64,000 nt of DNA from contig CM026422.1 of NCBI GenBank assembly GCA_014871385.1, positions 18,131,437 through 18,195,436 of the forward strand, written 5' to 3'. The stretch comes from Ceratodon purpureus (lineage: Eukaryota; Streptophyta; Bryopsida; Pseudoditrichales; Ditrichaceae). Position numbers and translations under genes: made by a program. Positions 1 through 64,000 of the stretch are shown here, in pieces. How positions within the stretch are numbered: position 1 is the stretch's first letter; every line of letters begins with the position of its first letter. Under the pieces are notes generated by a model. The model had not been told where the DNA came from and did not search any database. It worked only from the letters and a program-made list of their open reading frames with translations.

Positions 1-37
1 TACAACAATGTCTTCATCATCAGGTGCTTCTTCACGG

Positions 38-3000
38 CTATCTTCTGATGAGTAATATCCTTCTGAGGATTTCGACCCCATCGTCATCTCCATCTCCCCC
101 CTGATTAGGCACATACTCCTCCACCGTGGAATGAATGTTGCGCAATTCGTGGTCAACTGTACCATCCACCACTGTGGTCACAATTCTTTTGATCTTCCGT
201 CTTTTGGTCTTATCGGTGATTCCGTCCACATTCATTACGGGTAATCTACGTTTACCCACAGCCACAGGTACAGACGGGGTAGTTCCAACAGTATATCCTG
301 AAAAAAAAAGGGCGAACGTTTGTTGGACCTTTCCGTGACCGTATCACTCCATGACGCGTCGTAGAAGGTCCAGCTGGTAGACTTCGTCCAGAAGAAGTGA
401 GTGGAATGCTTGTATTCGGTGTTGGAGTTAATGAAACCATGCCCAGTAGAAGTGTTTGAACGAGGGTGGGGGGGGTCGACCCAACCCTGCAAGTACTGCT
501 CCGATTGAAGGTGTACTCTGGGGCAGGGGTGTTTGAAACAATCGGCCAATAGGAATTTCATCTTCTTGTCCATTTCTGACTGTCTCTGATTGTTCATTTC
601 TTGGAGGGCTTTCATCCAAACCTCCAGACCTGATTGTTTCCTCCTCAACATTTACTGGCAGAGTGGCCTGGAGTTGTTCAACTTCTTCTCCTCCCTCAAC
701 GTCTTCTGGAATTGGAATTTGCTCTCCCATGTTGTTACCCCCTTCTTCATTGTCATTGTTCGAAACGCTACGAACGGGGTAAATGTCATCATTATTGCCA
801 CCATCGTCGCTTTGATGCTGAGTCATTTCGACTTCAAATTCATCGTCAATATCATCGTCTGCCCGATCGTATGCGACCTCGCCTCTAGCTTGTATTCATT
901 GACAACGTGGTGAGGCGAAGTAGCTGCCTCTTCATCAAATCCTGCCCAGTCAAAAACTCCATTCGGCTGGTTAACGGGTTCAGTGCGTGGCATGTCACCA
1001 TCACCATTGTCCACGGGTAACTCTGGATACTCATCATCCATAGTAGCAGGAGTGTAATGAACTCCACCGTCATCACCATCGCCTTCATTAACTTCAAGTC
1101 CGTCGTGGAATCCTTCATCTCCATCATCATCACATACGTCTTCATCGTACATGGCTGGCACTTCTTCATCCGAGTCTTCGGAGAACGGTTGGTTCTCGTA
1201 CCAAAGAACAGGATCCGCTCCACGTCGTTCTCGAAGGAGCTTACTGTTCGTGTAAATGTACACCAAGTCCTCTGCCTTCTTCATCACGGCCAATCGGTTG
1301 CGAACCTTACTGTGAACAAAGGAATACATGCTCCAATTTCGCTCACATGATGATGCCGAGCATGTTAACGAAAGGATGCGCTTTGCTATCAACGGTAACG
1401 CATCGCCCCCAACCCGCTGCCACCATTGATGAGGTAGCATCTTAGTCTGTCGAATGTTTGGGGCCTCCAAAGGGCTGAATGGACCGGTGCGTTCCTCAAA
1501 CTGTGTTAGCTCGAACAACACAGTATCGTGGTCCAGTTTAAGGCACTCACTCAAATGAATTAGCACTTGCAGGAGTGCACGCTTCGCAGCACTGTTAGTC
1601 AATAGCTCGTGGCTCTCCGGGAAAATGTAGGGATTCAAAATGGCGCCTGCGTAATGGAGATCTGTCAACATCATCTTCCATCTCTTCGTAAAATGTTTCT
1701 CAAAGCGATCTGCTATAGCGGGGTCTAGGAAAAAAGGATCACCCCGTAGACGGAACACATGCTTCTTCAAATTATTCATGGCCAACCATGCCCTCCCCAT
1801 TGCCGGTGTTTGTCCATCAAATGTCTTCAAGGTCACAACAGCCGGCTTCATAACATGCACAAGATTCTCACAACGTAACCAAAATGTCTCATCGAGAATG
1901 GTACTCCGTACTTGACATGCTAAGGTGTGAGCTCGATACCCGTTTGACCGATTGAATAAAGTACCCACATATTCGTCCCATTTCGGACTGGCTACCACCT
2001 GGATTAGTGCCTCCCTCAGTTCAAGCAATCGAACAATCATCAAGTACGAGCATCCAATCTTGTCTCCGCTGGTAACAACAGAGACAACTTCGGGCTGAAT
2101 TGGCGAAACAAAGCCATGGTGACATGACGGCGACGTATAAAATTTGGTATGCGTTTTGCCAAGGCAATCAGCTCTTTGAAGGTTGCTTCCTTCCCCCAAT
2201 CTTCTAGTAAGAGGTCCATGATGTGAGCTGCACAACCTTGCTTGTAAATGTGAGGATAAGCTTCAACCACCTGGTCCATGGCTCCCAACATCGCACTAGC
2301 ATTGTCGGAGCAAATCTGTACCACATTCTGCGGTCCAACTTCTTTGATGTACTCTTTCAATTTCCCAGCTATGTATGCCTTTGATTTCTTGTACCCCGTT
2401 GTATCAATGGAACCTAGGAATATATCTCCTGCTGGACACACAAGCATGACATTCATCAACGGCCGATGAACAACGTTGTCCCATCCATCCGAGCAGATAG
2501 TTGCCCCGTACAAGCTAATACACTGCTTCGTTTTCTCCTCTATTCTCAACTTGAGAAGCTGCTTTGTTGGCTGGATGTGCTTGGTTCGCATTGCGTTGTA
2601 TGCTGGTGGACGGTACACAAAACCCGCTTTCGATGTTGCCTCCACAGCAGCGATAAAAGATGGATGTCTAACCACATTGAAAGGCACATTCGCTTCATAA
2701 AAATAGGACGCCCATTTCTCATCCAATTCATTGCGCATCCCAATCTGATAGGCCTCGGTAAAACTTTGTTGCCGCATAGATCTTGGTGTACATGAATCGC
2801 CTTTGCTTATAGGCGGAGTTGACTGAGACGGTTTGAACTTGGAAAATCCTCTCCTCTTGGACCTCCTCCGTTCTCTGAGGCACTTCCGTAGATTGCTCAG
2901 CAGGCATAGACTGGCTAGAACATGGTGCCAAGTGTGCCAAGTGTGCCTCGCCATCACCACCATCAGTGCCGTATATCTCCGCATGTGTCATTCTTTTTGG

Positions 3001-3217
3001 TATTACATTACCACAATTGGCAAAGCGCCTAAATACGGCGGCGGGGGCCTTGGTACAATGACTCTTGCTTGAACCTTCACCCCATCCATAGTGCTTGAAA
3101 GCTCTTTGTCGTTTATAACGAAAGGTGAAATTGCACCACACACATTTCACATGGTCCTTATCAATGAACGTCCACTACGGAGCCCACTCAGCCGTCGACT
3201 GACGCTGTTGACCTGCC
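38..3217 (-). pseudogene. hAT-family transposase gene, BED finger + DUF659 + dimerisation domain, degraded
   Basis: A transposase of the hAT superfamily (cut-and-paste DNA transposition) is readable on the minus strand in pieces. The likely start is the ATG at 3217. A BED-type zinc finger follows (CVWCNFTF, then the H and C of SKSHC, about 3150-3040). Then comes the DUF659/RNase-H-like core (about 2830-2060), with catalytic aspartates in CSDGWD and CSDNAS and the hAT motif GCAAH. The C-terminal dimerisation domain contains SSCERNWS (about 1330). A long acidic Asp/Glu/Gly-rich tail follows toward position 38. The frame is broken: a TAG at 3175-3177 just after the start, a frame change near 2840, another near 2060, and at least two more in the acidic tail near 890 and 450. 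It is therefore an inactive copy. Terminal inverted repeats and target duplications were not found; the element may run past the window start. Family assignment is strong, exact boundaries are not. Confidence 0.85.
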
Positions 3218-3415
3218 ATTCTCCGTGTCTCTGAAAAAGTACAATGATCTCCTATCTGCAAGTGTTAGTATGACACATGTGAGAAAAAATGGTATGTGTA
3301 GACATCAACCACAGGCCAATGTGATGCACATAGTCTCAAGCAAGGAGCCCACAAGGAGTTCCGGGACTAGAGGCCATGATTTCAAATGATATTGGGCTTG
3401 GGCTAAGTTGGTGGC

Positions 3416-3422
3416 ATTTATA
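3416..3422 (-). promoter_or_regulatory. TATA box of the hAT transposase gene
   Basis: On the minus strand the sequence reads CGAGTATAAATGCC. It lies directly between the GC-rich array (3430-3786) and the transposase start at 3217, about 200 bp upstream of the ATG. The placement matches the kinase and RING genes. Transcription start is not shown by sequence alone. Confidence 0.55.
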
Positions 3423-3429
3423 CTCGTGA

Positions 3430-3786
3430 GGGGGGGCCCGAGTTTCTCCAGGCGGGGGGGCGCGAGCGTGTGCAGGGGGCGCGAGTTTCTCCAGGTGGGG
3501 GGGCGCGAGCTTCTCTTTCCAGGGGGGGGCGCGAGCTTTTCCCAGGGGGGGGCGCGAGCTTCTCCAGGGGGGGCGCGAGCTTCTCCAGGGGGGCGCGAGC
3601 TTCTCCAAGGGGGGGGGGGCGCGAGCTTCTCCGAGGGGGGGGGGGCGCGAGCTTCTCCAAGGGGGGGGGCGCAACCTACTGCAAAGGGGGGCGCGAGCTT
3701 CTCAGAGGGGGGGCGCGAGCTTCTGGAAGGGGGGGGGGCGCGAGCTTCCAGAGGGGGGGGGGCGCGAGCGGGTTCAGGGGGGAGGC
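3430..3786 (-). repeat. GC-rich tandem array 1 (CTCGCGCCCCCC type)
   Basis: About 15 degenerate units of 18-26 bp. On the minus strand each reads roughly GAGAAGCTCGCGCCCCCC, with the C-run varying between about 6 and 11. The last unit carries the TGAACC variant typical of arrays 2 and 4. It lies upstream of the hAT gene and downstream of the kinase gene. Units lack stop codons, so long Arg-Ala-Pro-Pro ORFs appear in several frames; these are not taken as genes. G-run length is prone to slippage and assembly error. Confidence 0.95.
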
Positions 3787-4013
3787 ACCCTTGTACGAGG
3801 GGCAGTCCCGGTGAATGGGCCATACAGTTTTTTCATTTTTTTTTAAAAACAATTTTTCATTCCATTACAAAACCAACAATACCATTTCATGTTCCACCAA
3901 GGCATGTATATGCCGAAAAAACGATTTATTAAAATATTCGAAATGTGCAAACAAGGCTACATAGGCAATCAAAATGTTCCAAACGTAATTCACTATGGAA
4001 CTACAATGTGTAT

Positions 4014-5582
4014 CTAAAACAACCATTGGGAGCTTGGAAGTTGTAAGGGGGGGCTCATCAAATCATTCACAACTTTTGCAAGTGAAAGCCTCTTTGAAGG
4101 ATCTTCGTTAAGCAAGCCATCCAACTTTGATGAGAATACAATCTTTGAGATTGAATCCTTGAAGAGTTCTGGGCAATCTTCTTCTCTCCATATCTTCTTT
4201 GCCAAATGGCCTACCGAAAATGCATCAGATAGCGTCGTACATGGATGCATCCTCTTCATGCGCTCCAAATTCCGTTCCTCATCATCTTTTTTGCCATATA
4301 AAAAGAACAACTCCGGTGCAACTCCTACCCTCCTCTCCTTTACTTGTACAAGTTCATCGGGGTCCATCACACCATAAGGGGAGGCCTTGTTCTTAATGAC
4401 TCTGCTTGCCACACCCCAATCGCACACACCAATATATACTTTATTCTTGTCATGAGGTGGAAAGTGGAGTAGAATGTTGGATGGCGTTAAGTCGTTGTGG
4501 AGGATTTCAGCCTTATGGACTATGTCCATAACGTAGATGAGACTCCACGCCAACATTCCCCGGTTCTTTCGGTAGGCAACAATTCTTTGGCACTCTTCCA
4601 TGGGCATATCCCTCGACTTCAAAATTTCTTTGTAATCTGTTGCCTCGGATGCCTTCTCATTTATCTTGAGGAAGTTGCGGAGGCAATCTCCATTCCACCA
4701 CAGGGTATAAGCTTCCATGGTCTTAGCGTGAATGGCCCAAAATTTTATCACACCCGGATGCTCTACGGGGTTAACCGTGGCCTCAATCGCCCGTTCCTCT
4801 CGCTTCTTCACTTCGGTTTTAGCCTTGGAAAGTTTTCCCGCAAATTCTATGTGAATTGGAATTTTCTTCATATTGGCTATTCGCACTTTTTGCACTTTGC
4901 CATACCCCCCCTCGGCATTGAAGCCAGATAATGGCACAACCTTGGCCGTAACCGGAATCCATATCAATGCACCATACATGTGTGCTTCCAATGCTGAGTT
5001 CAATGCTTGCTCATTCCAAGGCATAATCTTTGTTTTCCCCTTAGAACATCTCTGACATGCCTCCTGAACCGTTGTCAGTTTTTGAATAAACACTTTGTCT
5101 TGGTTGCTCCATTCTTCGCCTTGTGGTTTCTTGACATGTGATTCAAACACATGAATGACATTTGTCGTAGCACTACTCACTTGTTGTGTCAACCACTTCG
5201 GGCTGTGAAAATACTTCGTCATGCAATCCATGTACATCTCTGATCCTTCCAATGCGCTCCAAAATTCCCTTTCCAAATCACGTTGGAGGTTGTAGATACC
5301 ATCCTCTCCGTGATCAAGGTACATTGCCTTCAACATTCGTATGGTACGGGCCTTGTAGTACTCGACGGCCACCTTCCTGATGAAATGCGTATACTCCAAT
5401 GGTGGATAACCGTCATCCTTCTCGTGCGCTGGAATACTCTTCTTCTTTTTACCCTTCGAGCTAGATGAAGGAGTAGAACCACTAGAACCATGAGGTGTTA
5501 CGCAACTCATAGGGTCCACCGCATCTGGAGCATCCAAGTCCACATACATAGGCCGCTTGCCGGAGCCTTGTCTAGAAGACAT
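4014..5582 (-). CDS. Intronless protein-kinase-like protein with novel N-terminal half (522 aa)
   Basis: The C-terminal 300 residues form a protein-kinase fold with its landmarks in order: glycine-rich loop GGYGKV (225-230), candidate ATP-lysine in AGK (248-250), catalytic loop HNDLTPSN (362-369, in place of HRDLKxxN; Asp364 and Asn369 kept), metal-binding DWG (388-390, in place of DFG) and APE (422-424). The C-lobe has DAFSVG and a final SKRLSL, like the usual RPS segment. Catalytic residues look intact, so phosphotransfer is plausible, but the substrate is unknown. Residues 1-45 are low complexity with a basic KGKKKK stretch; 60-215 match no domain I recognise. There is no signal peptide or membrane segment. 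The ORF is single-exon and undamaged, unlike the intron-bearing host genes. It lies head-to-head with the RING gene across a satellite and has a GC array plus TATA box upstream. It could be a host gene or cargo of a mobile element. Confidence 0.85.
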   Translation of the reverse strand: MSSRQGSGKRPMYVDLDAPDAVDPMSCVTPHGSSGSTPSSSSKGKKKKSIPAHEKDDGYPPLEYTHFIRKVAVEYYKARTIRMLKAMYLDHGEDGIYNLQRDLEREFWSALEGSEMYMDCMTKYFHSPKWLTQQVSSATTNVIHVFESHVKKPQGEEWSNQDKVFIQKLTTVQEACQRCSKGKTKIMPWNEQALNSALEAHMYGALIWIPVTAKVVPLSGFNAEGGYGKVQKVRIANMKKIPIHIEFAGKLSKAKTEVKKREERAIEATVNPVEHPGVIKFWAIHAKTMEAYTLWWNGDCLRNFLKINEKASEATDYKEILKSRDMPMEECQRIVAYRKNRGMLAWSLIYVMDIVHKAEILHNDLTPSNILLHFPPHDKNKVYIGVCDWGVASRVIKNKASPYGVMDPDELVQVKERRVGVAPELFFLYGKKDDEERNLERMKRMHPCTTLSDAFSVGHLAKKIWREEDCPELFKDSISKIVFSSKLDGLLNEDPSKRLSLAKVVNDLMSPPLQLPSSQWLF

Positions 5583-5740
5583 CGCAAAGTAAATCCCTGA
5601 AAAAAAAAATCAACAACTTCCCCCCCCCCGCCCCAATGAAGACTTCCCACATAAGCAGTTCCAAGCAAGGCGTGTTTTCACACGTCAGGACAAGGAGCCG
5701 CAGTGGGAAGGAGTGAGGGGGGCGAGAGCTTCTCCCCACC

Positions 5741-5747
5741 TTATATA
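5741..5747 (-). promoter_or_regulatory. TATA box of the kinase-like gene
   Basis: The minus strand reads GACTATATAAGG, 159 bp upstream of the kinase ATG at 5582 and directly next to array 2. The 11-base core GACTATATAAG is identical to the TATA region of the RING gene (8756-8766). One GAGAAGCTCTCGCCCCCC unit lies just downstream of this TATA box on the same strand. Confidence 0.65.
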
Positions 5748-5757
5748 GTCCCCACGG

Positions 5758-6042
5758 ACCCGCTCGCGCCCCCCCCCCTGAACCCGCTCGCGCCCCCCTG
5801 TACCCGCTCGCGCCCCCCCTATACCCGTTCGCCGCCCCCCCCCGTACCCGCTCGCGCCCCCCCCCTGAACCCGCTCGCGCCCCCCTGTACCCGCTCGCGC
5901 CCCCCCTATACCCGTTCGCGCCCCCCCCGTACCCGCTCGCGCCCCCCTACCGCTCGCGCCCCTGTACCCGCTCGCGCCCGTACCCGTCCGCGCCCCCCCC
6001 CCCACCCGTTCGCGCCCCCTCGGACACGCTCGCGCCCCCCCC
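5758..6042 (+). repeat. GC-rich tandem array 2 (CTCGCGCCCCCC type)
   Basis: About 14 units of 18-26 bp read on the plus strand as CCCGCTCGCGCCCCCCTGAA with TGTAC and TATAC variants. A higher-order period of about 90 bp (TGAAC, TGTAC, TATAC units in order) is present twice. It sits immediately upstream of the kinase TATA box; relative to kinase transcription the array is G-rich on the sense strand, the opposite of the arrays at the hAT and RING promoters. Confidence 0.95.
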
Positions 6043-6206
6043 CTTCCATTTGTTTTCGAACTCATTTTTTATTTTTTATTTCTCTTCTGGAAATAGTGAA
6101 ATCTCTACACTACTTTCTAAGAGAAAAAAATAAAATAAAACAAATTAAAAAATACAAAGTATTGGGATTTTATACTTGCACAACCTCTCATGCAGCTCTA
6201 GCCTCT

Positions 6207-8288
6207 CTTCCACTCCATGCTGTTATTTAATTTTAAAACGTCTATCTCCCAAACCAATTGCGTCGATCCCTTCTTTATGATTCTTTATAATATGTTAGAG
6301 CATTGTAGGATCCGTATGTACAATGCATTATATTTTTTATTTTATTAAACTGTAATCCTACGTATTTCCACACCATGCTATTCTTTTTATTTTATTCCCT
6401 TTATCTCTTCCACTCCATGCTATTGATTTAATTTTATTCCGTTTATCTGCCAAACCAATTGCATCGAGCCCTTCTTTATGATTTTTTTTTTTTTTTTATT
6501 ATATGTTAGAGCATTGTAGGATCCTTATGTACAATGCATTATATTTTTTATTTTTTTAAACTCTAATCGAACTCTCTTCCACACCATGCTATTCTTTTTA
6601 TTTTATTCCCTTTATCTCTTCCACTCCATGCTATTGATTTAATTTTATTCCGTTTATATGCCAAACCAATTGCATCGAGCCCTTCTTTATGATTCTTTAT
6701 ATTTTTAATTATATGTTAGAGCATTGTAGGATCCATATGTTCAATGCATTATATTTTTTATTTTTTTAAACTCTAATCGAACTCTCTTCCACACCATGCT
6801 ATTCTTTTTATTTTATTCCCTTTATCTCTTCCACTCCATGCTATTGATTTAATTTTATTCCGTTTATATGCCAAACCAATTGCATCGAGCCCTTCTTTAT
6901 GATTCTTTATATTTTTAATTATATGTTAGAGCATTGTAGGATCCATATGTTCAATGCATTATATTTTTTATTTTTTTAAACTCTAATCGAACTCTCTTCC
7001 ACACCATGCTATTCTTTTTATTTTATTCCCTTTATCTCTTCCACTCCATGCTATTGATTTAATTTTATTCCGTTTATATGCCAAACCAATTGCATCGAGC
7101 CCTTCTTTATGATTCTTTATATTTTTAATTATATGTTAGAGCATTGTAGGATCCATATGTTCAATGCATTATATTTTTTATTTTTTTAAACTCTAATCGA
7201 ACTCTCTTCCACACCATGCTATTCTTTTTATTTTATTCCCTTTATCTCTTCCACTCCATGCTATTGATTTAATTTTATTCCGTTTATATGCCAAACCAAT
7301 TGCATCGAGCCCTTCTTTATGATTCTTTATATTTTTAATTATATGTTAGAGCATTGTAGGATCCATATGTTCAATGCATTATATTTTTTATTTTTTTAAA
7401 CTCTAATCGAACTCTCTTCCACACCATGCTATTCTTTTTATTTTATTCCCTTTATCTCTTCCACTCCATGCTATTGATTTAATTTTATTCCGTTTATATG
7501 CCAAACCAATTGCATCGAGCCCTTCTTTATGATTCTTTATATTTTTAATTATATGTTAGAGCATTGTAGGATCCATATGTTCAATGCATTATATTTTTTA
7601 TTTTTTTAAACTCTAATCGAACTCTCTTCCACACCATGCTATTCTTTTTATTTTATTCCCTTTATCTCTTCCACTCCATGCTATTGATTTAATTTTATTC
7701 CGTTTATATGCCAAACCAATTGCATCGAGCCCTTCTTTATGATTCTTTATATTTTTAATTATATGTTAGAGCATTGTAGGATCCATATGTTCAATGCATT
7801 ATATTTTTTATTTTTTTAAACTCTAATCGAACTCTCTTCCACACCATGCTATTCTTTTTATTTTATTCCCTTTATCTCTTCCACTCCATGCTATTGATTT
7901 AATTTTATTCCGTTTATATGCCAAACCAATTGCATCGAGCCCTTCTTTATGATTCTTTATATTTTTAATTATATGTTAGAGCATTGTAGGATCCATATGT
8001 TCAATGCATTATATTTTTTATTTTTTTAAACTCTAATCGAACTCTCTTCCACACCATGCTATTCTTTTTATTTTATTCCCTTTATCTCTTCCACTCCATG
8101 CTATTGATTTAATTTTATTCCGTTTATATGCCAAACCAATTGCATCGAGCCCTTCTTTATGATTCTTTATATTTTTAATTATATGTTAGAGCATTGTAGG
8201 ATCCATATGTTCAATGCATTATATTTTTTATTTTTTTAAACTCTAATCGAACTCTCTTCCACACCATGCTATTCTTTTTATTTTATTC
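6207..8288. repeat. Satellite of 210-bp units, about 9.9 copies
   Basis: An AT-rich unit containing CCAAACCAATTGCATCGAG and GCATTGTAGGATCC repeats with an exact 210-bp period at anchors 6661, 6871, 7081, 7291, 7501, 7711, 7921 and 8131. Units from about 6600 on are identical base for base; the first two or three (6207-6600) are diverged and differ slightly in length. The array fills the intergenic space between the divergent kinase and RING genes. Identity implies very recent amplification, or homogenisation. Copy number should be treated as approximate because such arrays collapse in assemblies. Confidence 0.98.
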
Positions 8289-8669
8289 TAATATTAATAC
8301 ACTAATTTTCTTGTAGTCAACATTATATTATTCATGGTGCATTAGATCAGTATTCCGTTATGGGATAACTCAGTTTCTAACCACCATGACATTTATTCAT
8401 CTTGATAACTTCTTTCATCCCATGTTATTCATCCCTTTTTATCCCGAGTCCCTTATTATAGTCATGATTGTTTTTCTATAATTTGATTTCTCATCCCCAA
8501 ATTATTCAAATCAGTATTCCTTATTTTCATATCCCTTTTTAATTTTTAATTTTTAATTTTATTTTAGAGAGAAATGGTGAAAAAATCCATTGCATTTGTT
8601 TTTATTATTGTCTTCCAACCTTCTTCAATGGTACTCCTAAGGAAATGAGAGTTTGTTTTAAGGGGGGGA
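8289..8669. other. AT-rich spacer without gene
   Basis: Low-complexity AT-rich DNA between the satellite and GC array 3. No ORF or structured motif that I can support. Confidence 0.7.
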
Positions 8670-8721
8670 CCCTCTCGCGCCCCCCCTTGATCCCGCTCGC
8701 GCCCCCCCGACCCCGCTCGCG

Positions 8722-8755
<34 letters not shown>
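8670..8755 (+). repeat. GC-rich tandem array 3 with long C-run
   Basis: Three units of the CCCGCTCGCGCCCCCC type end in an uninterrupted C-run of roughly 35 bases (about 8720-8754). The array abuts the TATA box of the RING gene and is C-rich on that gene's sense strand. The run length is unreliable in any assembly. Confidence 0.9.
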
Positions 8756-8756
<1 letters not shown>

Positions 8757-8758
8757 AC

Positions 8759-8765
8759 TATATAA
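8759..8765 (+). promoter_or_regulatory. TATA box of the RING-finger gene
   Basis: GACTATATAAG directly follows the C-run of array 3. It shares 11 identical bases with the kinase TATA region. The ATG lies 336 bp downstream, so the 5' leader would be about 300 nt and contain the direct repeat at 8809-8990. Confidence 0.65.
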
Positions 8766-8808
8766 GTGAAGGGGGCGCCCTCCCCCCCCCACTTTTTTTA
8801 GCTCCACC

Positions 8809-8990
8809 TTGGCACTCAGGCCTTGAACTACCTCACGGTGGCTTATTGCTGAGTACTTGGGTGGGGTCTACAGTATTTTGACAACGCCACGTACCAGCTT
8901 TCAGCCTTATTTTGTACGCTCATCCGGGAATTCGGGCCCTGAACTACCTCATGGTGGCTTATTGCTGAATACTTGGGTGGGCCACAAAGT
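8809..8990 (+). repeat. Direct repeat (about 60 bp x2) in the RING gene leader
   Basis: Two copies of a segment containing TTATTGCTGAGTACTTGGG lie at about 8814-8878 and 8931-8990, roughly 117 bp apart with a handful of differences. They fall between the TATA box and the ATG, so they would be transcribed as 5' leader. No coding role is seen. Confidence 0.85.
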
Positions 8991-9100
8991 ATAGTTACAA
9001 TACCATAATCAACCACAGAGGAAAATTTTAAAATCAATTGGGGGAAGTTTTGAGGAGTTGGTGTGTTTTTTAACACAGAAAACTTTACCAGTACACCACG

Positions 9101-11482
9101 ATGGAGGGAAACCCAGATCCGGCGGAGGAAAGGCCACTCACCAAGGCCGAAAAGAAGAAAATCAGAGATCGTGAACGGAAGCGTGGTGGCAAGAAGATGA
9201 AGAAGCGGCTTCATGTGCTGAACAACCCCACAAAGTTGGCATTTAGAGGTTGGCAAGATGAGCCGGAACCGTGGAAATATTCCACATGCGAGGAATTCAT
9301 TGAGTGGTGCCACATCACAAAAATATTTCCACATGATCGGCACAGAAAACACAGGATCTCAGACAAGGCTAACCTCTATTATTGCTTGAATGCGGAGTTT
9401 GTTGAACGTTCTATACAAGTTTACCAGCATCTATACAAGCAACGATGTGTTGAACGCAATGAAGTACCATTGTTCATTTGCAGAATGGTGTATGCTGAGG
9501 TGGTGCTTCACAAAGTGGTGGATTGGTCCACCATCAAATCCACGCCGAGTGTTAGGGCGCCGACAGAGCGTGACATTCCCAAACAAAGGAAATACGCAGA
9601 TGGTGGCCTGGGGAAAAAAATGAAGGAAAAAACACAAGTACGGGAGCCTGATACAGCAGAGTCTGAACCAGATTCTGATTCCGATGGTCGTCGTGGAGAA
9701 CGTCCACCACGTAGAATTGTAGCACCAGCAAATATGGCTGTAGAGCCTCCAATGAACCATCCAGCGGACGTCATAGAACCTCATGACGATGCGAACACCG
9801 TCTTCGTGGAAAACGATCCAAATACGGCAGCTAATTTGGACGTGGTCGGAACTGAACCTACGATGGTTCTTGGCATGCCGGTTCTAGTTAGAAATGACCA
9901 GTCTAACCAGACCGAGGAGGTCGGGGAGTTACAATTACAGCTAATAGAAAAGGATGGCTTCATTGCAGAGTTACAAGAGACCATCCGAAAACTACGATTG
10001 GAATCAGCAGCAAAAGATGCAGTAATATCAGATTTGCGCAATCAATTGCAAGAACGAGAAAGACCTCAGTCTTCTCAAGCCAATGATATACCTGTAGTTC
10101 AAGATCCAATGTTGGTGGATGAATCTTATATCAACAATACGGTTGATGTTGCAACGGCCGGTGTGTTGGAGAATATTTCCACTCCAGCAAAACGACGACG
10201 AGTTGGAGTGATATTGCCTCCACCAGCCCCATACCCGCGACCCTATGTGGACATCGATGGACCATTAAGTCAAGATTCCTTGTCATTTCCACCCAATGCT
10301 CTAACGGGAGAAGTGGAGACATTGAAGAGAGCCAATAATGATTTGCGGCTCCTTGTTTCTAAGTTTGCTAAAGCATACTACGAGTGGAAAGTGGCAACCA
10401 TTCTCAGCGTTGATCGCGGTTGCCAAATTGCATTAGAGTTCAAGAAGATCGACGAATCGTACTTGCAACACAACAGACGAAGGAATTTTGGCCTCACTTC
10501 ATGGACTAACGCAGATGATATGTATCCAGATACCATGCCAAAGCAAGAATCGAATCCTGAACTCATAGATTGGGCCAAGTTGAATTTCGATGTGAAGAAC
10601 ACAACTTCGTGCCATGATCTTCAAATGAAGGAAGGAGTTAATAGCAGAAAGCTTTGGCCAAATCCTCAACCGTGGGTGATGGATGGTTCAAAAGAATGCC
10701 CTGTGTGTATAAATACATTTGGTCCTGAGGGTGGATGGGCAGTTGGATCATGTACCCACATGTTCCATCCTATGTGTTTAATTAACATTTTTTTGGTAAG
10801 GAGATTTTGCCCGGTGTGCAAATCCCCGTTCCATGAACGCTTGTACGAGGTTTTTGGACTCACTCCATACATGCCACCAAGCCATGAGAGAAATCCCGAA
10901 AACACACCAGGTGAACAGTACCGCAACATGTGGGGGGAAGATTTGATTTGGAGTTGGCGGGCCCAGACTCACTCGGTCTTCAAGAGCAATGTAAGTGACG
11001 AGTTGGGGTGGGAGGATGACCCCAATCAGATTGTGAGGGTGGCAAAGAAGATAATTGGATCAAAGAAGGAGGACCAAGGGAAACGAAATTTCTTCTATCA
11101 GACTTTGAATGGATACTGGGATCCGAAGCATAGGAAGTTCCAACTTGGTAATCACCCAAAAGGCCTCATATGGAACAAGGACGGGGAATTGGTTACAGAC
11201 CTCGAAGGTCAATTCATGTCTTTGACCGCCCGTGATGCAGTCCAAATGTCTCTTTCGGAGTGGAAGTTAATTTTCAAACATGAGGCTGTTGACTTTCTTC
11301 TGGAGGAACACTCTCCACAGACATTGCGTACATTGAGAGAATTGAGGAACTCGCAAATTTTGCGTTCTCTCAGTGAAAGTGATGGCCCATTCCGGCGAAC
11401 ACGGACGAGAGCCAGGCGCAGCTTGACGCTGGACGATGGAGCGGGACCAAGTGGCACAGCGGGAGTAGATGCAGATGAATAG
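9101..11482 (+). CDS. Intronless RING-H2 / coiled-coil nuclear-type protein (793 aa)
   Basis: A single undamaged ORF starting ATGGAGGG. The N-terminus is strongly basic (residues 14-40, Lys/Arg-rich). Residues about 40-150 form an unrecognised globular region rich in Trp, Cys and Tyr. Residues 185-260 are acidic and disordered. A heptad-like coiled coil covers about 265-325, followed by a candidate nuclear localisation signal, AKRRRVG. A RING-H2 finger occupies about 533-573: CPVC, then CTHMFH and a following C, then CPVC. Residues 600-760 are an unrecognised C-terminal domain with WGEDLIWSWR and GYWDP. RING fingers of this kind usually act as E3 ubiquitin ligases; target and pathway are unknown. 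The leader carries a direct repeat, and a GC array plus TATA box lie upstream. It is head-to-head with the kinase gene. Lack of introns in so long a gene suggests mobile or retro-derived origin, but this is inference. Confidence 0.85.
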   Translation: MEGNPDPAEERPLTKAEKKKIRDRERKRGGKKMKKRLHVLNNPTKLAFRGWQDEPEPWKYSTCEEFIEWCHITKIFPHDRHRKHRISDKANLYYCLNAEFVERSIQVYQHLYKQRCVERNEVPLFICRMVYAEVVLHKVVDWSTIKSTPSVRAPTERDIPKQRKYADGGLGKKMKEKTQVREPDTAESEPDSDSDGRRGERPPRRIVAPANMAVEPPMNHPADVIEPHDDANTVFVENDPNTAANLDVVGTEPTMVLGMPVLVRNDQSNQTEEVGELQLQLIEKDGFIAELQETIRKLRLESAAKDAVISDLRNQLQERERPQSSQANDIPVVQDPMLVDESYINNTVDVATAGVLENISTPAKRRRVGVILPPPAPYPRPYVDIDGPLSQDSLSFPPNALTGEVETLKRANNDLRLLVSKFAKAYYEWKVATILSVDRGCQIALEFKKIDESYLQHNRRRNFGLTSWTNADDMYPDTMPKQESNPELIDWAKLNFDVKNTTSCHDLQMKEGVNSRKLWPNPQPWVMDGSKECPVCINTFGPEGGWAVGSCTHMFHPMCLINIFLVRRFCPVCKSPFHERLYEVFGLTPYMPPSHERNPENTPGEQYRNMWGEDLIWSWRAQTHSVFKSNVSDELGWEDDPNQIVRVAKKIIGSKKEDQGKRNFFYQTLNGYWDPKHRKFQLGNHPKGLIWNKDGELVTDLEGQFMSLTARDAVQMSLSEWKLIFKHEAVDFLLEEHSPQTLRTLRELRNSQILRSLSESDGPFRRTRTRARRSLTLDDGAGPSGTAGVDADE

Positions 11483-11734
11483 GAATAGTTACAACTTAGT
11501 ACTAAGTGACTAGTTTTCATATACTACAGTTTTTGTAATGTTTTGGTTTGAATTGGTAATGAAATGCTTTTACTTTCATAAATGTATACAACTTTGCAAA
11601 GTCCATGTATTTTGGCTCACGAGTATCTCATTTTTTCTATGCTGAATTTACACTTTTGTCATTGCGCTTAGCCCCAATATATTATTCTGATGAAAATGTT
11701 AGGTTTTTTTGCATTGTCAAAAATTTACTATCTA

Positions 11735-11930
11735 CCCCGCTCGCGCCCCCCCCTGAACCCGCTCGCGCCCATTCCCCCTGAACCCGCTCGCGCCCCCCCT
11801 TGAACCCGCTCGCGCCCCCCCCCTGAACCCGCTCGCGCCCCCCCTGAACCCGCTCGCGCCCCCCCCCCCCTGAACCCGCTCGCGCCCCCCTGAACCCGCT
11901 CGCGCCCCCCCCCTGTACCCGCTCTCGCCC
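11735..11930 (+). repeat. GC-rich tandem array 4 (CTCGCGCCCCCC type)
   Basis: About nine units reading CCCGCTCGCGCCCCCCTGAA on the plus strand, 250 bp beyond the RING stop codon. It is in inverted orientation relative to array 1, so arrays 1 and 4 bracket the kinase plus RING segment. No TATA box was found next to this array on either strand. Confidence 0.93.
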
Positions 11931-12575
11931 CCTACACATGCTGGCACCCCTTTTGCATATGTGGAATTCCCCGTCATCGTTCGTTGTCCATGTCATCAAT
12001 ATGTTTCCCCTATAGGTAAGTTGTAAAAAAAAAAAATTAACTTAGTAATTTTCCTCCTCCCCTCAATGTCCGATTGTGTCCGGGGACCGACCGGTCCGTC
12101 CGTCCGTCCGTCCGTCTATGTCCGGAAATTTTGCCCATGTCCGTCCGAATAGACAACCCTGACCTCAGGTCAGTGCTCATTCCCCAGTGTCTAGCAGTGC
12201 TGGAGCAAGTGTGCTCGGGGCCGAGCACACTTGGGCACTCCCATCACATGTTTGTTTTTCATCTCGAACCGATGAATGTTGGGAGAGACGAATTCTGTCC
12301 GCGATAGTCCCAATCCAACTGTGCTTGGCCCCGAGCAGTCTCATTACAAAGGTTCTCGGTGACTGGACTCTCTATATTTTTTAAGGACATAGACATTCTA
12401 GGTGAGGCATATGGACCAGCACATTCGGGCATGCAAAGATTCTAGGACTGTTCTAAATCACAACATATAGAAGGAAATCATAGTCATTTGAAATGTCATT
12501 ATTGCCTCTTCGTAGGTCATCATAGCCATATCGTTGGTCATCATAGGAAGTCCTAAGATTAGCAGAGTCGCATTA
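11931..12575. other. Intergenic; TCCG microsatellite and palindrome
   Basis: No gene is seen. A short GTCC/TCCG tetranucleotide repeat lies at about 12090-12117. A palindrome with arms CAAGTGTGCTCGG lies at about 12205-12233. Its CCGAGCA core resembles the conserved core of the following 65-bp array. Confidence 0.6.
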
Positions 12576-13450
12576 GGCACTTGTAGGTATGTGACCTCGG
12601 TAGTGTAACCAGGGGGAAGGGCCCGAGCAGACTTGCAGCAGGCACTTGAATGAATGTGACCTCGGTAGTGTAACCAGCTGGAAGGGCCCGAGCAGACTCG
12701 CAGCAGGCATATGGAGGTATGTGATCTCGGTAGTGTAACCAGGGGGAAGGGCCCGAGCAGACTCGCAGCAGGCACTTGGAGGTATGTGATCTCGGTAGTG
12801 TAACCAGGGGGAAGGGCCCGAGCAGACTCGCAGCAGGCACTTGAAGGAATATGATCTCGCTAGTGTAACCAGGGGAAGGGCCCGAGCAGACTTGCAGCAG
12901 GCACTTGAAGGTATGTGATCTCGCTAGTGTAACCAAATGGAAGGGCCCGAGCAGACTCGCGGCTGGCAGTTCAAGGTATGTGATCTCCGTAGTGTAACCA
13001 GCTGGAAGGGCCTAAGCAGACTCGCAGCTGGCACTTGGAGGTATGTGATCTCGGTAGTGTAACCAGGTGGATGGGCCCTAGCAGACTCTCTGCAAGCTCT
13101 AATGAATCTAGAATTCAGTACTGTTACCAGGAGGAAGGGCCCGAGCAGACTGGCAGCAGGCACTAGAAGGTATGTGATCTCGGTAGTATTACGTGGGGGA
13201 AGGGCCCGAGCAGACTCGCAGCAGGCACTAGAATGTATGTGATCTCGGTAGTGTAACCAGCTGGAAGGGCCCGAGTAGAGTCGCAGCAGGCAGTTGAAGG
13301 TATGTGATCTCGGGAGTGTAACCTGGTGGAAGGGCCTGAGCAGACTCCCAGCAGGCTCACCTGAATATTGAATTCAGTAATGTTACCAGTGGGATGGGCC
13401 CGAGCAGACTCGCAGCAGGCACTTGAAAGTACTAGATTTCGGTAGTGTAA
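12576..13450. repeat. 65-bp tandem array, 13 copies, upstream of the methyltransferase-like gene
   Basis: Units contain GGGCCCGAGCAGACTCGCAG and GTATGTGATCTCGGTAG. The AGCAGACT anchor recurs at 12626, 12691, 12756, 12821, 12885, 12950, 13015, 13080, 13145, 13209, 13274, 13339 and 13402, a period of 63-65 bp. Two units (near 13100 and 13370) share a different middle segment with AATTCAGTA and TGTTACCAG, so at least two subtypes alternate. The array ends about 200 bp before the first supported ATG of the next gene. Isolated copies of the core occur at about 15430, 18490 and 20320. Minus-strand ORFs through it are by-products of the repeat. Confidence 0.95.
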
Positions 13451-13644
13451 TAAATCTCATCATAGCATTCTCGAAGATCATCATAGCCATCAATTACAGA
13501 ATGTCAAGCACTAACCACCTTTTATATTGCAGAGTTTTCTGTCGCTCTAACAATCTCCCAATTGGATTCTTACAATCGAACTTTCCTGATCACTTGCAGG
13601 TGGAGCGGCATTATTCATCTAACACCACCAATACAGAGCTTACC

Positions 13645-16600
13645 ATGGAAAAGTTGCAACTCATAGCCACGGCAAGGGCTACCCCCACGGCTAAGATCAG
13701 ATGGCTTCAATTCTTCAACTCCTCCGCGGCAACCCGTGAGGCCCGGAAAATCCCACCGAAGCCCGTCAACGAAGAGAGGCTGACATCCTGGCTTGCGAGG
13801 GCAACTTTCTGGGCAGAGGTATGTTGCTATACATTTAGTACTTTAAATGTTTTGACTTGGATAAGTAATAAGTAGATTCTAGCTAACAACTGTCTCTTTG
13901 AATTGCTCATATCAGCTATCAGAGCAGGCGTCCGCAAATTTTGAGGAGATTGTGCGACAGGACCAGGTCAGTATTGACATGACACTCTCCACTGAGCCGA
14001 TGACTCTGGTAGCTTACGTGGAGGACTGCCGAATGAAGCTCTGGGACCACGTTTTTAATTCATACTTCCGAGGAGCCGAAGGTTTCCAGAAACAACTCGA
14101 ATTTCGGGAGTTCAAGGGAACAGATCTCGTTGTCAGACGAGTTCTATTCAGGTGTACCCTTATGTTCCAGTGGTTTGCACAATCGTGAGGTTCATAAGTC
14201 CCACTGGTTAGCGGTTTGTTATTGACAGTCCTTAAAATTGCGTGGATTCTATGGTAATCATTTGTACCGCAACTCAAATATTTTCGAGTCTGCTTATTTG
14301 AATATGCTTGATACATTAAGACCAGAAAGGCTCCATTTGCTATGCAAATTGTCACCGTGCTAGGCTTTTAATCACACTGCCATGCCCACGATGTCTATGC
14401 TTACCATGCTTTCAGTTACCCTTCTATGCTGCCCTTGTCTAATATGCTACGCATAACTTGCTGCAATGGAATCTGGTTTCGGTGCTCATGATACTGGTGA
14501 TGGAATTCTTGCAGATATTTCAAGTACGAGCTCTTGGCCAAGCAGGCAATCAGAAAAGATAATCTCCCTGTTTTTCTTACCGCATGGGTCGACAGATCGA
14601 ATGAAGCATGCATGTTCTCAGCTTCACAGCAGCGGACATGGACAACTTCTCATCTTACCGCTGGAGCATGGTACTTGGACTGTGTGCCAAGTTTTACACC
14701 ATCCTTTGAAATCGAGCTGCGGAAGTCGAGGGATGCCATCGGAGAGTCTGGTATTGAAATGGTCGATCTTCAAGGGATAGAGGATGAAACTGAGCGGGCC
14801 AAGGCTCTTAAGAGAAGGATTGAGGAGGACCGGAAGAAGGCCCAGAAAGTAAGAGAAGCCGAGGAGAGGGCGGAGCAGAAGGAGCTGGAGAAGGAGCTGA
14901 AAGCAAAGGAAAAGTCGGGCAGAAAGGGCAAGAAGAAACTCAACACCCCTGGTCAGGATGATAAGAATAGTCCATCTGGCAATTCCGGCCATAGAGAGAA
15001 AACCAACTCCAGGGGTACAAAAAGAGGATCTTCATATGATCAGCTCAATCAACTCCTGGAATTCAACGATGCTGGGGAGTGTGGCCAGAATTCCGAGTTA
15101 ATCTTGAACTCATCCCTCATAGATGTCCTCGCAGGCAGTGGTAATGAATTCACTCCCATGTACTTGGAGATCAAGCGTACCCTGCTTAAGGTAATCCAGA
15201 TCACATGCATTTCGAACTTGTTATAATTTTTGGATGAATTTGCTCATGCCATGATGCCATGGGCATCCCATGATGTGCCATGATGCCATGGTCGTGGCGG
15301 GTAAGGGCCTCTGCAGCAGCTTGCTATTTAATTGCCCACCAGCTTCCTCTTAACCAGCGAGTTCAGATGATATTCGTTCGCTTTCTCTCCTAGTTTTTGC
15401 TCTTAATTTTGTCCCTGTAACCTGGTGGTCTGGCCCGAGCAGACTCTAGAGCATGACACCGCAGGCAATCTGAGTTGGCCTTTTGAAGTGATGCGGGTAT
15501 TTGCAGCTTGATTTATTTAGAATCATGCTCGTAGTTTTGACTTTTTACCATACCACTGACTTTCCTTGAAATTGAATACCTGTACAGGTCACCGATGGGA
15601 GAAGCCTCTTCATGAGTGGGAAACAGGTCAAACATCACTTTGTGGACCTTATTATTGCAGATCTACCTGAGGGCCTTCCTGTCCCCGGCGTTTCAGATCC
15701 ACCTACATCCATCCCTGCTTGGAACGCAGACTCTACTGATTTCTGGCAGAACACCTTCGACTTTGCCGAGAACCACCTGCACGATGACGGAGCCATGATT
15801 CTTTTTCATCCGTATCATGCAGCAACAAAATCAAATATCCTAGGTTACTGCGATGCATTCAATTTCAGAGTTCGCAAGGAATGGTGGGCAATGAACCGAC
15901 TCCACCTGACATCACCCTTCGATCCGTCAGTTACTGTAAGTTTCAATGCAATATATTCTTCCCCTCATTTTATTGGACTATCATCTGACCTCTTAGTGAT
16001 TGTCACGAATTGCCTATAAAGTCTTTCTGATAACCATTGAAAATTAAGTCTCAATTTACCTTGAATCTGATGAGTTGGCCTTTGTTACCATTACTTCAGT
16101 TCTTTAATCCCAATCCCCTTCTTGCCATAGCGAGAGTGTACGTCCCTGGCATGGTATGACCATGAATTAAAACTTGCATTCGTGGGGTGCCCGCGGCCTA
16201 GGGATGGAATGGACTCTGAATCTGTTACTGCATTTTTCCTTGAGATTATGGCCGATGCATTGCCTCTGCAACGACTTGGTATGGCCTGCGATTTGGAATT
16301 TGGATTCGTGGAATAGTCATGCCTGCTCTGGTCTGTCCCCACCCAGAGTTCTAACATTGCAGCCTGGAACTCATGTGGTACTAACTTGCGTGCTGTTCGT
16401 TCCTGGATTATAGACACTTCGGTTTGGGATTACACTGCTGGTGAAGACCGGACCTCCTGCTTCAAAGTTTGCTTTTCGGCCTGTTCCTAAGCTGCTGAGC
16501 CGTCACGGTGTAGACGTCGGTCGTGATGATTGCTTGCAGAATATAGTTCTGCCAGAGAACCAGATGTGCAATGGTCCGAAGCCATGGAGAGGCCCTCGCA

Positions 16601-17421
16601 AGAAGTCCGTGGTTCTGATGGAAATGTTGATTGAAGCATGCTCCGATCCCGGGAATGTTGTGTTTGACTGCACAGCAGCAACTGGTATGTTTTTGGTTTG
16701 CCCAAAATTAATGTTTTACCTTCTGTCTGAGAACTTTGCCTACTGTTTAATGTTTTTGAGTAGCACTAATAAAGTAAAGTGGATTGTACTTCAGGTCCGT
16801 CAATCCACGCTTGCCGCAACGTTGACCGCCACATCGTGGCCTTGGAGGCTGATCCAGACATTTTCAAGGCTTTGTTGCAGCCGTTAATTCGGACTTCCAC
16901 AGTTCCTCAAGCCACCAGTACTGAGCATGTCATTGTTGATGATCCCGAGGGTGAAGTTCCCGTTGCTAAGATCCTTAAGAGATCTCGATTCCTGAAGTGA
17001 GTTTAGATACTTTTTCCCTAGTGTTACGTTTTATGTACTCGCATTGAATGTGGAGTGGATTTATAAACAATGTGCCATTTACATTTGCAGATGCGATAAT
17101 ATGGGCTATCCTGTGCATCGTCCTTTCTTTTCTGATCCTAATTTCTACCCTAGCCCTCCACCATCATGGCATCTTCCATCTTATGCGAACAATGCTGCTA
17201 TCGAACTCGTTCGTGGTTCTTATCGTTACTATAGGTCTGAAAATGCACCAAATAGATCATTGGAGTTTGTTGATATTGAAGCAGATGAGTCAGAGGAGGC
17301 AGAAGACAAAGAAGAGCCATCCACTATCACTTTATCGTCCTCTGAAGACGAAGAAGACTGCGAAGAAGAGCGCCGTATCGTACGCTCTTTGAGTACATTG
17401 GAGGATATTTTGGATATGTGA
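13645..17421 (+). CDS. Divergent beta-class (N4/N6) DNA-methyltransferase-like protein, 7 exons (762 aa)
   Basis: Exons 13645-13818, 13916-14151, 14515-15190, 15588-15935, 16363-16684, 16795-16996 and 17091-17421 join in phase with GT-AG introns and give 762 codons. The N-terminus (1-220) is unrecognised. Residues about 225-305 are a highly charged Lys/Glu coiled coil with a basic tail. The C-terminal half has the order of the N6_N4_Mtase family (PF01555). First comes a motif-IV-like strand, LIIADLPEG (383-391), in place of the usual (D/S)PP(Y/F). Then a helix and turn, FAENHLHDDGAMILF. Later KPWRGPRKK (551-559) and DPGNVVFDCTAATG (573-586) stand for the SAM-binding FxGxG region, followed by HIVALEADPDIF (598-609). 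The acidic tail ends at a TGA. The changed motifs suggest lost or altered catalysis, possibly a DNA- or RNA-binding relative. The start is the first well-placed ATG (TACCATGG); an upstream exon is possible because acceptor-like TTGCAG sites occur near 13533 and 13602. A 65-bp array lies directly upstream. Confidence 0.8.
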
Positions 17422-17639
17422 GTTAGAGGCGGTAGCGAGTAGATAGGGAACTTTTATGTATCTTTCTAATTTATTAACATCTCCTTCCATTTTTGTTGTT
17501 CATTTTAGTCGGTTCAAAGTGTCTGAATTTCAACCCGTCATGCGCTTCAGAATGTGATACACCTCTCAGCGTTCGTCACGCTACTGTGTGAATGTTATGA
17601 TAATGTCACCATTTTTTTTTTCTTTTTCCATCTCCTTTT

Positions 17640-18410
17640 ATATTACCCATTTATCCCTTAAATAGGCACCATTCTTCTCTATTAACACCGCCTTCATTTT
17701 TATTTTTATTTTTTCTCCTTATTACCCATCTTATAATCTCATTTATCCCTTCCACTCCCAAGCTCACCGTAGAACCCGTTATGATTTCGTTTTTGTACTC
17801 CACTTCCCCTTTTTATTTTCCATCTATCCCTTTCATTGGCACCTTTATTCCTTATTAACGCCTCTATTGTTTTTTTTTGGTTTATTTTTCATTCCATCTT
17901 ATACTCTCAATTATCTCTTCCACTCCCAAGTTCATCCTCACTCCCATCCTCGTTTTCATTTTGTTTTTCTTTTTCCCGTTTCCTTTTCCATTTTTCCATT
18001 CATCCCTTCCGTCGGCACCTTTCTTCTTTATTAAGGCCTCCATTTTTTCATTTTATTTCTTTTCCTTTTTTATCCATCTTATATTTTCATTTATCCCTTC
18101 CACACCCAAGCTCACCCTCATTCCCATCCCCGTTATGTTTTTGTTATTGTTTTCCACTTCCCTTTTTTATTTTCCATTTACCCCTTCTATTGGCACCTTT
18201 CTTCTTCATTAACACCCCCTTTGTTTTTTTCTTATTTTTTCATTCCATCTCATATTCTCATTTATCCCCTCCACTCCCAAGCTCACCCTCTTTCCCATCC
18301 TCATATTCATTCTTTTTTTCTTTTCCCATTCCCTTTTTTTGATTCTGCATTCCATCGTATATTTTCACCTATCCTTCCTTTGCCGCTTTCCACCCTCTTT
18401 ATCCAATAGT
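17640..18410. repeat. Pyrimidine-rich tandem repeat, about 175 bp x4
   Basis: C/T-rich units anchored on GGCACC followed by TTTCTTC and ATTAA recur at 17665, 17838, 18014 and 18192 (173-178 bp apart), each with CTCCCAAGCTCACCCTC-like text. A fifth copy lies at 20021. Phe/Ser-rich ORFs through this stretch are composition artefacts. Confidence 0.85.
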
Positions 18411-18541
18411 CTGATTAATATAAAGAAAGTAAAGCCAGTTTCCTAATGTCAGAGCAGTGATTTCCAGATTCCATGCCGCGCCTATAAAGTCTGCTCGGGG
18501 CCTTGCAATAAGTTCCAGGTCATGCTTATCCACTCTCATTC
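18192..18541. repeat. 350-bp duplication, copy A
   Basis: Starting at GGCACCTTTCTTCTTC and ending at CACTCTCATTC, this segment is repeated almost base for base at 20020-20370. It includes the GTCTGCTCGGGGCC motif that matches the core of the 65-bp array. The two copies bracket the small ORF at 19169-19540. Confidence 0.93.
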
Positions 18542-19168
18542 TATAAATTCGTGGCCTTCAGAGCATTGCTCCACACCGGATAGACTTGAGAGAGGCAGCT
18601 CATGAGAACACGCTCGACAAGAGTGGAACTATAAGCTCCAAAATAACATACTTAACTCCTTTGAGCGGATTATTACATCAAATTCCGCCCTTTTTTTCCC
18701 CTCTCTCTTTTAATGAAATAATAAGCACAAGAGGAAGACTTCTAAGTACATTGTTTTTAGTGTTAAGAAACTCAATTTACATGTTGCTCAAATCCGGACT
18801 CTCATATTCATAACTGAAGAGGAACCATATTACATTCAAGTGGATTAACAATCTTGATGTACAGTGGAAGGCCGCCACCCATTTACAGAGGCAACACTCA
18901 TCTATGTGCCATCTTCTCAAACCCATAACAGCAATGATTATCATCCCAAAAAACAAAACATATCTCCATATAAGTAGAGATACTAATCTACCGGCACTTA
19001 TGACCGAAGCCTGCATTTAAAGTCAACATATGGATAAGCAGCTAACAGCTCTGCATGTCTATATATGGTGCGTGAAGCTCCTTATGGTAAAGGAAGCTAA
19101 CTCTGCACTACGAGTCACACTCTTTAGCGTCTTGGAGAACCCCACTAGTTTCCTATTTCTTAATGTAA
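18542..19168. other. Intergenic stretch without recognised gene
   Basis: Mixed composition. Several short ORFs are present but none has family features or supporting splice structure. Confidence 0.5.
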
Positions 19169-19540
19169 TCAAGCCATCGGGGGACACTCCATCCAACTCT
19201 TGTCTATATCAAACCAGCAAGTCTCGCCATCCGAAATGATCACTTCGGGCAGCTGAAGAACTGGATTCACAACGGTGGTGGAGGGCAACGGATACGGGAT
19301 AAGGGATGCCTCCATGATTTGGACAAGCTCAATGGTACAGAGCACTGTCCAGTGCCATTCCCCAGCGCCAACATGGAGGCGTCCGATGTGCCTATACGGC
19401 GGCAGGTCCATGCCTCGAAGCCTGGCGCGCTCCACCTCCACCAGCCATGGCCGCAGCTCCTCATAACTCGCCGGTGCCTTTGGGGCTAGACCCACAGCCG
19501 CTCTCGTCCTCTTCGACATCGCATTTCGGACCTTTGGCAT
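19169..19540 (-). CDS. Small unrecognised protein (123 aa), paralogue of the ORF at 21896-22708
   Basis: The ORF starts MPKVRNAMSKRTRAA, a basic N-terminus. It then has a conserved-looking block of about 45 residues beginning LRPWLVEVERARLR and ending EWHWTVLCTIE. The same pattern appears in the minus-strand ORF starting at 22708 (LGPWVHAVEDWRRR ... PWFWTVACTLE), with 29 versus 30 residues between the two Trp landmarks. Two diverged ORFs keeping the same pattern argues that this is protein-coding or was until recently. I do not recognise the domain. Whether the ORF is a complete gene or one exon cannot be told. No signal peptide or membrane segment is seen. Confidence 0.5.
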   Translation of the reverse strand: MPKVRNAMSKRTRAAVGLAPKAPASYEELRPWLVEVERARLRGMDLPPYRHIGRLHVGAGEWHWTVLCTIELVQIMEASLIPYPLPSTTVVNPVLQLPEVIISDGETCWFDIDKSWMECPPMA

Positions 19541-19933
19541 CGCACCCCAGAAGGGTTTGTTGTTCCTAAACCTTTCAAGCTAGACTACAGATTTCCTTCC
19601 CCACGTCGTTCTGCACCTCTACATGCAACAGAGAATGGCGGTACTTAACCGTAAACCCTAAAACGCCACCTCAAAGCGAGCTCAAAATCCTGGATTCGCC
19701 ACTTCAAGAGGATGTCACCTGCTGCAGAGTGCTAGGAATCTCTTAGATGTATGATAGAGTTGAAGTGAATTAGGTACGTGGGAAGCACCGCCACTGCGAT
19801 CTCGACGCCCGTGAGAAAAATTTCGTCCGCTCAGTTATTACATTCTAGGGATTCGCCATCCATATCCCATACTTGCAGTACACATGTAGGTTTAGTGTAG
19901 TAGTTGCTAGGTTCCAATCCTTATCTTATTCAG

Positions 19934-20447
19934 CACATAATCCATTCTTTGTACACTGTTTTCAACTTATATAACCTTGCATTGGAATTTTACTCTATGC
20001 TTGTCATCTATTTCTTCCATGGCACCTTTCTTCTTCATTAACACCCCCTTTGTTTTTTTCTTATTTTTTCATTCCATCTCATATTCTCATTTATCCCCTC
20101 CGCTCCCAAGCTCACCCTCTTTCCCATCCTCATATTCATTCTTTTTTTCTTTTCCCATTCCCTTTTTTTGATTCTGCATTCCATCGTATATTTTCATTTA
20201 TCCTTCCATTGCCGCTTTCCACCCTCTTTATCCAATAGTCCGATTAATATAAAGAAAGTAAAGCCAGTTTCCTAGTGTCAGAGCACTGATTCCCACATTC
20301 CATGGTGCGCCTGTAAAGTCTGCTCGGGGCCTTGCAATAAGTTCCAGGTCATGCCTATTCACTCTCATTCACCACAGAATCCATTCCTTTTACACTCTTT
20401 TCAACTTATACAACCTTGCATTGGAATTTTGCTCTATGCTTGTCATT
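19934..20447. repeat. Duplication copy A' flanked by a 75-bp direct repeat (B, B')
   Basis: Copy A' (20020-20370) matches 18192-18541. It is flanked by two copies of a 75-bp segment containing TTGCATTGGAATTTT: B at 19934-20007 and B' at 20373-20447. The B-A'-B' order looks like insertion of A' with duplication of its surroundings, or unequal exchange. Confidence 0.88.
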
Positions 20448-20574
20448 CCTTTCTTTCATGCTAAGTCTTTTTTTCTACTTCTCTTTTCTTTTTTTCGTAA
20501 ATGTCATAAAACTTATTTCATTGTTTTTTTAATAGTTTTTCTCTTTCACATACACATCATATATTCTCTCATAA

Positions 20575-20905
20575 TGCACAGCACATTCATATCACATACA
20601 CACCACATTCAGATCACATACAAATCACATTCAGATCACATTCAGATCACATAGACATCACATTCAGATCACATTCAGATCACATACACATCACATTCAG
20701 ATCACATACACATGACATTTAGATCACATTCAGATCACATTCAGATCACATTCACATCGCATACACATCACGCACACATCGCATACACATCCCATACACA
20801 TCACCCATACATCCCATATACATCACCTATACATTCCATATATATAATCTATACATTCCATATACATCACCCATACATCCCATATACATCACCCATACAT
20901 CCCAC
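20575..20905. repeat. Minisatellite based on ATTCAGATCACA / CATACACATCAC
   Basis: About thirty short units of 10-11 bp, first CATTCAGATCA then CATACACATCA and CCATACATCCCATATA. Period and composition drift along the array. No coding sense is seen. Confidence 0.93.
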
Positions 20906-21895
20906 ACTAATCAAGGTCGATCAGATAAGCCGGTCAGCAATTCACGAGGTTTATCCCATAATCTTTGATGGCATCGAATTTAACTTGAATATAATCCTGT
21001 ACATATGAGCTAATTAACGTCAATTGGGCAGTGGCTTTGGTGTGTTATACTTCTCGAGAGAAAGCAATGGACGTCGTACCTCGCAAAGGATAATCGCCGG
21101 GGCCATTCCCAAAATGACATAAAAAATTCAAATCGGATGAAAGAAAAATGTAATAAAAGGAAAAAGAAAAATGTAATAAAAGATAAAATCTGCAGTTGCT
21201 CCGCAGTCTTTTTATACGCCAATTTATCCTTTATCTCTCTTACTTGGCTATACTTTATCTTGATAGTAGACTTAAGGACTAAATAAAGAATAGCATTTTA
21301 TTCTTAGAAAATTTCTATGAAATCTAGTAGTCTTCATTATCCTAAACCGTATCCACCCCAAGATAAACTTAATCCATTCACTTCTCCTGAGCTTACTACG
21401 TGGAAAGATGAAAATTCAAAATACTAACACCCGTAGCCTTCAATGATGGCTGTAAATCACATCTAAAGACGGATATAGGTAAGCACGGAAATAGGCACGC
21501 ACGGTCATAGGTGTTATTCAGTTCATACTTTTCAAAAAAAAATTAATGTGAAAACCAATATGCTGTAGTTGTAGACTGTGAGAAACTTCACCAAAAACAT
21601 CAAAATTTCTGCAAAGTTTCCGCTCTCCGCTCACCGCTCGCAGAATAGCATTTCCCATATGAGAGGGGGCATGGCGGTTGGGGACTCTTATCACCTTCAG
21701 CCGAAGGGGAGTCCACAATACCGTTGGACCAAGTTCTGTCCACGCAGATAGACACGAAACGCAGAGTGAAACACTAGGTTCCAGGTCTCGGTCGATGCAG
21801 ACTGAGGCGGTGATGGAGCGGGTCTCGACATGTCTTGTTGGTTTGGGGGATGTCGGTGAAGTCAGCATCCTCCACCTGGTCGATTGTTGCCTGAT
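20906..21895. other. Intergenic; possible downstream exon of the next gene
   Basis: No complete gene is recognised. A minus-strand open stretch at about 21760-21900 begins after an acceptor-like TGCCCAG and could be a downstream exon of the gene starting at 22708, but the joining phase is not settled. The rest is AT-rich. Confidence 0.4.
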
Positions 21896-22708
21896 TCATG
21901 GAAACAAGCTGGGCAGGTTATGACTAATACCCGAATGCAACCAACGCACATGAGATGAAAGGCATTCCGCAGAGATTGCACAAATGCACCAATATGATAA
22001 TGCCATGATAAAGTAAGAATCGAGGTGTCCCCAGAGACTACGCGATGCGGCTAGGGTTTGCAGTTTTAGAGGCGCACACTGACCTGGGATATGCTGTTGA
22101 GCGAGATAAGCACGGACAACCTCGATGCCGGGGCGGGGGTCGTTAGAGTCCCATGACTGGAGGGATGCACCTCCCGGTGGATTACAGGAGTGCTCAGAGT
22201 CCATGGTGCATGAGCTTGTCGAGCCATGCGGGAAGAGGGAAGGCTTGTTCGCCGAGGAGTCTGTGTTGCGCATATTGTTTCGGCCAAGAGTTAGGGCGCC
22301 AGGGTGGGAACTCTCTGAAATCGCCTCCTCTAACACCCGTAACCACTGTGACGTTCTCGCCGAGACCGGAGATGGCTGTGGAGCCCGGTGCATGGGGGCG
22401 CTGGCCTCGCTATCTCTGGCTGCGACCACCTGCGCCTGCGTCGTCGAAGAAGTCAGGTGCCGTCCCGGTTGCGCCATTGGAAAGGCGATGCCGCTGAGGT
22501 CCTCCATTTCCAGACGCTCCAAGGTGCATGCCACGGTCCAGAACCAAGGAGCGCCCAGTTCCATGAGATCTAGAAGCAAGTTCGGGTGAGGCGTTGCAAA
22601 CAACACTCGACGACGCCAATCCTCCACCGCGTGCACCCATGGTCCTAGCTGGTGTCTGTTCAGGGGGTCCGGTCGGCGACGGCCACGGCTCCGTCTTCCT
22701 TCGGCCAT
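21896..22708 (-). CDS. Unrecognised protein, Trp-containing domain shared with the ORF at 19169-19540
   Basis: The ATG at 22708 (GGCCATGG on the complementary strand) opens a 270-codon frame beginning MAEGRRSRGRRRPDP, an Arg-rich nuclear-type start. The domain LGPWVHAVEDWRRR ... PWFWTVACTLE at about residues 20-65 matches the smaller ORF at 19169-19540. The rest is Ser/Pro-rich. A donor-like CCCAGGTCAGTG near 22083 suggests that the true coding exon ends there (about 208 codons) and that the last 60 codons are intron read-through. The sequence is much more GC-rich than the flanking desert. Function is unknown; the coding call rests on the paralogy and the open frame. Confidence 0.5.
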   Translation of the reverse strand: MAEGRRSRGRRRPDPLNRHQLGPWVHAVEDWRRRVLFATPHPNLLLDLMELGAPWFWTVACTLERLEMEDLSGIAFPMAQPGRHLTSSTTQAQVVAARDSEASAPMHRAPQPSPVSARTSQWLRVLEEAISESSHPGALTLGRNNMRNTDSSANKPSLFPHGSTSSCTMDSEHSCNPPGGASLQSWDSNDPRPGIEVVRAYLAQQHIPGQCAPLKLQTLAASRSLWGHLDSYFIMALSYWCICAISAECLSSHVRWLHSGISHNLPSLFP

Positions 22709-24231
22709 GGCTGAGTGTTCAACACTCCGTGCCTTGCGGTCCCTCTACGTGGTGCCGATTTACTGCCTCGTCTCCGCCCTGGATGAGCGCACGGGAAGCA
22801 CGGGACCTGCACACATACCAAAGAGGGTGGAGACCTCAAGAGGGAACTGGAGGGGATTAGTGCCAGGCCAAGGATAAACAAATGGAGCAAAAACAGAGTT
22901 ATTAAACTTGAAAAATGGAAGACGGCACAATGATTGCAAATTACCGTAAGGACACACACAATTAACTTCATATCAAATCATATCAATGGATCATAATTAA
23001 AAAATCTTCAAATTTATTAATGATGTGCCGGCGGTACTGTGCTTCACATTATGGGGGCCTACAAGATCACCCTGCGGATCTACATGACTACCCCCCTGCC
23101 CCCCACCTAGGAGGACGTACCAGGGAGCACCGCGTCGCATCACTCTGCATACCACCTATCTGGTGGGCCGCATGTCACTACTGGATTCTCGAAGACAGAT
23201 GGGAAAAAATCCACCGCTCGATGGTACATTCCCGATCCGGGTACAGTGAGGCCGAATGCTTCTGCGAGAGAAAAAACAAGGATCCGCACGCTCACTACTT
23301 ACTCCGAGCTTGTTACAAACGGCCCCCTTGAAGTCATATAACAAAGGGGCTCGATCGAGGCTACAATTTGGTTGATGGGAACAAGGGCCCGACAGCCAAA
23401 ACAGGGGTACATATTGACTTAAAAAAACATATGTAGACAAGTAACGGGATTGAACACGAAGGCACTGAGTCGAGCAACAGAACAGGGGCCCAGTTGCCTC
23501 ATCTCATGGGGCCGCCTTGTATGTACACCACAACCGGGATGGCTGTGTAGGATAATAGACGAAAAAAAACATCGTAAACCTAGATAGGCACATAAAGAGG
23601 AAAAAAAAGACATGGACCTGGGTAACACATAACTTGGACTGAGGTGAACTGTGGCCTAGGCCCTGAGAGGCGATAAACCTTCTCCTGGGCTATAGGAAAC
23701 CGACACAACCATGAACTCCTAAACATGTTTACGGTAATCTAGAAAACTGAACAGCCTAGAACGGTGGGGGATGGTGGATGGGGGATGGCGAATGGATGGG
23801 ATACCACATAGGATTATGACATACAAGCCAGGACTTAGCGAGATAACGATATGTAGGAGGACAGAGCAGGTTCGAAACATGGAAAAAAACAAAGGACTGA
23901 ACGAAGGAAAATACAAAGGACTCAACGAGGGAAAATACGACATTGACAGGGCAGAGGTCTTCAGTGGAGAGTTCATCATGGTGGTGGGGGTGTGTTCTGC
24001 GCCGCTACCCTCCTAGCTCTCTCTTGATTGGCATCGAATATGGCCCAAGTTTTTTGCCTGCATCATGTAGAGCAACAATTTTAATAAACGCAGGAGGAAA
24101 TGACCAATGAATGTAATCGATAGGGAAAAAGAAATAGGAGCGGTGGACGTCACCTCTAACGGTGCATCCATCTACAAAATCCAGGTGTGTTAAGAAGCCG
24201 CTTCCACTCTGCAAATAAAAAACGAAGACAG
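22709..24231. other. Intergenic, GC-rich, no recognised gene
   Basis: Short overlapping ORFs occur in several frames with no family features. Part of it may be the 3' portion of the piggyBac-type element that follows, but no TTAA-CCC end was found here. Confidence 0.5.
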
Positions 24232-26330
24232 TCAAGTGTTGGCAGATCCATGAAATTGAAGGAAGCAAATACCGGGGCACATGGACCACCCCCGGCAGCC
24301 CTTGCACACCCAGAAGGTGCGCCTCTTGCAGACGCGGCACCGTCTCCGCAAGGTGGACTTGGAGCTGTGGCAAGGTGAGGAGCACCGGGCAAGAGTTGGA
24401 TTCGCAGCGCGGCATATACCTCCGCTGGAAGATGCGCGGCTCGAGAGAGATGAGCCATTGCGTGAAGCCTGCCGTGGTGGGCCTGGCTGAGTTCGAGGAG
24501 AAACACCTCCAGTCGAGGCTGCTGCAGCAATGGGCGGGGAATGTAAGGCATTCTGCGTCTGCGTGCCGGGTAGTGGACCAGCGGACGGCTCAGATGCATA
24601 GGCTCCATTCACTGATTCCTGGGAGAGGAACAAATCCTCCGGCAATAAGTCTGGTGCTTCTTGCACAGGGACAGTGGGAGCTGCTACAACGGCGGGGTCC
24701 TCAATGTTGACAGCGGCACCGGGACGAGTCCTGAGATTACCCCCGCTGTCTGAGACCAAGGGGCATCCCATGAGACCGTGTGCAAGTACCAGCATGAAAC
24801 GTTCGTGGTCCATCGACTTCTCTCCAACACCAGTACAGATATGCTTGTACCTGAGATAGGAGTTCGTGGTGGCAGAGTCTAGTGCGAAGAAGAACAAGCG
24901 GTGCCACCACTTCTTGGTAAAAATTTGTGTTGTATAGGTTGCCCGTAGTTGGTCCTGCGTGTCTACTCCTCGCATCATTGCGGAATACATCTTCTGTATG
25001 GGGCTTGTCGGAATCTCTGTCTTCCCGCCACTGTGGTGCCGGGTTGCTGTCACTCCCTCCTTGACCATCGGGTTTGCAGCTGTGCTGAGGAAGCTCACCC
25101 CTTTTGTGTCCTGCTAGTGGACTGCCGTCATGGTGCGCTCCCGGTGCATCCTGATTTCCAGCCACCCTTTGGGGGTTTTCTCTAGGACGTGCACGCTGCT
25201 CGGAAATCCCACCCTTCCTTGCCTTGCGGTCCCCACCGCATAGAAGCCTCTCCTGAGCAAGTCTTCGAACAGCATGGGACTCGTAAAGTAATTGTCCATC
25301 ACGACAGTGTACCATCGCCCTTCCCACCCATTCGTCAGTCGTGTTACCACCCCTGCACCAGCACCGCAGGCATGCTGAGGAAGCCCCGCAATGGCTTCAT
25401 TTGCAGCCCCCACATACACCTCCAGGTTGAGAACGTACTTCGTTACAGAGCAGCAAAGGCACCACACCTTGATTCCGTTTGTGATTGGTTTCAATGGAAG
25501 GTATTGCTTGAAAGAGCAATACCTTCTATTGTACGGCATCATGGACTCATCCACGCAGAGATAGGGAGACGCATTTCATAGAGCTTGGAAGTTCTGGACG
25601 AGAGCATCAAGCAACCAACGGACCTGTGCAATGGGGTCGTATCTGGGGTCCCTCTTGTCGTATTTCAAAGAGTCCTTGCTGGCTATGTGCAAACATTGGA
25701 GGATGTACAAGAACCTCTTCCACCGCATTGTGGAGGCCACAGGTTCGCAGTGGAGGGTGTCGCTCTGTACAGCCCAGAAGTCCCGCACCCTTGGCTGGTT
25801 TTGTACTGCCATGAGAATGCAAATTCCCACAAACTGCCGATGCTCCTTCAAGGTAATTTTTGCTTCAACCTCTCGGCCTCCCTTCCGCTCCCCAGTAAGG
25901 GGGTCCACCCACTCTGCATACGCATTTGATTCCTTCACGATTTTCCGTTGTATGGTGTCGCTCCAGATATCGAGGAAGCATGTAACAGGGTCCAAGGGTT
26001 GCGGGTACGGTATTGTAGACCCTGCCGGTGGCCCTGCAAATTCCTCCCGGGGCAGTAGTCTCCATGACTTGGCGTGCGAGTTCTGGTCGGAGAACCGCGC
26101 CTCCAAGGCCTGCTCGTCCTCTCTCTCTGGACCATAGCAGTACCTCCCAAGGCCAGCCAACAAAGCCTCCGTCCCTTCACCGCCGCTGCCACCTGAATCC
26201 CCATCCGAGAAGAGATATCCCCCCCCTCTAGGTGGTCCACTCCCGTCCCCTCCAAGCCCCCCCCCCCCCCCCCCCCCCAGTCGCCTCCCTCCAACTGTGG
26301 CAGCCACTCTGGATTCGATTCTTCAGCCAT
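24232..26330 (-). pseudogene. piggyBac-type transposase, nearly full length, two in-frame stops
   Basis: A DDE_Tnp_1_7 transposase (piggyBac superfamily, TTAA-targeting) lies in one frame from about 26250 down to 24232. The helical N-terminal part (CFLDIWSDTIQRKIV, RWKRFLYILQCLHI) precedes the core. Catalytic aspartates are in VDESMMPYNRR (about 25550), VVMDNYFTSP (about 25280) and RGVDTQDQ (about 24975). The Cys-rich finger (CRVCKRRTFWVCKGC) is at 24300-24250. Two stops interrupt the otherwise continuous frame: TGA at 25576-25578 just before the first Asp motif, and TAG at 25114-25116, where related proteins usually carry Trp before QDTK. Both fit C-to-T changes on one strand or the other. 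The ATG at 26330 (MAEESNPEWLPQ) is offset by a slip in the 18-base C-run near 26258-26277. All catalytic residues remain, so inactivation looks recent. Confidence 0.9.
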
Positions 26331-26355
26331 GGCCGTAGCTGCGCTTACACTCCCT

Positions 26356-28915
26356 CTACGACGCTACGTGGTCTGGGCTCAGCAGCAGCAGGCAATGCAT
26401 CCCCCACGGCCTCAACATGGTTCGTTGATAGAGCCAGCATATCCGCCATCGTGCATGGCGTTGGCACTGCTTTTCAAAAAAGTCCTTCGAAGCCGGCCCT
26501 GTCTTCTGCTGTACGTGGCTCAGGCACCCATGCCTGGCAGTCCTTGCAAGGTATCTTCTGCACCCCGAAGTACTCGCCAAAATCCACTTCGAAGAATTCC
26601 CCTCCCATGTCATCCGATCCCATACCCAGGACACATCCAAATACCCGTTGACATGGATTGTGAATAACTCCCCCCCCCCCCCTCCCCCCAAATCATGTCT
26701 ACGACATTGACAGAAACTTTTCGAGGATGGTTACCTTCCAGAGACATTTCCGTGAGATCATCCTGTATATGCCTGTCGGGTGACGGTTCGGCGATGCTTG
26801 CTCCCGGGTCCAGGAAGTCCCTTGGTCGGAGGTCCTCCTCCAGCTGGCCGCGGCGTGGCTGAACCTGCAGAACCTCCTCTGACTGCCCCTCCCGTGGACG
26901 AGTCGCGGCTGTGCTAAGCAGTTGCTCCCCCCTTGCACCGAACCCCCCTGACGGTCCCCAGTCCGCAGCCCCATCTGCACAAGAACAACAATCCAACCCG
27001 TAACTCGCACTAGCAATGAATAAGATAGTAGAAAGTTCAGCGTCATAGTTTATGACATCAAAGCAGCACCACCACTATTGGAACCCACCCTTCACCGCAA
27101 TGAACCACATCACAATATAAAAAATAAAAGAAATTAACTTCCGAGGGCACGAATTGAAAAAACAGTACCTTGTATTCCACCACCCAATGGATTGTTCCCG
27201 CTTCCGTGTGGGCGACCTCCAGATCCTCCCCTCATGTCGAAGAGGCACCTCCGCAGTGGCATGGAGGGGCCCTCTCCTCTCCACCCCGGCCCTTTCCCCG
27301 AGTCTGGGGGGGGGGGGGAGTAAGGTTTGTAATCAAGGTGCAACTCCTCTTGTTCTTCGTTGTTCACTTCCGCAAGAGCCTCTTGGACAGGGGGTTCTGA
27401 TACAACATTTTTCCATGTGTGCACATGTGGTCCCCGATCTCACCTTGCAGATTTTTCTCGATAAAATCGCATGTGATCTTGTCGATCATGGCCGTTACCT
27501 CTCCCACGAAGGACGCCGAACCCGTGACATCGTCACTCGCACCCGCACCCGTATCCTTTTTTTCTTTTTGCTCATACTTTCTTACAAGTTTTCCTGTCCT
27601 TTTACTAATCTTCACTGTCACTTTGCTCACCGGGGCTTCGCCTTTCGCTCCATGGACATGAGCCTCCATGCGCTGACTATCTTGGATTGCCGGGGCGTCG
27701 TTGACATAGCGGGACATCTCCTCGACGTCCTCGCGCACAGCAGCCGCTGAATCCGGCGCGACATTCACCTCTTCCACATGTCCCACTCGATTGTCGATAT
27801 CCTTGTCCCGCATTTTTTTCTGCCCCTCCTCCTCTCTAACTTACTCCAGCTTCACTTGAATGGAGGTTTTGTAACCCCCCCCCCCCATCCTCCGGGTTAT
27901 GTCTTGTCAGAGCCGGCTGTGACATCCCTCGAGCATGACTGCACCCCTGGCCCTGGCATTCCTGACTCCCGCTGCACATTATTCCCCCTTCGCTGATGTT
28001 GAAGGTCCCAGCCGTTGCGTGATCCCCCTCACCCTCCGCAGCATCCCTCTTCGAACGCGGATGCTTCCCACACATGCAGTCAGACATCCCCTCTCCGCTC
28101 CTACAAGTCGGGGTAGACAACCGTTCTAATGATTGTGTTAACTTCATCTGAGAAGCCATGGGGATCACCCTCTTCCAATCTCCTGCGCCAGCCCAACAAC
28201 CTCGCCGAATGCCTGCGGAACAAATATCGTAACTGCCGCGGTTCCAATTCTGCGGGGGTCGTGAAACCTTTGAATCCTGAGGGCAATGGCAACTCCACCA
28301 AATAACTCCTCCGCAGTAGCGCAGCAAGTACCTCCAATTTATCCAAACCCGCGCCTTGCCTCTGTCCCCACTCCAATATGATTCGCTCAGTGTCTGGAAA
28401 TGGATGGGCAGTTGATGGCGGTGGCAGCCACTGCATGGCATTGCTCCTCCGCTTGAGACACTTGCGTGCACCCCTTCCCGAATTGATTGCTCCGCCCTCC
28501 ATTGCATACCTGCGCTTCGTAATTACCGATTCAACAGACTCCCCTACCCTAAACGCACAATTTACCCCCAGACTACCTGCCCTCAATATCTGGCACCGCC
28601 CCCCACATTTACAATCCAAGAAGCATGCAAAGAAAAACAAGTAGCGCACGCAACATACCTCGACTCTGTGGTTGCTCTGGATCTTGTCTTGGTCGATGAA
28701 GCGGGCTCCATGATAAATTGCGAGGCGGCTGCAGCAACCCCTAAGACTCCCCCCTCTGTCGCATTCCCCTCCATCACGATTGCCAACACTATAATCTCTG
28801 GCCAATCTCCAAGATGCCACGACCGATGCTCATAATCTCGAGAAGTTTCGTGCTTCATTCGGTCCACTCTAGACTCCGAAACCCAATGAATCTCTGCAAA
28901 TTCTGACAGCAACAA
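26356..28915 (-). pseudogene. Remains of an upstream gene or 5' exons of the piggyBac-type element
   Basis: Protein-like stretches on the same strand as the transposase lie in three frames: about 28500-28130 (EWGQRQGAGLDKLEVLAALL, then RYLFRRHSARLLGWRRRLEE), 27813-27364 (VTVKISKRTGKLVRKYEQ, FVGEVTAMIDKITCDF), 27400-27330 (acidic, EVNNEEQEELHLDYKPY) and 26690-26360 (FGVQKIPCKDCQAW). They could be exons of one accessory gene or a 5' extension of the transposase gene. Splice sites cannot be fixed and some frames may be broken. Long C-runs near 26670, 27310 and 27880 are slippage-prone. Function is not recognised. Confidence 0.4.
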
Positions 28916-29411
28916 AACTCACACGCAACGGCAAATAAATGCGTCCTCCCTCGGTCGATGCAAAGCCCTGAACCCCTAAGACTCCCTCTAAACCCCATAG
29001 CCACCCATCCAACGTCGTGACGGTAGAAGGGTTTTCCGTGTGCAAATGAAGAAGGTAACGCAGGTGGGGATTTGGGGTAACCCTCCCGGTCCACCCGGCC
29101 TCCTCAACGGGCGGTTATTGAGAACTTCAGTTCGCAATGCATGCGAACCCTCGACGCCCCCCAGCTGGGAACTTGCCCCCACGAACTTGACGTGAATGTG
29201 AGTGTTCAGCACCCTATGTACGTAGAGAAGGCATCTTTCCCCCTCTCAACGGGATTTTTTTTCTACGGTCCAACCGTATTACATGGTATTTGTCCCCCTT
29301 CCCATGGTCCGAATCGAAATTTTTTGGCCCAGCGTGTAGCATGCAACGGAGCCCCAATCCGTCCCGATTTACCGAAATCACTCCGAGGTACCCAGCGATC
29401 AGCATTTCGAA

Positions 29412-29462
29412 TTTAGATGCCCCATCGACCAGTTTCTGGTCGCTTGGGCATTAAAGGGTTAA
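29412..29462. mobile_element. Putative right terminus of the piggyBac-type element (TTAA end)
   Basis: Read inward on the minus strand: TTAACCCTTTAATGCC, followed by an internal palindrome GACCAGAAACTGGTC. The end of the non-autonomous element at 50567 has the same layout (TTAACCCCTAAACGCC, then GACCAAAAACTGGTC). This links the GC-rich transposase remnant to the AT-rich elements downstream. The opposite end was not found. Confidence 0.6.
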
Positions 29463-30011
29463 GGACAAAAGGCAAGGGAAGAGGCCCTCCTTGGAAGCCA
29501 AGCATCATAGGCAATTGGGCTTAGCAGCCCTGGAGCTGCTCCATATGTGCATCAATGTGTATAAAATGAAGCAGAGCGTGGGCTGCTATGGGCTATGGCC
29601 TAATTTGGGCACCCACACACATGCTTGGGGATCCAGTAGAGCCTTTCATATGAAAAATTAAAGCCTTATGAGGTATTAGAGATCTCAACACTGGGATTAA
29701 AAGTCGTGCCACTACGTCCAGCCTGTTTTCATGGCAAAAAGGTTCTTATGATCTTTGTGGTTAATGATGATTTGGATGATTGGTTCATAAGTGATAGAGT
29801 GAATCAAGATCATGAAGACTCGGAGCCATACTTCTTCATGTTTTACAAATGGGAAATATGAGTTTTTCAAGGTCTGAATCCTCTTAGAAAGAGAAGTAGA
29901 AATCATGTTGGAGAAAAGTGATTTCATATTTGAAATCTTTTTTTACAATTTTCCAAAGTGGGATGTTTATCAAACCCTTGAGCGGTTATATAAGCCATCT
30001 TAAATGGTTGC
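29463..30011. other. Intergenic, no recognised gene
   Basis: AT-rich DNA at the start of the gene desert. Nothing is supported beyond short chance ORFs. Confidence 0.6.
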
Positions 30012-30413
30012 TAAGGTAGGAGGCTCGAAAATGGACCATCTAAGCAGATTTTGCCCTCTGTGAAGAAATTTGTCAATGGGAATTTCAGAACATATTTTTG
30101 GTTGGAAGATAATCTGAGAACAGTTGAGTGGCAATTTTAATCGAAATTTTGTGAGTCTCCCTGAATTAGATTTTTTTTTTTGAAGGCATCAGCGTAGAGT
30201 GTGCTATTTGAGCTAATAGGTCTTTCAAAAACTGTTCACTTGCAATCCTAAATAAAAATGGGGAAAACAAAGAGAATGATTGGCTCATTTCCTTTTTTCC
30301 TTGGTTCATTCACTAACTGTATCCGTTCAATTTCAGAACCAACTCATATCCATTTCACAGCCATCTAGTGGGCGGTTCTAAATGGCCGAACTGTTCTCGA
30401 GCCTTCTACCTTA
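30012..30413. mobile_element. MITE, TIR TAAGGTAGRAGGCTCG, 402 bp
   Basis: The ends read TAAGGTAGGAGGCTCGAAAA and, inverted, TAAGGTAGAAGGCTCGAGAA. The TA at each tip may be the target duplication, as for Tc1/mariner-related MITEs. There is no ORF. Two further pairs of similar ends (46392-46816, 51957-52244) and the hairpin at 31282 share the TAAGGTRGAGG tip. Confidence 0.75.
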
Positions 30414-31281
30414 ATGCTTATCTTAAAGAGACTACCGTATAGGCTCGTTCACCATTTTACCTATAATAGAGGGATACAAGAAGCCAATTGGTTGGAATGA
30501 TTCCTCAAAAACTTCGTATGGTTGGTATTGTTTCGGTTTATACCCTTGTCCATTTCTATGGACATCTAGTGCACCACTAGAGGGCATTTAAGAGATTACG
30601 GTATTTCTACTGTAGTGATTAATCCCACATGGCCCACTAGAATTACCACCCGTTTAAATTTTTTATCAAAGTTATTGAATTAAAACCTCAAAATATGGCA
30701 GCATGAGGATCCAGGGATCAACGGTTTAGGCATGCCACGGGGAGATTCGGAATACTCCATTGTGGGGCTCCAGATTTCTATTTGAAGCCCAGAAATGACT
30801 GTATGTTCACCTCCCACTTCTTCTTTTTTTTCTTTTTTTTAAACAACAAAACATGATTTCATTGCAAGGTAAACCGAAATCACCTCCCACTTCTCAAATT
30901 TGGTGGTGGTTATAGACAAAATTGCTCAAGTTCTGCATCTTCCAAAGCAGGCTGAGCTGAAATTTAGGCCAGTTCTACTAAACACCAAGTATTGTTGTAC
31001 TCTGAGCTGATCTTTAGTTTCCCTTTTGGGAGAGAATAGACCCACTTCCATTGATCATGTGGCATTCTGCACTTACATTCCTTTACATGCTCACACTCTT
31101 TGCCATGATGGCATTGCTGATAATCCCCCCTGGAACTACCCAAATTAGGCAACTGTGGGCTTGACCAACTTGAGACTCTTGAACCTGCAAGTTATAGTCA
31201 TTTTAATATTTGTCAAGAGATATCAATCATCAATAACATCTCCATATGTTTACCAGTGCACATGGACAACCCATGTATTGA
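30414..31281. other. Intergenic, no recognised gene
   Basis: AT-rich, no supported gene. A segment near 30840-30880 (TTTCATTGCAAGG) resembles one near 34865-34885 and may be a small repeat remnant. Confidence 0.5.
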
Positions 31282-31406
31282 TAAGGTAGAGGGCCCTGGA
31301 ACTGTCCCCTGTTTCCAAAACCGATCAGGCTGAAATGTACAAATTAGGTACATTTCAGCCTAATCGGTTTTGGAAACAGGGGACGGTTCCAGGGCCCTCT
31401 ACCTTA
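31282..31406. mobile_element. Near-perfect hairpin, about 58-bp arms, TAAGGTAGAGGGCCC tips
   Basis: Left arm TAAGGTAGAGGGCCCTGGAA continues to TGAAATGTAC. After a 7-base loop the right arm is its near-exact reverse complement and ends CTACCTTA. Only about two mismatches are visible. Tips match the TAAGGT MITEs, so this is best read as a snap-back derivative. A transcript would fold into a long hairpin able to feed small-RNA production (inference). Confidence 0.85.
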
Positions 31407-31903
31407 GCAGTCACTCGAGTTGCCATTCACAAACACAGAGTTTCTCAATGATGTAAGGTAGCAGCACCTATTTTTGTACATTTAAGGAATTCACTACACT
31501 TGTAAAGGTGGAATGAGTGGCTTACTATTTTTTAGTGATTCACAATAAAAAAAAAGACGAAGTTTCCCGGGCCATTTTTAGGATATTTATAAGCACTTAC
31601 AATAATAACTACAAATTTTAGAAGTGACCAATATAGGTTAACCTATAGCCGGACACCCTGATGCATGTACGCATGGGGTACATTATAAGTAATTATAGGG
31701 TGATCAAATCTCCAGTGGAGCAAGAATTTGAGGTGTTTGCCTTTGGAGTGGGGGGGGGGGGGGGTCCGAATATAGGTGCTTACACCATAGTGCCTATAAG
31801 TTTACAAACAATATATCTTACTCTTCCAGACATGTTAGTTATTCATTTTCATCATGAAACATATGTTCATGTTTCTCATTGAAAAGCAACAATGCATTTA
31901 GGC
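31407..31903. other. Intergenic; possible degraded TAAGGT element
   Basis: A weak pair of inverted ends (TAAGGTAGCAGCACCTA near 31456 and TAGGTGCTTACACC near 31776) may mark an old member of the TAAGGT MITE group. A G-run of 13 lies at about 31751. There is no gene. Confidence 0.35.
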
Positions 31904-32583
31904 TACTACTAGAAACTTGGTTTCTGAGGACCCTTGAATAAACCACACATTCAACCTGCATGGGTGTATCTACCGTGGTTTACTCAAGAGTGCCTCAAGT
32001 GCAAACTGCTAGTATGCAGCCGATTAGAATATGAACAGTAAAGGCAGAATTGATTTGCATGATGCAGGTCTGAGGCACTGCGACAATGCTAATCTGGGAG
32101 GTAAAACGCGTGGGTGAGGAATATTGATAAAGTGGAATTATCTGAGTTCTGCTGGATGAAACAGTAATTTGAGGTCATGTCCGGCGAAGGAAATAGAATC
32201 TGCTTCTACCGAGGGAAAACCAAGGGACTCATGTGCCACTACGCCGGTCACTTAGTCCGCTAACCAAGCAAGCATGTCACCGGATCTTCCAAATGTGAGC
32301 AGGTTTCTATGAGTTTACCATTAGTAATCAGTTGTTGAGTCACTATATATCACTGTGAGCCACCTCGGAAGCACTTTGGGATAGATTGTCCGCTCATCAC
32401 ATTCAGTGATTTCGTCGATGCTTCCAAGCTCGTATCAACCCTGCCTCGTTACACGAGATTACACTGTTCATTGGTATATTGGGATGTGCGGAAATCTCTT
32501 TAGTGTACTCAAGCTGCGGAGTGCACACAACCACTTGGTTGGTTGACTGCTTGGGTCGCCCTGCAACCATGTTTCCAGTAGTG
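31904..32583. mobile_element. Non-autonomous CACTA (En/Spm) element, 680 bp
   Basis: The right end inverted is CACTACTGGAAACATGG; the left end is TACTACTAGAAACTTGG, one base from the canonical CACTACTAGAAA. Both flanks carry the 3-bp target duplication GGC (31901-31903 and 32584-32586), as expected for this superfamily. There is no transposase ORF. The first base of the left end has changed from C to T. Confidence 0.85.
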
Positions 32584-32629
32584 GGCCCACTTCATACACA
32601 ATATGGGGCTTGCCGGAGGGAGGGCTAGA

Positions 32630-33813
32630 TTAACCCCTAAAGGCCCTTGGTATTTTTGGAGCCAAAACTCCCAAAAACATACCCCTATTGATAGAAAACT
32701 ATTGTTGTCTAAATTTAGACTTAATCTTGAATATGTAACTATAGGATCTTGTACTTACCTTATCCAAAAACGTGTATAGTAATTTTGAGAACAATCCACC
32801 GTAACGATTGGGAGATTATGACATTTGAAGTCGCTGTAAAAGTTTATTTTGACACTGCCCCGAGAGTATAGCTAAGTTTTGATGCCCAAAAACTATACTT
32901 TGCAAACACATTTTATCCATAAAGGATCATCAATTCTTTTAGGTATGGAAGTTAGGTATAAGCTCACAAAGTTTGAGCCTCATACGGGCTTGGGAAGGCA
33001 AACAAATCCTTGATTTTGTGAAAGGGAGTGCGCTGAAATTGCTTTACATTCTCCAAAATTAAAACTACTTTAAGGGTAGTCTAAAATTGTTCATTTGGAA
33101 ATCTGAACGGTAGATATGTTGACGTCAATGAAGGAAAGAACCACAAAAATTTCAATGCAATCCGAGTAGATCTTAAATTTCTATAATTATTTGAAGAGTA
33201 AATTGTATATTTCCCTTTAATTTCAAAGGGCAGTTTTGGTAAAAAGGGGTCTTGTGGATGGACCCCCTGCCACCTCATAGATACTGGATGAAATTTCTTA
33301 AATTTGGATGATAAATGAAATTTGGATGAAATAGTCTATAGATGAAAAATGGATTTTGGACGAAAACTAAGCCCTAGATGATAATTGTCATTTGAATGAA
33401 AATTTTCAGCAACCTCTTTAGATAGAAACGGTTAATTAGATGAAAAATGTCTATTGGATAAAAATCGTCATAAATGTTTATGGATGAAAAAATATTGGAC
33501 CCATCATTTTGTAAGTGCGCAACCTTTGAAAATTTGTCTTGTTATTTTCTACCCTATGGAATGACGGGCAACTTGGGCACAAAATGGGAGACTTTGATTG
33601 GTTATTGGCTGCCCATATTTAGAACAGAATCTTCTAAAATTCATAACTTTTGCATCGTAACTCCAAATGCTTTGAAATTTGTGCCATTGGAAAGCTACCA
33701 TTAAGAGCTACACGCACTAAAAATTTCAGAAAATAATGAAATTCTGACACCTTAGAATAGCCTACCAGTAGTGCTGCGATCCGAAACGGGTCTCAAGGGC
33801 CTTTAGGGATTAA
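32630..33813. mobile_element. Non-autonomous piggyBac-type element 1, 1.18 kb
   Basis: The ends read TTAACCCCTAAAGGCCCTTG and, inverted, TTAATCCCTAAAGGCCCTTG, each opening with the TTAA target. The interior is AT-rich without a coding ORF and contains an irregular array of TGGATGAAAAT-type units (about 33285-33500). It is homologous in opposite orientation to the element starting at 48897. At 33055-33065 it preserves the unoccupied version of a site that holds an insertion in that other copy. Confidence 0.85.
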
Positions 33814-36528
33814 ATGTTTTTCTAGCCTCCAATTTGGGCCCAAGTTGGAAGTTTGGCCAGAGGTAACCTTGTTCCAATTGCATCACTAAGGTCTAAACAT
33901 TTTGGCGTCAAATTAGTACTACGTAGGATGCCACATAAGATAAATTGAAATTCCAATTGGGTCCTAGTAGAAAACCATTGGGTCAGATTTGAAAAAATCC
34001 AACGATCCTATTGATTAAAATTTGAAGAATTTGGGCATGACCTCAATTAGGCCCCAAGTATAAATTACTGGCCCTTAGATATACACTTGGTACATAACAA
34101 AACACACCACATGCAAATAATAAGTAAAATACATGTATTTCAATAATGAAGCTGGGGCGGGAAAGTTTCAGAACACCTGATTTTTTTTCTGTAAATTAAT
34201 CACATCTTTCCATCTCTTTATTCTCTCCGCTCAGTGATTCCTGCCATGTAATCTACCCCTTTTTAGATTTCAAAACACCAAACACTGCCAATGGGCCAAG
34301 CGAGGAGAATACGAAATGGGCGTATAATTTCTCCTCAGTTTTGGATGATGCCTTGTACACTACTGTACACAAAGCACAATGCAGAAAGCATTGGAATAAT
34401 TCCAATTTCCCACTGGAAGAGGGAGCGATAAATTATAATACGGAACTACGGTGTCTATTATGGAGGTGTAATTAGGTGAGATTTGGGCCTGCATTGATGA
34501 GGCAGGGTCCAAGCTTCTGGCCGAGAATCTGTCGGGACCACCATTACGACAGATTATGAATAGCATGCCTGCATTGCATTCATGACCGGTGGGGCATTTT
34601 TCTCTCTCCTTTTGCCTGGATTTGGAGGGAGGGAGGGTGATCCTTTTTGAGCCCATTTTGTTGGATTGTGAATCTCCTCTGCTCTCCCTTGTTCTCTGGA
34701 CTCTAGTCTCTGGGGAGGTGTCTCTCCTTGATACTAGGAAGTTTGACAGATTTTCATTTCCTTGCACAAATTCTGAGAATTGAGGGGTTTTAATTTTGAA
34801 TTAGCTGCATTTTTATTTGTTTTGAATTTTTTTATTTTTTTTTATTTTTTTTGGAGCAAATGAAAAACTTCATTGCAAGAAAGGGGAAAACAACCAACCC
34901 TCGTCGGACCAAAGTCCAGGGTGGCAGGACACGGACTTCTAAACCCTAGCAATAAGAACTAGAACCCTTTTGTTTTGAATTACAACTGAGAACCTTTGTC
35001 TATCAGAAATATATTTTTTTGCATGTTTTTTTTTTTTATTATTATTGTTGTTTAATGCTGCTACACAATTGTGCGCAATTATTGTGGATTCAAAATTGTC
35101 GTGCAATGTTATTATGGAATGGCTTTCTTCTTCTTCTTTTTTTTTTTTTTTTTTTTTTTTGAATAATAATGACGATTTCTTGTGTGCATGACATGTATTC
35201 TTTTGCAGTTGTGAGTGAAATTTTTATATCATTTTAGTCTAAATATTTGTACAATTTTGAGTAGTTTGATTGAACTTTAGGTTGTCTTTCTAAGATTGTT
35301 TTATTTTATTTTATTATTATATAAATTAAACACACTAAACTACAAGTCTTAATATTCATGTGTTCTTCATTAATAGTAGAAGTTCTCTATGTTCTTAAAT
35401 TTATTCTTAAGTATTTTTATATGCAGTAAAAGAGGTCCAACTATACATATTATTGGGAGGGAAAATTGTATCTCAATTGGGTCCATTGCCTTTAACATTA
35501 TATTCAATATATGTAAGAAATTACTAGTGACAATTTATCAAAAATAAATTTTATACTATTAGAACTACAATCTGATTAAACAATATTGAATGGAAAATTA
35601 TACGTACTTCTAAGGTAACTGTGAGCCTACTTAATTAAATTTTAATATTACATGAGAAGATAATACATCCAAATTTAATAATTTGTGTAATTTTAACCTC
35701 TAAGTTTCCTTAATTATCTCACAAAAAGAGATACTTCAAACTATCATTTTAAAGCAATAAATAATGGTACAAAAATATTTTTTCTCAACCAAAATCTAAA
35801 AGATGGAAGGCCATAGAAAGTAATTGTCAACTCTATGTTTTTCATTGTAAGAAAGGTTTGTGTTTTTCATTTTAGTACCAAGCCACTTCATCCCCCACTT
35901 CTGCTCAACGAGTCCATCATGGTTCAAACCTGGACCAAATAAATGAGACAAACGCTCAGTTCCAACCAACAATGAGCTCGTGGCTTGGTGTCCAAAATCA
36001 CATTTAAATGAATCTTAAAACGCTAATCATTATTGTTTCTTGTTACTTGTTACTTGTCACTGGTTACTTGTGACTAAAGTGTCTACTCTCAAAAAGGGGG
36101 AGTATATCTTTACTTCCATACCTTTGTCATGTGGGCATTGGATTGGGGGTGGATCAACCAGACACTTAATTCACTTCGGTCTCCTCTGGAGACCATAGTT
36201 TATCTCTGTCTGTGTTTTTCCTACATGGATTTTGAACTTGAATGGTATAACTTCAACACATATTAAGCACAGGTGTTGCACCGTAAGTTTTGTTTAAGAA
36301 TCACATATACAACTAGTACTTTTCTAATGCATAATCCAGGTAGAAAAAGAAAATTATTATCCATGATAAACATGCATGAGAAAACTATTTCCATGACATT
36401 CCAAGTTTGAGATAACCTTCAATTGTCGGACCTTGAAATAGACTTCTTAACAAATACACACATATTTTTACCATTTTTAACAAAATAAAAATCAGAAAGT
36501 TATCAATTTTGAAAGAAATACCTGAATA
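33814..36528. other. Gene desert, AT-rich
   Basis: No gene is supported. T-runs are prominent at about 34830-34850, 35020-35037 and 35130-35160. A minus-strand ORF at 34360-34767 has no family features. Confidence 0.6.
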
Positions 36529-36784
36529 TTTAGACCCTGCCTTCTAAGACCGATTTACTTTATTTCCTGTCGAATTGAATGTTTGAATTGCTAAAGTTGA
36601 ATATTTTACCACTTCAAAGAAGAACCTGCTACTTCTGAGTTCATCAAATTTTAGTTGTAGAGTTAGAAATCCACATTATTTGAGATGTGTTTTGATCCTC
36701 GTTATATAAAATCAAAAGGACAGTTTTTTCAACATGTCCTTTAAGTCACAAATTTGAACATGGACTTAGAAGGCAGGGTCTAAA
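36529..36784. mobile_element. MITE candidate, 20-bp TIR TTTAGACCCTGCCTTCTAAG
   Basis: The 20-base end at 36529-36548 is perfectly inverted at 36765-36784, giving a 256-bp unit. A target duplication is not clear. There is no ORF. The superfamily is not assigned. Confidence 0.6.
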
Positions 36785-39232
36785 TTACAAGGCATGTCCT
36801 TTAACCCCTAAAGGACAATTGTCTTGGAATGGGCTTTCTTAAAATTTGGGCAGGTTCCTAGAATTCCAATTTAATTTCTAAATCTTTGAAAAAAATAATG
36901 TAGATAGGTAATTTGAAGAGGTTTGTGCAATTTATTTTATTTTATTTTTTTAACATACTGAAAAAAAGTTACGGGGTTCTGAGTGTCAAAAGCTTTATTT
37001 AGCCAAACTTCGGGCAAGCTCGCAGCCACAAATTATCACATAAATTAAAATCCACATTTCTATAAATTTTGAGCGTATTTGAAGCAAGGTCTTTTTATTG
37101 AGCATTACATTATGTGATAATCCGTAGTAACCTATAATTGACTGTGATCATTTCTCACCAAAAACACTCTAAAATTTGTTATTTCTAAAGCAAAAGTAAA
37201 AAAACAATTTTTAATTCTTTTAATTTGATTTTTTTCATCTTCATCCACGAGATCTTTTCTAAATTTTCTTCAAGATCATGCATAACGAATTTCAATAAAT
37301 TTGACCGCACGGATCAAAAGATTATAGAGTTTGAAGTAAGATTATTATTTTTTTTTTCCTATTCTACCAAAATATGGTCAACGAACTTTGACTTCTTTTT
37401 GTACTTTTTGCTCTACAGAAGTTGGAGATTCAACACTAATACGGTATGAATGATGTTATTTTCTTGTACTCAAAATTTTAGAAGAACAAAAAAGTCTAGT
37501 ATTGTGAAAAAAATTGTGAAAGGAACAGGGGTTTGTACAGTTGATAATTCTCATTTTTTTCAAGAACAATTCTTTACTTTTGTGTGATAATGAAAAATTT
37601 CCACACCCAACCACTCTAAATAACGAGCGTGCTACGCTTGTTGGCCCATTGCATGCTTTTCCCTGTTCAATTTTCTGGGTTGTTCCTGTTGACTTATTCA
37701 GCAATGCATTAATTTGCAGGTTATCTCACTAAGTTAAGTTAGCTAGAGTTTTGGACGAGAATGTATTGATTCAAGGACATCTCCTGAAGATCTTCATCTG
37801 AAAGTGCTCAACCTGTTACATAACACTGATTCATACAGTGTTTGTAGACATGGCGTCCATTGGGACGACAATAATCCTACACTGTTCTATCATGTTGTCT
37901 GATGTTTAATAAGGCTAGTCAAAGAGAGTATCATCTGGTCACCTGGAGGAAGATCTTGTTCAAGGATGATTTGTTGAGGGATATGATACGATCTGCTGCT
38001 TCTAGATAATACATCCTGCAGTATTGGCAGAACGCTGTCATCACTCGATACTTAACAAGATCAGTCTTTAGTCATAAGATAACCATACGGGAGTTTGGTA
38101 CTGCAACACCATAGCACAGTTAATATTCTTGAAAAAATAAGGTTTGCCTAGCACTCAAAAATTGAATTTCTCAATTTTTGTTCTTTAGAAAGAAATCAGT
38201 GAAAATGACTTTAAATGATTAGGAATACCAAAATATTACAGTAAATATTTTATCCTGTTTTCGTTTTTTCCTCTTCATAACTTTCTAATTTGTATGTTTT
38301 TTATTTACAGAATTATTTTCGGATGAACCTGCTCTGGTACTATGGTATGTCTAGCAGATGTTGTTGAGAGGATGAACAGAAGGTTTAGTCGCAGGCTGCT
38401 GAGAGAAGTTGTACACTGTATGTTTCTACACTATTCTCCTCACACAATTTAGTACATTGGAGCAGGAGGCAGCATTGCGGGTTCCAAGAGAGTGTCATAA
38501 TTGTTTGCACACACAGGGATAGTGTTGCAAATATCTGATGCTGAAGGAGAAAGCAATTACAAACTTGAAACTCACAGGACCTAGTTCTTACAAGCAGGTA
38601 CAGGTCAGTTTTCCACATTGGGTTGAGGCCTTTCTAGAGCTTTGACACACTTGAATCTTTGTAGGTGATTGATTGATTCTATGAACTCAACCCCAACTTC
38701 CAAGGACTTCACACTATGGAGTCAAGGCCATTGTTGTAATTAATATATTAATAGGTTGAAAATAAATTTCAATTCATTAAAGAAGGACATTTTGTTTCAT
38801 GAAATATGGGAATTGGATTAAATATGAATGAAAATTAATTTATCTCCTTGTGATCACGTGGAGGCTTTTCCTTATGGCATTCAGGTTGTTTTTCCTCCAA
38901 CATAGCCTACAATCTTCATAGTCTTTAGATTAATCCCTTAAGTTCTTTTAAGTTAAATTTGGGTTTTGGTGCTTTTGTCATTTTAAATGAAGTATCATTC
39001 TTAATTCTTTTATTTTTAGATTTTTAGTGAATGTAGAAAATTCAAAGAACTTTCTAGAAATGTAATATCACGAAAAGAGGACAATGGTTTAAGGATTATG
39101 AATTTTTTTAATTTTGGGATTCAACTCGAGCAACTCCATGAAAAAAAAACTCATGATTTTTTTTTTCAAGTTTTTCTTTTGTGATGTATTGTCAACAAGA
39201 TTGCTATCAAAATCGCCACGTGGCTTAAGTCA

Positions 39233-39480
39233 TACTCCCTCCGTCTCACTAGAAGAGCATGGTTTGATAAAATAATTTGTCTCAAAAAAAAAAAGTGGTT
39301 TCTAAATTTGGCCTACTTATTTCTAAATTTGGTACCTTGTTTCTAATTTTGGCCACTTGTTTCTAAATTTGGCAAGTTATTTCTAAATTTGTCCAGCTTG
39401 TTTCTAAATTTAGAACTACCCTCGCCCTTAAATCTGCTATTATTAGCAAATCTTTCTCTTTTAGTGAGACGGAGGGAGTT
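39233..39480. mobile_element. Stowaway-like MITE, 248 bp
   Basis: TA is followed by CTCCCTCCGTCTCACTA, the canonical Stowaway end, and the right end is its inverse with one or two changes over 22 bp. The interior has five imperfect 21-25 bp repeats of TTTCTAAATTTGG type. Stowaways are mobilised by mariner-type transposases. Confidence 0.92.
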
Positions 39481-40902
39481 GTATACATCAATTTCACAAG
39501 GACAAGCTTCAAAGTTTGACAAAAGTAATTTTTAGAGGGACTAACAAAAATTTAGTACTCTTTAATCATTATGATTTGCTAAATTTAGAAGAATCAACCA
39601 TCCAATCTTGATATGTGAGTAGTATATGAAGTCAAGTTTAAGATCCTACAATTGAATTTACAAGATGTTGCTTAAATTTTGTATTATAAGGTCCAAATTG
39701 GGAAAAAGCTTTGCAGTGGTGTTCTTTTCTCTTTGCAATGGAACGTTCACCATTTGACTCAAAAAAAAAATAAATAAATAAATTAAAAAAAAATGGGAAA
39801 AAGCCAATTTCGACAAAAAAAATATCAAAGAACTTTAGAAGTTAAACCAAGAATTTTTGTTTGAAACACCATCTTTGTAGTTGATTATGACTAGTCTATA
39901 CCCTACACAATGATGATGATTCTAATAGTGCCAAAACTAAAATTACTATATATTATTTGAAATAGATTCAAATTAGGCAAACAATGCATTGATCTTTTAG
40001 ACGTCATTATGATGTTTCTAAAGGAGTGAATTACAACACCGTACAATTGAAAGTTAAGGAGATATTGACTTCTAAAAGCCATAATTCTATAAGTTGTATC
40101 ACCTTTATATCATATTTTAATCTTTTTGAAAAAAAAAAACTATGACTACTATCATATGATTAATATTGACGGGTATATGGACTTTTAGGATTTAGATGTT
40201 CATTTTTTGTTGCAAACTTAGTCAAATCTTGCTAGTGATATATGGAACTTATAGTGCTCAAAAGAGATCTTTCTAATGAACTTAAGACCAAATGCTCGTT
40301 CAAAGTATCAAATGGGATATGGATAATCAAAGCTTGTTGGTTAATAAATTTAAGTATTCACAGTGATATGGAGATTCAAATGATTCCCTCTATAAGGCCC
40401 CTTGTAGTTGTTTTACATACCAAAACCACATGTTTAAGTGTAATATAATATACATTTTTTTCCAATAATAACACATTAAGCAATGTGAACAGGTCTTGCA
40501 GACTGAGGTCAATTTTGCGGTTTTACTTTTAAGTATTTTCATGAAGAAGATATTAAGGCTAATATCCTGCCATACTCCTACTTACTCCTTGACCAGGAGT
40601 ATGTGCACATACCATGGAGGGAAGGCCAGCCAAAAGACCAGGACTTGGATACTTGGGGGGTTTTGAATATTGCAAGCATGAGCCCAGATTGCTGCCTTCT
40701 GTAACCTCAAGCCACGATGTTTGACCTGGAAGAGGAAAAGTGCGACCCTGATTTGTGCAAAATGAATCTCACTTGCAATGGCACTTTCAAGAACTTTCGG
40801 GGATGTGAGGACTCCAGAGTAGTCCACGGGTAGCCCAAGGGTATGTTTATACTTAGAGGTCATCTTTGAGAAGTCATGAGTTTGAATTGTTTTTGAAGGC
40901 TA

Positions 40903-41357
40903 TAAGAGCATCCGCACTCCTGCGAGGGATGCGAGCCCGCGAGGCACTGTTCCGGGGCCGGGCAGCGGAGGTCGCCCCACCCGGACTCGTCTAACCGCTC
41001 GCGAGCTTGCGGGCTCTTGAAATCTGCTTGCGGGCTCGCCAGTTTCAGGTACCCACTGAAGCTGTTGCGCGCTTCATCCTCGCTGGTCGACAAAGAGAAT
41101 TCGCCTCAAAATAGTATGTAATTGTTTGCGGTTTTCATGGCGGGGTGTCGTCTTGTGCCGCTATTTTAACTTCACTCTTGGAATGTCAGAGGATCTGCGA
41201 GATCACGTGCAACAGGCCCCAAATCATCAGCGTTGCGGGGTGTTTTACCGCGGAGGGGTGGGGCGTTCAATATTTTGTGAGCCGCGTAAGGCTGTGAGGG
41301 CTCTCAATCCAGGGTATCCAGTGTCTCGCCTCCCGCACAGGGGTGCGGATGCTCTAA
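40903..41357. mobile_element. Tourist/PIF-Harbinger-like MITE, GC-rich, 449 bp
   Basis: Flanking TAA on both sides (40903-40905, 41355-41357) fits the 3-bp target of PIF/Harbinger elements. The ends GAGCATCCGCACTCCTG and inverted GAGCATCCGCACCCCTG match at all but one of 17 bases. The interior is GC-rich with several GCGAGC motifs, in sharp contrast to the AT-rich surroundings. Confidence 0.8.
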
Positions 41358-42685
41358 GTGGCTGAAATTAAGAGGACGCTCAAATTGTTACTCAAAGTAG
41401 ACTACCAAGTAAACCAAAAAATGTATCAATTAAAGAGCTATTATCAAATAGTAACTAAAAATGATTAAAATTTAAAAAGCCTTAAAATCTTTTAGTTACA
41501 CATGTCTTAAAACTAAATTATGTATGTAACATATTATTTATTTATTTATTAAAAAGAAAGTATGTATGAAATTGATTTTCTTTATTAGTAAAAAGTTTAA
41601 ATCAATTTTACATTAAATATATTAATAGGATCAATGTTTTTGAAAATATTCATATATCATTATATTTTTAGAAGATTAATGTACTACATTCCATCTTGAT
41701 AAAGTATTATTTATTAAAAAAAATCAATTTCTATAAAATATTATTATAATATTATTATTATTCACTTTATACATATTTGAATATTGAATTATTAGTGCAT
41801 GCAGCTATAAAGAAGGCGTGGATTTGATTCAGTGTATTGTTACTAAATCATTTATTTATCTCAATCCCAGAAATGACCATTGTCCAACATGGGAATTTTA
41901 AGATAATTTATACCCCCTACTATGTTAATCTTTATAGTGATTTCTTTTGAAAATAATTTGGATTTTTTTTTAAAAGGGTTGGAGTAGATTTATTCCAAGG
42001 GCACATTGAGGAAGTCAAAATTAAAAACAATTCAAATTTTGTAGCTATGAAGGTTATTTAACCCCTAAAGTTCGTTGACTATGTTTCATCAAAAGACGCT
42101 TCCAAATTGCCATTTCTTATATAAGAAGCATCAATGATTAAAACATCATTATTTTCCAGTTCTAATCCTAAGATCTTCAACTAGATTATTTTTGTAGATG
42201 ACTCAAAATATTTCATCACAATAGAGCCTAAAGATTTAAAGATTGAAGGGATTGAAAATTAAAAACAAAAATTGTGACACAATTTTTAACAAGATTGACA
42301 CACTCTGATTTTTTTTTTTCTTACGTATTTTGCATTATAGATTTTGGGGGGTTTGGTGCATGAAAAAGATAACTAATTTAGGTAATTGTACAAAAAAATT
42401 ACACACATAAGACAAGTGTAGCATGTTGAAAAAAATATTTTTATTAAGTTGAATACATAAGAATGCTAATTCATATTTCTTTCCTAGAACTTCCGATATT
42501 TTATAAAGTTCCAATCCAAACCGTCAAAGTAAAGATTGATGTCCATCCTTTGAGTGAAAAAAAGAAAAAAGATTAGAAAAAAGAATTTCTAAATTTTACA
42601 AAATAAAGAAGAATTTTTTTTGGCACATTGACCAAAACAGTGAGAAAACTTTGATCTTTTGTAGAATGAACATTTTGTAATGAAA

Positions 42686-42723
<38 letters not shown>

Positions 42724-42969
42724 GATAATTCAAAGATGAATGTATTTAGCATGGCTGACGAAATTGCCCACCAAACACAAATTTCCACTTTAGGTACCAT
42801 CACTATTTTTTGAAATGTCTTATTGGCAAAATAATTAGATTCTCTTAAAGTCCTTGTTATGGCAAACATTCACAAAAAGTTAAAAAGACTTATCTTAAAT
42901 TGAATCCGTAGGTACATGCCCAAATTCTAAAAAAGCCCAAATGTGGAAAATAATCCTTTAGAGGTTTGA

Positions 42970-44621
42970 AACTTTATTTAGCATTGTTATTATTAGGTCA
43001 ATTTATTTTCACAATATGTCGTTTACAATTGGAAGGTGATTACTATACAATGCAAATGTTATTTGATGTGTTAGATTTTGATATTTTAACCCCTATAGCA
43101 TCAACTCAACAAAAACAAGTTGATTTAAGGTCCAGTCAAGCTCCCTATAAGTCAATTTTGAGAGGATGAAATTATAATTTTGGCACAATATAGAGAATTA
43201 TCATATCTTTTTAACAAGACCATTCATGCTTCCAAATTCCTCATACTTAAGGAGATATTGGCAGTCAAAGTTTGAAAACACTATTAAGGCATATTGAATT
43301 TTGCCCAAAACTACAATCCATGCTCAAAATCTGCCCAAGATTAATCAAATCATAGAAACTATAAAAATTCACCAGAAATTTGAGATTTTACTTTTTTTTT
43401 TTCAAGTTTATTTTTTGAACATGTAAATAAAATTTAATGGCATGATCTCACCGCTTGGATTTTCAATCCAATATTCTTCTATATGCTCTTTTAATCATCA
43501 AAGACTGGGCTTTGTTTTTGAATTTCAGCATACCTTCTTGTGAAAAATCAAGCATTTCTTTAGGTTTTATAAGTCATATGAGGGGAAAAAGTACATGGAC
43601 ATGTTCCTAACCCACCTAGGAGCAAGAATTGGAAGAGCCTGACATTGAATTTGTTTTTGAAATTAGTTTTTTTGGCTCACGAAACACTTCAAATTCATTT
43701 TGCAAAAAGGGAAAAAAAACTTTATTTCCACATAGAACATTACGATCTCACAAATGGTAAAAATTGAAAACTCACATCTTGAATTGAAAGAGTCTACTTC
43801 TAAGGGTTTTTGGCAGTTTTGAGGCCTTTCAACTTTAAGGGCTAATATTGAAGTTGGTTGACAACCATCACAAACACTTCTATACACTTGCATTATTTAC
43901 TAGAACTCCTATTTCACTTACTTTGGTGATCTTTTGACATTAATCTTAGTAAGTTATTTTATTTGCCATATAAATATGGATAAAAGTTGGATCATTTAAG
44001 AATTTAGAAAATTTTGATAAGCAAATAATCTTGGCTCTTAGAATCATATTAACCAAATGTCATGCATGACTTTAATACCACCACAATTCATGAGTTGTTT
44101 AATTTAAGTAGTTAACGGTCTCACATAGATATCTATTGCATATTAGCTTCAAAAACTTATCCAGAAATTTCCATCATTTCAACAAGAATTTGAAGAGGCT
44201 CACATCAAATTTACTTTTGAAATTGGTTTTTTTTGGCTCTTGAAACACTTCAGACCCATTTTGCAACAAAGAAAAAAAAAAAAAATTGTCCAACTTTGAG
44301 CATTATGATATTACAAATGGTAAGGATTTTGAATCTTAGATTTGGAGTACATATACATGTACAAGTGAGGTACCAAGATTCTACAGTTGTTCCCCAGAAA
44401 TACATCAAAACTTGAAAACTTACACCTTGTATTGAAAGAATCAAGTTTTGAGGGTTTTTGGCAGTTTTGAGTCCTTTCAACATTAGGGATAAATGAACAT
44501 TACATACTCATTTTGTAAGATCAATAAGTAACAAGTACATGTCATTAGAGGGTATACTTTTCTTACAAAAGTCCACTTATTCAGATTTCCACAATGTTGA
44601 AGAAAATGATGTGATAGATAG
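42970..44621. other. Gene desert with duplicated segment and solo piggyBac-type end
   Basis: Two related segments, about 43627-43846 and 44184-44492, share GGGTTTTTGGCAGTTTTGAG and other blocks; the second has an extra stretch of about 60 bp in the middle. A TTAACCCCTATAGC end lies at about 43087. No gene is seen. Confidence 0.6.
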
Positions 44622-45553
44622 TTAAACCCTAAATGCTCTTGCTAATTTCAAACTCAATATTGCCTTTCAATACCTCTTTGTAAAGCAAGATATTTACTTT
44701 AATATAATAATATTTTTTTGCAACTTCAATTGTAGGATCTTATAACTGGTTTATCAAAACAGTCTAATCCAAGTTTTTAGGATTAGAAACAAAACCAACT
44801 AGAAGACCGTAATGATTAAACTTCAAAATAAAGTCCTTTTCAAACCTTTAAAAAAATAAAATCTTATATCCAATGAATTTTCAAAAAAATATGCTTAAAG
44901 ATTTTAGAACACGCAATTGCATATTCTATCTAAAAACGACTTGAGAGTCTCCACAAAAAAATTTCAAAAGATTAAACCTTGTTTTTCATCTTCAAACCAT
45001 TGAGAATTAGAATAAGATGTAAAATAGAAGGAAAAAATAAATTGCCAATTATGTCCACATAAAAATGGATAATGTCAATTCCAATAGTGAAAATGATGTA
45101 AGAAATAACAAAAAACCTTTTTAGCTTGTATATTTGGAAAATTGTTAAAATTGATCTCAAACCAGTTCTTAAGTTATTTTTGATAAAGAGTTGAATGAAT
45201 CGTCCGCATAACAAGACTTAGACTCATATCTTGTACCTCACTTATTGGATTGGAGTGGCTTAGAGCTTCCTATGTAAATATCTTATCCTATAAATTGATG
45301 ATTTTTTTATTTTTTATTTTTAAAAAATATTTGAAAATATTTTTGATTGCTTGCATTGAGATTTAAACCTTCAATCCTTCGTAACTTTTGCAATACATAT
45401 CCAAATCTTATGAAACAAAGATTAAAATGTACATAATGACCTAGAAATTCTATATAACAAATCTCAAAATTCAATAGTTATTTTTGATTCAATAGCAGTC
45501 CGCCCAAAATAATATGCAACCACTTTTTGGTTGCCAATGCATTTAGGGATTAA
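44622..45553. mobile_element. Non-autonomous piggyBac-type element 2, 0.93 kb
   Basis: The ends are TTAAACCCTAAATGC and, inverted, TTAATCCCTAAATGC, differing at one base, each bearing TTAA. The interior is AT-rich with no coding ORF. Confidence 0.65.
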
Positions 45554-46391
45554 AATACATAATAAGACCATCGTCATTGTTCACGCCATTGGTGCCGCCA
45601 GTGCTAAAATCGGAGTGTGGAACCTTGGTGCAATGGCTACTAGGGTCTCATCAATGCTCTCGTCAATGCTAAAATTGGTAATAGTCATTCTAATTTAGTC
45701 CCTTAACTGTATTTTGGAGTAAATCATTTTGAAAATTGGACGAAAAATTCAACTTTTTTAGTGCATTAACATCATTTTGAAGGTTTTTCAAAGATGGATG
45801 GAGAGAAAATACGTAGGAAAGAGAGTAGGAGGAAGGAGTAGAGGTGAGAGAGAGGTCGCCACATGTTCTATTGAGGAAGGCTCCCTTGGATCTGCTCAAG
45901 TAAGGGCATTGCCACCCGTGGCTCCCAACGCCACCGGTGGCGACCCTTCTGCCGGTACCAAATCTGGCCCCGCTGTGTTTTGGCCCGCCCACTCCCCCAC
46001 CGAGCCTCAACCCTCCCTCCCACCCTCACTGATTTTGCCACCATTTTAAGCTCATGGCCCCCATTGCCATATCTCAAAACTGCCTCTCTTTGTACTTCAT
46101 CTCTCCCATCTGTACTTTATTTCTCCCATTTGAACTTCAACACAAGAAGTCAACATAAAACAATGAACGCGTGCAGAAAATCAGGCGCCATGTGAGGAGA
46201 GGAGAGGCTTGGCGGGCTGCCGGTTTGGAGAGGTTGAGAGCCGTGGCCGGCCTGGGAGGGTCCGTTCAAAGGTCAATAGTGGGGAGCGGGGAGGCTCTGG
46301 GGCCGGCGCATAGACGGGTGCCGTGACTGCTTGGGCCAACGATGACCATGCTCTAAATGCAGAGACGTGTCCCTCATGACAATCAGCCCAC
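45554..46391. other. Intergenic, local GC-rich island, no recognised gene
   Basis: 45780-46350 is GC-richer than its surroundings with overlapping ORFs in several frames, none with family features. It may be a decayed gene fragment; this cannot be supported further. Confidence 0.45.
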
Positions 46392-46816
46392 TAAGGTGGA
46401 GGCACCTATAACCGACCAGTTAAGAGATTTGCCACTAAGATTGGAGGTGTATAAGTTGAGAGAGATTTTTCCTTGAAGGGGAAATAGGTTTAAGGAGGAA
46501 TGCAACTTTAAATGTCATGTTTACTTTAATATTTAATTTATTATGAATTTTGAAAGACATTTTGTTTGTAATACACATAACCGATATGTAGGCCTACCTA
46601 AAACCGACCACCATGGAACCAAAACTTGATCACTGTGCTACTACCAAAATATTTCCGTATGATTCCCTTTGATTCCCTTTCTACCAATCATGCTTGATAC
46701 TTTCTTCTAGATCTCGCAAGAGTTTGAACAGTAAGTGGTTGGAAATGGAGGTCGGAAATGGAGAAGTCTACTGATTAGTTATGGGTACCTGGTCGGCTAT
46801 GGGTGCCTCCACCTTA
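46392..46816. mobile_element. MITE, TIR TAAGGTGGAGGCACC, 425 bp
   Basis: The ends TAAGGTGGAGGCACCTATAA and inverted TAAGGTGGAGGCACCCATAG, followed by CCGACCAG on both sides, form a TIR of about 28 bp. TA at the tips may be the target duplication. There is no ORF. Confidence 0.82.
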
Positions 46817-47965
46817 TATAGCCAGCCACCTGGCCACCATTGGCATGAAGGGGTGGCCATGCCCTAAATTTACCTTTTCAACACAAACAAGGAGAACCAG
46901 AGAAGGTTTATGAGTTTTGTTTATCCCCAAAAACGATAGATGCTAGATCATAGTGTGGGTAGACCTAATTCCCATTTTCTAAGTAACCATTCTGACACAT
47001 GTATCACATATTTACCTCGAATAAGTGTGGTATTGAGATTTCAGTACTTGGGTTCAGAGTGCAGTCATATTTATAATGAACCATGTCAAGACTCAAAAGG
47101 ACCAGACTATCAGAAATAATTCTGTTTGCTGTACTTGTGAGCTTGAAGAGAGAGGATTTATGGGAAACTTATGACCACTGGGAAGCTTCTCCTTGGCAGG
47201 TCCATGAAGGGAAGGACCAAGTGAAGAAAAACTGGCCAATTCCGGTACTCTCTGTTGACAAGATAAGTGATGTAAAATTCTTCCTAATTCCATTAACTCA
47301 TGTCACTTGTGAGTATTGAGCCTAGTCCGGGGGGTCAACGTTGTCCATGGCTGCAGAGCAAAAGTAACATGCTTGATGCCCTGCTGCACATGGCTCTGGT
47401 TCAGATGCATTAGCAAAGAGACAGAATTGACAATATTCGAGAGCTTCTGATAAATTCCATCCCTGTCAACCGCCCCATTGCCCCTGTGTGGAGACGAAGC
47501 TTCGTGTCCGCCTCACATGCTATTTTGCACAATAACCCTCATCACTGCATCAGCGCTCCTTTTATAGGTCCAACTTATGCATTCACAGGCAAACCAAAAG
47601 AGAAAGAGTTAAGCTTATTTCCTTTTGTACATACGATGACACGGAAGAAGCAGACTTCTAGGGAGTAAGTAGGACAAGTTGGGATGTGTTAGTGTGGGAA
47701 TGAGCTGCAAAGTGCTACGAGCGACTCCACTAGTTGGTATGGCTAACAACTTAGCCGTAGAGAATAGGAAGAAGAGTGCAGATACAATTCTCTTGTTTAA
47801 TGCAAGGATCTCCACGAGTGCCACTACAAACCTTACCATACCTTGATCTTTTTGAACAAAAATAGGTCCCTGTTGGCCCCACTCTCTTATCCTGTAAAAA
47901 TATTTCATAACAAGAATAGTCCCATGATAGGTTCCAAGTCATATTCCATGTACCCGGCAGAAGAG
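46817..47965. other. Intergenic, no recognised gene
   Basis: Several short ORFs on both strands (for example around 47083-47319) lack family features and overlap each other. Nothing is supported. Confidence 0.5.
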
Positions 47966-48900
47966 TTAACCCCTAAAGGTTCAAGCCGTTTTTGGGCCTC
48001 CAAAACCAGAAACTGTGATTTTTGACAACCTTGTAGAAGTTGAAATATGATTTTTAATTTTTTACCTTTTTGATACATCCAACCGTAAGATCTTAAACCT
48101 TGCTACCTGCACTAATACCATGTCAAATTTCAACAGTTGGATCTTTACCATTTGTGAGATTATAACGTTCAAAGTTTACTGTTTTTTTTTTTTGGGCTTT
48201 GCGCAAAAGACATACTCTAAATGGTGTCAAGGGAGACTTGATTATTGTTACCTCAAACATTTTGCTCATATTTTTTTCCACGTAGGTAACTAAGTTAGGC
48301 ACCTCTATGCAAAATTTTAGAGTCTCATTACACTTTTTGGCCTTCATGCAAATTATTTTCGAGAAGAAGGTACAAAAACCACAATCTGGTAAAACTTAAA
48401 TGACGTGAAATGCTTTTGGTTTTTTAAAAAGATAAACGGTCAAAAGTTACTTCCATGAGTTTTTGAATTTTCGGAAAAAAAAATTTTGAAAAAATCCTAA
48501 ATCTCAAATTCTGACAAATTTTGAAAGAAAAAATTGTAAAATTACCAAAAACTATGAAGGTTGTTTTTGTGATTTTTGGAGGCTGCCCTTGTAAAATTGG
48601 TAAGCTTTTTGACTTAGGCCACTTTGGATTTTGAGTAGTGAATTGGTTATGAACACATTTCCAAAAAAACAATTCTAGAAAACCTAATTTTAAACTGCCC
48701 GTTTTGGACTTGAAACCTAAAATTTCTAGATGAAGGTTCTAAAAGTGAAATTTGGCTTTGAAAATTTTACTACATACACTTTGCGGTATAAGGAGCATCC
48801 AGTAAAATTCTTAGGCAAAAATACTACTTTTAACCCCTTCATCTAGGCTGCCCGAAACAACTGAGAGCCATTTTGGATTTCCAGAACCTTTAGGGGTTAA
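47966..48900. mobile_element. Non-autonomous piggyBac-type element 3, 0.93 kb
   Basis: The ends TTAACCCCTAAAGGTTC and inverted TTAACCCCTAAAGGTTC match perfectly over 17 bases. The last TTAA (48897-48900) is also the first TTAA of the next element. There is no coding ORF. Confidence 0.85.
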
Positions 48901-49653
48901 TCCCTAAAGGCCCTTGAGACCCAATGCGAGTCTCAGCAATTTTGGTCAGCCTATTCTAAGATCTCAGAATTTTATCAATTTTTGATTTATTTATTTTATT
49001 TTTTATTTTTATTTTTTATAATTTTATTATTATTAATATTATTATTATTATTTTTTACTCCATGTAGCTCTCAACGATAGCATTCCAATGGCACAAATTC
49101 CAAAGCATTTGGAGTTACGATGCAAAAGTTATGAATTTTAGAAGAATCTGCTCAAAATCTGGGCATGCAATAACCAATGGAAATCTCCCATTTTCTACCC
49201 AAGTTACTCGTCATTCAATAGGGCAGAAAGTGACGAGACAAGTTTTCAAAGGGTAGGTACTTGCAAAATATTGGGTACAATATTTTTTCATCCATACACA
49301 TTTATGATGATTTTCATCCAATTGAAAATTTTTCATCTAACTAACCATTTCCATCTAAAGAGGTTGCTAATTTTGTTCATCCAAATGACAATTATCATCT
49401 AAAGCTTATTTTTATCCAAAATACATTTTCATCTATACAAAGTATTTCATCCTATCATCGATTTTTCATCCAAACTTAATAAATTTCATCCTGTATCTAT
49501 GACGTGGCAAGGGGTCCATTCATAGGACCCAGAACTGCCTTTTGAAATAAAAGCAAAATATACAATTTTGTGTGGTTCTTTCCCTCATTGATTTCAACAT
49601 ATCCACATTTCGGATTTTCAATTGGACATTCTTAAATTACCCTTTAATTAGTT

Positions 49654-50567
49654 TTAACCCCCAAATGCCATAGCCTACGACCACGGAAATAGACTTTGAC
49701 TTTGGATGCTCTATTTTTCCACTCTAAATAATGTAAAATATGAATTTTAAATTTTTCTTAGATAGATACACATGTAATCTATAAGCAATAATTTTTTCAA
49801 AATTAATGGTTTCATTATGTAATTATTATAAATTTTCAAATCAAAACAAACAAAGAAAACTCATATCAAATATGGATTATATCAAAAAATTATGAAATAT
49901 TTAAACCATAGATGTATATGACAACCAAAAACCTTATACTGGTGACCGAGCTCAAAAATTATGTTTTAATCCAAAAATATGATGAAAAACCTAAAACCGT
50001 GGAAAATCAAGAAATAGCCACGGTTATACCCCCTTCATCTTATACCAGCTATAAATCACTCAATTTTAGGTATTTTTCAAAATTTCAAATTGGAATGGAA
50101 AGTAGATTTGTAAAGCTACATTTCATCAGTTTACCTCAAATCTCACTCTCCATGGAAAAACCAAACTGGTTAAAAATAGAATTTTGATTTTTTTTGCAAA
50201 ATCATTTAGAAATTTTGTTTTATGAATACACTACAATTTTGATGATAGGGTCCCAAATTTCTATTTTTAACCAGTTTGGTTTTTCCATGGAGGGCGAGAA
50301 ATGCAAAAAAGATCATCCCGATAGTCAAAATTGCGTTTTAGTTGTCTGTTTTAAGGAATTTTTGAATACACACACGGTATGGATGTTTTGGACTTTCAAA
50401 ATTCATGAAATCATCATTTGGAGGATTCATTAATGAGGTTAGATAGATCTTCACAAATTTTCAACATGAAAAAAAAATGGATGAAAAATTGTCATTTGGA
50501 TGAGAGTTATGGAACTTGGAAAAATGAGATCGACCAGTTTTTGGTCGTTTAGGCGTTTAGGGGTTAA
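49654..50567. mobile_element. Nested piggyBac-type element 5, 0.91 kb, inserted in element 4
   Basis: The ends TTAACCCCCAAATGCC and inverted TTAACCCCTAAACGCC are flanked by TTAA on both sides. Removing it and one TTAA restores the continuity seen in element 1 at 33055-33065 (AGTTTTAATTTTGGAG on the corresponding strand). The inner right end carries the GACCAAAAACTGGTC palindrome also seen at 29430. An inverted repeat lies inside at 50148-50290. Confidence 0.9.
50148..50290. repeat. Inverted repeat with about 32-bp arms
   Basis: Arms CCATGGAAAAACCAAACTGG (continuing to AAAAATAGAA) and its reverse complement at about 50257-50290 are separated by about 75 bp. It lies inside the nested element and has no ORF. 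A transcript could form a strong hairpin. Confidence 0.85.
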
Positions 50568-50797
50568 GTTTGGAGAATGTAAGGCAATTTCAGCACACCC
50601 CCTTTCATAAAATCAAGGATTTTTTCGCCTTTCCAAACCAGATGAGGCTCAAACTTTGTGAGCTTAAAGCTAACTTCCATACCTAAAGGAATTGATGATT
50701 CTCCATGGATCAAATGTGTTTGCAAGGTATAGTTTTTGGGCATCAAAACTTAGGTATACTCACGGGGTAGTATAAAAAAAAAACTTTTATAGTGGAT

Positions 50798-51166
50798 AAT
50801 TTCACTTTTACAAAAGTCTTGCTCTTTATAGTATATACCTTAAGAAAGCAAGAGTTATAAATTGTTATGTCATTTCTCGCTCAATATTTATTTTTTGCAA
50901 GCAAAAAACTTACTTCATGAGATGACTAATGCAATTTGTTAGAAGTTGTAGTTCAAAATAATTATTTAAAATGACATGTAAATATAAAAAATTCTATTTT
51001 TAGATGTTTCATGACTAGATTGACCATCTTGGACGTTAAAAGATTGAAACTTTAATTTTTTACAAAAGAGTTGAACAATTTTAACCAAGTGTTGTCATAA
51101 ATGCATCCCTTAAAATTTAAATTGGGATCACAAGTTGTTTTTTTTCCAATTTAATGCATCATTCGT
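50798..51166. other. Intergenic, no recognised gene
   Basis: AT-rich DNA between element 4 and the CACTA-derived hairpin. Nothing is supported. Confidence 0.6.
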
Positions 51167-51284
51167 TACTATAGGAAACTTGATTGTGGTGGACCAGCGA
51201 GTATACCACTAAGCTGGTATAAAATGCCAGTCACGAAGCTCATGGTGTACTCGCTGTTCCCCCACAACCAAGTTTCCCATAGTG
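51167..51284. mobile_element. CACTA-derived snap-back MITE, 118 bp
   Basis: The right end inverted is CACTATGGGAAACTTGGTTG, the left end TACTATAGGAAACTTGATTG. The arms pair over about 45 bp with few mismatches. Flanking triplets CGT and CAT agree at two of three bases, compatible with an aged 3-bp target duplication. There is no ORF. Confidence 0.75.
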
Positions 51285-51956
51285 CATATAGCCGAATTTG
51301 TTTTTAAATAAATAATTTAATTTTTAATTTTTAATTTTTGAAAATCATCAAAAAGTTCAAGAGTCATATTTTGACTATGTCATTAAAAAATAAAACAAAG
51401 TAATATATTTCCATATATCACACACTAAACATAATTTAGATAGAGATGATTGGAGCACACAAGATAACGACAAGAGCACCTCATGTTTTACTTTAGGGAG
51501 AGAGACAATCAGTAAAACAAGTTCAAAGTGACTTCTAATACTTGCATGATAATGTTGAATTATATATATACTAGAAGTGGCCCAGCACTCCACCAATTTT
51601 GACCGTGTCCATGTTAACTTATTACTGGTTTGTTCTCTGGTAGCTGAACTAAGGGCCCAAACTTTTCAATATTCAAGAAACTGAGGACCAGAAAGCATGT
51701 TCTTCTTTTGTTTGGAGCATGTAATTAGAACAAAAGACCTGGGCAGGATAGTGGTCTCATAAATGCCTGAGTTAATGAGGGACTGGGCTAATCATGAGGG
51801 CGGAGATAGGTTCCAAGCCCTAATAGCTTTCTGTAGCATATTAAAAGTTCCACTTGAAGAGGCTAATCCATACTCCATGTGTCTATGGTGGGCACATGTT
51901 CAACTAATCCGCTTCTTACACAGAGTGAGTTTGAGAGACTCGAGTCCTTTGACCAC
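51285..51956. other. Intergenic, no recognised gene
   Basis: AT-rich with a short TA-rich run near 51557. No supported gene. Confidence 0.6.
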
Positions 51957-52244
51957 TAAGGTTGAGACACCCATAGCCGACAAGTGACCAATAGCCGATA
52001 TATTCTAATTCCTAGATTATGAAAGAACAGATGTACCTCATTTGTACATATCGGTTATTGGGTCGGAAGTACTTTTCACTTTGAAAAATTGTACAAATTT
52101 CAATATTGGGAGATAATTCATGGAAAAATGCTCATTCTTCATGAACCTTATTTTCCTACGAACGAAAATTATCTCCTTATCGATAACCCAAGCTCTGATA
52201 TGCTGAAATGCTTTAAGTTGTCGGTTATAGGTGTTTGTACCTTA
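51957..52244. mobile_element. MITE of the TAAGGT group, 288 bp
   Basis: The ends TAAGGTTGAGACACCCATAG and inverted TAAGGTACAAACACCTATAA are followed by CCGACAA on both sides. They are more diverged than the pair at 46392-46816 but share the same layout, so this looks like an older copy. Confidence 0.72.
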
Positions 52245-54046
52245 GTCAGTGACTCTACCTCCAGCGTTGTAGCTTTGAATAATCGTGGATGAGTGAATGC
52301 CATAATGCCACCCCTAGTTATTACATGACAGTGGTCCTCCGGACAATTACTACGTTAATCACCATAATCAAGCACTTCATTTGGAGTGGAGCAAACACTA
52401 CTTGAACCAGAACATTGGATTCTGCTTCTTCTACTTTGCTTTTCAACAAGTTTCGTGTGACAACAAACCACACCAGAGACATGGAGACTATGCGTTTGAA
52501 TGTGAAGGACCCGTTCCTGGCCTCATCTAGCTTTCTTTCCTCCTCTTTTCTGTTACAATTTATTTTGAAAAATTTGACCAGGCTCCGCTATTGGTCTGTT
52601 CATTTGCAGTGAAGCAAGATTTTGCTTGTGACGGGTTACAAAGAAAACAATAAACCTGATCAAACTCAGACTTGGACACAAGCAGGAAGCAGATCACAGC
52701 CTCATGTAGAAGCGGGGAACTGTCCAGACTTGAGAAGCGGTTACATCCCATGCATTTTTAATCAGATAATATTCTGTAATTAATTTCATATAATAGTATA
52801 CTTGATAATTTATTATTCAAAGGGCAGTTGGAACATGGGTCACGGGCACTTTCCAAGTTTCCAATCTCTGGGGAAACAACTTTACCAGGAAAAAACACTT
52901 GGGGAGACCAAGTTAATCCCAGCCAATTCATAGAAAATCTTGCAATGAACAGAACAAATTGTGTTATTAGCAACAGGAAGTAACTTAGACTCAACAGAGA
53001 TCAAAGGGAGTGAGTTTGGTGTGAACACCAAACTACATGAAAGATCATTACCACAAGTAGAAAACGCACGTATGCAGTATGCACCCGAAAGGAGGGTCGA
53101 TCCCCGATTACAGGCCAGGAAGTCTGCTCATTATTCAGCCCCTGTTTAGTCGGTCAACCGGTAAAGAAGAGAGAAGATACTGATCAGTTGTGCTAATTCA
53201 GCACCTTCAACGCCCTTGAAAGTTCAGGTCTTCACACACACAACTTAATTACTAAAAAATCCAGAATAAAATGCAAAAAATAAATTGCAGTATAAATCCA
53301 TTTCTATTCCTGACTGTACAGTACACTCCTTCACACTCCCTCAAATGGCCAAGTTGCTATTCAGCTCCACCCGTTAATTTTAGAGAACCATGTTTTGTTG
53401 GAGGGAAGGAGCAAAAGCATGCGAATCATCATTTGGAATTTTGGGTAATTGGGACTCAGGAACTTGTCAAAATACCGGTTTTTCCTATCTACGTACCAAA
53501 TTTGCCACATTTGTCAAATTTGGTAAAATAAAGGCCAGTCGCATACATACCGTGCAGGCGCTGCAGTAGTACCAGAGTTGCGACCTGTTGACCTCCCACT
53601 ACCAGAAAAGCCATAAAAGAATCACCCACTTCCCAGAACTCCCAAGAGTACGTGCTGTGGTAACTTAACACACTCTCTCTCTCTCTCTCTCTCTCTCATC
53701 AGGTTGGTTAAGGTGAAACCTGGTGAAGAGGACACGACGCTCAGCATATGAAAACATTTGTTATTCTGTTGGCGGCGGAGGCCATCGCTTACATATAGCA
53801 CGAATTGAGCGCTAACTTAAACTCACTCCTCACTGACACGATCACTGGCCCTTCCACTTGCGAGCACCACTTCCTTGCTTCCTTGCTTGCTTGCTCACAG
53901 CTCCTTGCAGCTAGCTTCAAGCCTCACTTCTTCTAGCTGCTCTTTAGTTCATCCTAAGTTACTCCAACTGTGTGCAACTCCGGAGGAGGAGCACAACTCT
54001 AGATCAGTGCAGAAGAAGAAGTAGCAGAGAGAAGACTACAGTTGCC
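52245..54046. other. Upstream region of the SHINE-like gene
   Basis: No gene is recognised. A (CT)n microsatellite lies at about 53674-53696, some 350 bp before the ATG; pyrimidine runs of this kind are common in plant promoters and leaders. Repeated TTGCTTGC/TTCCTTGC text lies at 53870-53900. Confidence 0.55.
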
Positions 54047-55144
54047 ATGGGCAGGCCACAGAGGTACCGAGGGGTGCGCCAACGCCACTGGGGCTCCTGG
54101 GTCTCCGAGATTCGCCACCCTCTCCTGTATGCCTCCTTGCCTTGCACCAAGCTAGCTAGCTGAGGAATTTCTTTTGTTTCGGCTAGCAGTATTTGGAGTT
54201 TTTTGTGTGTCAATTCTACCAGCATTGGTCGTAGAGGGTGTCTAAGAGGTGGCAGTGATGTTTGTTGTTTGTGCAAGCTAGCTAGCATAGGGTGGTTAGT
54301 TGTTTCGGTGGCAGATGTTGAATTTGGTTGTTAAAGGAGTTGTTTGGTAGGCGAGCTGACTTGCATTGTTGCAGGTAGTTTAGATCTGTTTCTGTTTAGA
54401 ATTTTCATGTTGTTACCCACATTGGTTGTAGAACGTGAGAGATGATGGTCGAAGGAGCTAGAGTAATTGTGCTTATTTTCACTAGTTGTTTGGAGGTCAT
54501 GTGAGAAATTTTGGTGGCTGAGTTGGTTGGGGCAAATTGTTTTTATTTGGTGCAGGAAGACGAGGGTGTGGTTAGGCACATTTGAGACGGCTGAGGATGC
54601 AGCGCATGCCTACGACGAAGCGGCGCGCCTCATGTGCGGCGTGCGCGCGCGCACCAATTTCCCCTACGACCCCAACGCGCCCAAGGGCCCCAACTCGCAG
54701 ATGTTGTCTGCCACGCTCAGCGCGAAGCTGCACCGGTGGTACCTCCAGTCGCAGCAGCAAGAAGGGCAACCGGGGAGCAACAAGGCCAGCTCCAAGGACA
54801 ATGCACGTAGCATTCAGACGCAATCGCTCACTTGCCTCTGTCTCGATGCCGAGCAATCTAACCTGGGTATCTGGCAGAAGAAGACGGGCCGCCAGGCCAA
54901 CGACTCCGCCAACTGGGTGCGCAAGGTGCAATTCGGTGACTCCGCTGCCTCCCTCTTCGAACCACAGCCCCAACCGGCTAACTCCAGCGAGAGCTGCATG
55001 TCAGAGGAGGACAAGTTCGCCGCGGAGATGATCGAGGAGCTTCTCGGCCACAGCCCGGGCCAATTTTTCGACTTCAGCTCCCCCGCCATGTCGGATTCCA
55101 GTTGCAGCAGCCCTTGCTCCGGCATCACCGCCACGTCCGAGTAA
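54047..55144 (+). CDS. AP2/ERF transcription factor, SHINE/WIN clade, 2 exons (222 aa)
   Basis: Exons 54047-54126 and 54556-55144 join in phase (intron 429 bp, GT-AG) inside the AP2 domain, after HPL, the intron position usual for this clade. The AP2 domain covers about residues 5-65: [20 protein letters not shown], then [20 protein letters not shown] and ARTNFP. The clade's middle motif is present (GIWQKKTG ... [10 protein letters not shown]), as is its C-terminal motif ([10 protein letters not shown]). Together these define the SHN/WIN group, nuclear activators that in Arabidopsis promote cuticle wax and cutin synthesis and surface patterning. Length is in the normal range of about 190-230 aa. 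The start ATG has a good context (GCCATGGGC). The second exon is GC-rich. No damage is seen. The assignment is secure; a cuticular role here is by homology. Confidence 0.96.
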
Positions 55145-58100
55145 ATCATTCAGGTAGTACATACCACCATAGCCACTTGCAAATAATATCAAGTTCTGTT
55201 GCAGCCTGAAGCGTATTTCTTCTATCCTTTAAATCATGAACATGGAGCTGACAACGATGGTATGTCATCCTTTCGTGATGTGCAGAATGGGGCTCTGTTT
55301 TTGAGGAATTTATGGTTTCAAGGAAGTCCAGGAAGGCATTGTTGAGCTGGAGAGCAATGGCGACCGTAGTCAATCCTCCACGCGAGATAAGTTAATTGTG
55401 CTGCTCCCGAAGGAGGCGAAGAGAACTCAATTGGATATGATTCGGAGCGGCCGATTTGATTTTTTCTGCATTCATGTCAAGAGCTGGCGGTCATTCAATC
55501 ATCACTGATACTTCCCTGACCGAGGTGGAGTAGTGTGGTCTGTAGCGAGTACGAAACTTGTGAGAGAGATGTCTTAGTTAGTGTAGACCAGTGTGACGAA
55601 ATGGCATGGCACACTAACTTCGTAGAATATTAGGGAGTTAGTAAGCTAACTTAAGAGTGAGGGGTTGTCCGTTTTGGGTGGTTAGTGGAACCTCAATACT
55701 TACACAGGGAGTCCTCTTGCACGGCATACCTAGCTGTGCTTAGACGAGACTCGGATATGGTGCTGCCATGTGCATAATATAGATGCGGCATCTATCCTAA
55801 TGCAAAACTCGAATATCACAAAAACATACTTGTAGTAATGAAGTATCACTGTTTTCTTTCATTTCTACTCTTTTTCCTTCTCCTTCACTGGCATGGATCA
55901 GTACTGGATTTACATTTCCATTGTGCACTGGCTAGCACTTTTGGATTCAGTCGCAGTTTAGTACCACAGCTGGTAACAGAGCTTCCAAATTGAATGCTTC
56001 GTTTACTAGATCTTGTGTACCGGAAACGTCTGTTGGTTGGCATGAATAGTTTTTTTGTCATTCAACGATCTGGGTCCAACTGACTTCCACCCATGGTCTG
56101 GGAAAGGTCGAGCTCTATCTATCTATCTCATGACTTGCAAGGCTTCTGTTCTTTGAGTTGGATTACGCTTTTTCCTTCTTTCTGCAGCCTTCATCAAGTA
56201 CTTGCACTGAACTAGATAGTTCTGCCTCCCTACTGCTGTCTCTAGCGTGTGCATTCTCTTTTGCACCAGAACTCAGAGCCCAGAGGCCAGAGTAGAATGA
56301 GTTAAGGAATGCTTAAATGTTGTATCTGGGCCGCTTGTCACATTCACTTGTCCTGTCACGACTTTGAGCTTGTCCGCCCGCATTACAGGGTCTTGGAAGC
56401 ATTATCGATCGGGAAGACGACGGCCTCGTAGAGCTGTGAGTCAACATTCAGGAAAAATTCAGACCCTTGTGGCCCTTTCTCACCTGCTTCTTTCCTTCAG
56501 AAATTTGTCCAAGTGCCGCAAGAACAACCATTCTGTCAAGAACTCTAGGCTTTCACAGGTTCCAACCAAGTTTCTTCTCCTAAATGTCATAATATGTCTA
56601 TGTGGCAAGTAAAATACGGTGTATTTTGGTTGTATCTAAAATGGATCCACAATTTTTACGGGTTTGAAGTCAAAAGTACAGCTTGAATTCATTGAAAAGT
56701 ATACCAATGTGGTTCTTATGGACCATTGGAATTCCAGTTTTGAGCTTCTTGTTGGTGTCAAATGTTAAATACATTTGAGTATTTCTATTACTCCAACAAG
56801 ACCGTAAGGGATTAAAATATGTTTCTATGCAACCACTGGATCCAACCCAACTTTTGTAAATATATAAATTAGAGTAATTACTCTACTACTAGTGGAAAAA
56901 ATGATGTTAGAATAAGGTCAGTCATCCAACTTGTCAATTTTAACAAAAATCTTCTATTGTTATTAACATAAGTCTTATAAATTTTATATGAACTTTTTAT
57001 AGATCAGTACAAAACTTTTTAAATTATGGATGATACATCCTTTAATTGATTATTATTCCCTCCTTTAAAAAAAAAAAAATAAGGTTCTTGGAGTGTTTAA
57101 AGATAAAAATGGCAATGGATGAAGCAAATTGGCACCTCATACTTCCCAACTTGGCCATGCTTCATGTGCAACACATGAAACATCCCTCTTCCCCACAACC
57201 AGGAATTCCTTCACAGCATGCGTTTCATCTTTGTCGTACTTCAAAACCTCTACCGAAACGCATGGAAACACTCGGACATGATATGGATTAAAAACCTGGG
57301 GAATCCGAACACAGCATTGCTAGAGGGGCGTGGCATGGAGCTTGCTTGCATGTAGCCATGCATCCTGGTGCGGCAAACCGTTTCCGCAATCAGCTACTAG
57401 GCTCCCTTGCGCTCCGATCGAATTCCAGTTACTGTAATCTCAAGGCAACATGGACAACGCCATCTGATCTCTCGACGTTCGTTGTGGCCCACCGGCCCAA
57501 AATGCAAGGACAGTCAGTCACGGACTCGATCATCACGGCCTCAATCGCATAAAGAACTCATTCTCCTCCGACGTCCCACGTACCTCCCTCCCACAGCATC
57601 ATCGAATTCTATAATTTAGTTCCCTTCTCTCACAAGTAGGCGGGCTGCTGCTCCTGCTCCTGCTAGCTCCTGCTGCTGCTGCTGCTGCTGGGCCCGACTG
57701 ACTGGCGATCCTTTTCGAGAGGTGAGCGTTTGGGTCTTCCTTGGGCCACCATTTGTGCTGGTTTCTCTGCTCCTCTCTCAGAGCTTGCAATGATGCCTGC
57801 ACCTGCTCCTACTCCTGCTTCTGGCTCCAGGAGCTAGCTAGCTTGCAGGGTCTGCATGTCTTTCTCTGCCTGTGTGCAATATTGTACCAACTGAGGCTTT
57901 TGCGTTGCGTCGCCCTTCCTTTGGGCTTCCTCCTTGGTGTTGGAGTTTGAGATCTGTAAGCTTTAGAAGCTGATATGAGTTTCATATTGTGCGTTTCATT
58001 TGTTAATTCGTGGTCTTTTCTAGGATTGTGGAAAATGTTGTGGGATCCAATCTTGTACCCTCTCGGTCCCAACAACCAGGCAGAATCTCTTAAATGGTTG

Positions 58101-58990
58101 ATTGTTTACTTCTTATTATCACATTGTACATCAAAGTCTAACCGTCATAGTGACATTTGACCTACTGAGAATGGAGTCATGAAGTAAAGGGCTTTAAATT
58201 CATACCAACTTGTACCCATTCGTATCCATTTGTAAATATCATTTAGAAATTTGTATCATTTTTTGACGATGGTTATTAATATGATTTATAGATTATGTAA
58301 TTTAATTTGATTATAGAATGTATAGAATCAATGATGGGGAGATCCGGAGTCTGTTGTAAATTGAGCCGAATGCAGCGTTTTCGTTGCGGGCGAATTTTCG
58401 CCATATTCGCACCCTGTTTGGGTGCGGGCGAATACCCTGCCGGGGATACACCCGGGTATTCCCCGGGCCAGGGCCAAAACCTCCCATCGGAGGGGACAAG
58501 TCTCGCCTCCTCCACTCCGCCCATGTCTGAGTCGTGCGCCGCAAACGCTACTTCCCCCTGTCACCTCGCGCCAAATCATGATGATCTCTACTCCCCCTTC
58601 GCCTCGGATACTGCCATTATAATCTGGAATTAGCCACTGCAGATTCCAGTTTTTCGGATCCTCGCCAGCATTCTCCTCCTCCTTCCTCATTTAGTTCGCC
58701 GCAGCGGTTTATCTGTTTCAGTCCTTGGTGCCACCTTCAGAATACCTTGTTCGATTTAGTTTCTGCAGGCTTTCTCCGTTTCGTGCTCAATTAAGTGTGT
58801 AGTTGTTGGGCGCAATGGGAGCTCCACGGTGGGATCGCAGAGTACATTACTGCAGCCTCTTAGGGGAGTTCCTCACCATTGTTATTTGCTCGGTTTCTGT
58901 AATTCAATGTTCGGGAGTTCTGTCAATTGTTGCTCTGGGTGCTTTGCTTTGGCTTCTGGATATCTGGGGAATCGCGAACTTGTTGATGCA
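55145..58990. other. Intergenic, no recognised gene
   Basis: The 3' flank of the SHINE-like gene and the 5' flank of the hAT-like gene. Only short ORFs without family features. A GC-rich stretch at 58370-58480 is rich in GCGGGCGAA/TTCGCC palindromes and may be promoter or element-end DNA. A CTGCTG run lies at 57660-57690. Confidence 0.5.
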
Positions 58991-59038
58991 GTGCGAGGAT
59001 TGGGGGGATTATGGGTGTTTAGGGAATTAGCGTGAGTT

Positions 59039-59235
59039 TTGGGGATTGTAGGGGCTGTGGGGAATTAGCGAGGATCGGAGGGGATTGTGGGCACATTGGG
59101 GAATTGGAGAGGATCGGAGGGGATTGTGGGTTCTTTGGGGAATTGCCGAGGATCGTAGGGGATTGTGGGAACATTGGGGAATTACCGAGGCAGGCTGGGG
59201 ATAGTAGGGGCTGTGGGGAATTAGCGAGGGTGTTC
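59039..59235. repeat. 39-bp G-rich tandem repeat, 5 copies
   Basis: Units read GGGGATTGTGGG, about eight variable bases, then GGGGAATTRSCGAGGATCGG. The period is close to 39 bp. It lies immediately upstream of the hAT-like gene start at 59324. Because 39 is a multiple of three, a Pro/Ser/Asn repeat ORF appears on the other strand; it is not taken as a gene. Confidence 0.92.
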
Positions 59236-59323
59236 CGGGGATCATCTTTCTTGCTGGGGCTTACCTCAATTTCGAGCTTGCTCGTTTCGGATCGGATTGT
59301 CAAGACGGATACGAGACTCTGTC

Positions 59324-61762
59324 ATGGCGCCCCCGGCTTTTAAGATTCAGCAGCCCCTCCGTAAATTTCTTTACGGGGGGCGCGCTCCATCTGAATCGCA
59401 GTTAACTGATGACTCGCTCGATCTGTCGCAGGTGAAACAGGAGCTTGAGGACTTGGAGCCGGGGCTGGACTCCGATTGCGCGGACGATGAGCAGCGCTCA
59501 ACGCCTGCGAAGTTGAAGACGCCGAATCTGATCATTGTCGGGACAGTGACCTCGGCGGAGGCGGAGGCAAATCGGAAGAGAAGAAAAAATTATGACGCTT
59601 GTCGTCATTTCCAGGACTCATGGGCTGCGAAGCTCCCATGGGCAGAATCGGTGATTGGCGTTGGCGGTACTATCACACAAGTGAGGTGCAAAATCTGTAC
59701 AGACATCGAGGGGAGGGAGAAGTTGTTGGTGCCGAAGATCGACGGGTTGTTCAAGCATGCAGGGCGTCGGCGAGCCATGATTGACATGGGGAAGGTGAAG
59801 AGAGGTGAGTACTATTACTTGGGCCAAAACCAGCACATTCAAAATGAGCGGGTTTGGTTCGCAAGGGGAGGACAGACGGTGATTACGAAGGTGCTTGCTG
59901 GGGTTACAAAGGAGAGGCGTCGTAAGATGGTGCAGTTCAAATGCTGCCTGCATGTCCTCATGCAGGGCAGGCCCATGGCCGAATATTCTGCCATGCAGAA
60001 TTTGTTGGTCAGTGTAAATGCTCCCGAAGTTCCGAGGAAGCACTGGTCGCAAGGGGCGGGGTGGGAGTTTGCTTGTGCTATGGCTGCGGTGTGTTCCGAT
60101 AAGCTCAAAAAAGGAGTGGCCGAGGCTCTGTATATCTCACTATCTGCAGATGAAGTAACAAGTGTGGACAACCAGCAGTGGCTGTCGGTCCATGTCTACT
60201 ATTGCGTGAATTTTGTGAGGGAGTTCCATTTGCTGTGCATACGTAGAGTGGATTGCGATGCTAATGCTGCAAACTTGACCGAATCGATCCTTGACCAGGT
60301 CGGTTGGCATGCCTCGATTCAGGGGGTTCAGTTGGCTCAAAAACTCATCTGCTTCGGGGCAGATGGAGCAGCTGTATTCCAAGGCAGCCGATCAGGAGTG
60401 ATTCACCGCTTACAGACCTCACATGCCCCCTATGTTATTGGAGTCCATGATTTCGCACACCGAACTAACCTGGCTGTCGAGGCTTTGTCGGGCCTTCCGT
60501 TTGTGCAGAAATTGGAACGGTTGTGCAAAAATCTGCACCTTTATTTTGCAGGATCCCCCAAGCGCCATTTGGCGCTCACTAAACTTGCTGAGATTGTGGA
60601 GACAAAGGGGCTTAATATCCTCAAGCAGGTGCAGACCCGTTGGATCTCCCTGCTTGAGCCCCTCAAAAGAATCCAGGGAGAATACAAGGCTTTGATTGCC
60701 AAGTTCGCTGAGGATGCCACGAAAGAGAGTACTGCGAAGGCAAATTTAAATCGTCTCCTTGACGTGATGACATTGTTCGCACTGCCATGTATCCTCCCTT
60801 TGCTTGAGTCAGTCCAGTCTTTGATTAAATTTGCACAGTCACGTCATGTATTCGTCTCGGATTTTATTGCTGCAGTGAAAATCTGTCAGCATGAAATTTT
60901 CGAGATGTATGTCGACAGTGCTACTGCATTTGGACCTCGGGCTTTCGAATTGTTTCATGATGTGGTTTCGGATCGTAGCCATACCATTCAGCAGGAGTGG
61001 GTTACAGATCTAAATGATGGAGCGGAGACACTTGGATTCCGTGTGAATGAGCACACTCATCCTGCTCATGTTGTTGATGCAGTCTCGGGCCGGCTGCTGC
61101 CTGTATCGCGCAATGATCTTGAGGGCATCTTGACTGCCGTGAAGGGGCAGTGCACCGCAGCTGCTGAAATGCTGATCGCCCAACTTGAGAAGCGGTTCCC
61201 CGATAGCGAGATCATGGAGGCCCTGGGAGTTATCTTCCCCCAATACTGGTTACAAGAGAAAGCTGATGAGCTTTTCCCACGGCACTTAGAGGTCATCAAA
61301 ACGTGGTTTTGTACCATGAAGTCAATGGGCAACATTGCCGATGCTACCTTCAAGTAGGTTACACCTCCCCTCGATTAGCATTTATTGTTGATGCAGCAGT
61401 GCCTCTTTAAGCTGACAGTGAAGGGGAACGCAAAGAAATCGATGGAACCCCCTCATGACGTTAACCCCGTCACCAGACTCTGGCAGCGCTTGGGCTGCAA
61501 CGCATTGCTGTGCAACAAGCTTTCGGAGTATATGAAGCTGGCCAATATTGTTGTGACTGCAGTGCTCGGGTCCTGTGAAGATGAGCGCACTTTTTCTACT
61601 CTAAGTTTTGTGAAGAGTAAGCTACGGAATCGATTGGGGGGCAACCTGGATACCTCAATCCGGTTGTACTCTCAAACTTGGTACAACCTGGAGTCCTTCC
61701 CTTACGGCGTGGCATTTGATCACTGGAGAGAGGCTCGGGAGAGAAATGGAACGGCACAATGA
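59324..61762 (+). CDS. hAT-type transposase-like protein (ZNF862-like), nearly intact
   Basis: The main frame runs from ATG 59324 (GTCATGGCG) to a TAG at 61355-61357, 677 codons. The same frame resumes after a second TAG near 61376 and continues to 61762 with the C-terminal dimerisation region (CEDERTFSTLSFVKSKLRNR). Upstream are a CxxC...H finger (VRCKICTD ... LFKHAG, about residues 120-145), the core aspartates in LSADEVTS and FGADGAAVF, and VHDFAHRTNL, where related proteins have CxxH. No canonical intron keeps the frame across 61355-61385, so either two nonsense changes or an unusual intron separate the parts. Long uninterrupted coding and high GC suggest recent activity or selection. Terminal repeats were not identified. 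Either a young decaying transposase or a domesticated hAT protein. Confidence 0.8.
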
Positions 61763-61851
61763 GCCTATTAGGCTCTTCTGTCTCCATGATTTTTGCAAGT
61801 TTCTTGCATTGATTTATGATAAGTTTTACTAACTTGGTGTGGGTGGGTGGG

Positions 61852-61907
61852 ATCGGACACTGCGATGGGCAGGCTCTTTGGAGCGGGGTTCAACTCCCCT
61901 GTCCGAT
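61852..61907 (+). other. tRNA-like hairpin in the 3' flank of the hAT-like gene
   Basis: ATCGGACA (61852-61859) and TGTCCGAT (61900-61907) form a perfect 8-bp stem. Inside, GGGGTTCAACTCCCC makes a T-arm-like hairpin with a B-box-like GGTTCAACTCC. Only about 25 bases lie between stem and T-arm, too few for D- and anticodon arms, so this is not a normal tRNA. It could be a truncated tRNA-derived remnant or a 3'-end structure. Confidence 0.45.
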
Positions 61908-63515
61908 TGTGTGAATTTGATTTCTTGACTCTGTTTTTACTTGTATTTAATTTTTGTATAATTGCTCGTACATGGGAGCCAAATTCGTTGTTTCGTTTAC
62001 CATGAAGTAGCCAAAACTGCCATTTTAAGTATGAGTTGTTGCCAGCACTTAACCACTTCGCAAATCCAATATTCGCCACCCTAAGACCCTGCTCAGCAAA
62101 GGACTGTAGACACCCCCCAGCAGTAATTTTTTTTGGGAGCCACTCATACTCTCTACTGTAGATCAAGTTTCGACAGTCTGGCAAACAGTTCCAGAAAAGA
62201 AGCGCCTTTCGCTCACCCTCTCGGATGAGGTAGAAAAAACGCTGGCCGAATGTTGTCAAATTACCGATTCAATTTGAAAGAGTTAGGATTTTTTCCGGCT
62301 TGTATTTTAAATATTACCTAAGTATTATATGGGTATCATCCAGCTATCATGTAAGTATCATACAGAATAACCGAATGTTTTTATGGAAAAGTGTATAGAA
62401 TTAAAGTTTATAGTTGGATTGTATCAGAAACTTCCCGAACAGTGTATAGAATTGACACAATATTGACAAATGTAGTATTCCTTGGAAACAATTATGTTCC
62501 TTACATCTTCAACATTTGACAACATACCCGCACAAATGTTCACAATGTTGACAAATCAATTGACATATTGTAAATTTCACATTGGACAAGTTTTATTTCA
62601 AAGAAAAAAAGGTTATGTTGTCCACAAAAGATTGTGCTTGATTGTCGGAAACTCCAAAAAAACTCATAATCCCCCTATTACTTCTTAAATTTGAACAAAC
62701 ATTTAAAAGATGTAGCTTAATAAAATTTGATTCTCAAAAAACAAAATTACTAGAATTTAAAATTCTACCCCCAAATGTCTTTTTGATTTATATATTTTTA
62801 AAGAAAACCTCAAATTAGATATAGCTAAATGTCTCTTAAAACATTTTATCATAGAATTTATTCTTATTCCCAAAATTTTCCAAATTTTTGATATATTTTC
62901 TAGACATGTTAGCTATGGTACTCCAATGGTAAGTAAGAACTTTTTGCTTAAATACAATAATGGCTTAACTTATAAAAAGATTTTACTATGTCTTATTAAA
63001 AACAGTCTAAAATTTCCCTTTCAAATGCACAGAATAAAAATCAATCAATTTTATTAAAAAAAAATTCTTTAAAAATCAAAATTAAAGATGAAAACAAATT
63101 TTGAGTAATTAAAAACTTGATATATATTGATCATTGGAATAAATTTCAAAATCTTTGGATTTAGTTTGGGTTTTTTATATTTCAAAATTCACAGAAAATG
63201 TGGATTAAAAGAAATTTATACAAAATAAATATGATAGACAAAATAAAAGAAACCTTTATTAGTCTTCAGGTGTTTAAAACGGCCGGACATTTATAGATTA
63301 TATGTTCCTAGAAACGGTCACCTATGAAGTTCTCAAAAATATACTAGCTAATTACCAAAAAATTATCATCAATGTCTAATGATGGAGTTTGCCAAAATTT
63401 AGTTATAAATGAATTTAAATACAAAGTTTGTACAAGGTGGTTTGTGGATGTGGTGCTTAGATTCACATGGTCCAAAACGTATTGTTTTTAGCTTTTAGCT
63501 ATTATTTTTAGAATG

Positions 63516-63580
<65 letters not shown>

Positions 63581-64000
63581 TTTCTACAAATTTTTATTGA
63601 AGCCTTCTACACTAAACCTTGGAAAAATTTACTTAATTATTGAACAATTGGTTGATAATTATTTACTTGGTTTTGGCTTAATTCTTTTTTTGTCTACATT
63701 CTAAAGGTCAAATTGCGTGCAATGTTGGTTTTTAAACATAAGTTGTTGTAAAAAGTGATAGTTTCTATAGGTCCTACTTTGGTTACAATAGATCTTATTA
63801 GAAACTTAAAAGTCACATTTTTGCAATATTCTCAATATGTTTTATACAGGTGCAAGGATATTGCATTCAAAGTTGTCAAAGGGATATTATAATACGTGAA
63901 ATTTAAAATCAACTTACAAAGGGTATAATACAAACATACAAATTTCATTTAAAAAAAATACAACAATGAAATTTTTATGTTTATGGTAGTCTTGATATTC
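61908..64000. other. AT-rich intergenic DNA
   Basis: No gene is supported. Short ORFs such as 62482-62688 lack family features. Confidence 0.6.
63521..63578. repeat. (TA)n microsatellite
   Basis: About 28 uninterrupted TA dinucleotides. Confidence 0.98.

What the first reader, a model, noticed from the sequence alone, without database searches (positions are those of the whole stretch)
3416..8766. Three unrelated genes share one promoter layout: CTCGCGCCCCCC array plus TATA box
Seen: the hAT transposase, kinase-like and RING genes each have an array of the same 18-26 bp GC-rich unit directly upstream of a TATA box. The kinase and RING TATA regions share GACTATATAAG exactly. Inference: the arrays are promoter elements of a common regulatory module, so the genes may be co-expressed. 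Arrays with long C/G runs could also form G-quadruplex or i-motif structures.
Basis: partly seen in the sequence, partly recalled or inferred. Interest (0 to 1): 0.75.

Follow-up and report, generated by a model that had tools for sequence, protein, structure and literature searches.

The report
Three-gene hAT transposon with shared arrays
The three genes are not independent plant genes: they are the transposase, kinase and RING genes of one 11-14 kb jumping gene of the hAT type that is repeated many times in this genome, and the same short GC-rich repeat sits in front of all three genes and near both ends of the element.

Summary
In detail: arrays with the core GCTCGCGCCCC lie directly upstream of a TATA box for the hAT transposase (TATA 3416-3422, -), kinase (5740-5750, -) and RING gene (8756-8766, +). 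The interpretation changes. All three genes and all arrays belong to one hAT transposon with its right end at 12161. Copies of 11-14 kb end in CAGGGTTGT...CCCTG and duplicate 8 bp of target: 15 of 20 tested pairs perfect, 17 of 20 at least 7/8, 0 of 380 mismatched controls at 7 or more. An intact copy encodes a 1094-aa transposase, a 526-aa kinase and a 792-aa RING protein. Two more arrays, one in the window (11736-11932) and one at the left end, are subterminal and have no TATA box. The five arrays share the core but not its flanks, and point toward the nearer end. RING and transposase frames show purifying selection among copies; the kinase test is inconclusive. Most likely the core binds a factor that controls the three promoters together and also acts near the ends (transposase binding or VANC-like anti-silencing). 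That function is inferred. I rate it a new variant of a known kind.

The parts
1..12161 (.). Right-hand part of one hAT transposon copy; right terminus ...GACAACCCTG at 12161; the left terminus lies left of the window in a withheld stretch
   Evidence: By eye, all 30 RING loci fetched lose similarity at this same point; window 1 to about 2875 is 99% identical to L062 and L063, which run on to a left end
823..2984 (-). hAT transposase gene, broken in this copy into ORFs in different frames; intact copies exist elsewhere
   Evidence: PF05699 and PF04937; open 1109-codon frame in copies B and C; 42 places scored genome-wide, 38 without stop
3416..3422 (-). TATA box (TATAAAT) of the transposase gene
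   Evidence: its counterpart in copy B is 205 bp before the ATG
3430..3782 (-). Array A2, transposase promoter, units on the - strand
4014..5582 (-). Kinase gene, 522 aa here (526 aa in copy B), with GGYGKV, FAGK, HND...N and DWG motifs (recognised from memory)
   Evidence: PF00069 E 7e-11; 83 places scored, nearly all over residues 1-516, 81 without stop; motif places in copy B
5740..5750 (-). TATA box of the kinase gene, GACTATATAAG
5758..6041 (+). Array A3, kinase promoter, units on the + strand (opposite to the gene)
6204..8288 (.). 10 copies of a 210-bp AT-rich tandem repeat between the divergent kinase and RING promoters
   Evidence: the A3-A4 spacer is shorter in copy B
8670..8755 (+). 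Array A4, RING promoter, only 3 units plus a C34 run in this copy
8756..8766 (+). TATA box of the RING gene, GACTATATAAG
   Evidence: exact TATATAAG in 26 of 30 copies, 341-348 bp before the ATG; of the other four, one has a base change, one reads N and two lack it
9101..11482 (+). RING-H2 gene, 793 aa
   Evidence: PF13639; solved RING structures match residues 525-583; 57 places scored, 49 without stop; purifying selection
11736..11932 (+). Array A5, right subterminal, no TATA box or gene after it
12142..12161 (.). Right terminal sequence ending CCCTG; CAGGGTTGT (9 bp) is the perfect inverted repeat with the left end in copy B
12162..12169 (.). Flanking 8 bp ACCTCAGG, probable target-site duplication; the same 8 bp precede the left end at C2:18092755

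Best explanation
Shown: the feature is one hAT-superfamily DNA transposon (52 of 69 paired copies are 11-14 kb) that carries three genes (transposase, kinase, RING) and, in copy B, five arrays of one core motif: A1 near the left end, A2, A3 and A4 in the three promoters, A5 near the right end. Inferred: the core GCTCGCGCCCC is the binding site of one protein. Binding next to the TATA boxes controls the three genes together; the same binding near the ends either helps the transposase assemble the ends or keeps the element free of silencing. The kinase and RING protein are helpers of the element, for example by modifying or degrading host silencing factors or the transposase. My confidence is about 0.97 for the transposon identity, 0.85 that the RING gene is maintained as part of it, 0.5 that the arrays are a shared protein-binding site working at promoters and ends, and 0.3 for any particular role of the kinase and RING proteins.
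For: Same right end in 30 of 30 loci by eye; 213 right ends and 332 left ends with up to 2 mismatches, reversed controls 0; 69 left-right pairs among the first 100 listed of each, 52 of them 11-14 kb; 8-bp target duplications in 15 of 20, at least 7/8 in 17 of 20, 0 of 380 control pairs. Transposase 1094 aa with DUF659 and Dimer_Tnp_hAT. 16 of 38 no-stop transposase places also have a no-stop kinase and RING nearby, counting only scored copies. Selection: RING, 30 copies, replacement/silent ratio 0.57 of neutral expectation (0 of 5000 simulations as low), 0.36 for variants shared by 2 or more copies (P 0.0004); transposase, 4 copies, 0.32 (0 of 5000). Five arrays share the core with different flanks, each in one orientation, all pointing to the nearer end. 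RING TATA box and TATA-ATG distance kept in 26 of 30 copies. VANC21 binds a motif that lies in same-orientation tandem arrays in noncoding regions of VANDAL21 (PMC5735166, passages); hAT transposases bind subterminal repeats (PMC4890040, passages; PMC3260210, passages).
Against: No binding, expression or methylation data. A second repeat, CCGTCC/GGACGG, lies within 65 bp of both ends of copy B and is a better-placed candidate for the transposase subterminal repeat, which would leave the GC arrays without a role in transposition. GC-rich arrays with long C runs (longest run upstream of RING 12 to 75 bases in 29 readable copies) can expand by slippage without function. Two of 29 readable RING copies have lost the TATA box. 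The kinase shows no clear purifying selection (9 copies, ratio 0.68, P 0.06). The orientation pattern of 5 arrays could be chance. RING copies differ by only 1% on average, so conserved promoters may only reflect youth.
Confidence: 0.6

Rival explanations
1. Arrays are pure promoter elements of the transposon, bound by a host transcription factor; the two terminal arrays are leftovers with no role.
For: A2, A3 and A4 lie immediately upstream of a TATA box; array+TATA recurs at 148 and 142 rows; the CCGTCC repeat could serve the ends instead.
Against: Two of five arrays have no TATA box or gene after them, yet A5 is the most regular array of copy B. The unit is in opposite orientation at the kinase promoter.
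Confidence: 0.25
2. Arrays are chiefly subterminal transposase-binding repeats, as in Ac or Tgf2, that have spread inward and now also repress or activate the internal promoters through the transposase.
For: Subterminal repeats are listed as a hAT feature (PMC4890040, passages); every array points to the nearer end; the transposase has a Cys/His-rich N-terminal stretch from residue 26, read as a zinc finger by eye.
Against: In copy B the first exact cores lie about 230-250 bp from the ends, outside the terminal 200 bp required in Ac (PMC3260210, passage); the CCGTCC repeats lie closer.
Confidence: 0.3
3. Arrays have no sequence-specific role: GC-rich minisatellites that grew by slippage in a young element, possibly affecting DNA structure or recombination only.
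For: Unit number and C-run length vary widely among copies; G-quadruplex motifs are present, above shuffles clearly only in A5.
Against: Between arrays the core is shared while the flanks differ; arrays sit at five corresponding places with the genes and ends.
Confidence: 0.15
4. Three host genes that independently acquired the same promoter array (first reader's module).
For: Three different protein families share array plus TATA.
Against: The three genes travel together between element ends with 8-bp duplications.
Confidence: 0.01

Closest known systems
hAT superfamily (Ac/Ds of maize, Tol2/Tgf2)
   Same: CAGGG...CCCTG ends, short inverted repeats, 8-bp target duplications, hAT dimerisation domain, repeats near both ends
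   Different: Ac is 4.6 kb with a single transcript for an 807-aa transposase (PMC3260210, passages); this element is mostly 11-14 kb, its transposase is 1094 aa, and it carries two more genes and the same motif in all three promoters
VANDAL/VANC anti-silencing system of Arabidopsis (Mutator-like)
   Same: Multi-gene DNA transposon; short motif in dense same-orientation tandem arrays in noncoding regions, including upstream of VANA21; arrays gained and lost among copies (PMC5735166, passages)
   Different: Different transposase superfamily and motif; no VANC-like protein was looked for or recognised here; demethylation untested
MuDR-type MULEs with a second ORF
   Same: Autonomous plant DNA transposon with an additional gene of its own (PMC6446971, passage)
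   Different: MULE transposase, not hAT; the extra genes here are a kinase and a RING protein
Gene-capturing (Pack-type) plant transposons (recalled)
   Same: Host-like protein domains inside a DNA transposon
   Different: Copies carry an intact transposase and whole reading frames, RING under selection, rather than gene fragments; the source of the genes is unknown

Membership tests
hAT superfamily | 8-bp target-site duplication | tested here: met
   15 of 20 perfect, 17 of 20 at least 7/8, 0 of 380 controls at 7 or more
hAT superfamily | Short terminal inverted repeats | tested here: met
   9 bp CAGGGTTGT perfect in copy B
hAT superfamily | Transposase with hAT dimerisation domain | tested here: met
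   PF05699 E 1.4e-6 and PF04937 E 7.5e-33 on the 1094-aa copy
hAT superfamily | Transposase of about 600-800 aa (as listed in PMC4890040) | tested here: inconclusive
   1094 aa; the two Pfam domains span residues 205-657 and a long further tail follows. I treat the size as typical, not defining
hAT superfamily | Catalytic D, D, E and CxxH motifs | tested here: inconclusive
   TICSDGW from 240, QICSDNA from 301, CAAHIMDLL from 329 and SSCERNWS from 623 are present; matching them to catalytic residues is recalled, not aligned to a structure
hAT superfamily | Subterminal repeats bound by the transposase | not testable with these tools
   Two candidate repeats near both ends; binding needs an assay
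VANDAL/VANC anti-silencing | MULE transposase | tested here: not met
   Transposase is hAT
VANDAL/VANC anti-silencing | Dense same-orientation motif arrays in noncoding regions, largely confined to the element | tested here: met
   Five arrays in copy B; 71 of 91 listed RING-type array+TATA sites at element spacing; confinement of the other arrays was not tested
VANDAL/VANC anti-silencing | Element-encoded protein that binds the motif and removes methylation | not testable with these tools
   No such data
Pack-type gene capture | Internal fragments of identifiable host genes | not tested
   Genome searches scored only the nearest copies, so no host parent could be sought

The most novel reading that the evidence does not exclude
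A moss hAT transposon has evolved its own control system: one array motif marks all three promoters and both ends, an element-encoded protein reads it, and the kinase and RING ligase are dedicated anti-silencing or transposition-control factors - a VANC-like strategy arisen independently in the hAT superfamily, with post-translational enzymes as helpers.
Probability: 0.25. Interest if true: 0.8.

Novelty: new variant of a known kind. Interest (0 to 1): 0.6.

Why it matters
hAT elements are described as carrying one transposase gene (PMC4890040, PMC3260210, passages). A young, many-copy hAT element that keeps a RING gene under selection and an open kinase frame, under a shared array-TATA promoter design, makes it testable whether DNA transposons can carry post-translational enzymes as helpers against host silencing. 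It also warns that annotation of this genome may count many transposon genes as host kinases and RING proteins and read them as a 'co-regulated module'.

Tried and rejected
Rejected: three independent host genes (element ends and target duplications). No sign of a viral origin as far as tested: scans of viral contigs with the RING and kinase proteins (six short peptide patterns each) gave no relative. G-quadruplex as main explanation: motifs present, but against dinucleotide shuffles only A5 is clearly above (5 of 200), A3 weakly (17 of 200), A2 and A4 not; not excluded as a side effect. Rfam and tRNA scans of the window were empty. PDB sequence search gave RING-domain matches for the RING protein and only weak matches for the kinase. 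Single-sequence structure predictions were poor (mean pLDDT 33.7 and 35.8) and were not used for fold searches. L001 and L021 are a related repeat with a 74% similar kinase-promoter array and no kinase match; not followed further. Literature: ten searches (of these 58, 65 and 93 sought analogues rather than the element) listed no paper that I recognised as describing a hAT element with kinase and RING genes; I saw listings and abstract beginnings in one open-access library, so this is not proof of absence. PMC13317346, a review of gene capture by plant transposons, has no occurrence of 'hAT' or 'kinase' as whole words in its main text.

Sampling limits: the genome searches score only the best candidates (57 of 1705, 83 of 1404, 42 of 1544), so copy counts are lower bounds and the share of intact copies is biased upward. 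The 30 RING copies are the 30 best-scoring of 57, which biases the selection test toward conservation, although the lower-ranked 15 of them give P 0.001. The wrong-frame controls of that test are not all flat: P(replacement as low) is 0.38 and 0.975 for the two other sense frames and 0.59, 0.002 and 0.997 for the antisense frames; I read the 0.002 and the two high values as echoes of the silent third positions. Of the 9 kinase copies, 6 came from the low-identity end of the list, which biases that test the other way. Two of the 4 transposase copies come from the low end of their list.
Full report
WHAT IS THERE. In the window, arrays of a GC-rich unit lie at 3430-3782, 5758-6041 and 8670-8755, far above chance (36 matches against 0.15 expected), and each stops a few bases from a TATA box: TATAAAT at 3416-3422 (-) for the transposase, GACTATATAAG at 5740-5750 (-) for the kinase and the same 11 bases at 8756-8766 (+) for the RING gene. 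A fourth array at 11736-11932 has no TATA box or gene behind it.

ONE ELEMENT. The window lies in a 362-Mb genome of 151 contigs, at C2:18131437-18195436. The size, and one 110.5-Mb contig (C6), recall the moss Ceratodon purpureus with its large sex chromosome; this is from memory and no tool named the organism. The exact unit CCCGCTCGCGCCCCCC occurs 2619 times in the genome, reversed control 0. The RING protein has 57 scored copies at 98-99% identity besides the query itself at 100%, the kinase 83 at 96-99%, the transposase 42 at 99-100%; all are lower bounds. In the 30 RING loci fetched, the similarity runs past the right-hand array and, by eye, stops at the same base in all 30, after ...CCGTCCGAATAGACAACCCTG (one copy with a base change in it). 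Two further loci show the left end, CAGGGTTGTTCATGGGACAAAAGGACC. With up to 2 mismatches there are 332 left ends and 213 right ends, controls 0. Pairing the first 100 listed of each gives 69 pairs, 52 of 11-14 kb. For the first 20 of these 52, 15 have identical 8-bp flanks and 17 agree in at least 7 of 8; none of 380 mismatched combinations reaches 7. This is the signature of a hAT transposon.

ANATOMY. Copy B (C1:1819937-1832359, 12423 bp, flanks GCTCGAGC) reads, left to right: end; CCGTCC repeats; array A1 (232-512); transposase gene on the - strand, 1094 aa; array A2 (4355-4735); kinase gene on the - strand, 526 aa; array A3 (6725-6916); AT-rich spacer; array A4 (8752-9000); RING gene on the + strand, 792 aa; array A5 (12008-12171); CCGTCC repeats; end (array limits by exact core). 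TATA-to-ATG distances in B are 205 bp (transposase) and 163 bp (kinase); 26 RING copies have 341-348 bp. In the window copy the transposase is broken into ORFs in different frames; intact copies exist elsewhere. Of 38 no-stop transposase places, 35 have a no-stop kinase nearby and 16 also a no-stop RING gene, counting only scored copies.

THE ARRAYS. In copy B, 60 units with up to one mismatch in the core fall in the five arrays (13, 17, 9, 12 and 9). The core GCTCGCGCCCC is shared by all arrays; the bases before it are array-specific (for example CTGAACCC in A5, GGAGAA in A2). Arrays homogenise internally, so a core held in common by five separate arrays argues for a constraint on the core (inference). 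All exact cores of an array point one way, and all five arrays point toward the nearer end; only two of three promoter arrays have the unit in the direction of transcription. The longest C run upstream of the RING gene ranges from 12 to 75 bases in 29 readable copies, and the unit number from 3 (window) to 15. TATATAAG is found exactly in 26 of 30 copies; L060 has GACTGTATAAG, L039 reads N there, and L047 and L056 lack the box: the C run passes straight into the leader. Four of the window arrays were tested for G-quadruplex motifs against shuffles; only A5 is clearly above.

Array plus GACTATATAAG in RING orientation: 148 rows; in kinase orientation: 142 rows; reversed controls 0. The transposase promoter was not searched this way. 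Of the 100 rows listed for RING, 91 are distinct TATA sites, and 71 of these lie at element spacing from a perfectly matching left or right end. The other 20 include two known RING copies (C2:23506819 and C2:23517064; compare) and a diverged-looking group on C6. So the association with TATA boxes holds, but because the layout is copied with the element.

SELECTION. Among 30 RING copies, variants are 105 replacement, 71 silent and 4 stop, against 123.6, 48.0 and 8.4 expected from the same mutations placed at random in the same base and CpG context (0 of 5000 simulations as low in replacement plus stop); for variants shared by at least two copies the ratio is 0.36 (P 0.0004), for single-copy variants 0.68 (P 0.015). 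Control frames: P 0.38 and 0.975 (other sense frames), 0.59, 0.002 and 0.997 (antisense); they are not all flat, which I attribute to silent third positions showing through. Four transposase copies give 0.32 (0 of 5000); nine kinase copies give 0.68 with P 0.06, inconclusive. Replacement variants per site in RING are 0.060 and silent ones 0.138; three noncoding stretches have 0.07, 0.08 and 0.18, so noncoding is not uniformly faster than replacement.

HOW IT MOST LIKELY WORKS. Shown: one autonomous-looking hAT element with three genes. Inferred: the core motif is a protein-binding site used at the promoters and near the ends. Two models compete. In the first, the transposase binds it, as hAT transposases bind subterminal repeats (PMC4890040 and PMC3260210, passages), and so also controls its own and the other genes. 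In the second, an element protein binds it to prevent silencing, as VANC proteins do at same-orientation tandem motif arrays in VANDAL21 (PMC5735166, passages). The CCGTCC repeats within 65 bp of both ends are a better-placed transposase site, which favours a regulatory or anti-silencing role of the GC arrays. Kinase and RING proteins would then act on the transposase or on host silencing factors; this is a guess.

NOVELTY. hAT membership is firm on target duplications, ends and transposase domains. The additional kinase and RING genes and the shared arrays make it a variant that ten literature searches did not turn up (listed under tried and rejected). I rate it a new variant of a known kind.

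Noticed in passing
window 12162-12169 and C2:18092755: The 8 bp right of the window's element equal the 8 bp left of another element end 51 kb away on the same strand; that element (to C2:18104387, 11.6 kb) has its own transposase with one stop and kinase- and RING-type array+TATA sites, and its right flank differs. The two may have moved as one composite unit, or the region was rearranged; the stretch just left of the window is withheld.
   Followed up: partly
C6 (e.g. C6:25582381, C6:95663536): A group of array+GACTATATAAG sites with diverged C-run sequence and no perfectly matching element end at element spacing, perhaps an older subfamily.
   Followed up: no
L001, L021: Two 98% identical places with a 74% similar copy of the kinase promoter array and leader but no kinase match: a relic or non-autonomous relative.
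   Followed up: partly
C1:2493285-2498946 (L022): A 5.7-kb pair of ends whose right part keeps the RING 3' half and array A5; perhaps an internal-deletion derivative.
   Followed up: partly
window 6204-8288: Ten 98% identical 210-bp repeats between the divergent kinase and RING promoters.
   Followed up: no
P0002 residues 11-40 and 275-317: The RING protein has a strongly basic N-terminal stretch and predicted long helices at 15-40 and 275-317 in a low-confidence model; could be a nuclear signal or a DNA-binding region.
   Followed up: no
window 12561-13450: A 65-bp tandem repeat (13.7 copies) just outside the element.
   Followed up: no
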